Positions 1-64,000 of a stretch of DNA of 64,000 bases are shown here, in pieces. Where the stretch lies: positions 186,001 to 250,000 of the IMG/VR virus record IMGVR_UViG_3300027985_000843; one strand, written 5' to 3'. This stretch comes from a virus. The translations under genes and the position numbers were made by a program. The notes beneath the pieces were generated by a model. The model had not been told where the DNA came from and searched no databases. It was given only the letters and a program-made list of their open reading frames with translations. Within the stretch, counting starts at the first letter, position 1. Each line of letters opens with the position of its first letter.

Positions 1-2090
1 ATGACTCCGAACCGGAAACCAGGAGAAGGCAACGTGAAATCGCCCTCAACGAGACCCCAATTCGTCGAGGTATAAGGCCAGCCCACCTCAGTGCCCGACC
101 CACCACCAGCACCAACAGTAACCCCCGATGATGCACGCATGGCTATACGTAAATAGTACCGATTCCCAGACGTGCCGAGCTTGTAGACATCGATCGCCCC
201 ACCTCCGTTGTCGGTCACGCGCATATTACGTATGCCCTCATAGGGAGACGCTGACTCCTTAGACAACGTGGCACCTGCTCCAGACAGATACGCAGAAGTA
301 TCAACCCCGTCCATGTTGAAGTCTGTGCTGTTTAATTGTGGCGCGTATGTGTAAGCCCCCTCGTACAACGGATCCACCCACGTCACGAGCCCAGCCCAAC
401 CCTCAAGCTCCGCGTCAGAAAGCTCGTCATAGGAGAGCGGGATGTTGTGCTTGTTCGACAACATCCTCTCGACGTTTGCACGCTCGGCATCCGTGAGAGC
501 GGTAGGACGAAACATGACATCGGCGTGCGAGCCCGTCATTGCGTACCCAACACCACCATATCCAAAGTTCATTGGGTAAGAGGGCAAGCCAGCAATAAAC
601 CCAGAAGTGGACGCTGTGTTGTGCACTAAAACGCCATCGATCCAGATCTTGAACGATCCTCCGAGACCTTCGTGAACCATCACCAGCTGGAACGGCTTGT
701 TTGCGATGATCGCACCCGTCGGCAAGCTGGTAGACCAAGCCGGAGCACCCGTACCATTCGCAATATAGATGGTGATCACACCAGTGGACGGCGACACGAG
801 CACGAGTATCCCAAACTGGGTGAACGTATTGAAGTTTCCAAAGATGGCACTTGAATCCGAAGTGACACTGAACACACCAGCTATCGAAAAAGGTCGGCCA
901 TCATGCAAGAAATCGAACGCGCCGTTGGGTAGGTTCGAGGCATTCCTGTCAGTCGAGCTTGTGTCGTACCTGACCCATCCCGTATTCGGATCGATCCACG
1001 ACATGGCCGTAGCACTCGCCTGAACGATGCTCCCGCACGGATCGTCAAGGTCTATCACTTCGATCTGGTCAAATTCAACCCATGATCCAACAATGGTGCC
1101 AATCGAGCCCACATACAGTGTTGTGTTTCCACCGCACAGAACCACGACATCAAAGTATTGCCAATCCGTGTTTGCCTCGCCGTCCCATCCTGCGTTCAGC
1201 CCGCACAGCACGCGTGGCGCTTGCGACGCCGTGGACGAACGCGCCCACCCACGCAACCTATAGGTGTGGCCTAGCGTAAGTATTCCGCTTTGGGTAGCGT
1301 AGAACGTGGCGGCCGTGCACGTCACGCGTAGGACTTGTGTTCCGTCTCCTGATGGCGAGCCACTTTCCTTGGTTAGTGTTGCATCGACTGCTGCCCACGA
1401 TGCAACCCCTACATATTCCATCCTCCCATCGTTGCAGCGATTGAGACCGGGGCCCCTCGCTTCAATGCCGACGACAGAGTGATTCGTGCCAGGGTTCACC
1501 TCGTCATACTCAGAATAAGTCGTTCCGACGGTCCACAACCGGGCGATGTTCACCGTTGCGGTGAATTCCCCCATGTCGAGCAGTGTCCAATCGGTGAGCG
1601 ACGTTTGTGCAAAGATGCTTCCGTCATGATACATGCGAGCATCGGAGGACCCGTCGCCTCTGCCATAAACCCCCACATCCGAGTAGCGATTGCCGACGGT
1701 TAGAAATGCAACAGGTATCGTGTACGGGTTGGCCGTGCCGTTGTAGGCTACGCGCATCCCGTTGCCAACCAGTCCAGTGACGGTCGTGAGCACTGCATCG
1801 TTGACAGGTGCCCAGCCAGTTGTGGTCTCCAGTGAAGTGTTCGGGAGACTCGGCGGTGGAGCATACGTCACGCTCAGCGGGTCCCCCACCGGATCGATCC
1901 ACCACGCATCCCCCAGGTCCGCGAAAGTGAAGGGGGTCGTTCCCCCGCGCACCACGCCGCAACCGACACCACAACCGATACCATCCGCCCCACGAGGAGT
2001 AGGGTAGCCTCCAATGAACTCGGCCGGGCTCAGGCCCATACTGAAGGCGAGTCCATACGCCCAGATTTTTGCCCACTGGAGGCTCTTCAC
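1..2090 (-). CDS. Lectin/LamG-like virion protein, 3' end outside the window
   Basis: Open frame of at least 696 codons with no stop before the window edge, starting at GTG 2090, 1 nt after the TGA of the preceding gene. It is rich in Gly, Thr, Ser, aromatic and Asp residues, like phage fibre or adhesin proteins. A stretch around 660-560 reads FKIWIDGVLVHNTAS, followed by a Gly/Tyr-rich strand and ALTDAERANVERML. This is the usual form of a concanavalin A-like/laminin-G (LamG_3) jelly roll, a carbohydrate-binding fold common in phage receptor-binding and decoration proteins. At least two beta-rich modules appear to be repeated. A tail fibre or capsid-decorating adhesin is inferred from the fold and from its place at the end of the structural block. 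Confidence 0.75.
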   Translation of the reverse strand, partial: MKSLQWAKIWAYGLAFSMGLSPAEFIGGYPTPRGADGIGCGVGCGVVRGGTTPFTFADLGDAWWIDPVGDPLSVTYAPPPSLPNTSLETTTGWAPVNDAVLTTVTGLVGNGMRVAYNGTANPYTIPVAFLTVGNRYSDVGVYGRGDGSSDARMYHDGSIFAQTSLTDWTLLDMGEFTATVNIARLWTVGTTYSEYDEVNPGTNHSVVGIEARGPGLNRCNDGRMEYVGVASWAAVDATLTKESGSPSGDGTQVLRVTCTAATFYATQSGILTLGHTYRLRGWARSSTASQAPRVLCGLNAGWDGEANTDWQYFDVVVLCGGNTTLYVGSIGTIVGSWVEFDQIEVIDLDDPCGSIVQASATAMSWIDPNTGWVRYDTSSTDRNASNLPNGAFDFLHDGRPFSIAGVFSVTSDSSAIFGNFNTFTQFGILVLVSPSTGVITIYIANGTGAPAWSTSLPTGAIIANKPFQLVMVHEGLGGSFKIWIDGVLVHNTASTSGFIAGLPSYPMNFGYGGVGYAMTGSHADVMFRPTALTDAERANVERMLSNKHNIPLSYDELSDAELEGWAGLVTWVDPLYEGAYTYAPQLNSTDFNMDGVDTSAYLSGAGATLSKESASPYEGIRNMRVTDNGGGAIDVYKLGTSGNRYYLRIAMRASSGVTVGAGGGSGTEVGWPYTSTNWGLVEGDFTLPSPGFRFGV

Positions 2091-2091
2091 G

Positions 2092-2346
2092 TCAGTACCC
2101 TCCCACCAGGTCCATGCCCGCACCGATGGCGGTGATCTCGATGATCTGCACCATCGCGACCTTCTCGTACTGTGCCAGGTACATGTCGACGGCCGCCGAG
2201 TCATCTGGCCCACGGAAAGAGAAGGTGCCCGCAGCACCGTTGTTCCAGACGGCCCGAATCGGCTCGGTGTACGTGGTGGCCGTCAAGGCCAGATGGTGAG
2301 TGGTGCCCCGCAGGGACGCAACCGCAGCTTGAATCGTCTGAGGCAT
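2092..2346 (-). CDS. Small conserved unknown in structural block
   Basis: 84 aa. ATG 2346 is preceded by GAGGAG at 5 nt and overlaps the stop of the upstream gene; a GTG one codon earlier is the alternative. No signal peptide or membrane segment. A mid-region GAAGTFSFRGPDDSA followed by VDMYLAQYEKVAMVQ looks like a small beta-sandwich ending in a helix. Position between two virion genes suggests a minor structural protein. Function unknown. Confidence 0.6.
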   Translation of the reverse strand: MPQTIQAAVASLRGTTHHLALTATTYTEPIRAVWNNGAAGTFSFRGPDDSAAVDMYLAQYEKVAMVQIIEITAIGAGMDLVGGY

Positions 2347-2975
2347 CACAGCTCCTCGTAAGTCACGATGGTGGAGTCAAGATTGTCGGCCTTCACCTTG
2401 ACGGTATCCCCAGCTTGAATCCCGCCCCCGGGAAGGTTGGCCGCGAGGATCACGATCTGTGTCGCCGAGACGGTACCCCCTGCCGCCGTGATCTGGGTGG
2501 CGGTACGTGTGAGGAAGGTCTCACCCCGGGCCAAGGTGACCGAGGTGACGTAAGGGTCGAAGGAATCGAAGGCTGTACCTGTGATGGTCAGGTCTCCGTT
2601 GACTTCTCGCACGACGGAGGTGATTACCGGTTGTACTGCGTCGGGCTTGAAAGCGTCGGCGGCCCGAGCGGCCTCACGGAACATACCGTCACGCTCGGAG
2701 AGAAGGTACATCACATGTTCGAGGCTCATCCCCATCTTGGCCGCCACCAAGACGGGTGGGTCATTGGCGATCTCGGGCAGCCCCGCCGGCTTCTTCTCGG
2801 CACCGTACCAGAGCAGCCACTTGATCACGTCGGCCTTCTGACCAGCGCCAAGTTCATCAAAGGTCTTGTAGGTGGGTGGTTCGTTGAGCCCAATCACTCG
2901 TGCAGCACCTGCAATGGCCTGCGACTCGGTCACGTACTGGCTCAGGATGGGAGCCACTTCAGCTAGGGATGCCAT
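2346..2975 (-). CDS. Structural protein with C-terminal IPT/Ig-like domain (inferred)
   Basis: 209 aa. The start at ATG 2975 was chosen because AAGGAGAA lies just upstream; an in-frame extension to 3143 would run into the preceding gene. Residues 1-115 look helical and Leu/Ala-rich. From about 118 the sequence PVITSVVREVNGDLTITG, then SFDPYVTSVTLARGETFL and TATQIVILAANLPGGG, resembles an IPT/TIG or Ig-like beta domain as found in phage tail and baseplate proteins. No enzyme motif. Translationally coupled to the 84-aa gene that follows. Confidence 0.65.
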   Translation of the reverse strand: MASLAEVAPILSQYVTESQAIAGAARVIGLNEPPTYKTFDELGAGQKADVIKWLLWYGAEKKPAGLPEIANDPPVLVAAKMGMSLEHVMYLLSERDGMFREAARAADAFKPDAVQPVITSVVREVNGDLTITGTAFDSFDPYVTSVTLARGETFLTRTATQITAAGGTVSATQIVILAANLPGGGIQAGDTVKVKADNLDSTIVTYEEL

Positions 2976-2986
2976 ATTGGTTCTCC

Positions 2987-4093
2987 TTATGCCTGACCCA
3001 GCTTCTTGATCCGCAGCACCCAAGAAGATGTGCCCGCTGTCCACCCAGTGACCGTGGTCTGCACACGTAACCACTCGCAAGCCACAGGCGCGTCGGGAGC
3101 AATCCACGCAGAGCTGTCCACGATCTTGCTTACGTTGAAGCATTCCTTGGTCACGTCCTTGAACACGGCCGTCGTCGCATCCTCGACGTCATCATTGGAA
3201 TAGGCGACGGTGACCGCGATCTCTTCTGCTGCGGCCTTGGTCGATGCGAACAACAGACTCCACCGAAGGTACCCGCCCATCCGCACGTACTTGGTCACCG
3301 TGCCGTTTGCCCCAAGACTGCTGTCGAGAGGAGCCGCCGCGTAACCGTCGAGCTGAGACCAAACCGGCAAGACCTGGTTGGCAGCGGCGACGTCATTGTA
3401 CGCCTGGTCATGTGTGACCAGCTTGTGCTCGTCATCGATGAGCACCCTGCCGATGGCACCATCAGCAAGAAGGCTGGCAGAGGGGTCGGAGAGGTACTGC
3501 CCAGCCACCACCACAGGATTGGTCGTGGCTGCCGCCCCATCTGCATCCACGGCCAGCTTGGCGTCGAGGGAGGCCACCGACACTGCCGCTGCCGCCAATG
3601 TTACCTCCGTCGCCAGACCTGAGGCCGGAGAGATGTTGACGATGGCCTCAGCAGACGGATTCACATCCATGCCGATGTAGAACGAGTAGGTACCGGCCGG
3701 CTCACCACCAGCCGCAGCCACAACCAGTGCCAGCTCCAAGGACGTCGGCGTGCTGCTGTCGTCCAAGGCCACAGCTCTCAAGGCACCAATGAGATGCGGC
3801 AAGGGCTCGAATTGGATGTCCCCCGCTTCGAGGTCGAAGGTCACGGTGTCCAGCACGAACCACTGAGCACTCGTCCCGTCGTACACGTGAAGGGTGGCCG
3901 TGAGGGTCGGAGCTGGGCCAACGCCGTCGTACTTGTACCCCAGAGCGGCATTGTTGATCACCCGATGGGCGGGGACCTCCGTGATGTACACGTTGTCGTT
4001 GGTCAAGTAGGTGGCGTCAACGGGCACGACGTCAGCACCTAGGGCTGTACCTGCTCCACCGACGGTCCTGTCGAACTTGAATGGGAATCGCAT
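2987..4093 (-). CDS. Virion structural protein, unknown
   Basis: 368 aa, ATG 4093 after GAGAGG. Rich in Ala, Val, Asp and Thr with few Lys or Cys; alternating hydrophobic strands suggest an all-beta virion protein. The Ala-rich middle (about 165-215) may be a linker between an N-terminal domain (ITEVPAHRVINNAALGYKY) and a C-terminal sandwich ending in SWVLRIKKLGQA. No signal peptide. It lies in a run of tightly spaced structural genes. A tail or head-completion role is inferred only from position and composition. Confidence 0.6.
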   Translation of the reverse strand: MRFPFKFDRTVGGAGTALGADVVPVDATYLTNDNVYITEVPAHRVINNAALGYKYDGVGPAPTLTATLHVYDGTSAQWFVLDTVTFDLEAGDIQFEPLPHLIGALRAVALDDSSTPTSLELALVVAAAGGEPAGTYSFYIGMDVNPSAEAIVNISPASGLATEVTLAAAAVSVASLDAKLAVDADGAAATTNPVVVAGQYLSDPSASLLADGAIGRVLIDDEHKLVTHDQAYNDVAAANQVLPVWSQLDGYAAAPLDSSLGANGTVTKYVRMGGYLRWSLLFASTKAAAEEIAVTVAYSNDDVEDATTAVFKDVTKECFNVSKIVDSSAWIAPDAPVACEWLRVQTTVTGWTAGTSSWVLRIKKLGQA

Positions 4094-4120
4094 GCCTAAC
4101 CTCTCGACCGAGGGCCGTTG

Positions 4121-4528
4121 TCAGCCCCCTGCCCGTTCCTTCGCCACAAGATGATCATAGGAGATGGCCGCAGCTTCTCCCTTGGTCACCCGCACATGAT
4201 CCTGCACGTCCGCCCACTTGTCGGCCAACTGACCGCCGTGGTTGGGGACGAGCCTTGTCTTGGGAGCATGGTCCCTCTGACGACGGCCCATCTCCTCGTA
4301 GTGCTGGGCCCGGTAAGCCCTCTCCTTGCTCGTTCGAGAAGGCCAGCCGCCAGTCTCGCCATCCTTGAGGGTGAAGCTGACGCTGCCCGGGTCAAACACG
4401 AGCCTCAACTCGTTGTTGTCATCGTCGAGCAAGACCTTATCCCCATCTCGGATGGCCTTGTACTCGGTGATGGACAGTCTGTGTGAGAACCTCGTCCCGT
4501 CAGGGCACTCGAACGTGTAAACCGGCAT
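4121..4528 (-). CDS. Conserved unknown, FmdB-like N-terminus without Zn ligands
   Basis: 135 aa, ATG 4528 with GGAGATG 4 nt upstream. The N-terminus MPVYTFECPDGTRF resembles the start of FmdB/zinc-ribbon regulators, but only one Cys is present, so no zinc site can form. The rest is charged (Arg, Lys, Asp) and probably partly disordered. Possibly a phage descendant of that fold; this is a weak resemblance. Lies between two structural-block genes. Confidence 0.55.
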   Translation of the reverse strand: MPVYTFECPDGTRFSHRLSITEYKAIRDGDKVLLDDDNNELRLVFDPGSVSFTLKDGETGGWPSRTSKERAYRAQHYEEMGRRQRDHAPKTRLVPNHGGQLADKWADVQDHVRVTKGEAAAISYDHLVAKERAGG

Positions 4529-4542
4529 GTTTCATCTCCATT

Positions 4543-5361
4543 TCATTTGGTTGGGATCGTCCAGCCCCTCGTAATGAGGAGGGCTGCTGCGACGTGCTTG
4601 CAGACTTTGTTCACCCGATCGGGATCCCGGATGTCTGGAGTCGTCGCGGTGCCGCGAGGCTTACCAAGAAGGTAGCTCTGGCCTTTGGCGTGATACTCGG
4701 GCCCCAGCCACTGCCAAGCAGGGCAGGAACAGGTCAGCTCAAGACCGAGCTTCCCGAAGGCAGTCACGTTGCCCTTCGGTCGAATGGCCTTGATCTTCAC
4801 AGCCTTGGCCCCATGCCCGCAGTCGACGCTGAACACCCATCGCAGATTCTTGATGTCCGCCCGCTTGAGGGTCGCGGTGCACGCGGCCGCCTTCTGCTGT
4901 ACCTTGCCCGAGAGGCCCTCTAGGACCTCTTCCTGGGTCGCAGCGACCCGGAGGCCCTCCGACGACTGAAAGCACCGGGAAGGGGCCCTAGAGAGCAACC
5001 AGAGGGCCACAACGAAGTCTGCTGACGCATTGTGTCTGTTCGGGATGCCGTCCCGGTAGGGGTAGTCGGTTTTCGAGGTGTCCGACGGCCCCAACCCTCT
5101 GTAGCTCGTGTCGTAGTAGGTCTCGTTGGTGTCGTACTGGCTCCGCTCCTTGGGGATATCTCGGGGCCCACGAATCCTCGTGAGGGGTTCGTCGCGGTCC
5201 GGTTGCGAGGTCGAGTCATCAACCGGCTTGTTGAACGTGCTCGTTCCCGGGATGGAGGGGTCGACACCGACCCCCTTCCCAGCAGGAGGGCCCTCGGGGA
5301 GCTTTGATTCCGCGAGGGTGTTCTGTCCGTACGGCGGGCGGCTTACGAGGGGCTGGTTCAC
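4543..5361 (-). CDS. Protein with C-terminal SWIM-type zinc finger
   Basis: 272 aa, GTG 5361 overlapping the TGA of the upstream gene. Residues 1-110 are Pro/Asp/Tyr-rich and look disordered. The C-terminal half holds CSCPAWQW near 220, then VCKHVAAALL near 253: the C-x-C...C-x-H pattern of SWIM zinc fingers, which bind DNA or protein in transposases, MEKK1 and Rad51-partner proteins. An earlier C-x-H (VDCGHG) may add ligands. A SWIM protein inside a virion block is unusual; it could be injected with or packaged on DNA. Function unknown. Confidence 0.65.
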   Translation of the reverse strand: MNQPLVSRPPYGQNTLAESKLPEGPPAGKGVGVDPSIPGTSTFNKPVDDSTSQPDRDEPLTRIRGPRDIPKERSQYDTNETYYDTSYRGLGPSDTSKTDYPYRDGIPNRHNASADFVVALWLLSRAPSRCFQSSEGLRVAATQEEVLEGLSGKVQQKAAACTATLKRADIKNLRWVFSVDCGHGAKAVKIKAIRPKGNVTAFGKLGLELTCSCPAWQWLGPEYHAKGQSYLLGKPRGTATTPDIRDPDRVNKVCKHVAAALLITRGWTIPTK

Positions 5362-6452
5362 TTCGCGTCAGGCGCCTCCCACGGATCCACGCTGGCGGAT
5401 TTGAACTCGTCCTTGTGCTTCTCCTTCTCGGAGTGCCACTTCGCCTTGTCTTCGGGCGACATGTTCTTGGTGGGGTCGGCCGGCTTGCCTTCCTCGAAGC
5501 GGCTCTGCTTGTCCTCTTCGTCATCCGCGACGATGTCCAGCATGGAGGCCAGGCGCATCTTCTTGGCGATCTGGGCCGGCTTGGTGTTGTAGGCACCCCG
5601 TTGCAGGTCAATGGCAGCGGTGAAGCCATCGATCCACCAAGTCCCGTACTTGCTGCTCACACGCTTGTACGCCTTTTTCGCGTCATGGATGGAGATGCTG
5701 TCGTCAGCCTTGTACGCCTTCAGGCCCGCAGCGTAACCCGCCTTGAAGTGGTCATCGTATTTGGGCTTCCCGCCCTCTTCCTCGGAAGGAAGGTCCACGG
5801 CCACCTTGGCCGTCTTCTCGACGAAGGAGATACCGCCCCACCCGAACAGTTCCTTCCGAGCAAGGGTGGCCGCCCTCAAGAGGTTCTGCACACCGCGCTC
5901 GTCGATGTTCGAGACGACTTGGGACATGTCCGTGCCATGCATCTCCTTGAGGAGGGCTTCGCCATCCCTCTTGATGACGTCGAGGGCCCCTGCGATGTTC
6001 TGGGCGAGTTTGTTCATTTTCGGATACTCCCTCTCATGCGCGGCCGCGCGAGGAATGGGAGTGTCCACGTTCCAGATGTCATCGTTGGGATTGACCATGT
6101 TGGGCTCCGAGCGTCGTTGGACTTGGCGAATGCGAACGTCTTTCAAGACGTCGTCGAGTTGGTGCACCTTCTCGGGACGCAGGTCCGCTTTGATCTCCTC
6201 GGAGTCAAGCTTGTTCGTCGCGAGAGCTGCTGCTTGAAGGGCCTTTTGCAACCTGAAGAGAATGCGAGGGATCGTGAAGATCAGATGCCCAGCAGACTCG
6301 AAGACAGCCTCTCTATGAGGGCTGTCTTCGACCAGGCGTGTGGCTTGACCTACATACCGGATGAGCTGGTCACACCGCATACGGGCATCACTCAGCTCCT
6401 CGACCAGGTAGACGGTCGCTCCAGTTGCAGCCTTCTTGCTATCCTCGGACAT
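5358..6452 (-). CDS. Conserved unknown of structural block, two-part protein
   Basis: 364 aa, ATG 6452 after GAGG at good distance. Residues 1-110 are a helical domain (QLIRYVGQATRLVEDS, then HLIFTIPRILFRLQKALQ) with no enzyme motif. A Pro/Asn linker follows, then a second helical part with repeated Tyr/Trp (YGTWWIDGFTAAIDLQRG). The C-terminus is highly charged. No membrane segment. Leader 6453-6517 carries a possible late promoter and a small hairpin. Virion or head-assembly role inferred from context only. Confidence 0.6.
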   Translation of the reverse strand: MSEDSKKAATGATVYLVEELSDARMRCDQLIRYVGQATRLVEDSPHREAVFESAGHLIFTIPRILFRLQKALQAAALATNKLDSEEIKADLRPEKVHQLDDVLKDVRIRQVQRRSEPNMVNPNDDIWNVDTPIPRAAAHEREYPKMNKLAQNIAGALDVIKRDGEALLKEMHGTDMSQVVSNIDERGVQNLLRAATLARKELFGWGGISFVEKTAKVAVDLPSEEEGGKPKYDDHFKAGYAAGLKAYKADDSISIHDAKKAYKRVSSKYGTWWIDGFTAAIDLQRGAYNTKPAQIAKKMRLASMLDIVADDEEDKQSRFEEGKPADPTKNMSPEDKAKWHSEKEKHKDEFKSASVDPWEAPDAK

Positions 6453-6506
6453 GCGGATTCCTCGGTTCTCACGTCTCCCCTCGGGGAGCTATCAACCAAG
6501 GGAGCC

Positions 6507-6517
6507 GCACAAGTAGA
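6507..6517 (-). promoter_or_regulatory. Candidate late promoter element TCTACTTGTGC
   Basis: Minus-strand TCTACTTGTGC about 55 nt before ATG 6452, overlapping the end of the upstream gene. It matches elements at 32050, 18495 and, less exactly, 18846 and 15379. Promoter function is inferred from recurrence in structural-gene leaders. Confidence 0.45.
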
Positions 6518-7150
6518 CTAAGGACGTCGAGCGGCTTCTTCCAACGCAGCCACTTCTTGCTGTCGTTGGGCGAATGTTTCGCGAGTCCCGGCACCTGATG
6601 GCAGAAGAGCCTCTCGCCGAGAAATGATCAGGCCCGTATCCGTGTCGTCACGGTCGAGGGTCGACTTGGTGCCGCCAGCATCGAGGGTGACCTTCCGCCG
6701 CAGCTTGGATATTCTCACCCGTCTTACCGTAGAGGTCCCCGCCTCCGGGTTGTAAGCCACGAAGCCGATCAGCAAGCGACGAGGATCGTCACATGTCTTG
6801 ACGTCCACATGTTCACGGAGGAAGTCGGCTACGACAGTCGGCTCAACGACCTGGTCGTCTGGAACCAACGGCTTGCCAAAGACAGGCCATTGGACACACG
6901 TAGCCTCGTCTTTGAGAACGCCTGCCTCCAGAAGGTCTCCCAGTTCCTCGGAAGGCTCCATCTGAACCGTTTCGCCCGTCTCGTTGTTGACAAACCGGTA
7001 GGCGACTACTCCTAGAAGAGCTTCTTCCGGCGAATCACAAGGGAGAAATCTCCCCCAGCCGTCCCCCACCATAGACTTGAGCTGACGCTCTGCCTCTTCT
7101 TGGCTTGAGACGACCCGAGGGGCACTACCTGAGGTGACTACGGTGCTCAT
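6518..7150 (-). CDS. Conserved unknown with internal duplication
   Basis: 210 aa, ATG 7150 overlapping the TGA of the upstream gene (ATGA). Two copies of one motif are visible: EEALLGVVAYRFVNNETGE near 43 and RRLLIGFVAYNPEAGTST near 125, each followed by a charged strand, so the protein is probably a duplicated small beta domain. No catalytic motif. Stop codon TAG lies next to the late-promoter-like element of the next gene. Confidence 0.55.
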   Translation of the reverse strand: MSTVVTSGSAPRVVSSQEEAERQLKSMVGDGWGRFLPCDSPEEALLGVVAYRFVNNETGETVQMEPSEELGDLLEAGVLKDEATCVQWPVFGKPLVPDDQVVEPTVVADFLREHVDVKTCDDPRRLLIGFVAYNPEAGTSTVRRVRISKLRRKVTLDAGGTKSTLDRDDTDTGLIISRREALLPSGAGTRETFAQRQQEVAALEEAARRP

Positions 7151-8358
7151 CGCTCGAACGCCTCCGGGAACTCCTCGATGAGGCGTCGTTTGACCTCGCC
7201 GTCCGTCTCAGCAGCGGCGACGGCTCGGATGACGTCCGGACGGTCATCGTAATCCGCCTGGAGGCGAGCGATCTTCTTGCGAATGGGGTCGCCGAAACGG
7301 TAGTTGTCCGGGAAGTCGGGGCAGATAGCCACAGCGATGGTGCGGCACACGGCATCGTCCGCCGCATCCACGTTCCTGGTGGCCGGGGCGGGGGGAGGAG
7401 CCTCTTGAGCCTCTTGAGCCTGGGCATTCTTGTCGACGAGGCGAACCCCTCTGCGAGGTCCGTTGGTGGTCGTGAATCGGATGCCGCCTTCTTCGATGAC
7501 CTCGGTACGGTTCTGGCCGCCCGTCCCACCAAGGTCGGCGATCTCGGTGCCGCCACCCACCTCTGGAGTGAGCTGGAAGCCTTCAGTGGTACGTGCCTGA
7601 GGGGCTCGAACGCGACCCACCACCTGACGCTGAGGCTCTGCGTCCACAGGCTTCGTGGCCCGAGCAGCAGCCAACTCCATCTCGTATTCCATCAGCTCCT
7701 CGTCGGTGGCACCATTCCTGCGGGCTTCCTCAAGCAACTCCTCTCGCGTGCGACCCACACCCGGCCGGACACGCACCTTCTGCGCTTGCGAGATGACCGC
7801 ACCTGCCTTCATGGTGTCCACAGAGGAGCGCTTGGCTCTTTCACCTGCGATGGTCTGGAACTCGATGCCTGGGACCGGCACACCGTCCTGGGGCTCGACC
7901 GATACACCGAGATACCGCTGACCCGCAGTGGACTCCGAACGAGCCGTACGCTGCCGGCGATAATTGTCCTGATTCCGCTGACGAGTTGCAGCGGCGTGGT
8001 CGTTGACGTTCCCGACCTCTCGCTCTTCGTGGTCGATGTCCATGTTGACTGGTCGACGGGGAGCGGGGTCCATGGGGTTGCCACCATCAGCGGCACGCAT
8101 CGTCATACCGGCGGGCTGCGGACGCTCTTCGGGGGCATCAGGATCGTACCTGTTGGAAGGCACAAGCCATCCCGTTCGGAGGGCGCCTCTGAGCTGAGGC
8201 ATCATGATAGGTGCCATCCCCGCATAGGAGACGCTGGTGCCATCAAACTCGACCTCAGCACCCTTCGGCACGGTGATGCCACTTGAGCCCAACGCGAACG
8301 ACCGCGTTGCAACGAAGACCTGTACATGCCCCGACCGGAATTGGATCTGCTGATTCAT
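7147..8358 (-). CDS. Conserved unknown of structural block
   Basis: 403 aa, ATG 8358 with GGGAG about 10 nt upstream and an 85-nt leader. N-terminal 75 residues form a beta-rich domain (AEVEFDGTSVSYAG, then QLRGALRTGWLVPS). Residues 80-330 are low-complexity, Arg/Gln/Glu-rich and probably disordered. The C-terminal 60 residues (AVAICPDFPDNYRFG, then KKIARLQADYDDRPD) form a small helical domain. Likely a virion or assembly protein; no enzyme motif. Leader contains GATTCATTTGTTGG, a weak match to the candidate late element. Confidence 0.55.
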   Translation of the reverse strand: MNQQIQFRSGHVQVFVATRSFALGSSGITVPKGAEVEFDGTSVSYAGMAPIMMPQLRGALRTGWLVPSNRYDPDAPEERPQPAGMTMRAADGGNPMDPAPRRPVNMDIDHEEREVGNVNDHAAATRQRNQDNYRRQRTARSESTAGQRYLGVSVEPQDGVPVPGIEFQTIAGERAKRSSVDTMKAGAVISQAQKVRVRPGVGRTREELLEEARRNGATDEELMEYEMELAAARATKPVDAEPQRQVVGRVRAPQARTTEGFQLTPEVGGGTEIADLGGTGGQNRTEVIEEGGIRFTTTNGPRRGVRLVDKNAQAQEAQEAPPPAPATRNVDAADDAVCRTIAVAICPDFPDNYRFGDPIRKKIARLQADYDDRPDVIRAVAAAETDGEVKRRLIEEFPEAFER

Positions 8359-8433
8359 TTCAATTTGTCTCCCTGTAACGAGGTTGAAGAACCCCTTACA
8401 GAGTACAAACCAACAAATGAATCACCGAACGGG

Positions 8434-8467
8434 ACGGTTGACCCTACAGGGAGGGCGGGTCAACCGT
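8434..8467 (-). terminator. Perfect 11-bp inverted repeat at gene end
   Basis: Arms 8434-8444 and 8457-8467 (ACGGTTGACCC / GGGTCAACCGT) with a 12-nt loop. It spans the TAG of the 170-aa gene. No U-tract follows, so it may be a Rho-dependent or processing hairpin. It marks the downstream end of the early-type cassette. Confidence 0.55.
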
Positions 8468-8956
8468 ATCGTCCAGTGCATCCAACTCAACCAACTCGTC
8501 TTCGTCTTCTTGCTCGGCATCAATGCCGTGAATCTCGTCCAGAACGTCGAACAAGGTGCGCTCTGCCCCCTCGTCGATGATGACACAGGTCTCCAGGAAC
8601 TCATCGATCTCGTAGGTCCGAAGGTCCCCTTCCACGAAGGTGTCGATGAACGTCCCGTCAATGGCAACGGACCTTACCTGACCAGGGATGTCCTTGCGAG
8701 TGTCCCAGAAGTGAACGGGAAGTAAGGCAGCTGGGTCAAAGAGGAGTTCAGCAGACCGCCGACGCAGCTCATGCAGGTGGGGGTTCATGTCCCGCTTCTG
8801 GCGGTACATTTCCACTTGCTGACGGTGCTTCATCCGCCAGTGCTGGTTCTGTTGCTTGCTCTTGAGCTTGTTTCGACGGTACTGCCGGACCCTCTGTTTG
8901 CGGGCCCTGCCTCTTTGCTTGTACCGGATAGCTACTCTGCGTGCGAGGTCGTCCAT
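8444..8956 (-). CDS. Unknown basic/acidic bipartite protein in UDG cassette
   Basis: 170 aa. Start at ATG 8956 (MDDLARRVAIRY) chosen because upstream in-frame codons would overlap the uracil-DNA glycosylase gene. Residues 5-60 are extremely basic (repeated Arg/Lys/Gln) and could bind nucleic acid; residues 65-170 are acidic with a Thr/Asp-rich strand (VAIDGTFIDTFVEGDL). It follows the glycosylase by 25 nt and is probably co-transcribed with it. No recognised family. Confidence 0.55.
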   Translation of the reverse strand: MDDLARRVAIRYKQRGRARKQRVRQYRRNKLKSKQQNQHWRMKHRQQVEMYRQKRDMNPHLHELRRRSAELLFDPAALLPVHFWDTRKDIPGQVRSVAIDGTFIDTFVEGDLRTYEIDEFLETCVIIDEGAERTLFDVLDEIHGIDAEQEDEDELVELDALDDTVDPPSL

Positions 8957-8981
8957 CACCCTCACAGCAGCCAAAAGAAGA

Positions 8982-9641
8982 TCAGGGGACCCACCACCGG
9001 ACTGGAGATTGACCCATCTTCTCAAGGGCCTCGTTGGCACGAGAGAAAGGGCGGCTCCCAAAGAAACCCGTGTGAGCGGACATGGGGCTCGGGTGAGGAG
9101 AGGCAATTACGGCGTGCCTGGTGGTGTCTAAAAGAGCCCTCTTGCTCTGGGCATCCTTGCCCCACAGGATGAACACCATGGGCTCCTGGCGGGCGTCAAG
9201 AGCCCGTATGACGGCATCGGTAAACGCCTCCCACCCCATTCCCCGATGAGAGCCGGGTTCATGGGCCCGCACGGTCAGAACGGTGTTGAGCAGGAACACG
9301 CCTTGGCGCACCCATGCCTCAAGACAGCCATGGGCAGGAGGAGCTGCCCAGCCAAGGTCGTAACACGCTTCCTTGTAGATGTTCCGAAGACTCGGAGGGA
9401 TGGGCATGTCTGCCGGGACGCTGAAGCTCAGCCCGTGAGCTTGACCTGCATTGTGGTAGGGGTCCTGCCCGAGGATGACCACTCGAACATCCTCCAGGGG
9501 CAGGTCAAAGGCATGGAAGATCATGCCGGACGGAGGGAAGACCGTGTTGTCTCTCCGGTCCGACGTGATGTACTTCACAAGATCTGTAAAATAGGTCTTC
9601 TTGAATTCGTTGGCGAGGGCTTGTTTCCAGGACGCGTGCAT
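8982..9641 (-). CDS. ung: Uracil-DNA glycosylase, family 1
   Basis: 219 aa, standard length for family 1 UDG. It removes uracil from DNA at the N-glycosidic bond. Motifs: GQDPYH at 58-63 (catalytic Asp60, water-activating loop), LLNTVLTV at 117-124, and HPSP at 183-186 with the catalytic His. The fit is very good along the whole length. ATG 9641 (MHASWKQ) is preferred over an ATG four codons upstream because it sits 7 nt after the early-type element GGTG-TATGTC and because Ung proteins start close to the SWK motif. A phage Ung could remove uracil from cytosine deamination or counter host base-modification stress. Confidence 0.95.
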   Translation of the reverse strand: MHASWKQALANEFKKTYFTDLVKYITSDRRDNTVFPPSGMIFHAFDLPLEDVRVVILGQDPYHNAGQAHGLSFSVPADMPIPPSLRNIYKEACYDLGWAAPPAHGCLEAWVRQGVFLLNTVLTVRAHEPGSHRGMGWEAFTDAVIRALDARQEPMVFILWGKDAQSKRALLDTTRHAVIASPHPSPMSAHTGFFGSRPFSRANEALEKMGQSPVRWWVP

Positions 9642-9648
9642 GCCCTGG

Positions 9649-9658
9649 GACATACACC
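9649..9658 (-). promoter_or_regulatory. Early-type element GGTG-TATGTC before ung
   Basis: Hexamer ends 7 nt before ATG 9641. Member of the CGGTG-TANNNN family. A leaderless mRNA is inferred. Confidence 0.5.
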
Positions 9659-9666
9659 AGGGAGGT

Positions 9667-12108
9667 CTAGATCTTGACCTCGATCTCCTTCATCTCGATC
9701 GTGCAGGAGACCTTCTTGCCAGCGACATCGATCTCGATGGTGTTCTCGTCGAGGCTGGCGAACTCCGAGAACCACACCTGCCCCACCACGACGGAGAACT
9801 TGATCTGGGCCAGCTCGAACATGAGACGTCGAGCTTCGGTTCGAGAGGCGTCGAGCTTGCCCTTGAGCCATGTGGCGAACATGTCGTCCTGGTTGGCCGC
9901 GCTCTTGTACGCGTCGGAGGCCAGGAACGCGTCGACTTCAGCAATCGCTGTTGCCATGAGGGCGACGGACGGCGTCAAGAGATCCACAACCGAGGCCGTC
10001 TTGTCCTTGCTCTTCTTGAGCTTCTCGGCGGCCTTGGTGATGCCTTCCTGGGCCTTCGCCAATGTGGGCAGGCTCGACAGCCCCTTGAGCTTCACATTCA
10101 GTTCCTTGCCCATGTACACGTCGGAGGCGTCAGCTTGCACAGTCTTGGGCCCGAAGCCATTGTAGTCCGTGATGCCTTCCTCCTGAAGCCACGCGGCGGC
10201 GACGTCTCCGTAGACGACCTTGAAGCCCTCCGACTTCTTGGGGAACTTCTCCTTCAGGATGCTGTTGAAGACCTTCTGGTCGGCCTTAGCTTGAAGCATC
10301 TCGTACGTCTTGCGGGCCACGACGGCAGCGCTCACGGAGTTGACCATCTTGCGGTTGATCACGGGGATCTTGAGAAGGTCCACCACGAAGGACACGGGGC
10401 GCCCCGTGCCTGCCTTCTTGATGCGGGTACGTGCCTGCTCCACCGTCTCTCCGTCGATGTTGAGAATGGCTTCCATCGGCATGCCCGCCTCCCGCATCTG
10501 ACGCACGGTGCCCGCCGTCATGCGTACTGGGAGACGCGTGACGTTGACGATGCCGTCCTTGACGATCGTGTAGTTCCGATGGATGTATGTCGGGAACTTC
10601 ATGGGCAGCTTCTTCGCCATCTCGGCCGGCACTCGCTTCGAGATGTCCACCACGCCTTCCTTGCGAATGAGAATGCTGATGTTGGGACGGGTCTCGTTGA
10701 ACGTGAGGTTGCTGACCGGGTAGCCATTGGGCTCGTCCTCGAAGTCGAACGACAGCGGAGGCAGGCGATCGAGTTGCTTCTCCAGGGCGGAAATCTCCTT
10801 CTTCAGCTCCTTGCACTTGGCCTTGTCGTTCTCGGAGGCGAGCTGCTCCTTGAGGTCCTCCAGTCTCTTGACGTCGGGATCGAGCTGCGGTCGACCGATA
10901 CGCTTGTACTCGAAGTCCTTGCTGTCGAGCAGCACACGGTTGTCGTCATCCGAGGCGAGGATTCGAAGGAAGTCGAACACAGTGAAGGCGTCCTCGGACG
11001 GCACCTTGTTCGGGTCCCACCCATTCTCGAACCGGCCCTCGCCATACGCAGCGGTCTGCGTGGCCGCCATGAACTCGTTGTACTTCTGCTTGCCGAAGCA
11101 CCCGCTGAACTGCTCGATGAACCGGACATCGCCAAGAGCCCCGAGAAGGGGTAGGACGATATTGGACTTCATGCGAAGAGCGAACAGAGTGGTGGCCGCG
11201 TACGCTGTAGCAACGCAGGCAGGATCGGAGGTCTTCGGATTCTTGGCAGCGATTTTCGAGACGTCCACCAGATTACCGTCATCCTTGCCCACAGAGGACG
11301 AAGAGAGATAGGCGATCCACTGGAGGTCCTTGGGGGCCGAGATCTTGCCACCGGTCACCTCGTAGCTGATGAGATCCTTGTCGGTGGTCGCCGTGAAGAC
11401 GAAGCCCTCGATGGGATCGCCCTCCACCTTGACCTCGACCCGAGGGGCGGTCGACACCGTCTGGGTAAGCTTGCCCTCGAAGACGGGGGCGTACTTGTTG
11501 AAGTCCTCAGCGAAGATGAGGGTGCCGCCGGCCTTCTGAGCCATGGCCGTGAGCAGCTGACGATCCGCGTAATGGCCGTATTCGACGATGGTGATCGATC
11601 CGAGCTTGCCCGAGAGCGACTCCATCGTGCTGAGGATCTCGGCTCGACCCCACTGGTTGTCGTAACCGTCGCTCATGAAGAAGAGACTGAACGCACTCCC
11701 GGGACGCTTCTTGGATACGCGATCCACGAGCTTGGCGGCCTCTTCCAGGGGCTCTTTGAACCCAGTGAGGCCGATGGGCCTCAGCCACCGATCGATGGCC
11801 GCATTGACGTCCTGGAGGTCCGTGAGGGTGGCAACCGGTTCGGCTTCCAACAGAACACCGAACTGACGCCGACCCGAGAACCAGATGACACTGATGGTGT
11901 CTTCCTGGGCGAGCAGCTTGGGGAGCTTCTTCTTGAGCTGTTCTCTGATTCGAGGGAGGTCGTAGTACATCGACCCCGAACAATCGATGACCACCAGGTG
12001 ATTCGTGGGGGTCTTGACGGGCTTGGCTACCTTCTTGGGTTCCGACCCAAGGGTCTGTCTGACGAGATAGAGGTTGGGTGCAATCTTGTACGACTTGGTT
12101 GAATCCAT
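9667..12108 (-). CDS. von Willebrand factor A domain protein
   Basis: 813 aa. ATG 12108 chosen: GGAG lies 8 nt upstream, while the in-frame GTG at 12150 has no RBS and falls on the promoter-like element. vWA domain at about 35-215 with a complete MIDAS: D42-C-S44-G-S46 and the later FFMSDGYDNQ loop. vWA domains bind metal and mediate protein complexes. Residues 215-430 form a second conserved part; around 400-440 is a Lys/Glu coiled coil; the last 350 residues have no known motif but include VPAEMAKKLPMKFPTYIHRN and several helices. No ATPase (MoxR-type) partner is visible in the window. The gene has its own early-type promoter although surrounded by late genes. Role unknown; a partner-binding or host-takeover function is inferred. 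Confidence 0.8.
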   Translation of the reverse strand: MDSTKSYKIAPNLYLVRQTLGSEPKKVAKPVKTPTNHLVVIDCSGSMYYDLPRIREQLKKKLPKLLAQEDTISVIWFSGRRQFGVLLEAEPVATLTDLQDVNAAIDRWLRPIGLTGFKEPLEEAAKLVDRVSKKRPGSAFSLFFMSDGYDNQWGRAEILSTMESLSGKLGSITIVEYGHYADRQLLTAMAQKAGGTLIFAEDFNKYAPVFEGKLTQTVSTAPRVEVKVEGDPIEGFVFTATTDKDLISYEVTGGKISAPKDLQWIAYLSSSSVGKDDGNLVDVSKIAAKNPKTSDPACVATAYAATTLFALRMKSNIVLPLLGALGDVRFIEQFSGCFGKQKYNEFMAATQTAAYGEGRFENGWDPNKVPSEDAFTVFDFLRILASDDDNRVLLDSKDFEYKRIGRPQLDPDVKRLEDLKEQLASENDKAKCKELKKEISALEKQLDRLPPLSFDFEDEPNGYPVSNLTFNETRPNISILIRKEGVVDISKRVPAEMAKKLPMKFPTYIHRNYTIVKDGIVNVTRLPVRMTAGTVRQMREAGMPMEAILNIDGETVEQARTRIKKAGTGRPVSFVVDLLKIPVINRKMVNSVSAAVVARKTYEMLQAKADQKVFNSILKEKFPKKSEGFKVVYGDVAAAWLQEEGITDYNGFGPKTVQADASDVYMGKELNVKLKGLSSLPTLAKAQEGITKAAEKLKKSKDKTASVVDLLTPSVALMATAIAEVDAFLASDAYKSAANQDDMFATWLKGKLDASRTEARRLMFELAQIKFSVVVGQVWFSEFASLDENTIEIDVAGKKVSCTIEMKEIEVKI

Positions 12109-12141
12109 GATGCTGTCTCCGAGGGTAAAATTCCCACGAAG

Positions 12142-12152
12142 AACATACACCG
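12142..12152 (-). promoter_or_regulatory. Early-type element CGGTG-TATGTT before vWA gene
   Basis: Same CGGTG-TANNNN motif, here with a 33-nt leader containing an RBS before ATG 12108. Confidence 0.45.
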
Positions 12153-12169
12153 GGGACCACCCCGAGCCA

Positions 12170-12364
12170 TCAGATTTTTCGCGTAACCACCACGCCTCTG
12201 AACTCGAAATCGTTCCGCTTGCAATCGGGATTCATGCAGGCCGCCCCGGACACAACAGAGTCACACACGAGGCACCTGTTCTGGAGCTTTTGCCTCTCGA
12301 AGCACTCGTCACAGATGTCGCCCCCCTGAGGGATTTCTTGCTCTTTGCAGCTCAGACACTTCAT
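12170..12364 (-). CDS. Small double zinc-ribbon protein
   Basis: 64 aa with four Cys pairs: C3-x2-C6, C18-x2-C21, C31-x2-C34 and C43-x4-C48, so two zinc knuckles can form. Starts at ATG 12364, 8 nt after GGTG-TATCCT. No RBS is evident, in line with a leaderless start. First gene of the cassette that includes vWA and ung. Such proteins often bind nucleic acid or RNA polymerase; no specific role can be assigned. Confidence 0.75.
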   Translation of the reverse strand: MKCLSCKEQEIPQGGDICDECFERQKLQNRCLVCDSVVSGAACMNPDCKRNDFEFRGVVVTRKI

Positions 12365-12372
12365 GAGCCACG

Positions 12373-12382
12373 AGGATACACC
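12373..12382 (-). promoter_or_regulatory. Early-type element GGTG-TATCCT
   Basis: 8 nt before ATG 12364 of the zinc-ribbon gene; first promoter-like site downstream of the capsid-gene hairpin. Confidence 0.45.
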
Positions 12383-12425
12383 AATCAGGAACAGCTCTCA
12401 AACCCAACCTGCCGTGAAATGGGGA

Positions 12426-12454
12426 AGGCCGCCTCAGGTTTCCCTGGGCGGCCT
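12426..12454 (-). terminator. Strong hairpin after major capsid gene
   Basis: Outer arms AGGCCGCC / GGCGGCCT (8 bp), inner AGG/CCT pairing, GAAA-type loop. It lies about 30 nt after the capsid stop codon and is followed by CUUCCCC rather than a U-run. Probable terminator or 3' stabiliser for the abundant capsid mRNA. Confidence 0.65.
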
Positions 12455-12483
12455 AGAAGGCGAGGTTGTCGAAGGACCGGCTA

Positions 12484-13365
12484 CTAGAACCGGGTGATGA
12501 CCATGCGGGTGAGACCGCGCGGGTTGAAGGCACCGATGCCCACGTTTTCGAAGCAGGAGAAGCCGATCGTGCGGGCCTTCGGGTCGTCCGCCGACAGCAC
12601 GGTCAGTTCCGTACGGACGGGGAAGCGGCCGAAGTTCTCGGGCTCTGCGCAGATGTACACGTAGCCGGCCGGAACCAGACGCGACGTGATGATCTGGGCA
12701 CCCCACAGGGTGGCCTGGAGGCCAGTCTTGAGCAGGGTCGCCTGCGACTCGATGTCGAGGATGTCACGGCCGAACTTGCGGATGTCCGCGTAGTCCACCG
12801 CGTTCATGTAGATGCGGGCGACGCGCAGGTCGTGACGCTCCACCTCGGCGAAGGCATCTGCGAGGACGCTCGGGGAGATGGGGGCGACGACGGCGACGTC
12901 CGGGTTGGTCTGGCCCGGCAGGGTGTCGAAGCCGGACACTGCGATGGAGTCCAGAACCGCGAAGACACGCTCGTCCTCCGCCGCCTGGATCTGCGCCTTG
13001 GCGAGGTCCTGGCTGCGTTCGATCAGGTCGAAGCGACGCTCCTTGATCTGGGTCAGGGGGATCTCGGGGTTCGAAGCGATCTCGAACAACGGGAAGATGA
13101 CTCGACGCGGCTTCTGCACCGCGAGGATGTTCTCACCCTCTTCGCCGACGACGAACGCCGTGACCTCGGGGTCCTTATCGTAGATGGGGAGGGCCCCATC
13201 AGGCAACCCCTCGACGGCGAAGGTCTTGCGGCCCACTGCCGTGTAGTCTCTGCGGAGACGGAGGGGCTGAATCATCGAAGCGGCAAGCTTCGCACGACCG
13301 GCGGCCGTCTTGATGTACTCCGAGATGACCTTTTGCTTTTGCTCGTTGCTGATTTGCTGGTCCAT
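12484..13365 (-). CDS. Major capsid protein (HK97 fold)
   Basis: 293 aa, start ATG 13365 with AGGAG 7 nt upstream. Helical N-terminal segment (about 1-60), then the mixed alpha/beta body with VARIYMNAVDYADIR (P-domain) and GAQIITSRLVPAGYVYI and the C-terminal GIGAFNPRGLTRMVI, all typical of HK97-type capsid proteins of large phages. A strong hairpin follows the gene. Upstream genes are a small head-associated protein, a Gln-rich scaffold candidate and a prohead protease, the usual head-gene order. No cleavage site was determined. Confidence 0.85.
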   Translation of the reverse strand: MDQQISNEQKQKVISEYIKTAAGRAKLAASMIQPLRLRRDYTAVGRKTFAVEGLPDGALPIYDKDPEVTAFVVGEEGENILAVQKPRRVIFPLFEIASNPEIPLTQIKERRFDLIERSQDLAKAQIQAAEDERVFAVLDSIAVSGFDTLPGQTNPDVAVVAPISPSVLADAFAEVERHDLRVARIYMNAVDYADIRKFGRDILDIESQATLLKTGLQATLWGAQIITSRLVPAGYVYICAEPENFGRFPVRTELTVLSADDPKARTIGFSCFENVGIGAFNPRGLTRMVITRF

Positions 13366-13411
13366 GTCTTTTCTCCTAGCGGATGATCCTTTTGGTTACG
13401 GGTTTCCTCCG

Positions 13412-14035
13412 CTAGATCCGGAGATCCAGCACCATCAGGGAGTTGTTGGCGTCCGGGGCGACCTTGAGGATGCCCACCAAGGTGACGAAGTCGGGGTCGT
13501 TCTGCCCCGCGACGTTGTATTGATACGCGTCTTGGATTCGGTTGGTCAGGAGACCATTGACCGAAGCGTAGAGTGCATCACCGGACGCGTAGGTCAGAGC
13601 GGTGCTGGCGCCGACCTGGATCTGCGTCTCCCAGAGGGTGACTCCGACGACGCCCTGACCGGAAGCGTAGGGCCCACGACCGGAGGCGACTCCGGGGGTG
13701 TTCTCGTACGCATTGCCGACCGCGTCGTTCAAGAAGAGGCCGAGCGGCTTCTGTCCGGCCTGGTAGGCAGCGGTCACGAGGACCGGGCCGCCGTGGTACC
13801 CGTTGCCCTGGTCCGGTCGCGTGAAGGCGATCGTGGCACCGAGGATACCGACCTTGGTGATACCCGAGAGGGTCGTCGAAACGTTTGCGGTGGTCGTGAC
13901 GACCGGCGGATTGGCCTGCGTGAACGCATCTGCCGTAAGGATTCCCATCGAATTGCGAATCCCCATGTGGAACAGATGAATTCTGGAGCTGGTTTCCGCG
14001 AAGTCGCCCGAGCCCTGTCCTTGCGCTAGAGGCAT
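13412..14035 (-). CDS. Head decoration or capsid-associated protein (inferred)
   Basis: 207 aa, ATG 14035 with AAGGAGAG upstream. Gly/Ala/Thr/Val-rich, low Lys, one long beta-rich domain; typical composition of capsid decoration or stabilising proteins. It lies 46 nt before the major capsid gene and has its own strong RBS, which suggests high expression. No catalytic motif or signal peptide. It could instead be a minor head protein. Confidence 0.55.
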   Translation of the reverse strand: MPLAQGQGSGDFAETSSRIHLFHMGIRNSMGILTADAFTQANPPVVTTTANVSTTLSGITKVGILGATIAFTRPDQGNGYHGGPVLVTAAYQAGQKPLGLFLNDAVGNAYENTPGVASGRGPYASGQGVVGVTLWETQIQVGASTALTYASGDALYASVNGLLTNRIQDAYQYNVAGQNDPDFVTLVGILKVAPDANNSLMVLDLRI

Positions 14036-14114
14036 GTTGTTCTCTCCTTACGAAACTCTTGACTTTGGCTGGGGTTGACTCATCTACATTTTCATCTGGG
14101 GGTTCGCTGGGGTC

Positions 14115-15350
14115 CTACCCTTCCGGGTTGAAGACGCCAGACACGTCGGGAGCCGACCGCCACAGTCCGGAGAGCGAGTCGACTTCAGAAGAAGTCGTCG
14201 ATCCCTCGGAGTGGGCACCTGCTCCACCAATCTGCGAGACACCACCGGACGGGCGGGTTCCCACCGTCCGCACGGATGCGTTTCTGACGTTGGGCGGCGG
14301 GGCCATGGGAGCCACCGGCATGCCGCTCTGGATGGCCTGGGCCTGTCGGGCTTGACGGACCTCGGGGTTGCTGGCGAACAGCGCGGAGAGGGTGTCACCC
14401 TCTTCCTGCGAGAGCATCACCTCGCCGATGTCCATCGGGGCACCTTCGAGTTGGACGTCCATCTCGGGGACCTGCTGCTGCATCGGACTGTCGTCCTGAA
14501 GCATCTGGTCGAGGATCTGGTCATCGCTCTGTTGCTGCATCTGCTGTTGCTGACCCGGCTGTTGCTGACCCAGCTGTTGCTGCACTTGCTGTTGCGGGCC
14601 CTGGCCCATCTGCTGAATGGCCTGTTGTACGGCCTGTTGCACCATCTGCTGGACCTGGTCCGCCGAGATCATCTGGTTGCCGCAGGCTTGCTTCTGGCCC
14701 TGCTGCTGACCCTGGTCGGAGTCGCCGCCCTGGTCATCCTGGTCCTGATCGTCGTTGGCTTGCTTGGCCTGTTGACCTTGCTGCTGACCCTGGTCGGAGT
14801 CGCCGCCCTGGTCATCCTGGTCCTGGTCCTGGGACGCCTTCTTGTCGCCCTTGTCGTCGCCCTTGTCGTCGCCCTTGTCGTCGCCCTTGTTCTTCTTCTG
14901 TTGCTCCAAGAACTCGGGCGGGAGCTGACCGGCGGTCTGGATGCGCTCACTCGTCTCGACAAGGTCCTTGTCGGGGAGGTGCATCAGGGCGGCGGCCTGG
15001 AATTCGAGCATCGATTCATCCGCAGAGGGGAGCATGTGACGTGCGACGCGAAGGCAGATCTCGCCCTTCTTGTGCAGGGTCTCCATGTCGACACCGGCGG
15101 TCTTGAAGGTGTCATTGCGGAAGTCGGGCATCCCGATCTCGTTCCGCCTCGTCTCGCCGCCGGACTGTTCTGCTTCCCAAGTGTCCGTCGAAGGGTGGAC
15201 GTCTTCGGCGAACTCGGAAGGACCACCGGTCGTGTACTTGTCAGCGGCCGGCTGCTGTTGCAGGTGGTCCTGGTTCATGGCTCGGGGGTCTTCTGCGACC
15301 TTACCGTTACCGGCTCCCGTAGTCCTTGCCCAAGTGGTGCGCTTACGCAT
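14115..15350 (-). CDS. Gln-rich probable prohead scaffold protein
   Basis: 411 aa. ATG 15350 (MRKRTTW) chosen for its AGGAGAA RBS; an in-frame ATG at 15371 lacks one. Residues 80-160 hold a helical domain (EICLRVARHMLPSADESM). About 160-310 is a low-complexity tract of Asp, Gln, Lys and Gly with two near-identical 15-19-residue repeats, then poly-Gln-rich segments. The C-terminus is Pro/Ser/Gly. Position between protease and capsid, high charge and helix content fit a scaffolding or core protein that is degraded during maturation. Not confirmed by any family motif. Confidence 0.6.
   Translation of the reverse strand: MRKRTTWARTTGAGNGKVAEDPRAMNQDHLQQQPAADKYTTGGPSEFAEDVHPSTDTWEAEQSGGETRRNEIGMPDFRNDTFKTAGVDMETLHKKGEICLRVARHMLPSADESMLEFQAAALMHLPDKDLVETSERIQTAGQLPPEFLEQQKKNKGDDKGDDKGDDKGDKKASQDQDQDDQGGDSDQGQQQGQQAKQANDDQDQDDQGGDSDQGQQQGQKQACGNQMISADQVQQMVQQAVQQAIQQMGQGPQQQVQQQLGQQQPGQQQQMQQQSDDQILDQMLQDDSPMQQQVPEMDVQLEGAPMDIGEVMLSQEEGDTLSALFASNPEVRQARQAQAIQSGMPVAPMAPPPNVRNASVRTVGTRPSGGVSQIGGAGAHSEGSTTSSEVDSLSGLWRSAPDVSGVFNPEG
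14702..14825 (-). repeat. Direct repeat inside scaffold gene
   Basis: Two nearly identical 46-bp copies at 14702-14747 and 14780-14825, 78 nt apart, in frame, so the protein carries the Asp/Gln repeat twice. Next to it, 14850-14888 has a 12-bp unit (CTTGTCGTCGCC on the plus strand) repeated about three times. Slippage-prone coding sequence. Confidence 0.85.
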
Positions 15351-15378
15351 GATGTCACTTCTCCTGCCCATGGAGGGC

Positions 15379-15392
15379 GTATAAAGAGAATC
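15379..15392 (-). promoter_or_regulatory. Candidate late promoter element GATTCTCTTTATAC
   Basis: Lies about 30 nt before ATG 15350 of the scaffold gene and overlaps no recognised coding sequence except the end of the protease leader side. Resembles 18846 (GATTCTATTTATTC) and 20963 (GATTCTATACGCCC). Function inferred. Confidence 0.45.
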
Positions 15393-15393
15393 A

Positions 15394-16884
15394 CTACGCC
15401 CGGGAGCCCAGGTCGTACAATCTTCCCTTTGCCAACAGAGTGTCCTCTTCAGACCTCATCAATTCCCTACCCAATACCCGACGGCACGCTGCCAGGTAGC
15501 TCTTTTCATTTTCATAGGGGGCGAAGCCTCCGACAGCGACAATTGCACGATACAGGCGAGATTCGCCTGCTACCTTTGGAGTACCTTGGAACGTGTCGAG
15601 GAACCGAGACATTGCCAGGAAGTCCACACCCTTCAAACGGTCTGATGCTTGAACACACTTCCAGCCACCCCTGCGGTATAGAAGGAATCCAAACAAGACG
15701 CGGCGGGCAGTGTCACTACTACCCAACTTCGCAACGACCGCTCTGGAGATGCCTACCCATTGAGGGCTGGACATTGCTTCCTTCCTCAAGGTCTCATTGA
15801 GGTTTTCCTGAAGGTCAGCGTCAGGAGTCTCTCCGTCGCCCATCTCGTTGCGGACCTTTTTCAAGGCTTTTTCACGAAGGTACTCGGCGACGTCATTGAC
15901 TGCATCTTGCAGTGGGTCCTTCTGAGGTGCAGGTGTGGAAGAACCACCCTGACCTTGACCTTGACCCTGACTGTCATCACCGAAGTCAAAAGCTGCACGA
16001 AGGCTTGCAGCCCTCTGCATGACGCCTTTGTCGGCCATCCTCGTGGGTTGAGAAAAGGCAACCTGAATACGTGACCCGAGTGCCTTGACTTGGTCAGGGG
16101 TCAGGATGTTTCGAAGCACCGCACCGGTAAAGGCGGGGTTGGCTACCCATGACGCCTCGATGAACTTGACACTTCCAGGCTCGGCGTTGATGTGACCACA
16201 GATCTCAGCGATCCGACGATTCTTGCCAAGCTCGTCGGTGAAGGAGTTGCCCTTCTGGTACCGAATGTGTGAGCACAGCTGCGTCTCGTCCTCGGCCTTG
16301 TTTCCACACTTGGAGCAGAGGGTGAAGGCGACTTGACAACCCATGGACAGGGTTTGAAGTTCACCTGACTCAACTGCCGCAATGAGCGGCCTGTGCTTGC
16401 GGTCGGTAGCAACGAGGATATCGACATAGATCGAGTCCCCGATGTCCCTCGCAGCTGCGTCGAGGATCTTGCCCTTGGACAGCTCGGGGATCTGCAAGTG
16501 CTCGACGTAGTTCTCACCACCAGTGAAGGTGCGATAGGTCGCGAGCAGAAGCTTTCGCTCCCAGCTGTCATGGTTGTTGTTGACGTACTGACTCGTCTCG
16601 GGCTTGATCAGAAAGTCAGCGTACTGACGATTGATCTGGAAGCCGTCCACCATCTGTGTGCCCAACTTGACATTGGGTGGCGCCTCCGTGTCCACGGAAG
16701 CAATGATGGTGCAATGACTCAGCATGTACTGGTCAGGATGGAACTGCTGAAGCACGACCTCCGACGCCTGTCGAGTGCCGAAGGCCGAGCCGAGTTGCAT
16801 CGCTGTGGCCCGGACCGAGTCCCACACATCCATGGTGATGGAGGGCTTGATGACGGCCGCGTTGGCGTACTTCAGGAATGCCAT
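15394..16884 (-). CDS. Prohead maturation protease
   Basis: 496 aa, ATG 16884 overlapping the stop of the upstream gene. Residues 95-260 show the serine-protease core of phage prohead proteases: H105 in NNNHDSW, and S180 in GELQTLSMGC, matching the HK97-like pattern of His and a Ser in a (V/L)SxG strand. An inserted zinc-like motif (C190-x2-C193, C204-x-H) is also present. ATYRTFTGGENYVEH and EASWVANPAFTGAV are strongly conserved-looking core segments. The C-terminal 240 residues (with a Gly/Gln tract) may be a scaffold-binding or delivery tail. It cleaves scaffold and capsid precursors during head maturation, as inferred from the family. Confidence 0.8.
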   Translation of the reverse strand: MAFLKYANAAVIKPSITMDVWDSVRATAMQLGSAFGTRQASEVVLQQFHPDQYMLSHCTIIASVDTEAPPNVKLGTQMVDGFQINRQYADFLIKPETSQYVNNNHDSWERKLLLATYRTFTGGENYVEHLQIPELSKGKILDAAARDIGDSIYVDILVATDRKHRPLIAAVESGELQTLSMGCQVAFTLCSKCGNKAEDETQLCSHIRYQKGNSFTDELGKNRRIAEICGHINAEPGSVKFIEASWVANPAFTGAVLRNILTPDQVKALGSRIQVAFSQPTRMADKGVMQRAASLRAAFDFGDDSQGQGQGQGGSSTPAPQKDPLQDAVNDVAEYLREKALKKVRNEMGDGETPDADLQENLNETLRKEAMSSPQWVGISRAVVAKLGSSDTARRVLFGFLLYRRGGWKCVQASDRLKGVDFLAMSRFLDTFQGTPKVAGESRLYRAIVAVGGFAPYENEKSYLAACRRVLGRELMRSEEDTLLAKGRLYDLGSRA

Positions 16885-17336
16885 CAGATGTCACCGTATT
16901 CGCCGTCTTTGATGGCCTTTTCGTATTCCTTCGCGAGCTTCTCTGCGAGGGCCATTCGCAACGACTTGGGGAAGAGATCCGGCATCCGAGTGCCCGGAGA
17001 CGCGTGTTGCTTGATGTACTCCTTGGCGCCGGACTCGACCCAGTACATCCACAGCTTCGGGGCGAGGTTGGGGTCGTACTGGCCCTTCTTCATCTTCCGC
17101 TTGATGTTGTCGATGATGCTCTTCTTCTGGTTGTGAATCTTGCCCTCGTTCTCCATGAATAGTTCAAGGTCATCGAGAGACGCCCGATCGAAGGCAGTCA
17201 CTTCACCAGCCACGCGGAAGGCCAGGTGACGAAGGATCGCAGCGATGGGGCCGCGAGCCATCTTCTGTCTGACCAAGAGGGCTTGAACGCGAACCAACTC
17301 GTCTTGAAGCTCTTGGGGGGATGCAATCTTGTCCAT
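16884..17336 (-). CDS. Conserved unknown, helical
   Basis: 150 aa. ATG 17336 (MDKIASPQ) is preceded by GGAG; longer in-frame starts would overlap the upstream gene by 160 nt. Helical with an N-terminal coiled-coil-like part (PQELQDELVRVQALLVRQK) and a C-terminal KLWMYWVESGAKEYIKQH segment. Ends by overlapping the protease start. Probably head-related by position. No motif. Confidence 0.6.
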   Translation of the reverse strand: MDKIASPQELQDELVRVQALLVRQKMARGPIAAILRHLAFRVAGEVTAFDRASLDDLELFMENEGKIHNQKKSIIDNIKRKMKKGQYDPNLAPKLWMYWVESGAKEYIKQHASPGTRMPDLFPKSLRMALAEKLAKEYEKAIKDGEYGDI

Positions 17337-17338
17337 TT

Positions 17339-18046
17339 TCACCACTCCACAGGGTTGCCGTCGGGCCCGAAGATGTCGTCTCGCTTGATGACGAACAGGT
17401 CGACCGGACACACAAACAGGTGCATCTTCTGGCCTTCCCGCATCTTGTAGGTAGTGCGACGCATAGCCGCCCCGCAACGAGGACAACTGGGGCACTTGGC
17501 CTCAAGCTCTCGGCGGGTGGCACGATGTTGACGGTTCTGGGCCATCCAGTAGGTAGCTGTCTTGGCGACGGCTGCCTGTAAGTAGAGGTTGAGTGTGTTG
17601 GATGCGAAACGGTAGAACTTGTCTACCTCGTCCCGGAGCGCCTCATCCTGCGAGTAAGAGGCATACCGATGCCACAGCTCGTTGTACGCCTGAATCTCGT
17701 TGGCTTTTCGATTGAAGAGTCGAGCGAGTTCCTTGTGAAACCCGTCCGGGACTTCTGTCGTCCTCCACTTGTTCATGGATGCCTGTTTGGCGACATCCAA
17801 TCCAGGGTGGTAGCCGAACGTGAGAGAGGGGGGCAGGTAGTACCCGAAACGAGGATCCACCTTCAGCAGCTCGTCGGGGAAGACACGCTCCGTCCCGAAA
17901 GGCCACTGCACATCCACGACGCCCAACCCCGGCAACGACGCAAGCACTCGACCGGAGTAGGGCGAGATGCCCTGACCCGCGAGCACTCGCTGGACGATGT
18001 CGCCAACGGCAAAGTCCTTTGCTAGCTGCCAGTAGTCGATCGTCAT
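17339..18046 (-). CDS. Conserved unknown with zinc-finger-like C-terminus
   Basis: 235 aa, ATG 18046. N-terminal 75 residues contain GDIVQRVLAGQG then RVLASLPGLGVVDVQWPFG, resembling an SH3/KOW-like small barrel. Residues 95-165 are helical. The C-terminus has CPSCPRCGAAMRRT at about 186-199 and a further Cys in HLFVCPVD, enough for one zinc knuckle. Lies between the protease side and the large Pro/Glu-rich gene. Virion assembly role inferred from position. Confidence 0.6.
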   Translation of the reverse strand: MTIDYWQLAKDFAVGDIVQRVLAGQGISPYSGRVLASLPGLGVVDVQWPFGTERVFPDELLKVDPRFGYYLPPSLTFGYHPGLDVAKQASMNKWRTTEVPDGFHKELARLFNRKANEIQAYNELWHRYASYSQDEALRDEVDKFYRFASNTLNLYLQAAVAKTATYWMAQNRQHRATRRELEAKCPSCPRCGAAMRRTTYKMREGQKMHLFVCPVDLFVIKRDDIFGPDGNPVEW

Positions 18047-18055
18047 GGGGAAACC

Positions 18056-20953
18056 TCAGGGAGCGAGCGCTTCGCCGTTTTCTTCTCTGCCCGTCTCGAC
18101 GGCCGAGGACTGGTCATCGTTGTAGGCATTCATGAAGGGCTCGTCCGCGTCCGTCTGCACCGGCTGATGGGGGTTCCGGAACGTGTCCATGTAGGGCTCA
18201 TCCGAGTCGCGCTGATGCACGGCGCCCATGACCTCCCGGCGACGACGCTCCCACGACTCCCTGCCGAAGGCGTTGATCTCGAAGTTGTCCGCCATCCGGT
18301 CGAGGGCGTTGACCATCTTCTTGGCCTCTTCCATGGGGAGGCCCCACTGGTTGTAGCCCGCTTGAATCTCCCTTGCGGTCTCGTCGAGCTTGGTCAGAAC
18401 GCTGCTCGCCATCTTCTTCTGTTCGGCCGATAGCTTGGTCGTCATTGTGTCGGTCTCCCGTTGGTCGCTTGCATGGACCTCACATGGTGGTGAGGCACAA
18501 GTAGATTTCGCTTCCCGATTGAGGGTTTCTTCACCCGACAGACGGCCGAGAAGCATGTTGTACCGAGAAGGGTCGATGGCCCGGTTGTACGGGCTCGCCT
18601 GGATGGCGAGGTCCAGAGCCGCACGAAACCTTGCATCCGGAAGCATTCCGTCGATGTTCCGAGAGAGCATTGGCGTCTGGAGCCACTTCTTGGCGTTCGC
18701 CAAGATGATTCCGTAGTCCGTCTCCCCGATGTCCCGTTGGTGAGCGGGTTGCCACTCGGGGTACGGGCCTGGGTCCTGTTCGTACGGATCAACCCCGTGG
18801 TAGACGGCGGTCTTGTCGGATTGGTGTTCCATCGCCGATCCTCTTGAATAAATAGAATCTACGAACCGGGCCACTACGCGGGCAGTCTTCCCGGGCTCGG
18901 CACCCTTGTCAGACGGGGCTACGGTGGCTCGTTCGAGGGCCTTGTCCCGCTTGGCCTTGGACTCCTCCGGAGAAGCTAGACGTGCCGGGCGTAGGGGCTC
19001 TTGGGGCTCGGGCTCGTCGGAGGGCTTGTCTCGATAGGTCGTGACCTTGTCGAGCCATTCAGCGTGTTCCTTCTGCCACAGCTTGTAGTCCCGTTCGTAC
19101 TCCTGAACATCCATCTTGTCGACGATAGCCTGGACGTCTGGGTACTTGTCCGGGTTCAAGACCAGTAGGCGGTCAAGGATACGCTTACGAAATAGGGGGG
19201 CCGCCATAGGGGTTTTTCGAACCCCATACAAGCGAGCACGCTTCTCAAAGAAGTCGTTGGCCTTCTTGAGAGTGCTTGCGATCTTCGAGGGATTGTCCCA
19301 CTCAGACAGCTTCGAACCGAAACGTTCCTTCGCTACCTGGTAGTCATTGCCCATGAAGAAGGCTTGTGCGATCTCCTTGGTCGCAAGATCCAACTTCCCC
19401 AACAGCTTCTGAGCTGACTTCGGGGGAATGTCATGAGCCTGGCCTGACTCGATCATGGTATCGAAGGCCGTCTGAGCCATGCCCCGAGTGTCACCCTTGG
19501 GCGACAACATGGCACCGGCCACGAGGCTCAACATTTCCTCAGGAAACTCGCCCCGGCCCGTCGCAGAGTGCGTCTGCAAGGAAGCTGCGATCTGCTCTCT
19601 CGCAGCCAAGCTCATGGCAACGATCTGCGTCTGGTGTTTGACGTAGGCGTCAGCCTTCTCTTTCGGACTCAGATCGTCGAACGGGACTTCTTGACCGTCT
19701 TTCTCCCACGTCTTCGGGGGCTCAACCTCGTCCATGTCGGTCGTGTAGACCTTGGAGATGGACTCAGCGAACTTCTGAGGATCCTTGACAGGCTCGTTCT
19801 TCGCCAACAGATACTCGTTGATCAGGTTACGGGCGTCATGCGGGTGAAGGTTCATCGCAATGAAGCGATCGGCGATCTCTGGAGGGAAGGTCAGAGCAAG
19901 GTCGACCTCCATCTTGTTCTTCTCTGCGGGCGTAGGCTCCGGCCGAGAAGGCTTCGAGATGCCGTGTGCTTCGGCAATTGTCTCAGGCTCGGGCTCCTTC
20001 TTGCTCGGCTTTCCCTTGGCCGGCTTCTTGGGCTTTTTCTCAGCCGGCTTCTTGGGTTTTTTCTCAGCTGGCTTCTTGGGCCCTTCCTCGGCCGGTTTTG
20101 CCTCTTCCTCGGCTGGCTGCCCTTCCGCAGGGGCTTCGTCCTTCTTTGGGGGCTGGGCCTCTTCTGGGGGCTGTTCCGTCGGCTTGTCGGGTTCTTGTGA
20201 AGGGTCCTCGAACCTGGGCTCTTCCGGTTTGGACTCCTCAGGCTTGGGAGCTGGCGCGGGCTCAGGCTTGGGCTCCTCAGGCTTGGGCTCCTCAGGCTTG
20301 GGCTCCTCAGGCTTCGGTGGTTCGAACTGAAGAGCCTTTTGCAGGTCCCCGAGGGTCTTGATACCTGGGGGCATCTTGACGTCTTTGAAGTACCCGCCAA
20401 ACGTCAAGGGCAGATGAGGGTTGTACTTCACGTCCTGGCCTATGCCCGGACGTGAAGTGTTCATGAGATACCCGAACCCCTTTGCTACGTTGGGATTGCT
20501 CTTTGCCAACTCCTGCAAGGCGGCATGCGTCTCAGCGGGGTCTGGCTCGGGCTCAGGCTTCGGTTGAGAGTCTTCCTTTGGAGAGGGTTCTGGGGCTTCT
20601 GGAGTCTTCGGAGATTCCTTGTCCGGCTCAGCCTCGATCTTCTCGTACTTGCCAGGGTTCTCTTTGAGGGTCTTGGGAGACACGCCGCCGGGAACAGGCT
20701 TCCCTGTCTCTCGATTGACGACGGGGATGTTTTTGCGAGCAGCCCACAACGTGATCACTCGTTGAACGGAGCCGCCGACATTCTTGCGGTTGAGGCTCAG
20801 GTCCTTGTCCTGTTCCTCTTCCTCGGAAGTATCCATGCGCTCGCGACGACGATCCCGACGAGGAGGCTTGAGCTTCGGGCTCTCTCGAACCAGACGCTCC
20901 GCCTCTTCGTCCTCTCGCTCGGGCTCAGTCTTCTTGGACCAACGATCTGCCAT
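18056..20953 (-). CDS. Large Pro/Glu/Lys-rich protein, apparent in-frame fusion of three genes
   Basis: 965 aa, ATG 20953. Part 1 (about 1-700): charged N-terminus, a PEEPKPEEPKPEEP repeat tract near 215-250, a Lys/Pro histone-like tract near 300-335 (KKPAEKKPKKPAEKKPKK), then a helical domain (ALTFPPEIADRFIAMNLHPH to about 690). It ends with TARVVARFVDS, a motif also found in two other proteins here. Part 2 begins at an internal ATG 18832 (MEHQSDK), preceded by AAGAGG and a late-type element. Part 3 begins at ATG 18443 (MTTKLSAEQKK), preceded by GGGAG and another late-type element; it ends with DEPYMDTF and DEPFMNAY repeats. No stop separates the parts, so both fusion and internal starts are possible. 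Probable virion or core protein. Confidence 0.6.
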   Translation of the reverse strand: MADRWSKKTEPEREDEEAERLVRESPKLKPPRRDRRRERMDTSEEEEQDKDLSLNRKNVGGSVQRVITLWAARKNIPVVNRETGKPVPGGVSPKTLKENPGKYEKIEAEPDKESPKTPEAPEPSPKEDSQPKPEPEPDPAETHAALQELAKSNPNVAKGFGYLMNTSRPGIGQDVKYNPHLPLTFGGYFKDVKMPPGIKTLGDLQKALQFEPPKPEEPKPEEPKPEEPKPEPAPAPKPEESKPEEPRFEDPSQEPDKPTEQPPEEAQPPKKDEAPAEGQPAEEEAKPAEEGPKKPAEKKPKKPAEKKPKKPAKGKPSKKEPEPETIAEAHGISKPSRPEPTPAEKNKMEVDLALTFPPEIADRFIAMNLHPHDARNLINEYLLAKNEPVKDPQKFAESISKVYTTDMDEVEPPKTWEKDGQEVPFDDLSPKEKADAYVKHQTQIVAMSLAAREQIAASLQTHSATGRGEFPEEMLSLVAGAMLSPKGDTRGMAQTAFDTMIESGQAHDIPPKSAQKLLGKLDLATKEIAQAFFMGNDYQVAKERFGSKLSEWDNPSKIASTLKKANDFFEKRARLYGVRKTPMAAPLFRKRILDRLLVLNPDKYPDVQAIVDKMDVQEYERDYKLWQKEHAEWLDKVTTYRDKPSDEPEPQEPLRPARLASPEESKAKRDKALERATVAPSDKGAEPGKTARVVARFVDSIYSRGSAMEHQSDKTAVYHGVDPYEQDPGPYPEWQPAHQRDIGETDYGIILANAKKWLQTPMLSRNIDGMLPDARFRAALDLAIQASPYNRAIDPSRYNMLLGRLSGEETLNREAKSTCASPPCEVHASDQRETDTMTTKLSAEQKKMASSVLTKLDETAREIQAGYNQWGLPMEEAKKMVNALDRMADNFEINAFGRESWERRRREVMGAVHQRDSDEPYMDTFRNPHQPVQTDADEPFMNAYNDDQSSAVETGREENGEALAP
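18495..18505 (-). promoter_or_regulatory. Candidate late element TCTACTTGTGC inside ORF
   Basis: Identical 11-mer to the site at 6507. It lies 52 nt before internal ATG 18443, which has GGGAG upstream, and may drive separate expression of the last 128 residues. Confidence 0.4.
18846..18859 (-). promoter_or_regulatory. Candidate late element GATTCTATTTATTC inside ORF
   Basis: Directly upstream of AAGAGG and internal ATG 18832 of the 965-aa ORF. Too close to the ATG (14 nt) for a classic leader, so it may only look like a promoter. Confidence 0.35.
20265..20309 (-). repeat. 15-bp tandem repeat, three perfect copies
   Basis: Plus-strand unit GGCTTGGGCTCCTCA at 20265, 20280 and 20295; encodes the Pro-Glu-Glu-Pro-Lys tract of the 965-aa protein. 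A degenerate copy lies just upstream and another just downstream. Confidence 0.9.
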
Positions 20954-20962
20954 TGATCCTAC

Positions 20963-20976
20963 GGGCGTATAGAATC
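20963..20976 (-). promoter_or_regulatory. Candidate late element GATTCTATACGCCC
   Basis: Ten nt before ATG 20953. Shares GATTCT and TATACGCCC with the leader at 15379, but lacks three central bases. Weak candidate. Confidence 0.35.
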
Positions 20977-22807
20977 AGAACCGACCCCCGCCGCCCTCAT
21001 CGCCACCCGGGGCCTTCATTTTGAGGCTCATGTACTTGGCGACTCTCTCGACGATGTCCGTGTTTTCAGCAAGCATACGGCCGACCTCGGAGTAGACGCT
21101 TCGCAGGACCTCGTTGAAGGTGGCGTCATTCACGGTAAGCATATCGTCTTCGAGCTGGACTCTGGTGTCGTCCGGATCGATTCCGAGAGCTTCGAGAACG
21201 AGGCCCACGCCAATAGAGCCCTTCGTGTACATGTTGAAGATGGCATCGAAGTAGTCTTGGCTGTCCCGCAGCGGCTGACGCGTGAAGCTCAGTTTGGGAT
21301 ACAGCACGACTTCCTGGCCCCACTTGTCTGTCTCGACGAAGCCCATGCGGCGAGCCACCGGCTTGAACAAGAACTCCTCGACGTATTCCTGGAGGCGCTC
21401 TCGCAGGTGGATGTACCGCTGGTTGATGACTTCGAGCTTGAGACGATCCCCGCTGTAGAGCGACTCGCCACTCATGAGAGACTCAGTGACCCCCAACCCA
21501 GTGATGAGCCGGCGTTCCGCCTGTTCATACTCCACGCTGAGGTCCAGGAGACGATCACGCGCCCCCATTTCCTCCCAGTGAATCTCGTAGTTGGCAACGA
21601 TCGTGTAATCAGGGTCGACGAGAGACAGGTCCACCTGCTCACGAAGGTCCTCGACATCCACGTCACTCAGACCCTCAGCCCACACGATGCGCTTCGGCGT
21701 CATGGCTCTGGAAGCAATGCTTGTCTGAGCCTGACGGAGCTTGTCACGGTAGATCAACGTGTGCATGCATCGCCGTAGGATGCTCTGCCCTAGCTCTTCG
21801 TCGGCCCCCTTGCGGCCGGACAACAGATAGACGAAGCTGCCCTCATCAGGGTCTGTGCCGAGAGGGATCAGACGATTCTGCTCGATGTACAGCCGGACCT
21901 CTTCCGGAATCTCGTTCAGAATTTCCTCAGCCGTGGGATCCCCCGAGTGAGCTTGTTCTACCAGCCGGCGATCTCGGTCGGAAGGGATCAACTCGACCTT
22001 CGACTTGTTCGAGAACGGGTAGGCCGTGATTTTCACCTGGTCGATGGGCAGAACGATGAGCTTGTCCCAGCCCATGTAGTGCTTCTGGTAGTAGGCCAGC
22101 TCCTGGTCCTCGCGGTCGGTCTTCTCGACCCAGGTGTACTCTTCTTGCTCGACAGGAGTGCCATCGTCTCGCAAGACAGACGTGACTCCCTTGTGTACGT
22201 CATGCCCGATCTCTTGAGGCACGTCGACGGTACCATCCTCCGCGAAGATCGCGCACACACCGTCCAGCCAGTAGTGGTGCGTCATCGTGATGAGGCTGCT
22301 GAACATGCGGGTGTGATCACACATCCGCTGGAATCTGCTGAGGATGTACTTGCTGTAGTCGTGAGGGTCCTCGAAGCCAGCCGGACAGGTCCGGGGCTTC
22401 GGTGGTGTGAGTCTGACCTTCGACAAGGGCAGCTCGGTGTGCAGGTCGATGGCCTGACCGACGATCTCATCGTTGTTGTAGAAATGCCGGTAGATCTCCC
22501 TCCACTCACGGATGGATTGCGGCATCTCAAGGAAGTCAGTCGAGAGCTGGACCGAGAAGAAGTTGTCGTTCCCGCTCATGACGGTGTTCATGCCCATGCC
22601 GCCACCGGAGTAGCCGCCACCACCGCCACCGAAACAGCTGGCCTTCTTGGTCTCTTTCGCCTGTTGGCGAGCGAGCCTTTCCTTGGGGGTGAGCTGATTC
22701 GAAAACTTCTGAGCCACGTAGGGTTTCACCTGGGGTGTGGTTCTGACTCGGGTCTGAACCAGATACTGGGGGGCTCGACCCGCATTGGTGAATGGGCTGT
22801 CAGGCAT
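20975..22807 (-). CDS. Portal protein
   Basis: 610 aa, ATG 22807 overlapping the stop of the upstream gene by 8 nt. After a Gly-rich stretch (about 58-72) comes the portal core: EWREIYRHFYNNDEIVGQA, LPLSKVRL, DYSKYILSRFQRMC, then the clip/stem region and a C-terminal GVTESLMSGESLYSGDRL and RERLQEYVEEFLFKPVARRMG, all typical of portal proteins of large myovirus-like phages. It forms the dodecameric DNA channel at one capsid vertex and docks the terminase. Gene order terminase - small genes - portal - protease - capsid supports the call. Confidence 0.85.
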   Translation of the reverse strand: MPDSPFTNAGRAPQYLVQTRVRTTPQVKPYVAQKFSNQLTPKERLARQQAKETKKASCFGGGGGGYSGGGMGMNTVMSGNDNFFSVQLSTDFLEMPQSIREWREIYRHFYNNDEIVGQAIDLHTELPLSKVRLTPPKPRTCPAGFEDPHDYSKYILSRFQRMCDHTRMFSSLITMTHHYWLDGVCAIFAEDGTVDVPQEIGHDVHKGVTSVLRDDGTPVEQEEYTWVEKTDREDQELAYYQKHYMGWDKLIVLPIDQVKITAYPFSNKSKVELIPSDRDRRLVEQAHSGDPTAEEILNEIPEEVRLYIEQNRLIPLGTDPDEGSFVYLLSGRKGADEELGQSILRRCMHTLIYRDKLRQAQTSIASRAMTPKRIVWAEGLSDVDVEDLREQVDLSLVDPDYTIVANYEIHWEEMGARDRLLDLSVEYEQAERRLITGLGVTESLMSGESLYSGDRLKLEVINQRYIHLRERLQEYVEEFLFKPVARRMGFVETDKWGQEVVLYPKLSFTRQPLRDSQDYFDAIFNMYTKGSIGVGLVLEALGIDPDDTRVQLEDDMLTVNDATFNEVLRSVYSEVGRMLAENTDIVERVAKYMSLKMKAPGGDEGGGGRF

Positions 22808-23288
22808 TGGTCACGCCCTCCTGATCGTCATCGTCCTCGAAGCTGCCGAACAGTTCCTCGAAGTCGTTGTCCGACCCTTGCAATTCGAGCATCCTTCGCT
22901 GGTTCTCAGCTTCCTGCCGAGCCTTGTCTTCTCGTCGCTGCCTTTGCGCGGCAATCCTCTCCTGCTCCCTCTTCTCGGCCTCACCGATCTTGAGGACCTT
23001 GTCCAGAGAGGCGGTCCGCCTGGATACCTGTAGCACCACACCAGCCATCCGAAGGTTGGCATTCGTGTACATAACCACGGAGCTGGAACTCTCAGTAGGG
23101 CTCCGACGAACGCGGGTTCTGAGCTTGTCGCACATTTCCTGGAGTCTCGACGCGAGGACCTCCAGCTCGTCACGAATCTTCTGAATTTCAGCGATGTCTG
23201 CCTGGACTTCTTTCGCCTGACGACGCTCGGCCCCTTCCCTCTCCTGGAAAAGGCGCTCTCGGGCTTGTTGTAGGGGCGTTTCAGGCAT
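22800..23288 (-). CDS. Coiled-coil protein upstream of portal
   Basis: 162 aa, ATG 23288 sharing TGATG with the stop of the upstream gene. Long charged helices at 5-60 and 95-135 (Glu/Arg/Gln-rich, strong coiled-coil heptads). C-terminus is acidic (SDNDFEELFGSFEDDDD). Could be a head chaperone or portal-associated factor; no family motif. Confidence 0.6.
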   Translation of the reverse strand: MPETPLQQARERLFQEREGAERRQAKEVQADIAEIQKIRDELEVLASRLQEMCDKLRTRVRRSPTESSSSVVMYTNANLRMAGVVLQVSRRTASLDKVLKIGEAEKREQERIAAQRQRREDKARQEAENQRRMLELQGSDNDFEELFGSFEDDDDQEGVTNA

Positions 23289-23800
23289 CACATCACCGTC
23301 TGGATCCCTAGAAACCAGTTGTTCTGTGCCTTGGGCACCTGAGCAACAACCCCCGCAAGAGGTGCGGGAGCCTTCACGTGTCCAGACGCCGTAAGCTCGT
23401 CTTCAGGGGTCCAGTAGCCTCGAAGCGACAAGTAGAGTTTCTGGTTCGGGCTGAACGACAACGGTACCAGAGGGCCTGCTTGACGAGAAGCCCAGGTGTA
23501 TCGCTCGTAGGTCGACGTACTGAGTAGGGATGCTCCGGATAGCATCGTGGCGAACCGGTAGTGGGGCTGGTTTCGGGTCGTGGCCGTGTAGTCATCCGCC
23601 GATTCGTCGGAGCCCCATACGAGAAAGCCACCGAACAGACCATAGGAAAAGGTCACGGTGAACTCGTCGGGGGAAGCGGTCCATTGGACGCCCTGACCTC
23701 CGGCCCAGCCTTGTGCCACGAGCGCGTCGTCCACGGTCACAGTGTACGCGTCGTCCTTGAAAAAGACAATGCAATCACGAGAGCGAAGAATCTCTGCCAT
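23288..23800 (-). CDS. Virion protein, paralog B of a tandem pair
   Basis: 170 aa, ATG 23800 overlapping the stop of its paralog. Aligns along its length with the product of 23800-24321: RSRDCIVFFKDDAYTVTV / RSRDLIVFKKGDTYAVAV, AQGWAGGQ / QQGWVGGQ, FLVWGSDESADDYT / FLLWGSDEDSDRFT, TRNQPHYRF in both, and YERYTWASRQAG / FERYTYASRLAG. Predicted all-beta. Unknown structural role, perhaps two copies of one tail or neck component. Confidence 0.65.
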   Translation of the reverse strand: MAEILRSRDCIVFFKDDAYTVTVDDALVAQGWAGGQGVQWTASPDEFTVTFSYGLFGGFLVWGSDESADDYTATTRNQPHYRFATMLSGASLLSTSTYERYTWASRQAGPLVPLSFSPNQKLYLSLRGYWTPEDELTASGHVKAPAPLAGVVAQVPKAQNNWFLGIQTVM

Positions 23801-24321
23801 CAGATTCTCACCTGCAAAGTGATGTAGTTGTCGGTCAATGCCGAGGGAGGCTTGACCACGACCCCCACCACATTTTCATTTGGGGCCCGAGGGTCGCCCG
23901 ACAGGGTCCACTCATCCTCGTTGGTGAAGAGACCTCGCAGAGAAAACACGACGTCGTCCTGTTCCTGGTAGGTAATCTCCACGAGAGGGCCGCCAGCCAA
24001 CCGACTGGCGTAGGTGTAGCGCTCGAAAGAACGAGTGGCGAGAAGCCACCCGCCGAACCCGAAGACACAGAACCGGTAGTGTGGCTGGTTCCGCGTCATC
24101 GACGTGAAACGATCGCTGTCCTCGTCGGACCCCCACAGGAGAAAGCCTTGGGCCGCTCCGTCCGACAGCTCCACGGTGAACTCATCCCTCGTGGCATCGA
24201 ACCATTGACCGGCCTGGCCTCCGACCCAACCCTGCTGGGCCGTGCTCTCGCTCACGGCCACCGCATAGGTGTCGCCCTTCTTGAAAACAATCAGGTCCCG
24301 GCTGCGAATGACCTCCGGCAT
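23800..24321 (-). CDS. Virion protein, paralog A of a tandem pair
   Basis: 173 aa, ATG 24321 overlapping the stop of the 93-aa gene. Paralog of the next gene (shared blocks TRNQPHYRF, FL-WGSDE, ERYT-ASR and SLRG). Probably arose by tandem duplication and then diverged, since DNA identity is no longer obvious. Beta-rich; no catalytic residues recognised. Confidence 0.65.
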   Translation of the reverse strand: MPEVIRSRDLIVFKKGDTYAVAVSESTAQQGWVGGQAGQWFDATRDEFTVELSDGAAQGFLLWGSDEDSDRFTSMTRNQPHYRFCVFGFGGWLLATRSFERYTYASRLAGGPLVEITYQEQDDVVFSLRGLFTNEDEWTLSGDPRAPNENVVGVVVKPPSALTDNYITLQVRI

Positions 24322-24602
24322 CAGGTCACCTCGATCTCCCGCTGGTTCTTACGGTTGCTGCCCCAGGTCTGAACGATCTGGTTCAGAAGACCGATGTGCT
24401 TGGCGTCGCCTAGGGCCACGCTTTCCCACAAGCCCCCAAGGTGACGGAAGACCGTCCGCATCAGGAGGTAGTCAGCGGGCAGCACCATGAGTTCGCCGCC
24501 AAACAGGTTGTCAACGAACTGCCGGATCGAACGATCCGAGAAGGCGAGGGGAACCTTATCTTCCACGGAGCCTCCCAATAGACCGCGCACCAGGAACGAC
24601 AC
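24321..24602 (-). CDS. Small helical protein after terminase
   Basis: 93 aa. GTG 24602 with AGGAG; a second GTG at 24566 with GGGAGG is an alternative start. It overlaps the 3' end of the terminase gene by 47 nt in another frame. Helical, with LLMRTVFRHLGGLWESV and LLNQIVQTWG. Unknown; a terminase or neck accessory role is possible from position. Confidence 0.55.
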   Translation of the reverse strand: MSFLVRGLLGGSVEDKVPLAFSDRSIRQFVDNLFGGELMVLPADYLLMRTVFRHLGGLWESVALGDAKHIGLLNQIVQTWGSNRKNQREIEVT

Positions 24603-26562
24603 GGTCTCCTATGCCGCCGTGGCGTCTCGCTCGAACCATCTGGTAACGCTCTGGAGTCATGGTCGTAACTGCTCGTGGCCGGCCCGCATTGTATCGACCC
24701 GTGGCAGCGTGCTTGGTGTTGAGCATGGCATCCACGCTCAACCAGACGCTTCTCACCAAAGCATCACTCACGTCGTCATGAGCACCCCGCTTGGGAGGAG
24801 CCTCCACGAGGACGATATTCTTGCTGATTTGACGGGCCTGGAGAGAAAACAGCTCTCGAATGAGAGACGAGTGTCTTTCGTCCTCGGCCCCCATCTCCGG
24901 GAGGGGAAAGTCATACAGCTCCAACCGTTCGTCGAACATCATCAGCTTGGCCGTCTGGAAGAGCTTAGATGTTGCGTCTCGGGTGAAGAACTGCGCAGTG
25001 AACTGCTTGAGCCCTCGCTTGTGCAGTGTCTGCTCCAACGGGATGCCGTTCCACCGGTCGAATAGTCCAGCCGTGATGTGAAACCGCAAGCACAGGGTGG
25101 AGATCCAATCAGCAATGGCGTCGAAGTCCAACCGCTCGACGTCGCGAAGGATCTTGGCGTAGTCCGTGGTGAAGTCCGAGCCCAGATGCGGATTGGTCTC
25201 CCGCCAGTCTTTGCCCGCGTACCACACCTCGTGGTAGTCGAGGATGACCCTGTCCTCTTCGACGTGCGTGATGGCGATGGCCGTGCCGTCATCCACCAAG
25301 CCAACGTCGACGCCCATCTGGTGAGGGGCCTTCGGACGTCCTCGCGTGAGGGGCCGTCTGACCGGACTGACGCACGCTAGGAGGTCGTTCTTTCTCTCGA
25401 TCCACCCAACGGACTGGTCGCTGAACTCGGCCCCGTATTCGGTGGCGTACGAGCGAGGGTCTGCGTGGTACGCCTCGCGGAACGCACTCGACGGGACCGT
25501 CGGATTGATCTCCCAAGTGGGAGCCTGGATCGCCAAGATGTTCTCGGAACCCTCGCCCCCGCCCATGGCCTGCTCAAACTTCTCGTAGAACTTGCCCGAC
25601 TTGCCGAGAGGACTGGAGATCAGAATTATGCGTGACTCGACGGGGGATTCTTCCCCTGTGGTGGGATCAACCCACACGCGTTTGGTTAGGGGGTTCTTCC
25701 GAGAAAAGGCGTTCTTCGACGGAGCGACGGCCTCATAGATTTCCTTCGCAGAGCTGCTGCCCTTATCGATGAAGTGGGCCACCTCGTCGAGAATGATGAC
25801 GATGTTGCCAGCGCCTCGAAGGCCCTTAGCGATGCAGCTCTTGAACGTGGTGCGGAGGGTCGCCTTGCCATTGAGTGAAACGAACTTGCCGTCCTCTTGC
25901 CGGACGTTTGGTCCGAACTTCTCGATGTCATACGGCGTGCGGAAATCCACCCACCCCTTCGTGTTGCTGGCGATGTAGGGGGCGAAGTAGTCGCACTTTG
26001 CAAGGTGGCTTGTGACCTCGTTGAACAGCAGGCCCGCTTGTTCCTTGTCAGTCGCGACGCTGATGAGCTGGATGCGGTTGCCGTTGGGCAAACCGTAGTA
26101 TGCCTGCGGATTGTACAGGTTGAGGAGTCGGTAGATCTCGTAGCTGGCGAAGATGCCCGACAGGGTTGTCTTGCCGCTACGGCGACCAATCGCGAGGACC
26201 AGCTCACGTCGAATGTGGTCCTGCTCGCCGATGTTGCACCGGCCCTCGTTGTACAAGTACGAGAGGTACTCTCGCTCAGTGAAGGTGAAGCGCACCTTCT
26301 CACCAAACATGTCCCGCACTTGGATCTGAAGGTGCTCTTGTTCCGGCAGCGTCTCGTCAAGCGGGATGTTGTAGTACAGCTTGACGATGACTCTCTGTGC
26401 CGGATAGAGAACCATGTCGAGCCCCCAGGGGGACTCGATGTAGTCGAGGATGGAGAAGATTCTTGGGGCCCCATCGGAGCCGACCTCAGACTGATTACGC
26501 TTGGCGTCTCGGCCTACAGATCGAACCAGTGAGGCAAGTCCCGTCTTGCGTCTTTCTGCCAC
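24556..26562 (-). CDS. terL: Terminase large subunit
   Basis: 668 aa, GTG 26562 with GAGGTGA upstream. N-terminal ATPase: Walker A GRRSGKTT at 126-133, adenine-side YNPQAYYGLPNG, Walker B NIVIILDEVAHF with catalytic Glu near 260, and coupling motif ILISSPLG. C-terminal RNase-H-like nuclease: MGVDVGLVDDGTAIAI near 405 and later acidic residues (FDERLELYDFP, DDVSDALVRS with the final Asp). It packages DNA into the prohead and cuts concatemers. The Leu/Arg-rich C-tail (SIGRLRGR) may bind the portal. The family assignment is clear. Confidence 0.93.
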   Translation of the reverse strand: MAERRKTGLASLVRSVGRDAKRNQSEVGSDGAPRIFSILDYIESPWGLDMVLYPAQRVIVKLYYNIPLDETLPEQEHLQIQVRDMFGEKVRFTFTEREYLSYLYNEGRCNIGEQDHIRRELVLAIGRRSGKTTLSGIFASYEIYRLLNLYNPQAYYGLPNGNRIQLISVATDKEQAGLLFNEVTSHLAKCDYFAPYIASNTKGWVDFRTPYDIEKFGPNVRQEDGKFVSLNGKATLRTTFKSCIAKGLRGAGNIVIILDEVAHFIDKGSSSAKEIYEAVAPSKNAFSRKNPLTKRVWVDPTTGEESPVESRIILISSPLGKSGKFYEKFEQAMGGGEGSENILAIQAPTWEINPTVPSSAFREAYHADPRSYATEYGAEFSDQSVGWIERKNDLLACVSPVRRPLTRGRPKAPHQMGVDVGLVDDGTAIAITHVEEDRVILDYHEVWYAGKDWRETNPHLGSDFTTDYAKILRDVERLDFDAIADWISTLCLRFHITAGLFDRWNGIPLEQTLHKRGLKQFTAQFFTRDATSKLFQTAKLMMFDERLELYDFPLPEMGAEDERHSSLIRELFSLQARQISKNIVLVEAPPKRGAHDDVSDALVRSVWLSVDAMLNTKHAATGRYNAGRPRAVTTMTPERYQMVRARRHGGIGDRVVPGARSIGRLRGR

Positions 26563-26565
26563 GGG

Positions 26566-27219
26566 TCACCTCACGATCTCGTTGGCCTTGTCCTCCCACC
26601 CTTCCAGCCTGGTCTCCAGTCTGTTCCAGATGAGGTCGAACTGTTCCTCGGGCAGCATGTCGTGCAGCACATCCCGGAACACTTCGAGGAACATGGCGAA
26701 GACTCGCTGAAGTCTCTCGTCTCGTAGGTTCAACGTCGAAGCGTTGAAGTGAGCGATCTCTTTCTCGATGCTCGCAACTTCCTTGAGGGCCGCGATACGT
26801 CGGGACGTGATCTGCGAGATCTCCTTGGCCGTGTTGCGACGCTTCTGTAGCTCCAGCTGTTGAAACTCCAGACTGGCGGCAGCCATTGCGATCTGCTCTT
26901 GAAGTGCCTTGAGCTTCAGCAGCGAGGGGGCATCCCCTCGGACAGACTTGACGACGTCGTTGTTGTCCATCATCTCGGCCTGACGCCGCATCATCTCTTC
27001 GTGATACTGGACGTCGTCCCAGTCCGGGCGACGGTCAGTCTTGAGGGGCGCACCCCTCCGACGCTTGGGAGCGGTTTGGATTGGGACCACGGCGGCGGTC
27101 TTCAAAACCTGCTGCGTGTGGCCGCTGGGTTCGACAGGGTCAGACGCTTCTGCCTCGGCTAGCTCCCCGAGGATCTCGTTGACCTTCTCGTCAGTGATGG
27201 CGGTGTTTCCGTCAACCAT
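26566..27219 (-). CDS. Coiled-coil protein upstream of terL, possible small terminase
   Basis: 217 aa. ATG 27219 lies 4 nt after the stop of the upstream gene; an in-frame GTG at 27255 would overlap it. Residues 70-150 form a helical, Gln/Leu-rich region (KLKALQEQIAMAAASLEFQQLELQ) followed by a coiled coil and LRDERLQRVFAMFLEVFRD. Small terminases are often helical oligomers encoded just before terL, so that role is a reasonable inference, but no helix-turn-helix is obvious. Confidence 0.5.
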   Translation of the reverse strand: MVDGNTAITDEKVNEILGELAEAEASDPVEPSGHTQQVLKTAAVVPIQTAPKRRRGAPLKTDRRPDWDDVQYHEEMMRRQAEMMDNNDVVKSVRGDAPSLLKLKALQEQIAMAAASLEFQQLELQKRRNTAKEISQITSRRIAALKEVASIEKEIAHFNASTLNLRDERLQRVFAMFLEVFRDVLHDMLPEEQFDLIWNRLETRLEGWEDKANEIVR

Positions 27220-27223
27220 GACT

Positions 27224-27613
27224 CTACTTCCCTTCCGGTCCGCCTTCTCCTCCACCTTCCGTTCGGATCAGATACTGGCTGAGGTTGTCGACCGTCTCGT
27301 GGCCCTTGTCCTTCTGGATCTGTCGATCCACGGCATCCGAGAGGTCTTTGCCCGTCTCAGCAAATTCACGAACCCCCACGTTCTTTGGCAGTGGGGGGTA
27401 AAACACGTCTCGCGGGGTTACGTCATCCTTATCGGGTTTGGTGATGCCGTCTCCCTTGCTCTTGGACTTGCCCTCGTCTTCAATGGTCTTCCTACCAACA
27501 CCTTTCGGCTTGTTGATAGGTCTCACCATGTCACGCACGTGTTTGCGTTGTCCGGGCTGCTGGTCTGCCTGGAGAAGGTATCGGGCAACAACGCGAGCCG
27601 TGAGCTTGTTCAC
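27224..27613 (-). CDS. Conserved unknown with N-terminal VVARYL motif
   Basis: 129 aa, GTG 27613. Begins MNKLTARVVARYLLQAD: residues 5-13 match the motif in the 965-aa and 407-aa proteins. Then a basic Lys/Gly/Asp-rich region, DVFYPPLPKNVGVREFAETGKD, and a conserved-looking C-terminus DNLSQYLIRTEGGG. Probably a virion or packaging-linked protein; no catalytic motif. Confidence 0.6.
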   Translation of the reverse strand: MNKLTARVVARYLLQADQQPGQRKHVRDMVRPINKPKGVGRKTIEDEGKSKSKGDGITKPDKDDVTPRDVFYPPLPKNVGVREFAETGKDLSDAVDRQIQKDKGHETVDNLSQYLIRTEGGGEGGPEGK

Positions 27614-29595
27614 AGCCTGATCTCCTGACCACCGAACTCGATATCCAGATCCGGTGTGGTGTCGGCGGCATTCAGTTCGATGGAGGATGCCTGGTGTTGC
27701 AGCTCATACTCGTGCATCATGGCGAGGCCGTTGTGCATGAGCTGGTCGAACCGGACCTCAGTGCTGGCACCGGACTCCAGGACGGCTTTCTGCTCCGCTG
27801 CCTTGTCGATGTAGGGGGGCTCAACGACAAGTTGCTTGTTCAGCACGGAGCACACACCAGGCATCGACTGGTGTACACACGAGCCGCAAGCGGAGCCCAC
27901 CTTGGCAAACTTGACGGACGCTCGCGGACGAAGAAGTCTCGAAGCCGTCGCACAGCCGTGACCGTAGTCGTCGTAGACGGAGGGGTCGACGTACTTGATG
28001 CCCTGAAGCCCTTGCTCGGCGAGCACAGCGGCAAGCTCGTCCTTGGTCGCGACCAGGTCGCGCGTCTCAAACCTGCTCTTGAGGACGGTGCCGAGCTGCG
28101 AGCCGTACAGGCCCTCGTTCATGTACCGCTGGGCAGCGAGAACGATCTCTCGCTTGGTGAGATCACTCGTTCCCGCCTGGCGACTGGTGTTGCCATAGAA
28201 GCCCTTCTCGATGACGCCGCGAAGGCCAACGGAGAAGACTGGTGGCTGGATGTTCGTGGCCGCCCGATGAATGGCCTTGAGCTGTTCGGTGGGCGTGGAC
28301 CCCCACTTCTGACGACCAGCGACAGTAGGCAGGCGCCCGGCCATCTTGTGCTCGTCGATGACAGCTGCCACCGTCTCTTGCGTCAGGATGTCTTCCTTCG
28401 TGGCGACAAGCTTGCGGCCGTACATGAGGCACCGACCGACCTTGGCAAAGATGCAGCTCGTGCACTTCTCTCCGGCCACGATAGCTCGAACCTTTGATCC
28501 GTGCTTGTTGAGGAAGTCTGCACCAACCCGGCAATCGTCGAAGCTCGTCTGTGTACTGTAGACGGCCCCATACAGGCCCGCTTCCTTGAAGACGGGTTCC
28601 CATTGATGGCGAAGGGCCTGGAGGTCTTCCTTGCCAAAAGCGAGCTTCAGAGCATGCACCAGCTCGGCTTCGCCGCGACCCTTGAGCATCTCTCGACGGA
28701 GCAACGACACGATGGGCCGAGCCTTGGCAGCGGCGAGCTTCTGGGCAGCGTCCTCTTCCTTTTCCTTCGCCAACTGCGCGGCCGCAGCAAGTGTTTCCGT
28801 CGAAGCCATTTTGTCGAGAGGCTTCTTGGGCTGGGGCTGTGCTCGACCTGTGAAGGCTTCCCTGGCTTGTGCCTGCCCGAGGATGGCGAGCTGGATACGC
28901 CGCTTCGGATCGGTTGCCTTCTCGGAGGCTGTGAGCCCCTTGGCTGCCTGCGTTCTCTCGACCGCCTCGGCCAGCTCTTCGGTGTAGGGAACGTTGACCA
29001 GCACCTGCTTGTGGAAGATCCCGCAGTGGGAGGTGCCGCTCGGAAGCTTCTGTCTGTGCAGGCACTCGACACAGGCTTTCTTGGCGATGATATACTTGGC
29101 CTCGGGGGCATGCCTCCGCACGAACTCCGTCGACGTGCGACTGTTCACGTTGGCGCAGTCCGGGAAGTCGGAGGAGTAGACATACAATCCTCCAAGTAGC
29201 CCTCTCTCGGCCAAGACGGGCCTCAGAAGGTCCGCCGCCTGCTTGATGGTGTCCGCATCGTAGCGGCTCAGCAAAGACTCTCTGATGGCCTTTGCGTCGT
29301 ACGTACGCACCATGATGAGCCGGGCTGTCCGAAGAAGGTCTTCGGGAACTTTCCGAACGGGCCCTCGCGGACCGAGGTCCACCATCGTCTTCGGCGCCCC
29401 TGTGTTGGGAACGAGACGCGAGGCCGGTGTGTCGTCATGCCGCCACTGGGCTTCGAGGTCGGGCGCGATGTCGAGGTTCTGCTTCGGGAGCCGATCCAGC
29501 TTCCGGTATTCTTCCTCGTTCACATCCAACCAGTCCAGGTTGCTGACTCCGCCTTCCTTCAGGAGGTTGGAGATGTCGCCAAGTTCGCCTGCCAT
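27610..29595 (-). CDS. Triple Cys-module virion-block protein
   Basis: 661 aa; ATG 29595 overlaps the TAA of the upstream gene and has GAGG 8 nt upstream. Three repeated modules of about 70 residues occur near 135-215, 340-410 and 520-600. Each has the pattern GL-G--Y followed by D-C or a nearby Cys, a basic strand, then C-x2-C and a further C: KKACVECLHRQ, GEKCTSCIFAK, GSACGSCVHQS. Each is followed by a K(Q/L)V(L/V) strand. Helical Ala/Lys-rich linkers separate them. The Cys spacing suggests metal or Fe-S binding modules. Unknown family; structural role suggested only by context. Confidence 0.65.
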   Translation of the reverse strand: MAGELGDISNLLKEGGVSNLDWLDVNEEEYRKLDRLPKQNLDIAPDLEAQWRHDDTPASRLVPNTGAPKTMVDLGPRGPVRKVPEDLLRTARLIMVRTYDAKAIRESLLSRYDADTIKQAADLLRPVLAERGLLGGLYVYSSDFPDCANVNSRTSTEFVRRHAPEAKYIIAKKACVECLHRQKLPSGTSHCGIFHKQVLVNVPYTEELAEAVERTQAAKGLTASEKATDPKRRIQLAILGQAQAREAFTGRAQPQPKKPLDKMASTETLAAAAQLAKEKEEDAAQKLAAAKARPIVSLLRREMLKGRGEAELVHALKLAFGKEDLQALRHQWEPVFKEAGLYGAVYSTQTSFDDCRVGADFLNKHGSKVRAIVAGEKCTSCIFAKVGRCLMYGRKLVATKEDILTQETVAAVIDEHKMAGRLPTVAGRQKWGSTPTEQLKAIHRAATNIQPPVFSVGLRGVIEKGFYGNTSRQAGTSDLTKREIVLAAQRYMNEGLYGSQLGTVLKSRFETRDLVATKDELAAVLAEQGLQGIKYVDPSVYDDYGHGCATASRLLRPRASVKFAKVGSACGSCVHQSMPGVCSVLNKQLVVEPPYIDKAAEQKAVLESGASTEVRFDQLMHNGLAMMHEYELQHQASSIELNAADTTPDLDIEFGGQEIRL

Positions 29596-30818
29596 TACAC
29601 TGTCCTCGTTGTTCCCGGGGCCGTCAGCGGCAACCATGGGGTTGATAGGTCCTCGTGAACGTAGCCAGTATCGATATCAACACCTGTGTCCACCTCCCCG
29701 GGAGCGTTGTCCCCGTCCGGGAGGGTGTCGGCCCATGCTTCGGCCGTTTGCACCAGGTTGCCCTTGGCGCCTTCGTATTCGTCTCGACGGGCCACAGGGT
29801 CATCGTAGTCGCCCGGGAGGCCCGTTTCGGCGTGACGCTCGTTGATGCTCACATCCACGACGGGCGTATCACCAGAAGATTGTGGAGGTGCCCCCGGGAG
29901 ACCGCTGTGCGGGCCCCAGATGCCCTTTCCGTTGCCTTCGTCGGACGGGTTGGCGTAACCACCAGCCCCCTGCCCACGAGCCCCGTATCCGAGGCCCCAG
30001 TCCCAAGCATCGGTGGGCGTGTCGTCAGACGGCAGGGCTGTCTGGGCCCACTGCTGGGAAGACGCCTCCAGGTCACTGTAGTCGTACTGAGGCCCTTCAA
30101 GGCCCCAGTCGTCTTGGACAGCATCTTCCTGAGGATTGAACGATCCGTGAGGGCCGTCACCTCCCATGGGGTCGCGATTGTCCACGCGAGGGCCGCCCGT
30201 CTGAGCGTCAAGTCCTGCTAGAGCGTCGCCCTCACCAAGGAACCGGGCCACAACACTCGACGCAGAAGCTTGCTTCGTGGGATTGGGCCTCTCGGGTTCT
30301 TGGGGCGGGGCGTCCCCACCATCTGGCAGTTCCGACTTGGTGTCCTTCGGGCCGTCGTTTTCTTTCTCGATCTTTTCGATTTCGTCCTCGGCCTCTTCCT
30401 CGGGGTTGTCGAGAACGTGCTTGGACTCTTCCACGAACCTCTCGACGTCTTCCTGTTCGTTGTCGTCCAGGAGGGCCAGCTTCGGCTTCCAGTGGGGAGC
30501 GCTGATCTCGTCATAGAGCGTGTCAGAGATGGCACTGAGACGTTCACAGACGTCGTACAGGTCCTTACGAACCTGGGACACCTCGCGGATGTAGCCCCTA
30601 CCACCCAAACGGCCATCCGGACTGATGGTGGCGGACTTGAGTCGCGTGAAGTACCGGTAGGCTGTGAGGGCGTGCCCGAGGGCGACGCTGCAAGCCCACA
30701 GGGTCTGCGACATCGGCTTGAGCGCTTTCGGGTCGTACGAGTGATCTTTGGGGATCTCTCGCTTCTGAGCCGGCGGGGGTGGCTCCTCGAAGGCTGCTGT
30801 CTTGTCCCAGGTATCCAT
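29595..30818 (-). CDS. Conserved unknown, helical N-terminus and disordered C-terminus
   Basis: 407 aa, ATG 30818 with GAGG upstream. Residues 30-135 form a helical domain (ALKPMSQTLWACSVALGH, then ISPDGRLGGRGYIREVSQ). An acidic segment follows, then ASASSVVARFLGEGD, matching the VVAR motif seen in two other proteins of this block. The last 220 residues are Gly/Asp/Pro-rich and probably disordered. A virion protein processed at the VVAR motif is one possibility. Confidence 0.6.
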   Translation of the reverse strand: MDTWDKTAAFEEPPPPAQKREIPKDHSYDPKALKPMSQTLWACSVALGHALTAYRYFTRLKSATISPDGRLGGRGYIREVSQVRKDLYDVCERLSAISDTLYDEISAPHWKPKLALLDDNEQEDVERFVEESKHVLDNPEEEAEDEIEKIEKENDGPKDTKSELPDGGDAPPQEPERPNPTKQASASSVVARFLGEGDALAGLDAQTGGPRVDNRDPMGGDGPHGSFNPQEDAVQDDWGLEGPQYDYSDLEASSQQWAQTALPSDDTPTDAWDWGLGYGARGQGAGGYANPSDEGNGKGIWGPHSGLPGAPPQSSGDTPVVDVSINERHAETGLPGDYDDPVARRDEYEGAKGNLVQTAEAWADTLPDGDNAPGEVDTGVDIDTGYVHEDLSTPWLPLTAPGTTRTV

Positions 30819-30825
30819 GCTTGCC

Positions 30826-31110
30826 TCAGCCCTTCAACGGGTCCCCGTCTTGGAACAGGCGTTCGATGTAGAAAGCCCCACCTTCCTCACGAAGAGCCCA
30901 CAAGTCGTTCGTCGACTTGTGAATGAGGGCATCAGCAGCGGTTCGCTGGAAGCCCTTCAGATCGCTGAGTGCCGTGATCTTCACACGCTTCGGAGGGGCC
31001 ACAGGCTTCGCCTCACCCACCGGGCTGACGATCTGGGGCTCGCTCGCAAAGAAGGCATCCGTACCGGTTGCTCCGCCGGTCTCGATGCTGCTCAGTTTGA
31101 AGTTGCTCAT
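30826..31110 (-). CDS. Small conserved unknown
   Basis: 94 aa, ATG 31110. Pro/Val-rich N-terminal half, then TALSDLKGFQRTAADALIHK and DLWALREEGGAFYIERLFQDG, a compact alpha/beta domain. No motif. Lies 7 nt before the next structural gene and looks co-transcribed. Confidence 0.6.
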   Translation of the reverse strand: MSNFKLSSIETGGATGTDAFFASEPQIVSPVGEAKPVAPPKRVKITALSDLKGFQRTAADALIHKSTNDLWALREEGGAFYIERLFQDGDPLKG

Positions 31111-31118
31111 GTAGGCTC

Positions 31119-32018
31119 CTACGAGATCACTAGCTGAATGAGGATGTCGATATAGGAATTAGTGCTGTACCCGCTGACCCTGAGAGTCTCCTCGTAGGTA
31201 CCTCTCGCCATGCCTTCGATGGGTGCGCACGTAACGGTGGTCACCTGCATGCCTCCTGACGACAGGATCTCGGTCACAGGAGCGAAGCTCGACAACCAGT
31301 CGTCCGAAAGGCCAGTGAGCCTCTGGATCTGGTAGTCCAGCACGGAGCCGGCGGGACCGCTGTTTTCGATCGTGACCTGCTGACTCGGGATCGGCGGGAA
31401 CGCACCAGTAACCGGAGCCGTGACCGAGAAGGACATCACCAAGGTGGATGCCGAGACAGTGGCCTTGGGTCTGACCGTGATGGTCACAGGAAGGCTCTGT
31501 GGGTTGTTGGATGCGTTGGGGTCCTGAACCGTCACAGTCTCGCTGTAGGGGCTGCTAGCGCTCAGCAACAGTGTTGAATCGACGGACACCTCGAAGGTAC
31601 CGGACTCGTTCGCGGCGAGGCCGCCGACATTGGCAGGGCTGACCGAGACATAGCCCGCCGACGTCGAGAGGGTAGCCCCCAAAAGGGACCCAAACACACC
31701 ACTGTTGGTGAGCGTCACCTCTTGGGCGTCGCTGAAGCCTCGGCCCTCGTCCACCTCGATAGTGATAGACGAGGGAGGCCCAATGAGAATGCTCGGAAGG
31801 AAATTGGCTCGGATGTCAGTGATGGACTGAGCCATGGACTCGATCACTTCACCCGGAATGGGAATGCTATCCCGAAGGATGCCGTACGGGCTGACAACGT
31901 CCAGTACCTGGAAGGCAGGGGAGGCCCCAGACACATCCATCCGCGTCGTCCAGCGCCATGTTCCTGTGGCGACCTGGTACTGGAATTGATAGTCCTGAGT
32001 TCTGATGGCTGCTGACAT
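31119..32018 (-). CDS. Ig-like/BACON-type beta-sandwich virion protein
   Basis: 299 aa. ATG 32018 chosen; a TTG two codons upstream, nearer to GAGAGG, is an alternative. After an N-terminal domain (QFQYQVATGTWRWTTR) there are two similar beta-sandwich repeats of about 95 residues: TLTNSGVFGSLLGATLS with YVSVSPANVGGLAANESG, and TIENSGPAGSVLDYQIQ with WLSSFAPVTEILSSGG. These resemble BACON or choice-of-anchor Ig-like domains of secreted and viral adhesins. First gene of the structural block; its leader holds a late-type element. Confidence 0.65.
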   Translation of the reverse strand: MSAAIRTQDYQFQYQVATGTWRWTTRMDVSGASPAFQVLDVVSPYGILRDSIPIPGEVIESMAQSITDIRANFLPSILIGPPSSITIEVDEGRGFSDAQEVTLTNSGVFGSLLGATLSTSAGYVSVSPANVGGLAANESGTFEVSVDSTLLLSASSPYSETVTVQDPNASNNPQSLPVTITVRPKATVSASTLVMSFSVTAPVTGAFPPIPSQQVTIENSGPAGSVLDYQIQRLTGLSDDWLSSFAPVTEILSSGGMQVTTVTCAPIEGMARGTYEETLRVSGYSTNSYIDILIQLVIS

Positions 32019-32049
32019 GGTCAAGACGGACCTCTCCACCCCTGAGAGA

Positions 32050-32060
32050 ACATAAGTAGA
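32050..32060 (-). promoter_or_regulatory. Candidate late promoter TCTACTTATGT
   Basis: 32 nt upstream of ATG 32018, the first gene of the structural block. AGTCTACTT is shared exactly with 6507. Together with the plus-strand early-type element at 32068 it forms a divergent regulatory region. Confidence 0.5.
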
Positions 32061-32067
32061 CTAGGGG

Positions 32068-32078
32068 CGGTGTATGAT
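32068..32078 (+). promoter_or_regulatory. Early-type element CGGTG-TATGAT
   Basis: Plus strand; hexamer ends exactly 6 nt before ATG 32085 and no RBS is present. Same motif and spacing as six minus-strand genes, which supports the reality of the small plus-strand gene. Confidence 0.55.
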
Positions 32079-32084
32079 CCGATC

Positions 32085-32309
32085 ATGACTTGGGATGTCG
32101 TTGTTTCGGTCGTCTTCCTCTTGGCCGTCCTGCTGACCATGGCTCGGTGCTTCTACTCGACCTACAAGCACCACCGACAGGTCGCGGACTGGTCCAGGGG
32201 AATGGATGCCGAAAGAGCGGAAATCGTGAGGCTGTCAAACGAGGGTCGGACGGATGAAGCGATCAAGTTGTGGGAAGCCCACCTCAAGAAACACCCACCC
32301 CTACCCTAG
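32085..32309 (+). CDS. Small single-pass membrane protein, only plus-strand gene
   Basis: 74 aa from ATG 32085 (MTWDVVVS). A hydrophobic segment VVVSVVFLLAVLLTM at about 4-20 is followed by a basic flank, then an amphipathic TPR-like helix pair (EIVRLSNEGRTDEAIKLWEAHLKK). N-terminus outside and C-terminus in the cytoplasm is likely by the positive-inside rule. It ends by overlapping the stop codon of the convergent sigma-like gene (shared CTAG). Could be a superinfection-exclusion or small lysis-related protein; not determined. Confidence 0.65.
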   Translation: MTWDVVVSVVFLLAVLLTMARCFYSTYKHHRQVADWSRGMDAERAEIVRLSNEGRTDEAIKLWEAHLKKHPPLP

Positions 32310-32983
32310 GTGCACTCATCTCCGCCCCGACCGGCCCACTGGGGCAACCGTACTTCTCGCAGGATATTGAACCGCTTACCATCCGAGATGGCCGAGAAGA
32401 TCCTGTAGTAGGGCTCGAAGGTTTCGTCTTCCTTGGCCGCTCTCTCCAGCACCTTGGCCGCCTTGAAGAAACGGTGTCTGACGCGACCCTGCGTCAGGTT
32501 GAGTCTGGATGCCACCTCGGACTGGCACGTGGTCTCCCACATGCCAACGAGGATGTCCACGTCGATGTTCCGCGTCTCCTTCGCCTTCATGGGGAAGATC
32601 TTCGGCAGGTCGCGTCGAAGATCTTCCTCGGTCACGTCGGGGATCGACAACAGGAACTTGATCCGTTGGATACCTCGGTCGAGGCGATAGCTCACGGCCG
32701 CCTGCGTGATGCCGAACATCGTGGCGATGTCAGCCTGACGCTTATTGCAGCAGAAATATAGGTGAATGAGGTCCGCTTCCCTTTCGGGAATACGATCCAG
32801 AAGGGGGGCTATGCGTTCCTCGAAGTCGTTGCCGTCTCCGAGGAACTCTTGCATGTCCTCAACAGAGACCTGGCACTCCTCGGCGTCGAGGTAGTCTTCC
32901 TCGTCATCGCATCTGGGATCGTATGACGGGAATCGGCTTGCCAACTCGTTGGGATCGATGGGGATGACGTACCCTGCTGCCAT
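32306..32983 (-). CDS. Sigma-factor-like transcription regulator
   Basis: 225 aa, ATG 32983 with GGAG. Two HTH regions: about 62-108 (IPEREADLIHLYFCCNKRQ, then IATMFGITQAAVSYRLDR) has the layout of sigma-70 region 4, and a second at about 150-175 (SEVASRLNLTQGRVRHRFFKA). No region 2 is evident, so a full sigma factor is not proven; it may be a region-4-like specificity factor. It lies directly at the border between replication and structural blocks, where a late-gene regulator is often found. It is inferred to recognise the late-type elements. Confidence 0.7.
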   Translation of the reverse strand: MAAGYVIPIDPNELASRFPSYDPRCDDEEDYLDAEECQVSVEDMQEFLGDGNDFEERIAPLLDRIPEREADLIHLYFCCNKRQADIATMFGITQAAVSYRLDRGIQRIKFLLSIPDVTEEDLRRDLPKIFPMKAKETRNIDVDILVGMWETTCQSEVASRLNLTQGRVRHRFFKAAKVLERAAKEDETFEPYYRIFSAISDGKRFNILREVRLPQWAGRGGDECT

Positions 32984-33026
32984 AAGAATCTCCGTGGACC
33001 CATCCCCGATCCCTACCGAACCCCTC

Positions 33027-34829
33027 TCACCCGAGAAGGATTCCGAGTAGCGGCGTCGGGTTCGTGTTTATCTCTCGCAGCCGGCTGGCTGCTGTTTCTA
33101 CATCCGGATTTGGGTCTGTCACGGAGACGTCGACGTCCGCGAGGGACATCAGCTCTCGATTTAGTCTGACCTGAGGTTCAGACGTGCGCAACCTTTCATA
33201 CTGTCCTTTGCTTACACCGGTCAAGCCCGACGAGTAGACACCATTGATCGTACCGTGAGCTTGGACCAGGGAGCACAGGACCTTCTTTGGGACACGCGGC
33301 ACCCCAGGCAGGTTGTCGGAACTGTCCCCGTAGAAGGCTCGCAAGTCCAGGAGTGTAGACGGGCCAACCCCAAAGGACTTCTTCACCGAGTCCGGGTCGT
33401 GCACCACATCTTTTCGACTCCCCACCCCTGGCACAAGCATGTAGGTTGTCTCCGTGACTAGAGACAGAAGATCACGATCCGTGGAAAAAATCAAGTTGTG
33501 TTGTTCCTTAAGTGAACCGCGCACGAGTGTCGCCAGGACGTCATCAGCCTCTTCACCCGTGTTTTCGGCCTGCCACACCCCACACAAGGGCAGGATCGAC
33601 CGAAGGTAATCCACCTGCGCAACGAAGCCCTCCGGGACCGGAGGCCGCTGAGCCTTGTACTCCCCGTAGACGGCCTTGCGTCGCCTTGAGCTACCATCCC
33701 ACGCCACATACAGTCGGGCTTCCGGATAACGCTTCTTGAGGGAACCGAGAGACCGGAGAAAGCCAAGGACAACACCTGTCGGTCGACCCTGGTCATCCTT
33801 GAGTTCGGACATGCCCGGAGCATGGAAGCATCGGCGAGCAAGGTTGTTTCCGTCCACCAAGACGTTCTGGATGACTTTCACGTTGTTGTCTTTCTTTCTC
33901 TTGGCGACGCGGTGCGCCAAAACTTCGATTTCCTTCTGTAGGAGGTTGATGCGTTCCAGGACGTCCTCGAACCAATACAGCTCCAAGAGCTTGCTCTCGA
34001 TGTGCTGTGTACGTCGATCGAAGTGCGTGTTGTAGAACGTCTTGACGAACGCCAACCTGGGACTGAACTGCGCGTTCCACTCGTCCAGCCATACGAATTG
34101 ATGGAGCTTGTCTTGAAGGTCGTCGGCACGGGACTTCTGATAGAAGGACCGGACGAAGGCGACTCGCTTGGACAACGAGCCGTCCCACGCAGATATGGAC
34201 TCAAGGTCCGACCACTTCCGACGAAGTTCGTCACCCCGAGACGCGTGCCACCGGAAGACCGGCCGTGCGAGACGTGTCCAGCCCCGCAGGGCCGTAAGTC
34301 GACTGAAGAACCCAGACAACGGAGTCCTCTTGACCACTTGTAGAAAGGGTCGAGGCAGCGTCACGATTGTCTGCTTGCTCCGTAGCTTGACGAACACCTG
34401 GACCATCCCCTGCTCGGGGATGTCCTCGACAACAGTGGCCTCGATGTTCTGGTAGGGGCCCGAACAGATCATCACTCGATCGCCCACTCCAATGCCCTGG
34501 TCGATCTCCTGATGAAGTTGCGACTGCATCCCAAGGATCTCTTCCTGGGAGATCAGAGACAGGCGCCCCTGCCCGTCTCTCAAGGCCGACTGCACGAAAC
34601 GGCTGTCCTCGATCCGTAGGTATGGGGCCGGATTCCCAGTGTACTCCACGAAGATGTAACCCTCGACAAGGTAATGGATGACCTTGTCCTCGCCTACCTG
34701 TGTCACAGCGGCAGGCACGAAAACGTTGGCCTTGGGGTCTTTCAAAGCACTCCGGAGGCCCCTCTTCAGGACCTCAGGGTCTTCCCCCTCGCTTCTGGGA
34801 GACAGCTCGAAAACAACCCAACCTGCCAT
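33027..34829 (-). CDS. NusG-like domain fused to 5'-3' exonuclease
   Basis: 600 aa; ATG 34829 overlaps the TGA of dnaX. N-terminal NusG-like part: NGN-type domain (about 1-85, with HYLVEGYIFVEYTG) and a KOW domain (about 113-165, IGVGDRVMICSGPYQNIEA). A helical linker follows to about 295. The C-terminal domain is a FEN/T5-type 5' nuclease: VLVDGNNLARRCF, YVAWDGSSRRRKAVYGEYK, NTGEEADDVLATLV, IFSTDRDLLSL and FYGDSSDNLPGVP supply the acidic metal ligands and helical arch/H3TH. Removes RNA primers or flaps at forks. The fusion joins a transcription elongation factor to a replication nuclease. Confidence 0.85.
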   Translation of the reverse strand: MAGWVVFELSPRSEGEDPEVLKRGLRSALKDPKANVFVPAAVTQVGEDKVIHYLVEGYIFVEYTGNPAPYLRIEDSRFVQSALRDGQGRLSLISQEEILGMQSQLHQEIDQGIGVGDRVMICSGPYQNIEATVVEDIPEQGMVQVFVKLRSKQTIVTLPRPFLQVVKRTPLSGFFSRLTALRGWTRLARPVFRWHASRGDELRRKWSDLESISAWDGSLSKRVAFVRSFYQKSRADDLQDKLHQFVWLDEWNAQFSPRLAFVKTFYNTHFDRRTQHIESKLLELYWFEDVLERINLLQKEIEVLAHRVAKRKKDNNVKVIQNVLVDGNNLARRCFHAPGMSELKDDQGRPTGVVLGFLRSLGSLKKRYPEARLYVAWDGSSRRRKAVYGEYKAQRPPVPEGFVAQVDYLRSILPLCGVWQAENTGEEADDVLATLVRGSLKEQHNLIFSTDRDLLSLVTETTYMLVPGVGSRKDVVHDPDSVKKSFGVGPSTLLDLRAFYGDSSDNLPGVPRVPKKVLCSLVQAHGTINGVYSSGLTGVSKGQYERLRTSEPQVRLNRELMSLADVDVSVTDPNPDVETAASRLREINTNPTPLLGILLG

Positions 34830-36337
34830 CAGACACCGTTTTGAGGAAAGAAGAACAGCCGGAACTCGCGAGACCACTGTTCAGTGGTCAGAATGTCGCC
34901 CTTGCTCAACCCGTTGGCGCCACGGAATTGGTGCGACCCGTTACTGGAGTTGCCGTTGAACCCTCGTGGCATCTTGTCCGGCCGAGCCTGACGATCGATC
35001 TCCGTGAGGGCACAAGGATCTCCCGACCCAAGATTGCCGATCTTGTCCGCTGGCTTCGAGGGCGGGGGAGCTGCAACTTTGGGTTCGGGAACCTTGGGTT
35101 CGGGCTTCGGTTCTGGGGCGGCCGCCACGGGCGCCTCAGGGGCCGCCACGGGCGCCTCTGCCTCCGGGACGGGCTCATGGGCCTCCGGCGCCTCCGAAGC
35201 TACCTGAGGCCGCTCTGAGGGCGGGGGAGGCGGGCTTACTGGGGCAGAGGTAAGTACAGGAGCCGAGACAACAACAGGCGGAGCCGCAGACTGCGCGGCC
35301 GAGGCCACAGGCAGACCGCTGGAACACCTGACCACGTCGCACACCAGACCGACCTTCGTGGGGCGAGACGACCGCAAGAAGTATTCTGCTAGTCGAACGA
35401 CGTCATCCCCGTAAACGGCGAACACTTGCTTCGCGAGGTCCTTGTCCATGTGACCGGACTCGGAGAAGATGCCGTGAGCCAGGCGATAAGAGTTCATGGC
35501 CGCCTCAGCTAGGCCGACGGTCACATCGTCTACGCCCACACGATCACAGGCTGCCTCTACCATGTCCACCGACTTCGAGGGATCCCCGAGCGAGAGCAAG
35601 ACCTCGTAATACCTCGAAACCAGAGCTAAGTCCAGATATTCCCGCACGGTGGGTAAATCTACCCGGCCAAGTTGGGCAATCATCTCCAGGCGATTGAGGA
35701 CGTCACGAACATGGCCGTCGCTGTAGTCGATGACCGTCATGACGGCATCGTCCTCAAAAGGTATCCCTTCGGCCGTGAGAACTTTCTGCATGCGTTCGAG
35801 AATCGCCTCGCGGGAGATGCGCCGAATCGGGTACTCCTCACACCGCGACCTGATGGTGCCCCGAATCTTCGAAGGCTCAGTAGTACAGAAGATGCCCACG
35901 AGCCGCTTGTCCTCCAGGGGCTTGAGCAGCACGTCCTGCGAGTCCCGGCTCATCCGGTGCATCTCGTCGAACAGATAGATCCGCTTGGGAGCCCCCACGA
36001 CAGAGAACGACAGATCCTCCACGATCTTTCGAACGCTGTCGATGGTGCCCCGGCTCGCGGCGTCTAGCTCATGGAACGCCTCGGCGGTCTCACTCAGGAT
36101 GGCCTGGCAATTGTCGCACTGATTGCAGGGGTCGCCACTGTCCTGGATGTTCTGACACAACAGGGCCCGACCAAGAATGCGTGCGAGAGTCGTCTTCCCC
36201 TGACCGTGACCGCCCGAGAATATGTAGCTTGTGTCCAGGGCAGTGCCCTTGCGAATACGCTCCCGGAGGACCTGGACCGAGCCGTCTTGGCCCAGGACAT
36301 CCCCGAACGTCATGGGTCTGTATTTGACATCCCACAC
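34829..36337 (-). CDS. dnaX: DNA polymerase III gamma/tau clamp-loader ATPase
   Basis: 502 aa, GTG 36337 with GAGGAG. Starts WDVKYRPMTFGDVLGQ, then Walker A GGHGQGKTT at 42-50, zinc site C61, C71, C74, C77, Walker B YLFDEMHRMS and the SRC arginine finger at 164-166. AAA+ domains run to about 330. The C-terminal tail is Pro/Ala/Glu-rich (about 345-450) and short, so this is gamma-like more than full tau, although a polymerase-binding segment could be in the last 50 residues. It drives clamp loading with the HolA and HolB products of this window. Confidence 0.92.
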   Translation of the reverse strand: MWDVKYRPMTFGDVLGQDGSVQVLRERIRKGTALDTSYIFSGGHGQGKTTLARILGRALLCQNIQDSGDPCNQCDNCQAILSETAEAFHELDAASRGTIDSVRKIVEDLSFSVVGAPKRIYLFDEMHRMSRDSQDVLLKPLEDKRLVGIFCTTEPSKIRGTIRSRCEEYPIRRISREAILERMQKVLTAEGIPFEDDAVMTVIDYSDGHVRDVLNRLEMIAQLGRVDLPTVREYLDLALVSRYYEVLLSLGDPSKSVDMVEAACDRVGVDDVTVGLAEAAMNSYRLAHGIFSESGHMDKDLAKQVFAVYGDDVVRLAEYFLRSSRPTKVGLVCDVVRCSSGLPVASAAQSAAPPVVVSAPVLTSAPVSPPPPPSERPQVASEAPEAHEPVPEAEAPVAAPEAPVAAAPEPKPEPKVPEPKVAAPPPSKPADKIGNLGSGDPCALTEIDRQARPDKMPRGFNGNSSNGSHQFRGANGLSKGDILTTEQWSREFRLFFFPQNGV

Positions 36338-36340
36338 GTG

Positions 36341-36856
36341 TCACTCCTCGTCTTCGCCCTCGCCCTGTGACAGCTCTTCTTCTCCCAGTTCTTCCTGCCC
36401 CTGCCCCTCCTCCGAGAGGATCTGTTCGAGGTCGACTTCCTTGGAGATGGACACGAAGGTGTGTAGGTCGGCGTTCCACGCACCGTAACGGTCCAGGATC
36501 GTACCGAACTCCTGCACATCGGGCTCTCGGATCTTCCAAGAGATCTCGCCGGTGTCTTCGTTCTCCTCGCCGTAGCAACGCTCCAATAAGTGGTCGATGA
36601 GGGCCGTGCGCTGCTGGTCGTCCAGCTCGTTCCACATGTCCGCTGCGACCTCGACCACGAAGTCCTTCCCGATGATCCATTCCAGGAAGCCGCTCAGCTT
36701 GCGCACCTTCCCAAGGATCTTTCTGCCACCCTTCGAGCTGGCTTCGCTCACGAAGCAATACAGCATTCTGGCAGTGGCGATCTCCGGATGGTAGTTGGGG
36801 ATGAGACCCGCAGCGATGTTTTCCAAGCTTTCGGCGTTTTCCCAAGTCTTAGGCAT
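36341..36856 (-). CDS. Putative phage metallopeptidase-family protein with altered motif
   Basis: 171 aa, ATG 36856 with AGGAGAG. Residues 15-100 resemble the putative phage metallopeptidase family (LIPNYHPEIATARMLY, EWIIGKDFVVEVAADMW). The expected DHExxH-type motif reads ALIDHLLERC at 86-94, so the Glu after His is a Leu and the second His is absent. C-terminal half: SWKIREPDVQEFGTILDRYG and an acidic tail. Likely a non-catalytic member or one with changed metal ligands. Lies between primase and dnaX genes. Confidence 0.55.
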   Translation of the reverse strand: MPKTWENAESLENIAAGLIPNYHPEIATARMLYCFVSEASSKGGRKILGKVRKLSGFLEWIIGKDFVVEVAADMWNELDDQQRTALIDHLLERCYGEENEDTGEISWKIREPDVQEFGTILDRYGAWNADLHTFVSISKEVDLEQILSEEGQGQEELGEEELSQGEGEDEE

Positions 36857-36857
36857 G

Positions 36858-37562
36858 TTACTCTCCTAGCTGTTCTCGGATGAAGTTCTGTAGCTTACGG
36901 TCACCCCAAGCGAGCCATAGTTCGTTGGGGTCTTTCACTCGACCCTTGCCGTCGAGCCTGGGGACTCGCGGGAAGACGACATCGTGTATTCGGTCGAACT
37001 TGTCGTGGTGTTCTCGAATGACACGAGCTGCCGCGTCTCGGCCCTTAGGGTCCATATCGTACGCCAACCACAACTCGTCGACAACCCTGCGAAGGCATCG
37101 AGCTGCCTCACTGGTCAGGTGGTTGGTCAGGGTAGACACAATGTTCGGGCGTGTCCTCTGAATGGGAAAAAGATCGAATGCACCTTCGGTAAGGACCACG
37201 TACTTGGTCTCCCAAGCACTTGCCATGGCCTGACCCAGGCCGAACAGGACGGGTTCCTCATCGTACACGGAGAAGTGCGAATAGCCCTTCTTGTTCACGT
37301 CCACGTGCCGGAGCTGGAACCCCTTGAACTGACACAGCGTGTTGGTCAGGGGCAAGACAAACACGTCCCGAAGCCAACCAGTGCTCTGGTACGTCTCGTA
37401 GAGAATGTCAGCCCCTTCGATGTCGGGCAACCCGTTCGAGATGTACCCGAGGCGGTACAGGCTGATCTGCTCATCGCTCACACCACGAGCCCACAAGGCT
37501 TCCCTCTCCCGGTCCGTCAGTTGACCGTGAGCGTAGTCGACAAGTGCCTCGATCCAACTCAT
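36858..37562 (-). CDS. DnaG-like primase TOPRIM protein
   Basis: 234 aa, ATG 37562. It contains the primase core without the N-terminal CHC2 zinc domain: QISLYRLGY, FVLPLTNTLCQFKGFQLRH, then TOPRIM with acidic YVVLTEGAFDLFPIQ (Glu) and LAYDMDPKGRDAA (DxD) and a KDPNELW segment near 212. Shorter than DnaG because the helicase-binding domain is missing too. Makes or helps make primers; no separate helicase was recognised except RecD2. Coupled to the following gene by ATGA. Confidence 0.8.
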   Translation of the reverse strand: MSWIEALVDYAHGQLTDREREALWARGVSDEQISLYRLGYISNGLPDIEGADILYETYQSTGWLRDVFVLPLTNTLCQFKGFQLRHVDVNKKGYSHFSVYDEEPVLFGLGQAMASAWETKYVVLTEGAFDLFPIQRTRPNIVSTLTNHLTSEAARCLRRVVDELWLAYDMDPKGRDAAARVIREHHDKFDRIHDVVFPRVPRLDGKGRVKDPNELWLAWGDRKLQNFIREQLGE

Positions 37563-38164
37563 CCGACCATCACCAAAGAGCGGTCGGCCTTTCGAATCAG
37601 GACAGCCACGTGGTCATACGAACGAACGTAGGCCCCCACCGAGTCAGACGCCAGCAGGGACTTCCCCTCTGGAAGGTCGGATGCCAGGATCAGAAGTCCG
37701 TCGGAAGTACGGGAGACGTAGCCCTGCATCATCATCAGCCGTTCTGCTTGTTCGACGGGCATGGCTTCTCCGCAGGCTTCCTCAAGAGTTGACGGTGGGA
37801 CTACCAGGGCCCTCGGTGTTTCTCCAAGAGACCGCATGACGTCCTGGGCTTCGGTCAGATCCTTACACCGGTTGGACCAGCCCTCCCTCTCAGAAACCTC
37901 CGACAGGACACGAAACAGTTCCACCATGAGCGGACCTTCTTTCCCAGGAGGGCAGAAGGTCGGAGCGAACCGAACGATGCCGTCGCGGGATAGCCTCGTC
38001 TGAAGAAACGTGCCCCGCATGTTGCTCGACAGAAAGGGCGCATTGCAAAGCTCGTCCGAATACTCCATGAGGACGGGCACAGCGAAGCCTGCCCCCCTTG
38101 ACTGATCTGCCCTTCGGCGGATGCGATCAGTTTTCAGCAGGATCTCAAGAGCTGACGTCCTCAT
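37559..38164 (-). CDS. Conserved unknown in replication block
   Basis: 201 aa; ATG 38164 (MRTSALEIL) chosen, since a longer start would overlap the upstream gene by more than 50 nt. Mixed alpha/beta: GFAVPVLMEYSDELCNAPF, a Pro/Gly-rich middle, then a C-terminal segment SVGAYVRSYDHVAVLIRKAD. No motif. Sits between primase and a Cys-containing unknown, in a tight operon, so a replication-linked role is likely only by association. Confidence 0.55.
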   Translation of the reverse strand: MRTSALEILLKTDRIRRRADQSRGAGFAVPVLMEYSDELCNAPFLSSNMRGTFLQTRLSRDGIVRFAPTFCPPGKEGPLMVELFRVLSEVSEREGWSNRCKDLTEAQDVMRSLGETPRALVVPPSTLEEACGEAMPVEQAERLMMMQGYVSRTSDGLLILASDLPEGKSLLASDSVGAYVRSYDHVAVLIRKADRSLVMVG

Positions 38165-38768
38165 TCTTCGACCTCCGAATCTGGACCAGTCTGCCGTCCC
38201 CATCCTGCATCTCCAGCAAAGCGGGAGCGTCCGGGCCCGGTGGCAAGAGGTCGAAGTCGGTGACCGCCTGAATCGGAACGATCTGAATGCGCAACACCCA
38301 CCGGTACCACAGAGCTTTCCACCACGGCACGAGGGCGGGGAGGGACGGAGACTCGTCGAGGACCCACAGAAGTTCCCGAACTGCCGGCATGTTGCTAGCC
38401 ACCCAGGCCGGATCGGCTACATCCCTCAGGAATTCGTTCCACAGAGTCCGCTTCGATCGGGTGGGCTGGAAGTAGGGACACTTCATGGCATCGACGTCGT
38501 CCTCGCAGATGGCGCCTTTCCACTGCTCGATGTCTTCGGCACCCAGCATGCACAGACCGATCGTTTGATCCACGGGCTCACCGTTTACGGCGATCCGATT
38601 GTACTGGTCGTTCGTCTCGCCGTAGACTTCCTTGCGACTATCCAGCGGCTGCAACCAGTTGTGAGCACACAAGTGCGGCCGTCGCTGCTGTGCCTCGTGA
38701 ATGCGACGGTCCAACTCCTCACACAGAAGCTGCCGGATTCTGGACTTGATCTCTCCACGGTCGACCAT
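38145..38768 (-). CDS. Cys-containing unknown in replication block
   Basis: 207 aa; ATG 38768 shares TGATG with the Rad50 C-half gene. Conserved-looking Cys/His set: HLCAHNWLQPLD near 34, GLCMLGAED near 70, AICEDDVDAMKCPYFQP near 84-100, suggesting a four-Cys Fe-S or zinc site. C-terminal half is hydrophobic with Trp (PWWKALWYRWVLRIQ). No enzyme family recognised. Confidence 0.55.
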   Translation of the reverse strand: MVDRGEIKSRIRQLLCEELDRRIHEAQQRRPHLCAHNWLQPLDSRKEVYGETNDQYNRIAVNGEPVDQTIGLCMLGAEDIEQWKGAICEDDVDAMKCPYFQPTRSKRTLWNEFLRDVADPAWVASNMPAVRELLWVLDESPSLPALVPWWKALWYRWVLRIQIVPIQAVTDFDLLPPGPDAPALLEMQDGDGRLVQIRRSKNEDVSS

Positions 38769-39442
38769 CAGAGCCTCTTCACCTTCAGGTGCTCCAGGCC
38801 GTCTTCCTCGACACAGGAGCACCGGTATGCCTGGTCTGCGTGTTCCGCAAAGGCCGGCTTGTGGGTCACGAGTACAACGTCCAGCCCCATCTTGGAGGAC
38901 AGCTCTCGTAGTAGTTGGCTCGTCGCCAGCACGTATTCGTCGGAGATAGCCAACAGAGTCTCATCCAGCAACAAGATGGGGTACCGCTTCAACCGAATGA
39001 TGGTCAGCAAGCGGATGACAAGGGAGGCCATGCTCGAAGGGCCGCCGCCAAAGGATTCCAGCGGCTTGCCCCGGTGTGATAGAGGGTCATCCTTCTTCTT
39101 GCTTCGGATGAAAAAGTCGATCGACACCTTGCCGTACTTCTGACTCACGTCCGCTTCGAACAGCAGATCCTGGTCATCGAAAATCGTCTGAAAGCTCTCT
39201 GAAACCAGGTCCTCCACAGAACGCACCTGATTGACAAGGAGCGCATCCATCAGGACTTGGTACAACTCCCCGACCTTCGACAACACGTCGATCTCGGTCG
39301 AAAGGTCTGCAACCTCTCGTTGCTTGGACTCCCTCTCGGATTGGAGACGATCTCGGAGCGTGGTCAGCCGGACTCCCTTGGCCGCCACGCTCCGGACACG
39401 CTGCCTCAACCCATCGAGGGAGCGTACCTCGTCACTCGACAC
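38768..39442 (-). CDS. Rad50/SbcC C-terminal half (ABC ATPase)
   Basis: 224 aa. Probable GTG 39442, overlapping the sliding-clamp 3' end by 37 nt. Coiled-coil arm at about 10-60, then the C-lobe of an SMC-type ATPase: signature SFGGGPSSMASLVIRL near 130, Walker B PILLLDETLLAI near 160 and H-loop VVLVTHKPAF. There is no Walker A. It complements 42835-44079, which has Walker A, coiled coil and zinc hook, so the two make one split ATPase with the Mre11 nuclease. Confidence 0.85.
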   Translation of the reverse strand: MSSDEVRSLDGLRQRVRSVAAKGVRLTTLRDRLQSERESKQREVADLSTEIDVLSKVGELYQVLMDALLVNQVRSVEDLVSESFQTIFDDQDLLFEADVSQKYGKVSIDFFIRSKKKDDPLSHRGKPLESFGGGPSSMASLVIRLLTIIRLKRYPILLLDETLLAISDEYVLATSQLLRELSSKMGLDVVLVTHKPAFAEHADQAYRCSCVEEDGLEHLKVKRL

Positions 39443-40644
39443 AGGAATACCCCTTCCTTGTTGTCGTCGTCGGGAATGACGACCTTGCCATCTCGATTGA
39501 GGTGGTATTCCTCGACCGTGCGGAGAAGCGTCATCTCGCTGCGATTTGCCGTCGCCGGAATCACAGCCACTCGGAGGATGACAGCATTCCCTCGAACGGG
39601 TTCGATCAAGCCGCGAAGGTGCTCCGTGCCAATACTGGCTGCGAAGTCCTTGTCGCTGGCGTCTCCGCCGAAGTCATCGGTGTCTGAAACGACAGGATTG
39701 GCGCCGACAGGAGCAGATGTGACAGGCCCCGCCCGGCCGACAGCGTGTAGCTGCAACATCTTGTGCTCGGCGTCGTACTTGATTCGGATCTTGTCGGACC
39801 CGCTGGAACTGACGTGCTTGAAGGCACGTACCAAGGTCACCTTCGGAATCGCCAGCACGTAGCCGTCATTCTTGAGGGCGTAATACTTGAACTTCTTGTG
39901 CTCCTCGACCGTGCTGGACCAGCCTACAGCCGACCCGTTCGGAGCCACGATAAATCGAATGGGGCCCATGTGGACGGTGACGTCCTCGTTCCCGCACTTC
40001 GAAAGGAAGGATGTCACGAGACCGACATCCTTCGTGCTGATTGCGAAGGCTCGGCCGCACAGACCCTCGCTGAAGTAGTAGCAAGATCGGATGTTGTCCG
40101 CCCCGAACATCGTCCCGTCGCCGCCCTTCAGGGTCGAGTCGAAGAGCTGCAACGTCTTGTACACCTCGGGCACAGTGTCCTTCTTGGCGACGTGGGCGTT
40201 GACGCAGGCCAGGGCATCCTTGAGGATTGCCGGCGGAACCTTGTAGGTATCCTCGGAGATCTCGTCATCCACGGTCTTCATCAGACGAGGATCGAACGAG
40301 GACACGTTGGCGTTGGCGCCGCCCTCCGTCTCGTACTTGATCCAGAACCGATCTTCCTTCTCGTCATGACCGTATTCGATGTCGATCCAGCCGTCCAGGA
40401 ACTTGAGCCCTTCGGCGGCAAGCGACGGGTAGATGAACGAGCCGTCACCCTCCGACTCGATGACAGGGACATTGACTCTCACGCGGTGCGTGTCGTCTCT
40501 GCCATGGATAGAGCACACCCCGTCCTTGACCACGAACAGGTACCCCGTGCTGTTTTCCTTCTGGGGTGTCGCGGCCGACGGAGACACGATGCTGCTGACG
40601 CTGAGCGCCTCATTGAGGGCTTCTGTGCTGACCCGGATCTTCAT
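39406..40644 (-). CDS. dnaN: DNA polymerase sliding clamp (beta-like)
   Basis: 412 aa, ATG 40644 with AAGGAGG. MKIRVSTEALNEALSVSSIVSP at the N-terminus matches DnaN, as do repeated GYLFVVKDGVCSIHG and GDGSFIYPSLAAEGLKFLDG. Length is somewhat above bacterial DnaN (about 370). Three similar clamp domains are expected, though the second and third are diverged. C-terminal residues RVAVIPATANRSEM fit the clamp end less well than usual. It lies next to the Rad50-Mre11 and RecA genes and near the clamp loader. Confidence 0.8.
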   Translation of the reverse strand: MKIRVSTEALNEALSVSSIVSPSAATPQKENSTGYLFVVKDGVCSIHGRDDTHRVRVNVPVIESEGDGSFIYPSLAAEGLKFLDGWIDIEYGHDEKEDRFWIKYETEGGANANVSSFDPRLMKTVDDEISEDTYKVPPAILKDALACVNAHVAKKDTVPEVYKTLQLFDSTLKGGDGTMFGADNIRSCYYFSEGLCGRAFAISTKDVGLVTSFLSKCGNEDVTVHMGPIRFIVAPNGSAVGWSSTVEEHKKFKYYALKNDGYVLAIPKVTLVRAFKHVSSSGSDKIRIKYDAEHKMLQLHAVGRAGPVTSAPVGANPVVSDTDDFGGDASDKDFAASIGTEHLRGLIEPVRGNAVILRVAVIPATANRSEMTLLRTVEEYHLNRDGKVVIPDDDNKEGVFLCRVTRYAPSMG

Positions 40645-40922
40645 TTTTCCTCCTTGTCGAACTCTTCCAAAGCGCCCTCGACCTCTTGCAGATCTTGCTC
40701 GAACGAAGTGAGGAGAGTCTCCAGCTCCGCATGGGCCTGGTCTCTCTGCTCCTTGAGCCGACGAGGGTCGAAGCCGGCGTCTTCGATCTCCTTGCCGATG
40801 TCGGAAAGTTCCTGCATGCGAGCTTCGAGCTGGCCTCTGAGCTTGTCCCTCTTACGAGTGACGCTTGCGTGTCGGGTGAGAGCATTCTCTACCCGTTGTT
40901 TCAGTTGAGCGACTGTTGCCAT
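40641..40922 (-). CDS. Small coiled-coil protein
   Basis: 93 aa, almost entirely one charged coiled coil (Lys/Arg/Glu heptads from residue 5 to 90). ATG 40922, 6 nt after the early-type hexamer TAGGAG, and that sequence also contains AGAAGG. It overlaps the clamp start. May be an accessory arm for the split Rad50, since the Rad50 halves have short coiled coils; no evidence beyond shape and neighbourhood. Confidence 0.6.
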   Translation of the reverse strand: MATVAQLKQRVENALTRHASVTRKRDKLRGQLEARMQELSDIGKEIEDAGFDPRRLKEQRDQAHAELETLLTSFEQDLQEVEGALEEFDKEEK

Positions 40923-40928
40923 CCTTCT

Positions 40929-40939
40929 CTCCTACACCG
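40929..40939 (-). promoter_or_regulatory. Early-type element CGGTG-TAGGAG
   Basis: Ends 6 nt before ATG 40922; overlaps the stop region of the upstream nuclease gene. The hexamer doubles as an SD-like AGGAG. Confidence 0.45.
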
Positions 40940-41854
40940 CTACGACCGCTTCTTGGCTATCTTTTGGACGACCGACGCTCCCCAGGTACACCGGGAAGGG
41001 GTCGCGAACTCGCAGAATCGACAGTTGTCCTCATTCGCCTTGGGTTTGAACAGCCCTTTGGCGAGAGCCATCTTGTCGGTCTCGTCCAAGTCCGGAATCC
41101 TTGCCGACAGCTCTTCGATCGAGTCCAGGGCCGCGAGGACGTCCTCCAGCAACTGGTCCGTGTCGGCCTGCGAGAACTCCACCCAGTCGATACTACGAGG
41201 GGGAGTGAATCGCCAGTACAGAAACCCCAGCTTGTCGGGCAGCCGGCCATGCTGCAACTGGTACAGCATCCCGTACCAGTAGAGCTGCCGGGGGTCCACG
41301 TACTTGCCACCCCACTTCGAGCCCTTGCCGTCAAGGATGATCAGGTCCTTGTGGGGGGCAATTCGACGGATGATGAAGTCCGCCCGCCCCGCGATCTTGT
41401 GGCCCTTGACGACCTGGTCCAGCTTGACCTCTGCACGGGCGTACGGGCCGAGGAATCGACCGAACTTGATGCTGTCAATCCCACGAGCGATGGACTTTCG
41501 AACGTCATCGATCAGCTCTTCCTTGTCCGCGTACATCCCGCGAGGGTTCTGGCCCTTGCCTTCACCCTTCCACTTGATGATGCCGCATTTGCCGTCCCAT
41601 GACGGGGACGTCTGATCTCTGATGACCTTGTCCACCGTGGGGCGGACCTTCCGCAGGAGCTTGTCCCTCACAGACGCGGGATCTCGCCACAACTCCTCGT
41701 TGTAGAACTCCTCGAAGATGATCCCGATGACCGAACCGTACAGGGACCCGCCCTTGTCCTCAGGCTCGTCCATCTCCGTCTTGTTGATGTACTTGTGCCA
41801 GAACGCGTAAGCACACGAGCTGAACAGCTTGAATCCGGAATACGAGATGTACAT
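40940..41854 (-). CDS. PD-(D/E)XK nuclease with Fe-S Cys set (Cas4/RecB-like)
   Basis: 304 aa, ATG 41854 with GGGAGG. RecB-family motifs: GSVIGIIFEEFYNE near 40, GRADFIIRR near 140, ILDGKGSKWGG near 157 (D and K of the PD-(D/E)XK core) and QLYWYGMLYQL. One Cys near the N-terminus (SSCAYAF, C14) and three at the C-terminus (CRFCEFATPSRC) form the arrangement of 4Fe-4S Cas4/AddB nucleases. Expected single-strand exonuclease processing DNA ends, in an operon with Mre11 and split Rad50. Not a CRISPR component here, as no array was found. Confidence 0.8.
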   Translation of the reverse strand: MYISYSGFKLFSSCAYAFWHKYINKTEMDEPEDKGGSLYGSVIGIIFEEFYNEELWRDPASVRDKLLRKVRPTVDKVIRDQTSPSWDGKCGIIKWKGEGKGQNPRGMYADKEELIDDVRKSIARGIDSIKFGRFLGPYARAEVKLDQVVKGHKIAGRADFIIRRIAPHKDLIILDGKGSKWGGKYVDPRQLYWYGMLYQLQHGRLPDKLGFLYWRFTPPRSIDWVEFSQADTDQLLEDVLAALDSIEELSARIPDLDETDKMALAKGLFKPKANEDNCRFCEFATPSRCTWGASVVQKIAKKRS

Positions 41855-42835
41855 CTACTTTGCCTCCCTCGCCCTCTCCAGGTAGCTTAGGGCGCGGTCC
41901 CGAACTTCCGGGGCGAAGCCCAGCCCCCGAATGGTCGTGGTCACGTCACCATCGGAAGACGCACCGACCTCTTTCTGGAGACGCTCTACGAACTGCGAGA
42001 TGATCGCACCCTCTTGCTCGCGTCTCTGTTTCCGGACTACGTCGAAGACCTCTTCGGCCGGCGGGACACGAAGGGGAATGGTCCCCACAGTCAGGGTCCC
42101 GTCGTCCACCTCAATAAGGGCCACCTGAGGAATCCGAGTCATGTTCTCGTTGTTCAGGGATCCTCGCGACACAGCCCCGGGGTTGACGAAGTACCGACCA
42201 TCGATCCGAACTATCCCCTGGTCCTTGTGCCAGTGGCCGAAACAGCAGACGTCGGGGCCGCCCTCGTAAACGAGGTCCTTGTAGGCGAACACCTCTTCCC
42301 CATAGAAGTCTCGCGTCTCTTCCTGGGGCGGGGGGTTCTCCGAGGCTAGGGCGTGGATGATGAAGATGAGAACATCCTCGTCCCCACGTTCGACAGCCTT
42401 GAAGTCATCGAGGGTCCGAACGAGGCTGTAGGGAAAGCCCACCACCCGGACCTTCATGCCGCCGTCCTCGAAGGTGGTGTCGGTCATACGTTGAATTACA
42501 CCGGCGGCGAACAACACTTGCAGAGGCTGTCGTTCAAGAGTGTCGAGGTTGTTGTAGGCGATGTCGTGGTTGCCGATGTTCAGGTAGACAGGACACGGGT
42601 ACGCGGCGTGGATCTCCGCCGCCCTTGCCACCAGGTAGTGACTGTTGCGGGTGGGCGCCTTGATGTGAAAGAAGTCCCCGCCGTCGAGAATCGCCTTCGC
42701 GCCGTACTTCCGGGCCAAGCTGCCGATCTGTTCCAAGCTGGCCCACACCTCCGACGGATAGTCCGCCTTCCAGGAGTCCGGGTTCTTGTCGGTGGCGTGG
42801 ACGTCCGTTCGGAAGATGAAAGCCAGGTGACCCAT
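41855..42835 (-). CDS. Mre11/SbcD-like nuclease
   Basis: 326 aa; ATG 42835 shares TAATG with the Rad50 N-half stop. Calcineurin-type metallophosphoesterase motifs in order: D11-x-H13 (TDVHATD), GGDFFH, GNHD, then the H of IIHALASEN and GHWHKDQG. Standard length for a phage SbcD/gp47. Nuclease partner of the split Rad50 for double-strand break repair and recombination-dependent replication. Confidence 0.9.
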   Translation of the reverse strand: MGHLAFIFRTDVHATDKNPDSWKADYPSEVWASLEQIGSLARKYGAKAILDGGDFFHIKAPTRNSHYLVARAAEIHAAYPCPVYLNIGNHDIAYNNLDTLERQPLQVLFAAGVIQRMTDTTFEDGGMKVRVVGFPYSLVRTLDDFKAVERGDEDVLIFIIHALASENPPPQEETRDFYGEEVFAYKDLVYEGGPDVCCFGHWHKDQGIVRIDGRYFVNPGAVSRGSLNNENMTRIPQVALIEVDDGTLTVGTIPLRVPPAEEVFDVVRKQRREQEGAIISQFVERLQKEVGASSDGDVTTTIRGLGFAPEVRDRALSYLERAREAK

Positions 42836-44079
42836 TACTCTTCTCCCAGGTGCAAGCAGTGATCTGCCGTGATGTCTTGCGAGCAGGTCGGGCACATGCC
42901 CATCGCCCGAAACTCGTCGAGGACCGCCTTCTCCTGTTCGACTGTCTCCTGAAGCTCCGCGTCCAGCCTGGCTTGTTCCTCTTGGAGATGAGTTCGACGC
43001 GTCCAGAGCGAGTCCAGATGCTCGTAACGCCCACGCGCCTCCTCGACAGATGTCTTGTCAGGCACAGGCTTCGCCTGGGCGGCCTTGATGCGGGACATGC
43101 TATCCTTGAAGGTCCGCAGACGCTGAATCCACCCCTCGGCCGCCTTGGCCTTCGCGTATGCCGCCCGTAGAGGGTCGGAGTCCAGCTCCCGCACCGACTT
43201 GATGCCTCGGAGCTTTCGAATCTCCGGGGCCAAGGCACGGACACGCTGCAACAGGTCGTCCGCCTTAGCTGCCCGTACGTGCATCGCACGGACATCTGAG
43301 GTGTCCGGTACCGAGGGCTTCGTAGCGGCCTTCAGAGACTGGATAGAGAGCAGGACACGGCTCAAGGTCTTCCGGTACCTGTCCAGCCTCAAGACGCGTT
43401 CCTGGGCCGTCTCTATCGCTTCGTAGCGAGCTTCGATGTCGGACCCTCGACTCACCACGCCATCGAGGCCGGCGTACCGCTCCAAGTCCTTGTCGAGGCT
43501 GCTGATGTCCTTCTCTCGAATCTTCCGTGTGCTGGCCGCCGCCTTGCGGTCCTTCGAAGCTAGAGACACGGCCTTATTGATTTCGTCGAGGTTCGCGACG
43601 TCACTCAGAACATCAGCGATCGTGGTGCCACCCTGGTTCAGGAGAAAGATGGGCTCGAACTGTTCAGCCACCTGAATCAGATCTCGGTGGTCCCCGATCT
43701 TGACCGGCTCGAACAACGGCAAGAGAAAGTCAGGCGCCCCCCGATTCACGGCACTGTAGACGTCAGGATTCTCGGCCCCGTCCTTCCAAACCGTGTATTG
43801 GTTGACAGCGTCACCCTTCTCCCACAGCACACGCATGGCGGGAAAGTGAATGTCGACGGACGCGAAGCACTTGCACTTCTTTTTGCCCTGAGTGCGGCGA
43901 GGGCAGTCCGAAGCGTGACGAACGAAGTCGGTGCCGGAGGCCCCCGTCAGACAACATCGAAGTGCCCGCACGATGGCGCTCTTGCCGACGTTTGATCGCC
44001 CAACAAGTGCCGCGAATCCGTCGACCTTCAGCTTCGTCCGCTTGATCGACTGGAAGTTCTGGATCTCGAACTCAATCAT
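42835..44079 (-). CDS. Rad50/SbcC N-terminal half ending at zinc hook
   Basis: 414 aa; ATG 44079 (MIEFEIQNF) overlaps the recA stop (ATGATTGA). Walker A GRSNVGKSA at 27-35, then Q-loop region and a coiled coil from about 180 to 390. It ends 14 residues after a CPTC zinc hook. It lacks ABC signature and Walker B; these are in 38768-39442, 4 genes downstream. The Mre11 partner directly follows. A split, hook-ending Rad50 is unusual compared with T4 gp46 or bacterial SbcC. Confidence 0.85.
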   Translation of the reverse strand: MIEFEIQNFQSIKRTKLKVDGFAALVGRSNVGKSAIVRALRCCLTGASGTDFVRHASDCPRRTQGKKKCKCFASVDIHFPAMRVLWEKGDAVNQYTVWKDGAENPDVYSAVNRGAPDFLLPLFEPVKIGDHRDLIQVAEQFEPIFLLNQGGTTIADVLSDVANLDEINKAVSLASKDRKAAASTRKIREKDISSLDKDLERYAGLDGVVSRGSDIEARYEAIETAQERVLRLDRYRKTLSRVLLSIQSLKAATKPSVPDTSDVRAMHVRAAKADDLLQRVRALAPEIRKLRGIKSVRELDSDPLRAAYAKAKAAEGWIQRLRTFKDSMSRIKAAQAKPVPDKTSVEEARGRYEHLDSLWTRRTHLQEEQARLDAELQETVEQEKAVLDEFRAMGMCPTCSQDITADHCLHLGEE

Positions 44080-45487
44080 CGCTGGGTTCGGCGGGAGCCT
44101 CTTCGCCACCGTCGCTCTCAGAGTCGCCGCCGCTCTCGGGGTCATCACCTTCGTCGGTGCCCTCTTCATCCTCGAAGCCGTCGGGGAGATCGATGGTCAT
44201 CTCCTCGGGGTCGACCTCCTCCTCATCGACCATGTTCGAATAGTCCTCCGAGTCTTCCTCTTCGCCGAACTCCTTGCGAGCCATGACGTCAAGGCTGTCC
44301 CCGTCCTCTTCTTCGTCCATGGGAACCTCACGGACTTCCGCGTCTAGGGCCTTGAGGACATCGTCCTTGATCTTCTGGAAGACAATCGGATTGCCCTTGA
44401 GCCACTGACGAAACGCCTCTCGCCCCCGCACCTCCGTGTCACCGTAGGAGTGGAAGCCGCCCGATCGCTTTTTGACAATCTTGGCCGACACGGCAGCGGC
44501 GATCACTGAGTAGAACTCGTCGATTCCGTAGCCGTACCGAATGAACAGCTCAGCCTCCTGGCCTTGACGCGAATCCATCTTGTTCTTGATGATCTTCGCG
44601 ACGGTGTGCGTGCCGAAGGGGATCTTCTTTCTCTTGCCTGTGAGGGGGTCGATCCTCTCGATGGACTCGACCGTCTTCTTGTACAGGTTGATGCGGACCG
44701 AGGCGTAGTATTTCAGGGCCTTGCCGCCGGCCGTATTGCTGCCGCCCTTGCCGCCGCCGATGGAACTACGCTCCTGGTTGATGCAGATCAGAGCCGTGCC
44801 CTTCGCGTTCCGCTTCTTGGCGTTCGGGTCATGCATCCACGAGTTGACGAGCCGCTTGAGCAAGGTGGAGAGACGCTTGGCCTGGATCCCCACGATGTCC
44901 TCATCGTCGATGTCTCGCTCCAGCTCCTTCTTCGGAGTCATGGCGGCCACGGAATCGACCACGATGAGATCAATGCCGCCCATGATGCCGAAGAACATCA
45001 TTTTGAAGCCCTCCTCAAGGGTTCGAGGACCGTAAAGCAGGAGCTTGGACGGGCTGAAGTCGACACCGATCGACTTCGCGTACTTGTGATCGATCGCCTG
45101 TTCGAAGTCCAAGAACATGGCGGTACCGCCTTGCTTCTGGACCTCGGCCACAGCTTGGAGTGCCGTAGTGGTCTTGCCCGACCCAGCAGCCCCAAAGATC
45201 TCAGTGACCCTACGTCTGGGGTAACCAGGGCACACCCTTCCCTTACCGTCGAGAGTGAGGGAGCCGCCGATGGTATGGTCGATGAAGATGTTGCCCGAAG
45301 GCACGCAGGGCGTCGGAGTGTTGTAGGACGCCTTGATAGGCTTTTCGCCGGTATCCTTGAGGATGGATGCCTGGATGACCGCCATCAGTCCCACGGGCTT
45401 GTCTCCCTTGGCAGACTTCTTCGTGGCTTTCTTGGCAGGTGCTTTTGCGGCCGCCTTCTTTGAAGGGGCCTTCTTGGTATCAGCCAT
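44072..45487 (-). CDS. recA: RecA/UvsX-like recombinase with basic N-terminal and acidic C-terminal tails
   Basis: 471 aa, ATG 45487 with GAGG. Residues 4-30 are a Lys/Ala-rich tail (KKAPSKKAAAKAPAKK) like histone H1. RecA core follows: Walker A GAAGSGKTT at 99-107, Walker B DLIVVDSVAAM, L2-like ERSSIGGGKGG, GTALICINQ. The acidic C-tail (about 390-471, mostly Glu/Asp) resembles UvsX tails that bind accessory proteins. Forms a filament for strand exchange. Coupled to the Rad50 N-half gene. Confidence 0.92.
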   Translation of the reverse strand: MADTKKAPSKKAAAKAPAKKATKKSAKGDKPVGLMAVIQASILKDTGEKPIKASYNTPTPCVPSGNIFIDHTIGGSLTLDGKGRVCPGYPRRRVTEIFGAAGSGKTTTALQAVAEVQKQGGTAMFLDFEQAIDHKYAKSIGVDFSPSKLLLYGPRTLEEGFKMMFFGIMGGIDLIVVDSVAAMTPKKELERDIDDEDIVGIQAKRLSTLLKRLVNSWMHDPNAKKRNAKGTALICINQERSSIGGGKGGSNTAGGKALKYYASVRINLYKKTVESIERIDPLTGKRKKIPFGTHTVAKIIKNKMDSRQGQEAELFIRYGYGIDEFYSVIAAAVSAKIVKKRSGGFHSYGDTEVRGREAFRQWLKGNPIVFQKIKDDVLKALDAEVREVPMDEEEDGDSLDVMARKEFGEEEDSEDYSNMVDEEEVDPEEMTIDLPDGFEDEEGTDEGDDPESGGDSESDGGEEAPAEPSDD

Positions 45488-45494
45488 ATGGACC

Positions 45495-46178
45495 TCACTC
45501 AGGACGTTCGAAGTGAACGCCCGTCAGGACATCATTCGAACCGAGGATTGAGAACCGGAAGAACCGGTCATCCTCCTTGAACAAGAGGCCCCTGTGCTCT
45601 TCGGTGCCTGCACGAGGCCCCTGCTTGAACACATGGATGCGGTGGAAGGTGATCACCTCAGAAGGTGTCAGCTCTTCCCGTTCGAGAAGCCCTTGCTGAT
45701 ACTCCCAAAAACGAGCAGCGGATCGGGCAATCAAGTACGCATCAGCCTCGTTGTGATTCCAGCGCTTGATCTTGGTCTCTGCCCGGGCCGCCCCAATCAT
45801 GTCCCGCTTGTCCATCGTTCCTTGACGAACACTGGGATCCATCTTGGCGAGCCGCTTGACGGTCATGGGGTCGAAGAACACCACGTCCTTCCTACGGGAG
45901 AACAGTGCCTCGACCACGTAAAGAAACAAGCCGTACAAGCCCTCGCTCCACAACTCCCCGAAGGGGGGCGACTCCACGCCGACACTTTCGATCTCCGGGT
46001 ACGCGTCCACGAGCTGCTGAACAGACTCTCTCAGGAACATGTACCGCCAGACGAACACGCGACTTGCAGGCGTCATCCACACACCTTTGGCGATGACCCG
46101 AGCCGGACCTACAACATCCGACCGGTGCACGCACCAGCCGAAGCCGGTCAGGCTCGGATCAAGACCTAGGGTGATCAC
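45495..46178 (-). CDS. ruvC: RuvC-like Holliday junction resolvase
   Basis: 227 aa, GTG 46178 (MITLGLD). RNase H fold with acidic residues D7 (GLDPSLTGFGW), E69 (VGVESPPFGE) and D146 (HNEADAYLIA) in the usual order. The C-terminal 60 residues are an extra segment beyond RuvC length (about 160-175). Cuts four-way junctions formed by recombination before packaging. In one operon with recA. Confidence 0.85.
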   Translation of the reverse strand: MITLGLDPSLTGFGWCVHRSDVVGPARVIAKGVWMTPASRVFVWRYMFLRESVQQLVDAYPEIESVGVESPPFGELWSEGLYGLFLYVVEALFSRRKDVVFFDPMTVKRLAKMDPSVRQGTMDKRDMIGAARAETKIKRWNHNEADAYLIARSAARFWEYQQGLLEREELTPSEVITFHRIHVFKQGPRAGTEEHRGLLFKEDDRFFRFSILGSNDVLTGVHFERPE

Positions 46179-46180
46179 GC

Positions 46181-47032
46181 CTACACGTTGTCGAGCATGT
46201 CCGAGAAGTCTTCGTCAGAGACGTCCTCCCCGGCCGGCTCGCTCACGCCCAACTTGATCTTCAGGTCGGCGGTCGACATCTCGCGGAACGGCTGAAGTTC
46301 CTTGTACACGCTGCACGCCGATTGCAGCACCATGTCACGGAACTTGTCGTTCTTGACCCACAGGGCCTTGCCGGCGCCATCGAGCTGGAAGTTCTGGTAC
46401 TCTGCGTTCTCGCAGGTCAGCAGAACGTCCTGCGTGGCGATGCTCAGATCGTTCGATCTGAGTCCGTCGGCGACCTTGTGCAGACGACCATAGATGCGGG
46501 GAGAGAAGCGCCAGGGCTTGACCTGCCAGCCGTCCTTGAGGAGGTTCTTGTTCAGCTCGCCGTCCTTGTTGGTCGGGTAGATCAGCAACACGGTGTTGAA
46601 GTACGTCTTGGCTTCTCCAAGCTGCTCCCACACCTTGTCGGCTTCCTTGCCATCCATGCCCAATCTGGAGACGACGTACCCGACGCCCTCCTTGTAGTGG
46701 GCGACGATGCGTCTGAACTGAATCTGGTTCGTGTCGAGCTTCTCCCACTCCTCCAGTTCGTCCACGGACTTGCCCAGTTTCTCGGCCTGTTCCTTGAGGG
46801 CGGCCGCGCCGACCTTCTTCAGTTCGGCACCGGAGATGGATGGGTTTTCCTTCTTGGCCGCTCGCATCGCAGTGATGTCGAGGGGGTGGAAGTAGACGAA
46901 GGCCACGCGGTACGTGAACCCCTTCTCGCCCTTGAATCTCTCCTTCTTGTCGGACTTGGCGTACTTCTTGTCCTCTTCGCCGAGACCAACGTCATCACCA
47001 TAATCGCCAAAGACATCTTCACTTCCAGCCAT
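46181..47032 (-). CDS. Putative ssDNA-binding protein
   Basis: 283 aa, ATG 47032 with GGAG. Early region contains GFTYRVAFVYFHPLD and later FNTVLLIYPTNKDGEL, DVLLTCENAEYQNF, which look like OB-fold strands. C-terminus is DEDFSDMLDNV, an acidic tip like bacterial SSB and phage gp32/gp2.5. Next to ruvC and recA in the same operon. Assignment rests on location, tail and strand pattern; no exact family motif was seen. Confidence 0.6.
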   Translation of the reverse strand: MAGSEDVFGDYGDDVGLGEEDKKYAKSDKKERFKGEKGFTYRVAFVYFHPLDITAMRAAKKENPSISGAELKKVGAAALKEQAEKLGKSVDELEEWEKLDTNQIQFRRIVAHYKEGVGYVVSRLGMDGKEADKVWEQLGEAKTYFNTVLLIYPTNKDGELNKNLLKDGWQVKPWRFSPRIYGRLHKVADGLRSNDLSIATQDVLLTCENAEYQNFQLDGAGKALWVKNDKFRDMVLQSACSVYKELQPFREMSTADLKIKLGVSEPAGEDVSDEDFSDMLDNV

Positions 47033-47060
47033 GATGCTTCTCCATGTTAAGGTTGCCCGG

Positions 47061-47085
47061 CCTAACAGGTACTGTACAGGATAGG
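47061..47085 (-). promoter_or_regulatory. Imperfect 25-bp inverted repeat in ssb leader
   Basis: CCTA-aCAGGTACtgtACAGGATAGG type repeat centred on TGTACA, with 9 of 12 half-site positions matching. It lies between the early-type element (47109) and ATG 47032, so it could be an operator or a transcript stem. Confidence 0.4.
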
Positions 47086-47108
47086 TCAGGCGAACAGCTT
47101 ACCTTGCC

Positions 47109-47119
47109 TTTATACACCG
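47109..47119 (-). promoter_or_regulatory. Early-type element CGGTG-TATAAA
   Basis: Best -10-like match of the family (TATAAA), with a 76-nt leader carrying the inverted repeat and an RBS before ATG 47032. Confidence 0.5.
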
Positions 47120-47126
47120 GATACGG

Positions 47127-48320
47127 TCAAAGCTCGTCGAAAATGTTCGACAAGTCGTCCTCTTCTTCAGCGTCAGGACCATCCAAAAATTGCGTGATGG
47201 CAGGGTCGACGTCCGTGGACTCAGGGCTTGCGTCGGAATCAACGGGTGAATCACCTTCACCCATCGACAGCACGTACTCGCCCATCGACAACGTGGCATC
47301 GGAATCGAACTTGCGCAGGTCCTGTTCGACCACGGGAGCTTGCTCTGTCACGAGAGCAGGCTCGACTGACTTCTGGGCCTTCTTGCCCTTGCTCTTGGGT
47401 TCCGGTTCCAGGGGCGGATGGTCGTCCAAGTTGACGTCGTCGAAGTCCAGTTCGGCAAGCTTCAACAGAGCATCTGTTGTAGTTTCCGGTTCGGGCTCAT
47501 CTGCCGCCGGTTCTTCCTCGTCAACCTCAGAATCGGCTAGGGGCTCTTCTTCGTCGACCTCTGAGTCCGCCGCCGGTTCCACAGACTCCTCAACCGGTTC
47601 CACAGACTCCCCGGTCTCTTCGGAGTCCTCGGCACCTTCTTCGACCTCTTCAGAGTCCTCAGCACCTTCCTCGGTTCCATCCTCGACCTCTTCGGAATCC
47701 TCGGCACCCTCGGACAAGGCACCCTCTTCCGCCTCCATAGCCGAATTGAAGATGGCGTCCAGGGACCTTTCGTCGAGTTCAGGATCCTTGGGGGGCTGCT
47801 TGCTCCGTGGGTTGTGCCCGTCATCACCACCGAGGCTGGTCTCGTCCCCGTAGAAAGCTCCGGTTTTGATTTCGGTCTGGATGAGGCTGCGTTGCAGTCG
47901 AATGGCTGACATCGTGTGTTCCAGCTCTCGATGCCGGTGCCGAATGGCCTTCTCTATTGCCTGAGCCTCTCGAATCCTCTGCCCGAGCTTCAGAATCTCC
48001 GCCCGAGCCTCTCGCTCGATGACATTGATCATTGCTTCCCGGTCACGAACGGCCGGTAGGGCTTTGACCCGCTTGTCCGTCGCCATCAGGTCGTCGGACC
48101 GAATCTGAAACAACGTTTCCCTGGCATTCAGGTCACTCTCCAAGGTGCCCAGGTGTCGAAGGACTTCCTGGATCATGACGCCGGTCTCGTTGAGATACGA
48201 CCTCGTTGTGAAGATGGCCTTCTGTAGGTGGGCAGGACCTCTGGAGGTCGGGTCTGGATCTAGCTCGACTACGAGCTTTGGCAGACGATCCAGTATTTGT
48301 AAAACTCTTTGGGGATTCAT
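47127..48320 (-). CDS. Acidic coiled-coil unknown with SSB-like C-terminal tip
   Basis: 397 aa, ATG 48320. N-terminal 165 residues are helical (LQRSLIQTEIKTGAFYGDE conserved-looking). Residues 195-275 are Glu/Asp/Ser repeats (EGAEDSEEVE and EVDEEEP units, DNA repeats at 47530-47700). It ends EDDLSNIFDEL, close to the last residues of the putative ssDNA-binding protein (DEDFSDMLDNV). Both may bind one partner such as the clamp or polymerase. No enzyme motif. Confidence 0.6.
   Translation of the reverse strand: MNPQRVLQILDRLPKLVVELDPDPTSRGPAHLQKAIFTTRSYLNETGVMIQEVLRHLGTLESDLNARETLFQIRSDDLMATDKRVKALPAVRDREAMINVIEREARAEILKLGQRIREAQAIEKAIRHRHRELEHTMSAIRLQRSLIQTEIKTGAFYGDETSLGGDDGHNPRSKQPPKDPELDERSLDAIFNSAMEAEEGALSEGAEDSEEVEDGTEEGAEDSEEVEEGAEDSEETGESVEPVEESVEPAADSEVDEEEPLADSEVDEEEPAADEPEPETTTDALLKLAELDFDDVNLDDHPPLEPEPKSKGKKAQKSVEPALVTEQAPVVEQDLRKFDSDATLSMGEYVLSMGEGDSPVDSDASPESTDVDPAITQFLDGPDAEEEDDLSNIFDEL
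47570..47700 (-). repeat. Acidic coding repeats
   Basis: Degenerate 15-30-bp units repeated (plus strand CTCTTCGGAGTCCTCGGCACC-like), encoding Glu/Ser/Asp repeats of the 397-aa protein. Confidence 0.6.
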
Positions 48321-48679
48321 TGTTCGTCACCCTGAACCTTGCTGTTTCCAAGGAATCTCGCGATGTCCGCGTCGTACTTTCGGAAAGCCGACTCAAGTTC
48401 GGCCCGAGCCTCCACTTGATTCATGGCGCCCCGAGCCACAGCATCACGAAGGACCTCAGAAGTCACTCGCTTGCTCAGCACACAAGACACGATGCGAGAT
48501 TCTTCCGGCGTGAATTGCTTGCCTCGAAGGTCGACGGTTCGGGTGACCATACACCACTTCTTGGTGCCTGTAGGATCCCGGGTCTCGACCGAAAACCCTA
48601 CAGTCACCTTGTCCTCTTCGATGCTGTCACTGATTTCTCTGAGCCGGGCTTTCTGCTCAGACGATAGCTTGAGCGCCAT
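48317..48679 (-). CDS. Conserved unknown, 120 aa
   Basis: ATG 48679 (MALKLSSEQ) chosen since it lies 5 nt after the early-type hexamer TAGATC; longer frames would enter recD2. Alpha/beta with MVTRTVDLRGKQFTPEESRIV and a helical tail (SEVLRDAVARGAMNQ). No motif. Ends by overlapping the next gene's ATG (ATGA). Confidence 0.6.
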   Translation of the reverse strand: MALKLSSEQKARLREISDSIEEDKVTVGFSVETRDPTGTKKWCMVTRTVDLRGKQFTPEESRIVSCVLSKRVTSEVLRDAVARGAMNQVEARAELESAFRKYDADIARFLGNSKVQGDEQ

Positions 48680-48684
48680 GGGTG

Positions 48685-48695
48685 GATCTACACCG
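48685..48695 (-). promoter_or_regulatory. Early-type element CGGTG-TAGATC
   Basis: Overlaps the last codons and stop TAG of recD2; hexamer ends 5 nt before ATG 48679. Confidence 0.45.
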
Positions 48696-50841
48696 TTACC
48701 AGCTGCCGAAGGACGGTATTTCGCTGAATGACTCGGTTGTTGTCGATGGCCTTTTGGATCGCTGTCGAGCTGCCGATCAACCACACAGACTTACGAGCAC
48801 GAGTCACGGCGGTGTACAGCAAGTTCCGCTGAAGCATCCGACCTTGGCTCATCGTCACCGGCAAGATGATGTGGTTGAACTCACTGCCCTGCGATTTGTG
48901 CACGCTGATGGCGTAGGCCAGGCGGAGCTTCTCTTCCGCAGCATGGTAAGTGAAAGACACCTCTGTGTCTAGGTCACCCTCGCCAATACCGTGAACGCGA
49001 ACGAACAGGTTCTCGCGATCGATCCCTACCAGCTTCCCCATGTCTCCGTTGTACACACCGAGTTCGTAGTCATTCTGTACAACCATCACACGGTCGCCCA
49101 CGCGAAAGTGCTGGTTTCCCTGCTTCCACTCCTTGGGGCCGCTTGGATTGAGCTTGTCTCGAAGATGGTCGTTGAGGGTGTTGACCCCCACCCGACCCTC
49201 GTACTTGGGACTGAGAACCTGGAAGTTGTCGTTGCGATCCTTGAGTTTCACCGCCATCGCGACGATCAAAGCAAGGATGCGATCCTCGTCGTCCATGGAC
49301 ACGAAGTGGAATTCTGTCTTCTCTTTTGGCCCCTGGAGGGTGGGCATCTCGCCCCGGTTGATCCGGTGAGAGTTGGCGACGATCTCTCCCTTCTCAGACT
49401 GCCTGAAAATCTGGGTCAGCCTCACGTGAGGAACGCCATCACAGGCGACCAGCTCCCGCAGGACATTCCCTGGCCCTACTGACGGAAGCTGGGCGTCGTC
49501 ACCGACGAAGACAAGGTAGGTGTCGGGCCGGAGTGCCGACAGGAGCCGATAGAACAGCTCTTGGTCCACCATGCTCATCTCGTCGATGATGACCGCATCG
49601 ACGACATACCGACTGTCTGCGTTGTACCCCCAGGAGTTCCCATCGTACCGAAGGGCGCGGTGGATGGTGGAAGCCGGATGGCCTGTCACGGACGATAGCC
49701 GCTTGGCTGCGATCCCTGTGGGGGCCATGAGAGTGAACGAAGCCCCGGTCGTCTCGAACAAGCGAACGATGGCCCTCACGGCAGTCGTCTTGCCTGTGCC
49801 GGGGAGACCCGTGAGCACAAGCACGCGGTTGTTGCTCAGCGTATCGACGGCCTGTCGCTGAGCCTCCGACAGGGTCATCCGGTTGGACTTCTCGTATTCA
49901 GCAATGAAGGTGCCGACATCGATGCGGAGGTCGTTGGCTTCTTCGGCCAGAGCCGCTCGAAGACAGGCCGCCGCCTCCCTCTCGTACATGTAGAGGTCGT
50001 CCAGATAAATCCCCACCTCGTCTTCCAGCTTCACGCTCTTGGACTCCACAAGGGTCTTGATGGCCTCGCGGTAGTCGCCTCGCGGGGGAATCAGGTTGTA
50101 GCTGGAGAAGACGGCCGGCACGACCTCTTTGAGTTCGCCTCTGCGCAGGAACAGGTGCCCCTGCTTGGAACTCTCGCGAAGAGCCAACAGAATCCCGCCC
50201 TGGACCCTCTCGGGTGACCCAAGGTTGAACCCTAGCTTCAATGCGAGCTTGTCGACCCTCGCGAAGTCGTTCATGACCTCCAGAAGACGGTAGGGGTTGT
50301 TCTTGAGGATGGTCGCTGCGTTCTCCCCGAACCGGCCCATGGCTAGCTGGATCTCAACACCATGGATGCCGCCCTCTTGAAGTAGCATCGACAGGTCCCT
50401 CGTAGACAGTGCCCGTTCCCACCCCAGAATGGCCTCTTGAACGGCCTCAGGGTCCCCAATGGGTGGTTGGGCCTCCAACAGCTCGTTCGGGCGTTCTGAG
50501 AGCGTACGGAAGACGCTGGGACCGTTCGCGCTGATGCCCCGAAGCACGTCGGAGTTGTTGAAGCCTGGGATGCAGTTCCACAAGAACTGTCGGACCTCTT
50601 GAGGGTAGCGGGCCCACGGCTCCCAGTTGCGGATGGCGAACTGCTTACCGTATTTGTTGTGCTTCGCCCATTTGCCGATAAACCTGATGGTCACGCCGGT
50701 CACGAGACGAGACAGCCCGAAGACATTGCCCTTCGCCGTGATGTTACCCATCTCTTCCGAAAACAAGGCGAGGATGTAGAAGTCGCCGCTCTGGAAGATG
50801 ACCTTGTCAACCTTCCCTTCGATCGTCACCAATTCTGCCAT
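48688..50841 (-). CDS. RecD2-like helicase
   Basis: 717 aa; ATG 50841 overlaps the ligA stop. OB-like and HhH-containing N-terminal region (about 1-320) as in RecD2, then SF1B helicase motifs: I GLPGTGKTT, Ia APTGIAAKRLS, II VIIDEMSMVD, III VFVGDDAQLPSVG, and UvrD_C2-type LAYAISVHKSQGSEF and YTAVTRARKSVWLIG. Likely 5'-3' helicase in replication or recombination. The only clear fork-like helicase in the window. Confidence 0.92.
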   Translation of the reverse strand: MAELVTIEGKVDKVIFQSGDFYILALFSEEMGNITAKGNVFGLSRLVTGVTIRFIGKWAKHNKYGKQFAIRNWEPWARYPQEVRQFLWNCIPGFNNSDVLRGISANGPSVFRTLSERPNELLEAQPPIGDPEAVQEAILGWERALSTRDLSMLLQEGGIHGVEIQLAMGRFGENAATILKNNPYRLLEVMNDFARVDKLALKLGFNLGSPERVQGGILLALRESSKQGHLFLRRGELKEVVPAVFSSYNLIPPRGDYREAIKTLVESKSVKLEDEVGIYLDDLYMYEREAAACLRAALAEEANDLRIDVGTFIAEYEKSNRMTLSEAQRQAVDTLSNNRVLVLTGLPGTGKTTAVRAIVRLFETTGASFTLMAPTGIAAKRLSSVTGHPASTIHRALRYDGNSWGYNADSRYVVDAVIIDEMSMVDQELFYRLLSALRPDTYLVFVGDDAQLPSVGPGNVLRELVACDGVPHVRLTQIFRQSEKGEIVANSHRINRGEMPTLQGPKEKTEFHFVSMDDEDRILALIVAMAVKLKDRNDNFQVLSPKYEGRVGVNTLNDHLRDKLNPSGPKEWKQGNQHFRVGDRVMVVQNDYELGVYNGDMGKLVGIDRENLFVRVHGIGEGDLDTEVSFTYHAAEEKLRLAYAISVHKSQGSEFNHIILPVTMSQGRMLQRNLLYTAVTRARKSVWLIGSSTAIQKAIDNNRVIQRNTVLRQLVTV

Positions 50842-52781
50842 CAGAGCTTCCCAACCATCCCCAGGAAGTTTTCCTCGGAGATGCATTCGGTGTTGTTCTT
50901 GCGGGCCGCCTTCGCCTTGGAGGACGTCGAGTCAGGGTCGGCCATGACGAGATAAGTCAGTCCTTTGACCACGCTCTTCTTCACAGTGCCGCCCGCCTCC
51001 TCCGCCAACCGGATGAGGTCTGTTCGTTTCATGTTTGAAGTCCCTGTGAAGCACACGGTCTTACCTGTGAGAGCCCCTACCGAGCGCTCCTTGACACCAA
51101 CCAGGCCAACAAGATCATCCAACATGTCCCCGTGACGAGCCAGCCACTTCGTGAGCGACTGGGCCCGCTTGGGACCTACTCCTGGGATGTTCGTCAGCTC
51201 TTGCAGGGTCGCAGCCTTGAACCTGCCCACGCTGTCGTAGCCTGCATCTACGAGCAGACGCATCGTGCTCGTGGCACACAACGGAACGGCCAGGGCACCC
51301 ATGAGCTGTTCCAAGGGCAACGGGGTCACAGCCCACAACTGGTCAACAGCCTTCTTTGCAGACGCAACGCCCATTCGATCCAAGTCCTGTACCTGCTCCA
51401 CCTTGAGTCGATACAGGTCTGGCACCGAGTTGACCAAGCCCTCAGCCACAACCTTCGAGACGAGGGTGGGGCCCCACTCCAGGATGCCCAGCTCGTGGAC
51501 CCACTGCCGGATACGGCCTTCTACCTGTGCCGGGCACTCGCCCGTGTTCGGGCAGATGACGAACTCCCCACTTCTTTCCGTGGGGGCGCCGCACTCAGGA
51601 CAGTGGGTGGGCGGCTGGGAGGTCTGGCCCGTCCCCTCGACCACGGAAGCCACACGGGGGATGACGTCGTTGGACCGGCCTACGAGCACGCGGCACCCGA
51701 CATCGAACCCGATCTGCTCGATATACCTCTGGTTGTAGAGCGACGCTCGACTCACCTCCGCCCCAAGAAGCCGCACCGGCTTGAATTCGGCCACGGGTGT
51801 GATGATGCCGGTACCACCCACCTGATCGATGCGAGCGGTGACGACCGTCTCCCTCGTGACCATGTTGAACTTGAATGCGATGGCACCAAGAGGACGGTCG
51901 TTCTTCTCCCCGAGACTTAGCTGGTGGGCCATGTCATTGATCCGGACCACAAGCCCGTCGATCTCATAGGGCAGGGTCTCACGGGTGTCCTTCTGGTACT
52001 GTTCCCAGATGTCTTGGGGCGCCATGACGCCAGGGACGGCAACCGACGGAGTGGTGATGCCAGAGGCGGCCGACAGGTAATACTTGGGCGTGCTGAGGCC
52101 CATCTCCTGGAGGAACTCGAACTGTTGTTTCTCCGTTTCGAAGTCGAGCCCATCGAGCACCTGGTACACCAAGACGGTGAGATGCTCAGAACCCACACCG
52201 TCGAGGCGTTTAGCAATGCCACTCGCGGCATTCCGGGGGTTCTGCATGGTCGGGAAGTGCTCGATCAGGTCGTCCTTGTACAGGAGAATCTCCCCCCGGA
52301 ATTCAGCCGTGATAGGGGCCTTCAGTGTGGGTAGCACGCACTTCATTCGAGCCACGTTCGGCGTGATGTCCTCCCCCAACTGGCCGTCACCTCTGGTGAG
52401 CCCCTGGGTAAACTTCCCGTTCTCGTACCGAAGGGAAACGCTGATGCCGTCCAGCTTCTCCGTCACCAGCAGCCACTCACACTTCTCGCTAGGGCGTGAG
52501 ACAGCCCGAACCCACGCCGCCATCTCGTCTGGGGTCTGTACCTTGGACAAGGACCCCATGGGGATGAGATGGCGGACCTTCGGCCAATCCGACACAGGAG
52601 GGGCGCCCACCGCAGTCACGACCGGATGGTCCTCTCTCAATTCGGCAAGCTCGTCCACCCACGCGTCGTAAACGTCGTCAGGAACACTCGGCTGATCGTT
52701 GTAGTAGTCGTGTCGAGCCTGAGCGACTTTGGCCTCAAGCTCCTCGACACGTTCTTGGTCAAGCTGGTCGAAGAGATCCAT
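50841..52781 (-). CDS. ligA: NAD+-dependent DNA ligase
   Basis: 646 aa, full LigA architecture: domain Ia (HDYYNDQPSVPDDVYDAW), nucleotidyltransferase with K109-LDG, RGDGQLGED and DGLVVRI, OB fold, zinc finger CPECG/CPNTGECPAQ, HhH repeats (LQELTNIPGVGPKRAQSL) and a C-terminal BRCT domain (GKTVCFTGTSNMKRTDL). ATG 52781 sits 6 nt after the early-type hexamer TAAATA with no RBS. Seals nicks using NAD+. A complete, bacterial-type ligase on a phage. Confidence 0.95.
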   Translation of the reverse strand: MDLFDQLDQERVEELEAKVAQARHDYYNDQPSVPDDVYDAWVDELAELREDHPVVTAVGAPPVSDWPKVRHLIPMGSLSKVQTPDEMAAWVRAVSRPSEKCEWLLVTEKLDGISVSLRYENGKFTQGLTRGDGQLGEDITPNVARMKCVLPTLKAPITAEFRGEILLYKDDLIEHFPTMQNPRNAASGIAKRLDGVGSEHLTVLVYQVLDGLDFETEKQQFEFLQEMGLSTPKYYLSAASGITTPSVAVPGVMAPQDIWEQYQKDTRETLPYEIDGLVVRINDMAHQLSLGEKNDRPLGAIAFKFNMVTRETVVTARIDQVGGTGIITPVAEFKPVRLLGAEVSRASLYNQRYIEQIGFDVGCRVLVGRSNDVIPRVASVVEGTGQTSQPPTHCPECGAPTERSGEFVICPNTGECPAQVEGRIRQWVHELGILEWGPTLVSKVVAEGLVNSVPDLYRLKVEQVQDLDRMGVASAKKAVDQLWAVTPLPLEQLMGALAVPLCATSTMRLLVDAGYDSVGRFKAATLQELTNIPGVGPKRAQSLTKWLARHGDMLDDLVGLVGVKERSVGALTGKTVCFTGTSNMKRTDLIRLAEEAGGTVKKSVVKGLTYLVMADPDSTSSKAKAARKNNTECISEENFLGMVGKL

Positions 52782-52809
52782 CCCCCCTATTTACACCGGA
52801 GGGGGATGG
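52778..52809 (-). terminator. 9-bp inverted repeat enclosing the ligA promoter element
   Basis: Arms CCATCCCCC / GGGGGATGG at 52778-52786 and 52801-52809, loop of 14 nt containing the CGGTG-TAAATA element. It starts 14 nt after the RNR stop codon side. May combine terminator and promoter/operator functions. Confidence 0.5.
52788..52798 (-). promoter_or_regulatory. Early-type element CGGTG-TAAATA before ligA
   Basis: Exactly 6 nt before ATG 52781; no SD. Confidence 0.55.
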
Positions 52810-52822
52810 AAAGTGGCGGATT

Positions 52823-54766
52823 TCAACGGATTGGACAGACTCCGCTAGAGCATTCTTCGATCTCCATGTCGCCGCCTCGGGTGAGTCGGCTTTCATGATT
52901 GATGGTGCGGGCCATCTCTTTGTAGGTGTTCTCGTCGATGGCCTCATAGGGAGGCTGTTGGTACCCGTGGGTTTTGGGCATCACCGACGTCGACTTGAGG
53001 CGAGGCACAAACTCCTTCAGGCAGGAAGCGAGTTCTTTCCGCTCCGTCTTGGCGTCGAAGTTGATGGTGCTCGACACGGCATTGTCAGCCCACCACTCCT
53101 GGATGGCCGCCTGACGCTCGAACTGGTCTCTGAGGGACTCCGTTTCCTTGGTGACGCGCGGGTCCACAGCCTTCATCGGGAACGAGAACACCCACGTGTT
53201 GCCGGTGCTGTCGTAGCTGTCATCCTCGTACGTCACCCCGGCCTCGGCCATGGCAACCGACATGGGGTCGTTCTTCGCGATGCGGATGCGACGAATGTAG
53301 TAGGGGGAATGGGAAGCGTGGACACCAGGACTGGACCCATTGAGAAGCGATATGGTGCCCGACGGCTTCACGGTCGTGACCGTGATCGGCTTGTTGACTC
53401 CCAACTCTTCGGCGTAGGCATCAGCCTCTCGACGACATGCACCAAACCACTTGGCGAGCAACTCGGGGGTCCACTCGAAGTCGCAGATCCCTCCCAGCCC
53501 GACACCAATCCGCATGTTGCGGCGACCCACTGCCTGGCTCTGAGGATCTGACAGCGGCGTGAGACGCTGACGCAGACAGTAGCGGGTCACGAGACGGAAC
53601 ACAGTGATAGGATCGGTACCCGCCTCGAACTTGGCCGGGAACACCTCCGCCAGATTGCATGCCTCACGGTCATGCAGGAGCTGCTCGCCGCAAGGATTGA
53701 CGCCCTGTGCATTCGGGTCGGTCTGCCGGCCAAGAGGGAGGTTCAGGATCCCAGGCTCGCCGTATTCGATGTTGTCGTCCACCAACTCGTCCCAGTCGAA
53801 GTTGTTCAGCTGGTCCCAGCTCTGAAAGGCGATCGAGTTGTTGGAAGTGTGGCGGTGGCTCATCACAGCGGCCGCGTCCTTCTTGGCATCGCGGAAACCG
53901 TGATCGGTAGCACGCCCCAACGCAATCAAGGCGGACCGTCGAACGTTGCCCGCCTTGATGCACAGACCGATGTGGTTCGTGATGTCGAGAGCTTCCACCG
54001 ACGTGAGCTGGCGACCACTCGCTTGGCGCACGAAGCCCCACGAGGATCTGAGGAGATGCGTGAGCGGGCCCGGACCACAAGCTGTGCCGCCGAACGTCTT
54101 GATGGGCTCGCCTCTGGCTCTGACCTTCGAGACGTCGATGATCAAGTCCTTGCCTGAAAAGGCGTATTCCAGCACGCTCCGGAGGGATGACACCCAGCCC
54201 TCGCGGGAGTCTTCGCAGACGTGTATGGGGGTCTGACCGTTCAGGAACTCGGGGCCGTTGGGCTTGACCTCACCGTGATTCGGGTGGTCACCCCGGCATC
54301 TGACTGCAAACCGGGCCGGGCGATCAGAGACATTCGGAAGATCGTTGATCTCCGTCAAGCCCACGCCCACACCGCCTCCGAGCATGAGCTGGTTTGCAGT
54401 CCAGCACCAGTCGTCGATCCCGTGCAGGGTCGTGTACCAGCAGTTGAATCGAGCATCGGAGGGGATGCCGTCAACACCGCCCGTCCAAAGACCACGGCCC
54501 GGGGGCAAAGCCTGCCCGGTCCAGAACAAGTGGAACAGGAGCTGCGCCTCGTCCATGCTCACGCCCGGAGCGAGGTTCGCGTTGCCCTCCACCACTCGCT
54601 TGATGGTGTCGGTCCAGCTCTCCCCGCCGCCGTCTCTGGAGTATTTGGTGAGGTACGTCGACCTCGCCAGAAGGGATCCAAAGACGTCGCCCTTTTCACG
54701 ATAAGGAGCGAGAAAGCTTTCACTGAGTCTAATTTGAGACAGGTGGCGTGTTTCGACGATCTCCAT
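52823..54766 (-). CDS. Class II (B12-dependent) ribonucleotide reductase
   Basis: 647 aa, ATG 54766 with GAGG about 8 nt upstream. Monomeric RTPR-like pattern: SDARFNCWYTTL near 115 (active-site Cys), the catalytic NPCGEQLL near 370 for the thiyl radical, IGVGLGGICDFE, TVKPSGTISLLNGSSPGVH and a C-terminal C-x4-C pair (CSSGVCPIR) that shuttles electrons. It needs adenosylcobalamin; no small subunit gene is present, consistent with class II. Supplies deoxynucleotides during phage replication. Confidence 0.9.
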   Translation of the reverse strand: MEIVETRHLSQIRLSESFLAPYREKGDVFGSLLARSTYLTKYSRDGGGESWTDTIKRVVEGNANLAPGVSMDEAQLLFHLFWTGQALPPGRGLWTGGVDGIPSDARFNCWYTTLHGIDDWCWTANQLMLGGGVGVGLTEINDLPNVSDRPARFAVRCRGDHPNHGEVKPNGPEFLNGQTPIHVCEDSREGWVSSLRSVLEYAFSGKDLIIDVSKVRARGEPIKTFGGTACGPGPLTHLLRSSWGFVRQASGRQLTSVEALDITNHIGLCIKAGNVRRSALIALGRATDHGFRDAKKDAAAVMSHRHTSNNSIAFQSWDQLNNFDWDELVDDNIEYGEPGILNLPLGRQTDPNAQGVNPCGEQLLHDREACNLAEVFPAKFEAGTDPITVFRLVTRYCLRQRLTPLSDPQSQAVGRRNMRIGVGLGGICDFEWTPELLAKWFGACRREADAYAEELGVNKPITVTTVKPSGTISLLNGSSPGVHASHSPYYIRRIRIAKNDPMSVAMAEAGVTYEDDSYDSTGNTWVFSFPMKAVDPRVTKETESLRDQFERQAAIQEWWADNAVSSTINFDAKTERKELASCLKEFVPRLKSTSVMPKTHGYQQPPYEAIDENTYKEMARTINHESRLTRGGDMEIEECSSGVCPIR

Positions 54767-54777
54767 CAGGGGTTCCC

Positions 54778-55749
54778 TCACGCGGCGATTGAGAATAGAG
54801 CTAGCTCGACGTGGGTTCGTTTGGATCGAGCTGAGCCCTTGACCAATGTGTCCAGTTTACATGCAATCTTCATTTTGGCTCTCAGCCGGTCAGCCTCGTG
54901 CAGTTGAGCCATCGGAAGGAGATTCTTCTTCAGAGCGAACTCGTGCATCCCCACCCTCTCCGCGATGATCCTTGTGGAGTCCCCACGGTCCAACATGTCC
55001 CGTACAACGAGGATCTTTTCCAACAGGCGCATCAGGGAGTAGGAAACAGGCACGTGCGCCCCGTCTCCGAGGTTGCGGTACACGAACCCCAACAAGGTCA
55101 TGGCCCTGTTGAGGTTCTTACTGAGAGCCGCTTCCGCAACCTGATACGGCTCCGCAGGAAAAATAAGAGGGGCGAGCTGCTTGACGTGCTCTCGCTGTGC
55201 CACCCCGCCGTCAACGAGGTAGTGGAGCTTGTGTAGCTCGTTGACAATCAAGCGCAGGTCGTAACCGAGGACCTTGATCAACAGCTCGGGCACATCGTCG
55301 GCAATCTTCACACCAACCTTGGCCGCCTGCTGCCGAACGCGAGCAACTCGATCCTCAGGCTTCCATGGCTTGGGTTGTTGGAAGTTCTTGACCACCCCGC
55401 GATCGGCCGCAACCTTGATCCACTCGCCGCTGAGATTCTCCGAACGAACGATGATGAGAAGGACCACTGAGTCGTCCTTCAGATCGCGGCTCCGAATGAA
55501 CTCAAGAAGGGGCTCGGGCTTCTTCAGCTTGTTGGCACTGTCGATGACGATGCCGCGATCGGACCCTAGGAAGTTGGGCGTCTCGCACAACGCAGCGATG
55601 TCCTTGCCCGTGATGCCCTTGTCGGCACAGTCGAAGACGGACACATCGCGGTCGCCCTGCCGCTTTGCCTTCTGCCGGACCTCGTCGAGAAGATAGGTCT
55701 CATCCCCAAAGAAGACACGGAAAGGACCAGGATTGGACTTGGGTGCCAT
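54778..55749 (-). CDS. holA: DNA polymerase III delta subunit
   Basis: 323 aa, ATG 55749. Typical HolA size and outline: PGPFRVFFGDETYLLDEV at the N-terminus, LIIVRSENLSGEW, WKPEDRVARVRQQAAK, then GYDLRLIVNELHKL and C-terminal collar helices. It opens the clamp as part of the loader with the DnaX and HolB products of this window. Directly after holB in one operon. Confidence 0.85.
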   Translation of the reverse strand: MAPKSNPGPFRVFFGDETYLLDEVRQKAKRQGDRDVSVFDCADKGITGKDIAALCETPNFLGSDRGIVIDSANKLKKPEPLLEFIRSRDLKDDSVVLLIIVRSENLSGEWIKVAADRGVVKNFQQPKPWKPEDRVARVRQQAAKVGVKIADDVPELLIKVLGYDLRLIVNELHKLHYLVDGGVAQREHVKQLAPLIFPAEPYQVAEAALSKNLNRAMTLLGFVYRNLGDGAHVPVSYSLMRLLEKILVVRDMLDRGDSTRIIAERVGMHEFALKKNLLPMAQLHEADRLRAKMKIACKLDTLVKGSARSKRTHVELALFSIAA

Positions 55750-55753
55750 CCGA

Positions 55754-56695
55754 TCACGCTCCGAAGGATGTGGCTAGGTAGGTCTTGATGTGAAAGGGCA
55801 GGTGGATGCTTCCACGCATGCGGTTCCGAAGCTGAGCAAACCCAACGAGAAGGTTGTCCAGTCGCTTGGCCCCCAGCCTCTCGCGGAACAAGGCGAGCTG
55901 GTCCCGCATGTCAACGTTGGCAAGTCGTTCGGGAGCATACGGCAGAACAGTCAGGTCCCGAAGAAGGTACTCCATAAACCGGAGCCCTTGGGCCAAGTCG
56001 TCTTCCACGGCGTCAATAGTTGAGAACAAGGGCGACAGGTCTCCGACCAACCCCATCTCAAGGAGGTTGAACATCTTCGTTCGAAGCGACAATCGGCCGG
56101 ACGCGAGGATCTGATACGCTCGGCCTACGGAACCCTCTGAAAGACGTGTGCACACAAGTGCCTTAGTGGCGTCGTTCGTGTGCTGACTCAAAAAATTCAA
56201 GATGAACGATTCGGACAAGGGGCGATAACGCACAAGACCACACCGAGAACGGATAGTCGGTATGACCGCTTCCGACGAGGTGGCAAGCAAGAAGAATCTC
56301 GTGGTGGGAGGAGGTTCCTCCAACGTCTTGAGCAGTGCGTCGGACGCTGAGACGGTCATAGTATCCGCCCCGTCAATGATAACGTAACGCACAGGAACCA
56401 TCGACGGGTATGAGGACACCAGTCGGGTAATGTCACGCACGGCATCCACTCCGATGTCCTTCTTGTCGTCAGGACGCAGAGTGATCAGATCGGGATGCAC
56501 CTCTTTGGAGATCCGGAAGCAGTTGTCGTCCTCCGGGTTACCTTTGGAGAAGGCTTCCTTTGCCGCCTCTACTACAGAGTACCGGCGACCCACCCCCTCA
56601 TCACCAATCAGCAACAGTGGCGTTGTCAACGCCCCGTCAACAACACGCCTCAGGAACCGAACACCCTCACTCTGTTCCTGGACATCGTTCAGCAT
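55754..56695 (-). CDS. holB: DNA polymerase III delta' subunit
   Basis: 313 aa, ATG 56695. AAA+ with a P-loop-like segment GDEGVGRRYS in which the Lys is replaced by Arg, as expected of the non-hydrolysing delta' subunit. VRYVIIDGADTMTVSASDALLKTLEEPP and IPTIRSRC (SRC motif) are present. Acts as stator of the clamp loader. Overlaps the end of the zinc-ribbon gene by 29 nt. Confidence 0.85.
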   Translation of the reverse strand: MLNDVQEQSEGVRFLRRVVDGALTTPLLLIGDEGVGRRYSVVEAAKEAFSKGNPEDDNCFRISKEVHPDLITLRPDDKKDIGVDAVRDITRLVSSYPSMVPVRYVIIDGADTMTVSASDALLKTLEEPPPTTRFFLLATSSEAVIPTIRSRCGLVRYRPLSESFILNFLSQHTNDATKALVCTRLSEGSVGRAYQILASGRLSLRTKMFNLLEMGLVGDLSPLFSTIDAVEDDLAQGLRFMEYLLRDLTVLPYAPERLANVDMRDQLALFRERLGAKRLDNLLVGFAQLRNRMRGSIHLPFHIKTYLATSFGA

Positions 56696-56867
56696 CGGCA
56701 CTCTCCAAAAGCGGGACTTGTGGCGGCGCCTCAACAGGCACCAATTGCATCACCAGCATGAAGTGCTGTCCGCAGTTTGGACAGACGAGCCGATGAGGTT
56801 CCTTGCCGCTTCTCTCCAGTGCTTCTTTACACCGAAGACACCGGACGAGGCCCAAAGAATCGGACAT
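56667..56867 (-). CDS. Small zinc-ribbon protein
   Basis: 66 aa with C10-x2-C13 and C29-x2-C32 (CLRCKEAL, CPNCGQHF), one rubredoxin-like knuckle. The last 30 residues are Pro/Leu-rich with no structure evident. Start codon ATG 56867. Overlaps holB in another frame, so a bicistronic link is likely. Confidence 0.65.
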   Translation of the reverse strand: MSDSLGLVRCLRCKEALERSGKEPHRLVCPNCGQHFMLVMQLVPVEAPPQVPLLESADAERCPGTE

Positions 56868-56870
56868 CGA

Positions 56871-57668
56871 TCAGCTCTTGAGGAAAGTGTAGATGAGTTG
56901 GTATGGATCAGAGAGCGTGCCGTTCTTGGCACGCACGTTGTATTCCTTCATGGTCTCGACGACCTTCGACTTGGACCAGCACATGTAATAGTAGCTGGGG
57001 CCGACGAACTGGCTGAGAATGCTCTCAAGATGCCGCGTCGAGAAGGTGTTGTAAAGCCACTGGGCCAAGGCGATGTTCATGCCGTAGCCCCTAAGCTCCC
57101 ACTGGGTCCGCCATAGCGCCGGCCACGGGCACAAGCACAAGACAGCACCCAACGCCACGAGGAGGTGATACCACCCTCCGAAGTGCACGAGGAGCACACC
57201 CGTGGCGCCAAGGGCCACACCGAAGAAGGACCAGAACAGCGCGACGTGTGCCGGGCGCACAAGAGCGCCCAAGACGTAGCCGAGCAACAAGACCCCGAGG
57301 ATCCACGAGTTGATGCCCAGCATTGCGATGAGTACGCCAAGGGGTACGAGAACCAAGATCTGAGGGAACATGTACGAGAGCTTGAAGTACCAGTGCCGAT
57401 CGCTATCCCACAAGTGAACGAACTCATGGGCGAGGATGCTGAAGCTCTGGGAAGGGCTGTTCCGATAGAAGTCCCTGCTCGGAAAGTAGACCGTCTTGCC
57501 CCACGTGGTCGTGTACTTGGTGGAGAAGTCCTTGTTGAACGGAGAGGCGAGGGTGCCAAGGATCGCCATCACCTCGGATTCGTCCTTGTAGGCCACACGG
57601 AAGCCTGGGACATGGCTGGCGATGAGTGCCTCGAACTTCTCCAGCGTCTCTACGTTCAGGTTCCTCAT
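56871..57668 (-). CDS. Membrane-embedded HExxH metalloprotease
   Basis: 265 aa, ATG 57668 overlapping the upstream stop. Soluble N-terminal part (1-75) then SILAHEFVHLWD, with HEFVH at 81-85 as zinc motif and a probable third ligand E191 in WELRGYGM. About four transmembrane segments follow (near 99-118, 121-140, 144-162, 168-182). Topology is like small membrane peptidases of the M48 type. A phage-coded membrane protease could process host or phage membrane proteins. No family name can be given with certainty. Confidence 0.75.
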   Translation of the reverse strand: MRNLNVETLEKFEALIASHVPGFRVAYKDESEVMAILGTLASPFNKDFSTKYTTTWGKTVYFPSRDFYRNSPSQSFSILAHEFVHLWDSDRHWYFKLSYMFPQILVLVPLGVLIAMLGINSWILGVLLLGYVLGALVRPAHVALFWSFFGVALGATGVLLVHFGGWYHLLVALGAVLCLCPWPALWRTQWELRGYGMNIALAQWLYNTFSTRHLESILSQFVGPSYYYMCWSKSKVVETMKEYNVRAKNGTLSDPYQLIYTFLKS

Positions 57669-57889
57669 CCGAAGTTGACTCCTCCACCGACATTGATCGT
57701 GATGGGGTGCCCACACTCAGTACACCGGTAGAGCCGCTGGTGAGTGTTGCCAGGGATCTCAAGAATCTCGACGGTCATCGATTCACACTTCGGGTTGCGG
57801 CATTTCATGTTGGCGATCTTCTTGCCGTCGCTCCTCGGAGGGGACTGGGGAATCTTCATGCCGGGAACGAGGCCGTTGTTGTCTGACAT
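57665..57889 (-). CDS. Small zinc-ribbon protein
   Basis: 74 aa, ATG 57889 with AGGAGAA. CRNPKCES near 30 and RCTECGHPITI near 57, one zinc knuckle of type C-x4-C...C-x2-C. Last residues GGGVNFG. Coupled with the membrane protease gene (ATGA). Probable nucleic-acid or protein binder. Confidence 0.7.
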   Translation of the reverse strand: MSDNNGLVPGMKIPQSPPRSDGKKIANMKCRNPKCESMTVEILEIPGNTHQRLYRCTECGHPITINVGGGVNFG

Positions 57890-57898
57890 TGGGTTCTC

Positions 57899-58291
57899 CT
57901 ACACATTTGACGTGGGGTAACTCTCGGTGAACAGCTGTTGAAGGACACCAAGGATCCGCTGGTAGAAGTACCAGTCCCTGCTATCCAACGTCGACCCATC
58001 AAACTGAACCTTCGGATCGAGGTATCTGAAACCAGCTGACACCGGAAACATGATGGGACTGAACGAGCCGTCTTCGACATACGGCAGGATGCGATCCCAT
58101 TCCGACGATAAGAGGACCTCGTCCACGTTGGAACCCACCAGGCGAACGTATCCAACGTTCTGGTACTTTCCCCTGGTGGCCTTCGCTTGTTTGCGAGCTA
58201 CGGCCACAATGGCCCTCGCCACCGAGGGAAGGTCCTGGTGACGAAGGCCATGCATCCGCTGGCCGAAGACTTCGAAGAGACGAGTGTCCAC
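57899..58291 (-). CDS. Unknown, between GroEL and zinc-ribbon genes
   Basis: About 130 aa. GTG 58291 (or the adjacent TTG 58294) lies 29 nt after the groEL stop; no strong SD. Mixed alpha/beta: SVARAIVAVARKQAKATRG, VGYVRLVGSNVDEVLL, then a C-terminal Tyr/Phe-rich helix DWYFYQRILGVLQQLF. No motif recognised. Confidence 0.5.
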   Translation of the reverse strand: MDTRLFEVFGQRMHGLRHQDLPSVARAIVAVARKQAKATRGKYQNVGYVRLVGSNVDEVLLSSEWDRILPYVEDGSFSPIMFPVSAGFRYLDPKVQFDGSTLDSRDWYFYQRILGVLQQLFTESYPTSNV

Positions 58292-58319
58292 CAACCGAGC
58301 GTTCCAACAAGAAGGTCCG

Positions 58320-60397
<2,078 letters not shown>

Positions 60398-60398
60398 G

Positions 60399-60830
60399 CT
60401 ACTCCTCATCCTCCGAATCGTTCCAACCAGGGTCATCGAGCAGACGTGACCAACAAGTCGGGGACTCGGGCTGTGGGTCCAGACCAAAGATCCCCTGAAG
60501 CTCTGACTGGACCCGGCTCTCCGAAGTGTTCTGACGAAGGCCCAGACAGGATCGGATCACTTCCCCCAACGGACGAGAAGTCAGCTTGATGCGCCTGTAT
60601 GTACCATCAGGCAGAACCTCGATGATGTTGTGAGCCTTGAAGTTCAGGGCCTTGGGGAGGCTGGTAACCCTGTCCACCACGCGAGCCGATGGGCATAGGA
60701 TCGACAACCGGCCATCAAAGTGGAAACGACAGTCAGGGTACAGCTCTTGAATGCGGATGAGGGCCTCACGTCGGCGCTCCAGCTGTGACAGCAAGACGGT
60801 GACTTCACGAGCTTTGGAGGCTAAAGGCAT
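60399..60830 (-). CDS. Conserved unknown, leaderless-type start
   Basis: 143 aa, ATG 60830, 6 nt after hexamer TAGAGA. Helical N-terminus (VTVLLSQLERRREALIRI), a beta-rich middle (HNIIEVLPDGTYRRIKL) and an acidic C-terminal tail. No motif. Overlaps nothing and is followed by the 134-aa gene. Confidence 0.55.
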   Translation of the reverse strand: MPLASKAREVTVLLSQLERRREALIRIQELYPDCRFHFDGRLSILCPSARVVDRVTSLPKALNFKAHNIIEVLPDGTYRRIKLTSRPLGEVIRSCLGLRQNTSESRVQSELQGIFGLDPQPESPTCWSRLLDDPGWNDSEDEE

Positions 60831-60836
60831 GAGGGA

Positions 60837-60847
60837 TCTCTACACCG
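60837..60847 (-). promoter_or_regulatory. Early-type element CGGTG-TAGAGA
   Basis: Ends 6 nt before ATG 60830; no SD. Confidence 0.5.
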
Positions 60848-60873
60848 ACAGGCAGCCTGGCTTGTTCGTTACG

Positions 60874-61461
60874 TCACGCGACGCGGAGGAAGGGAGCCCA
60901 CTCTTCGGGGGCCTGACGGGGATCGATTCTCGGACCGCACATGGGCAGAGTCTTCGGTTGTACCGGGACAGACAGCAGCTGCATCCCAGCCTCTTCCGGC
61001 GTGCGGTTCGCCTTATGGCTGTTGCAAGCAGTACAGGCCATCACAATGTTGTCCCACACAGTCTTGCCGCCCTTGCCACGAGGTACGACGTGTTCGTACT
61101 CCAGCTGGCTCATGGGCAGCACCGTGCCGCAATACTGACACGAGAAGTTGTCGCGCAGGCAGACGTTGAGCTTGCTGAACTTCACCCCGGACTTGACGGA
61201 TCGCACCTTCCGACGAAGGACGGCCACAGCCGGCACCTTGATCGTCAGGGACTCGGTGTCCGTTCCGATGACCTGCCGAAGAGCCCGACGCAACTCGGGG
61301 AACTCTCGGAGGTGATTGGGTCCGACGACGGTCACGATCTCGTCGTACTGAACGAGAACCTCGACCGTGCCACGGAACATTCGGGTGATGGCATCTTTCC
61401 AGTCCACAATCTCGTGGGGGATGTATGCCTTCGTAAGGATCAAAGTCTGCGTGAACGACAT
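60874..61461 (-). CDS. HNH endonuclease
   Basis: 195 aa, ATG 61461. N-terminal unknown part (1-85), then an HNH/zinc finger domain: C108-x2-C111, EYEHV (H124), N138 in WDNIVMAC, and C143-x2-C146 followed by NSHK. Typical of McrA-like and phage HNH nucleases (packaging-linked or homing). Here it lies just downstream of the tmRNA terminator, so a homing-type endonuclease next to an RNA gene is a possible origin. Its target is not known. Confidence 0.85.
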   Translation of the reverse strand: MSFTQTLILTKAYIPHEIVDWKDAITRMFRGTVEVLVQYDEIVTVVGPNHLREFPELRRALRQVIGTDTESLTIKVPAVAVLRRKVRSVKSGVKFSKLNVCLRDNFSCQYCGTVLPMSQLEYEHVVPRGKGGKTVWDNIVMACTACNSHKANRTPEEAGMQLLSVPVQPKTLPMCGPRIDPRQAPEEWAPFLRVA

Positions 61462-61526
61462 GGTAGTTACCGTTTCTTTCTCACGACTGTCTCCATAGAC
61501 GCAAGAGCTTCTCGCGTCTGACCTAT

Positions 61527-61553
61527 GAAAAAGCCCCCGACTCTCGGAGGCTT
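61527..61553 (-). terminator. Rho-independent terminator after tmRNA
   Basis: Hairpin AGCCTCCGA-GAG-TCGGGGGCT (9 bp, one G-U) directly after the tmRNA CCA, followed by TTTT. Clear intrinsic terminator. Confidence 0.85.
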
Positions 61554-61920
61554 TGGTGGAGATGTGGGGAATCGAACCCCAGTCCAAGACAGCTTCAAAG
61601 TCGTCTCGCTCGCGTGCGTAGCTGGTCTACCCTTCCAGCAGGGTCACTGGCCTTTCAACCAGCATGCGGGTATTCACATTAATCTCATCCGGTGGGCATC
61701 GGACCCCTTGCAGTTTTTCACCGGACCAGCTCGTGTGGTTTACACCTCGGGGGTACTCGAACTCCTCCCCCTTCGATGGCCTGTCTCTACCTAAGCAGCG
61801 ACGGGCATTGCAGAATTGTCATTCGCAATTGTGTTCTGTCTGGTTCTTCAAGGGGGGCCTGACAAACCCCCTGCACGATCAACGTCCTCTCCACTACCCT
61901 GTCGAAACCGATCATCCCCA
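61554..61920 (-). ncRNA. ssrA: Phage-encoded tmRNA (ssrA)
   Basis: 367 nt. 5' end GGGGATGATCGGTTTCGACA is the conserved one-piece tmRNA start; the 3' end is a tRNA-Ala-like T-arm (GGGGTTCGATTCCCC) and CATCTCC-A-CCA. Acceptor pairing GGGGATG/CATCTCC holds 7 bp with one G-U. A short tag ORF runs from resume codon GCG at 61826 to TAG at 61791: A-N-D-N-S-A-M-P-V-A-A. Ending Val-Ala-Ala, it fits ClpXP recognition. Rescues stalled ribosomes and marks nascent chains for proteolysis. Encoded CCA and terminator are present. SmpB was not found here, so host SmpB is assumed. Confidence 0.93.
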
Positions 61921-61934
61921 GAGGATACGGCCAT

Positions 61935-61965
61935 TGTAGACCCCCGAAGGGGGCGGACCGTACCT
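61935..61965 (-). other. GC hairpin between tRNA-Leu and tmRNA
   Basis: CCCCC-TTCG-GGGGG inner stem, with a longer imperfect outer pairing GGTACGG/CCGTATCC. Probably separates the two RNA precursors for processing; no U-run. Confidence 0.5.
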
Positions 61966-62051
61966 GGTGCTCAGGGAGGGACTTGAACCCTCACGTCCAC
62001 AAGGGACAACAGTTTTTGAAACTGCCGCGTCTGCCATTTCGCCACCTGAGC
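61966..62051 (-). tRNA. tRNA-Leu (CAA)
   Basis: 86 nt, acceptor GCTCAGG/CCTGAGC, encoded ACCA, loop TTCAAAA with anticodon CAA, long variable arm typical of Leu, T-arm GGGTTCAAGTCCC. Decodes UUG. Confidence 0.95.
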
Positions 62052-62139
62052 AAATGTCCGCCGACCGAAGTGCCGGCAGACTGGGGGCCAAGTTTCCCTG
62101 GCACCTTCCACCACTTCCTGACCCGAGGGTCGGGGAAGA

Positions 62140-62370
62140 TCAGAACCTTATATCATGAACCCTACACCACTCGGCATAGTTGACCCACACAAATCGGTCA
62201 TGCTTGCAGTTCGGGCATGGCCTCTTGCTGGGCCTGGACCGCCATGTGTGGCCGCAGCTACAGCACTTGTAGACAGCACAACCACTGCACTGACATTCCG
62301 TACGCCACGAGCCGGACCCGGGGAACCCTTCCTCGACGGTCGTTCTCGTGATTGTCCTGCGCTTATTCAC
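62140..62370 (-). CDS. Cys-rich zinc-ribbon protein next to tRNA
   Basis: 76 aa, start GTG 62370. The codon begins at the position of the terminal A of the CCA of the upstream tRNA-CAT (62373-62446), so transcript processing would leave it leaderless. Eight Cys (ECQCSGC, YKCCSCGHTW, CPNCKHDRF) give one or two zinc knuckles. Likely nucleic-acid binding. Confidence 0.65.
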   Translation of the reverse strand: MNKRRTITRTTVEEGFPGSGSWRTECQCSGCAVYKCCSCGHTWRSRPSKRPCPNCKHDRFVWVNYAEWCRVHDIRF

Positions 62371-62372
62371 GG

Positions 62373-62446
62373 TGCGTCCCCCCGGATTTGAACCGAGACA
62401 CGCCCAGTTATGAGCTGGGGGCTCTGACCTATTGAGCTAGGGACGC
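62373..62446 (-). tRNA. tRNA with CAT anticodon (Met or Ile2)
   Basis: 74 nt, acceptor GCGTCCC/GGGACGC, D-arm GCTC-GAGC, anticodon stem CCCAG/CTGGG with loop CTCATAA, T-arm CTCGG/CCGGG. Terminal CC encoded but A replaced by the start codon of the next ORF. Could be elongator Met or lysidine-modified Ile; the sequence does not decide. Its 5' end contains the stop codon of the 63-aa ORF. Confidence 0.93.
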
Positions 62447-62628
62447 GCACACTCCGCACACCGAGCCTTCTCTTTGGGCGCTTCTCCACGATACACCTTC
62501 TGGTGGCCGCATTCCAGCGTCACCGTGATGATGTCGATCCCTCGACGCCAGCTGAACGCGCCACCCCGAACCGACGTGCGATCCGGTTCCTTCTCGACCT
62601 TGCGGCCTACAATCGCTCGGTATGTCAT
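62437..62628 (-). CDS. Small protein whose stop codon lies in a tRNA
   Basis: 63 aa, ATG 62628 (MTYRAIV), 6 nt after hexamer TATGGT. Contains LECGHQKVYRGEAPKEKARCAECARP, a C-x2-H then C-x2-C knuckle. TAG at 62437-62439 is nucleotides 8-10 of the CAT tRNA, so RNase P cleavage would remove it and leave a non-stop mRNA. Confidence 0.65.
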   Translation of the reverse strand: MTYRAIVGRKVEKEPDRTSVRGGAFSWRRGIDIITVTLECGHQKVYRGEAPKEKARCAECARP

Positions 62629-62634
62629 GGGAGG

Positions 62635-62645
62635 ACCATACACCG
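62635..62645 (-). promoter_or_regulatory. Early-type element CGGTG-TATGGT
   Basis: Ends exactly 6 nt before ATG 62628. Confidence 0.55.
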
Positions 62646-62659
62646 CTCAGTCGAGCGGT
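62642..62659 (-). terminator. 7-bp hairpin overlapping promoter element
   Basis: ACCGCTC-agtc-GAGCGGT, at the 3' end of the 72-aa gene; it merges with the CGGTG element of the next gene. Possible terminator/operator. Confidence 0.45.
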
Positions 62660-62865
62660 ACCCCCTCCAGCGTCCTGTGGATGGTCCGTATGGCCCACCC
62701 CACCGCATCTTTCAAGGGGACTCGATGGAACTCCTTGCCACACTCCGTACACTGACGGAAAAACTCTCTCGTCTTGAGGTCGACATGATTCCACAAGACG
62801 CCCTTACATCCCGGGTCCTCACAAGGAGGGCCTACGGGCTCGAACTGGGGGATATTTGTTGTCAT
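62647..62865 (-). CDS. Small Cys-containing protein starting on tRNA CCA
   Basis: 72 aa. ATG 62865 uses the terminal A of the tRNA-Leu(UAA) CCA as its first base. CEDPGCKG near 15 and QCTECGKEFHRVPLKD near 38 give a zinc knuckle. An in-frame extension to 63387 would cross two tRNAs and was rejected. Function unknown. Confidence 0.6.
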   Translation of the reverse strand: MTTNIPQFEPVGPPCEDPGCKGVLWNHVDLKTREFFRQCTECGKEFHRVPLKDAVGWAIRTIHRTLEGVPLD

Positions 62866-62951
62866 GGTGGCCCTCCCGGGACTCGAACCCGGACACCCAC
62901 GAGGGGTAGCGGGGTTTAAGCCCGCCGCGTCTGCCATTTCACCAGAGAGCC
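62865..62951 (-). tRNA. tRNA-Leu (TAA)
   Basis: 87 nt with CCA, acceptor GGCTCTC/GAGGGCC, loop CTTAAAC (anticodon TAA), long variable arm, T-arm CCGGGTTCGAGTCCCGG. One nt from tRNA-Val; CCA overlaps an ATG. Confidence 0.95.
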
Positions 62952-62952
62952 G

Positions 62953-63028
62953 TGGTAGCCGGTGCGAGGATCGAACTCGCCTAGAACTGCTTGTAAAACA
63001 GCCACCGTCGCCAGACGGTTCACCGGCC
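62953..63028 (-). tRNA. tRNA-Val (TAC)
   Basis: 76 nt, acceptor GGCCGGT/ACCGGCT (one G-U end pair), anticodon loop TTTACAA, encoded ACCA. Its first 9 nt contain the TGA of the 176-aa ORF. Confidence 0.94.
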
Positions 63029-63550
63029 GTGAAGCACCTCCTGCACCCACAAGGTGTTGAGGCGGAGAATCTCCTCCCCGATGCGACGATTGATCTCTCG
63101 GTGGGCCTCGTACATACGGGGCGTAAACTTCCTGTATCGCAAGTGATCCATAGCGGTGCAATCATTCTTGACCCTAGCCCACCCCCACTTGGCGTCAACC
63201 TTCTGACCCCACAACAGAAGAGGCACCGCTTCATACCCGTCGTAGACGTAGTACGGGACGGGTTCGGGGATGCCCTTGAACGCCCGTCGACGGCCAATTT
63301 TACGGGCGATCCACCGAACGACGCAGAAGCCATACTCGCGATCCCGGCCACCAGCTCCATACTCGAAGCCGATACGGCACTTCCCACGGTCGTACACCAG
63401 CTCCTTCTCGGTGAGAGGGCCGTGGATGCCGGAGGTCTCCCAGCTCAAGCCCATGAAGGTGTGAAAGGGTCGGTAGTTCAGGCTCAAGAACTCGACCATC
63501 CTGGCCTGAGCCTTGCGACTCCGGCAGGGCACTGCGATGGCGTAGCCCAT
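63020..63550 (-). CDS. Conserved unknown, stop codon inside tRNA-Val
   Basis: 176 aa, ATG 63550 with GAGG. Alpha/beta: MGYAIAVPCRSRKAQARMV, GIHGPLTEKELVYD, GFCVVRWIARKIGRR, then a basic C-terminal helix. No enzyme motif. TGA 63020-63022 is nt 7-9 of tRNA-Val, so mature tRNA release would give a non-stop transcript ending after a full codon. Neighbour: DUF3850-like gene. Confidence 0.65.
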   Translation of the reverse strand: MGYAIAVPCRSRKAQARMVEFLSLNYRPFHTFMGLSWETSGIHGPLTEKELVYDRGKCRIGFEYGAGGRDREYGFCVVRWIARKIGRRRAFKGIPEPVPYYVYDGYEAVPLLLWGQKVDAKWGWARVKNDCTAMDHLRYRKFTPRMYEAHREINRRIGEEILRLNTLWVQEVLHGR

Positions 63551-63551
63551 G

Positions 63552-63830
63552 CTAGTCCTCGTTCAAGGTGCCCTTGTTGAGGATCAAAAGGCTCATAATC
63601 ACGAACCCCTCTTCAAGACCAGGGAACTCCCCGTGCTTCAAGAGGTGCGTCACCTTCGCGACCACATGTCGACCGGTGAACTTCTTCGTGATGGGGTTCC
63701 ATTCATGCAGGTCCAACAGAGACCCGACCTCGAAGCCACGGTCATCCTTCCGCAGCTCGTAGGTCTTGATACCGTCCCAGACAGCCATGAAAGCCGAGGG
63801 CCATGTCTTGAGCCTATGTAGCTTCTGCAT
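63552..63830 (-). CDS. DUF3850/ASCH-like protein
   Basis: 92 aa, ATG 63830 (MQKLHRLKTWPSAFM). Matches the DUF3850 pattern: LKTWPSAFMAVWDGIKTYELRK, DRGFEVGSLLDLHEWNP, and EEGFVIMSLLIL. The ASCH/PUA-like fold is often an RNA-binding or RNA-modification related domain in phages. Start lies 6 nt after hexamer TATCTT and close to the CCA of tRNA-Leu(TAG). Confidence 0.8.
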   Translation of the reverse strand: MQKLHRLKTWPSAFMAVWDGIKTYELRKDDRGFEVGSLLDLHEWNPITKKFTGRHVVAKVTHLLKHGEFPGLEEGFVIMSLLILNKGTLNED

Positions 63831-63836
63831 GACCCT

Positions 63837-63846
63837 AAGATACACC
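63837..63846 (-). promoter_or_regulatory. Early-type element GGTG-TATCTT
   Basis: 6 nt before ATG 63830 and 2 nt after the tRNA-Leu CCA end. Confidence 0.5.
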
Positions 63847-63848
63847 AC

Positions 63849-63935
63849 TGGTCGGCACGGGGGGAATTGAACCCCCACGGTCGCGAGGACCACCAGGGCC
63901 TAAACCTGGCGCGGCTGCCATTACGCCACGTGCCG
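63849..63935 (-). tRNA. tRNA-Leu (TAG)
   Basis: 87 nt, acceptor CGGCACG/CGTGCCG (C1-G72, unusual for Leu), loop TTTAGGC with anticodon TAG, long variable arm, GGGGGTTCAATTCCCCC T-arm, ACCA encoded. Confidence 0.93.
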
Positions 63936-63936
63936 G

Positions 63937-64000
63937 TGCACGGCGCGGGAATCGAACCCGCCTATGCCATCGCGTGAAGATGGTGCCCTCCCAGAGTGCT
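63937..64000 (-). tRNA. tRNA-Val (CAC), 5' end outside the window
   Basis: 3' part of a tRNA: T-arm GCGGGTTCGATTCCCGC, acceptor GCCGTGC-A, anticodon loop TTCACGC (CAC). Its CC overlaps the first base of tRNA-Leu(TAG). 5' half lies beyond position 64000. Confidence 0.88.

Follow-up and report, generated by a model that had tools for sequence, protein, structure and literature searches.

A one-piece tmRNA gene with conserved tag ends in the tRNA array of a jumbo phage

The bacterial RNA known as tmRNA rescues stalled ribosomes and labels their incomplete products for degradation. The window, by which we mean the whole stretch of 64,000 nucleotides that was analysed, belongs to a virus record of 371,739 bp, and carries on its minus strand a one-piece tmRNA gene (ssrA) of 366 nucleotides, at positions 61554..61919, with its CCA encoded. 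The gene has kept its structure and conserved determinants, its tag is constrained at the level of the peptide, and the partner genes are missing from the record. We assign a probability of about 0.8 to the reading that this is a functional phage tmRNA, retained by a lineage of jumbo phages within its translation kit.

The Rfam model RF00023, applied to the window with cmscan, matches over its full length (model positions 1-374) with a score of 114.5 bits and an E-value of 5.4e-44. The gathering score of the family is 47 bits: a full-length match so far above the cut-off excludes chance. ARAGORN finds the same ends, 61554-61919 on the minus strand, and reads the tag ANDNSAMPVAA*. The one-piece phage tmRNA of the original prediction is thus confirmed by both programs, which agree on its ends, and the tag that it had read is identical to that of ARAGORN. 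Its span, 61554-61920 with no strand given, is right at 61554; the gene ends at 61919 and lies on the minus strand.

The two ends of the molecule close into an acceptor stem. Its 5' strand GGGGAUG (61913..61919, minus), which holds G3 of the G3-U70 pair, is paired at 7/7 positions with 61558-61564, GGGGATG facing CATCTCC in the DNA. The segment 61554..61581 (minus) contains, as stem pairing and covariation indicate, the T arm TGGGG-TTCGATT-CCCCA, the 3' strand CAUCUCC, A73 and the encoded CCA. With its 7 bp, G3-U70, A73 and CCA, the acceptor is tRNA-Ala-like, and both the acceptor pairing and the tag frame of the predicted gene are present. The putative pseudoknots PK1-PK4 are covered by the full-length alignment to RF00023 as a whole. 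The tag reading frame, GCG AAT GAC AAT TCT GCA ATG CCC GTC GCT GCT TAG (61791..61826, minus; gene positions 94-129), called by ARAGORN, is open inside the gene from the GCG resume codon to the UAG stop. An A stands four bases 5' of the resume codon, in the upstream string GAACACAATT; its equivalent in E. coli, A86, is needed for frame selection by the tmRNA (PMC2481249). Directly after the CCA, a terminator-like hairpin with a U-run (61527..61553, minus; -17.1 kcal/mol, z -3.26) agrees in its fold with the intrinsic terminator that had been predicted, but it is not among the terminators listed by a consensus scan. No consensus sigma-70 promoter was found near the tmRNA. An HNH endonuclease gene lies directly downstream (60874-61461, minus).

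Read in the sense of transcription, an array of predicted tRNAs ends with the tmRNA gene. Upstream of it, all on the minus strand and all recognised by both ARAGORN and Rfam, lie tRNA-Leu (CAA) at 61965..62051, 45 nucleotides away, tRNA-Met (CAU) at 62371..62446, tRNA-Leu (UAA) at 62865..62951 and tRNA-Leu (UAG) at 63849..63935. A tRNA-like call with an unclear anticodon (62953-63042, minus) comes from ARAGORN, with no Rfam match. The array extends past the window to about G000:C1:276,034, and it is not one transcript, because some of the tRNAs are separated by predicted genes on the plus strand. The whole record has 47 tRNA calls, covering all 20 amino acids, and also encodes a portal, GroEL, a ribonucleotide reductase and an NAD-dependent DNA ligase; the GroEL homologue, 552 amino acids long, lies in the window at 58320-59978 (minus).

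Relatives of the portal occur in many large IMG/VR contigs, in Tunturiibacter phage Tunturi_5 and in Bacillus phage G. Among 42 contigs whose portal is related, 19 have a tmRNA that scores above the cut-off, with three near-duplicate pairs among these, and some of the related contigs are fragments, in which the absence of a tmRNA is weak evidence. The gene may be dispensable, as about half of these contigs, many of them fragments, are without one. Where it is present, it sits in the same kind of tRNA array. When the region and the tmRNA were compared with phage records by blastn, the only matches were to tRNAs or were short ones at the 3' end. An attempt to assign a host by the 3' end of the tmRNA was abandoned: the matches are scattered over Actinobacteria, Clostridia and others, and are not diagnostic.

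A tree of phage tmRNAs with 57 sampled bacteria, chosen by similarity to the 3' end of the window tmRNA and with many phyla missing, places 15 phage tmRNAs, including that of the window, in one group with support 96, apart from these bacteria; the tmRNAs of the relatives L087 and L091 fall among bacteria. Distances between tmRNAs are correlated with distances between portals (Mantel rho 0.45, p 0.002), and the tmRNAs of the relatives are only about 40-60% identical to that of the window. The nearest, at 60% identity, belongs to the relative G034, whose portal is only 45% identical, so that some exchange of tmRNAs between phages is likely. On these comparisons, the pattern fits a mostly long residence in phages with some separate captures. 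It could also be proposed that the gene is a passenger, a host ssrA that was captured along with tRNAs and has little use today: genes for tmRNA and for tRNAs move together, the gene is lacking in about half of the relatives, and the grouping of L087 and L091 with bacterial tmRNAs suggests separate captures. We find this improbable in view of what has been conserved at such low identity, namely strong covariation, an invariant G3-U70 and changes confined to third positions in the ANDN codons.

The conservation of the RNA can be followed pair by pair. In 21 phage tmRNAs, from the window, its relatives and phage G, all 7 acceptor positions are paired, and neither G3-U70 nor A73 varies. Over the acceptor and T-stem of 19 phage tmRNAs, a count that omits L105, whose T arm departs from the fixed frame, and L101, which is the same stretch as L100, 100% of the cells are paired and both sides have changed at 8 of 12 pairs. 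With the acceptor register taken as the best-pairing one within six offsets, the covariation score of these 19 is 0.63, versus 0.15 when shuffled, and slid registers also score far below. The G3-U70 pair stays constant while the adjoining pairs covary.

Most tags consist of ANDN, four to nine variable residues and Ala-Ala. The ANDN tags, 16 in all, were gathered by a pattern that demands ANDN; ARAGORN independently called all but one, that of L104, which it missed and which reads ANDNALAAAA. The first four codons of these 16 tmRNAs change at third positions only, the middle of the tag varies freely, and the terminal Ala codons again change at third positions only, L098 apart: 15/16 of the tags end in Ala-Ala and that of L098 in LVA. 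All 16 have the A four bases before the resume codon. Changes restricted in this way imply that the peptide is held, and not the RNA alone, which argues for a tag that is translated and under selection, rather than a relic or a tagless decoy. Besides L098, the non-typical tags are those of L278, read by eye as ANSSDYGLRAVA, of phage G, AKLNITNNELQVA, and of L087, EKTN... ending AVV; the L087 tmRNA (L087:1504-1913, minus) has a predicted 28-residue tag, EKTNTVNFCAMFSALNLAAIHQAEEAVV, that does not end in Ala-Ala. A search with a degenerate pattern for the exact window tag gave no match in other viral contigs.

A tmRNA of this kind might instead be an inhibitor that competes as a decoy with the tmRNA of the host, and inhibition of the endogenous tmRNA by a phage form has been reported, for the tag-less tmRNA of mycobacteriophage DS6A (PMC11915505). 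A decoy would need neither tag frame, nor A at -4, nor Ala-Ala end, and all are retained here, which makes this reading quite unlikely. Attachment-site remnants are normally 3' pieces. That the gene is such a remnant is very hard to believe, although integration into tmRNA genes is common and well known (PMC11915505) and one distant protein of the phage weakly matches Phage_integrase: the gene is whole, with its 5' half, tag and terminator-like hairpin, it stands in the tRNA array of a 372-kb phage, and relatives have their tmRNA in the same kind of array.

If the gene is functional, it must find its partners elsewhere. The original prediction called for a look at SmpB in the rest of the genome: no recognisable SmpB (PF01668), the mark of a self-contained phage trans-translation system, was found in the record, by a search that recovered SmpB from 10 of 14 control genomes, and none was found in the 42 related virus contigs. 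No recognisable ClpP, AlaRS or SspB was found in the record either, and so the tmRNA, if it works at all, depends on SmpB, AlaRS and proteases of the host; EF-Tu is encoded among the phage tRNAs. When mixed protein sets were scanned with NCBIfam, paralogous models dominated the results.

Expression, charging, tagging, proteolysis and benefit to the phage would then proceed as follows. The tmRNA would be transcribed together with the phage tRNAs, or beside them; the AlaRS of the host would charge the G3-U70 acceptor with alanine, host SmpB would bind the tmRNA, and EF-Tu, from the host or the phage, would deliver it to ribosomes stalled on broken mRNAs. The ribosome would resume at GCG, append (A)ANDNSAMPVAA, halt at UAG and be recycled, and the fragment would be delivered, by its Ala-Ala end, to ClpXP of the host or to a related protease. 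The phage would probably gain in that ribosomes are kept circulating while nucleases of the phage or of host defences cut mRNAs. The earlier proposal that the phage supplements host trans-translation, with tagging for ClpXP, fits what can be read from the genomes: determinants that are intact and conserved, an Ala-Ala tag end, and SmpB, AlaRS, ClpP and SspB not found in the phage.

Other tmRNAs are already known from phages, and that of the window is a further example. The statement that only a few phages carry one overstates the rarity: one survey counts tmRNAs in 402 of 18,146 phage genomes (PMC9004378), and they are present in about half of the relatives studied here. The window tmRNA is like the bacterial one-piece tmRNA (ssrA, RF00023) in its full-length match, G3-U70, -4 A and Ala-Ala tag end, but the phage that carries it has no recognisable SmpB, ClpP or AlaRS. 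Bacillus phage G, a jumbo phage with a related portal, also has a tmRNA between tRNAs, annotated in GenBank (NC_023719 gene 553), which is shorter (309 nt), has its own tag and is distant in the tree. Huge phages with tmRNA, tRNAs and elongation factors have been surveyed (Al-Shayeb et al. 2020, PMC7162821), but that survey reports SmpB, and none was found here or in the 42 relatives. The marine methylophage Melnitz encodes a tmRNA too (PMC9004378), although a permuted, two-piece one linked to a glutamine riboswitch, whereas ours is a one-piece gene in a tRNA array. In titles and abstracts, a phrase search for phage-encoded tmRNA returned no functional study, and a limited literature search found no description of the tag constraint pattern of this lineage, or of the absence of SmpB throughout it. 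A lineage of jumbo phages has thus retained, without SmpB, a tmRNA that appears to work, the ends of its tag constrained as peptide and the middle free, so that what a phage tmRNA does can be tested in cultured relatives, for instance in phage G, which bears one itself.

The phage EF-Tu gene lies outside the window (G000:C1:261103-262269, minus; L019:12103-13269). Its switch I reads RDENKTVTI, versus RGITI in the aligned bacterial EF-Tu, a form altered in this way in 10 of 23 viral EF-Tus, the others having RGITI or RGVTI. Lit cuts the Gly59-Ile60 bond of EF-Tu (PMC3014915); the replacement of RGITI by RDENKTVTI removes this bond and retains the next Thr. It is conceivable, if rather doubtful, that the tmRNA, the tRNAs for all 20 amino acids and an EF-Tu without the Lit bond form a phage-owned, defence-resistant elongation set, which would let translation continue despite the destruction of tRNAs, mRNAs or EF-Tu by defences of the host. 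We considered whether EF-Tu and tmRNA are linked, and set the idea aside: EF-Tu occurs in 2 of 45 related records, both bearing a tmRNA, and among 22 records that encode a close EF-Tu, several of them short fragments, only 5 have a tmRNA, so that 5/22 against 2/2 shows no clear association. The EF-Tu of one relative (L253, G035:C1 around 102,600) has a frame broken near its 3' end, by a frameshift or an assembly error.

The record also has a tRNA with anticodon UUA on the plus strand (G000:C1:1355-1430; L009:1355-1430), with an Rfam tRNA score of 54.3 bits. Such a tRNA would read the stop codon UAA, and a similar call is found in phage G.
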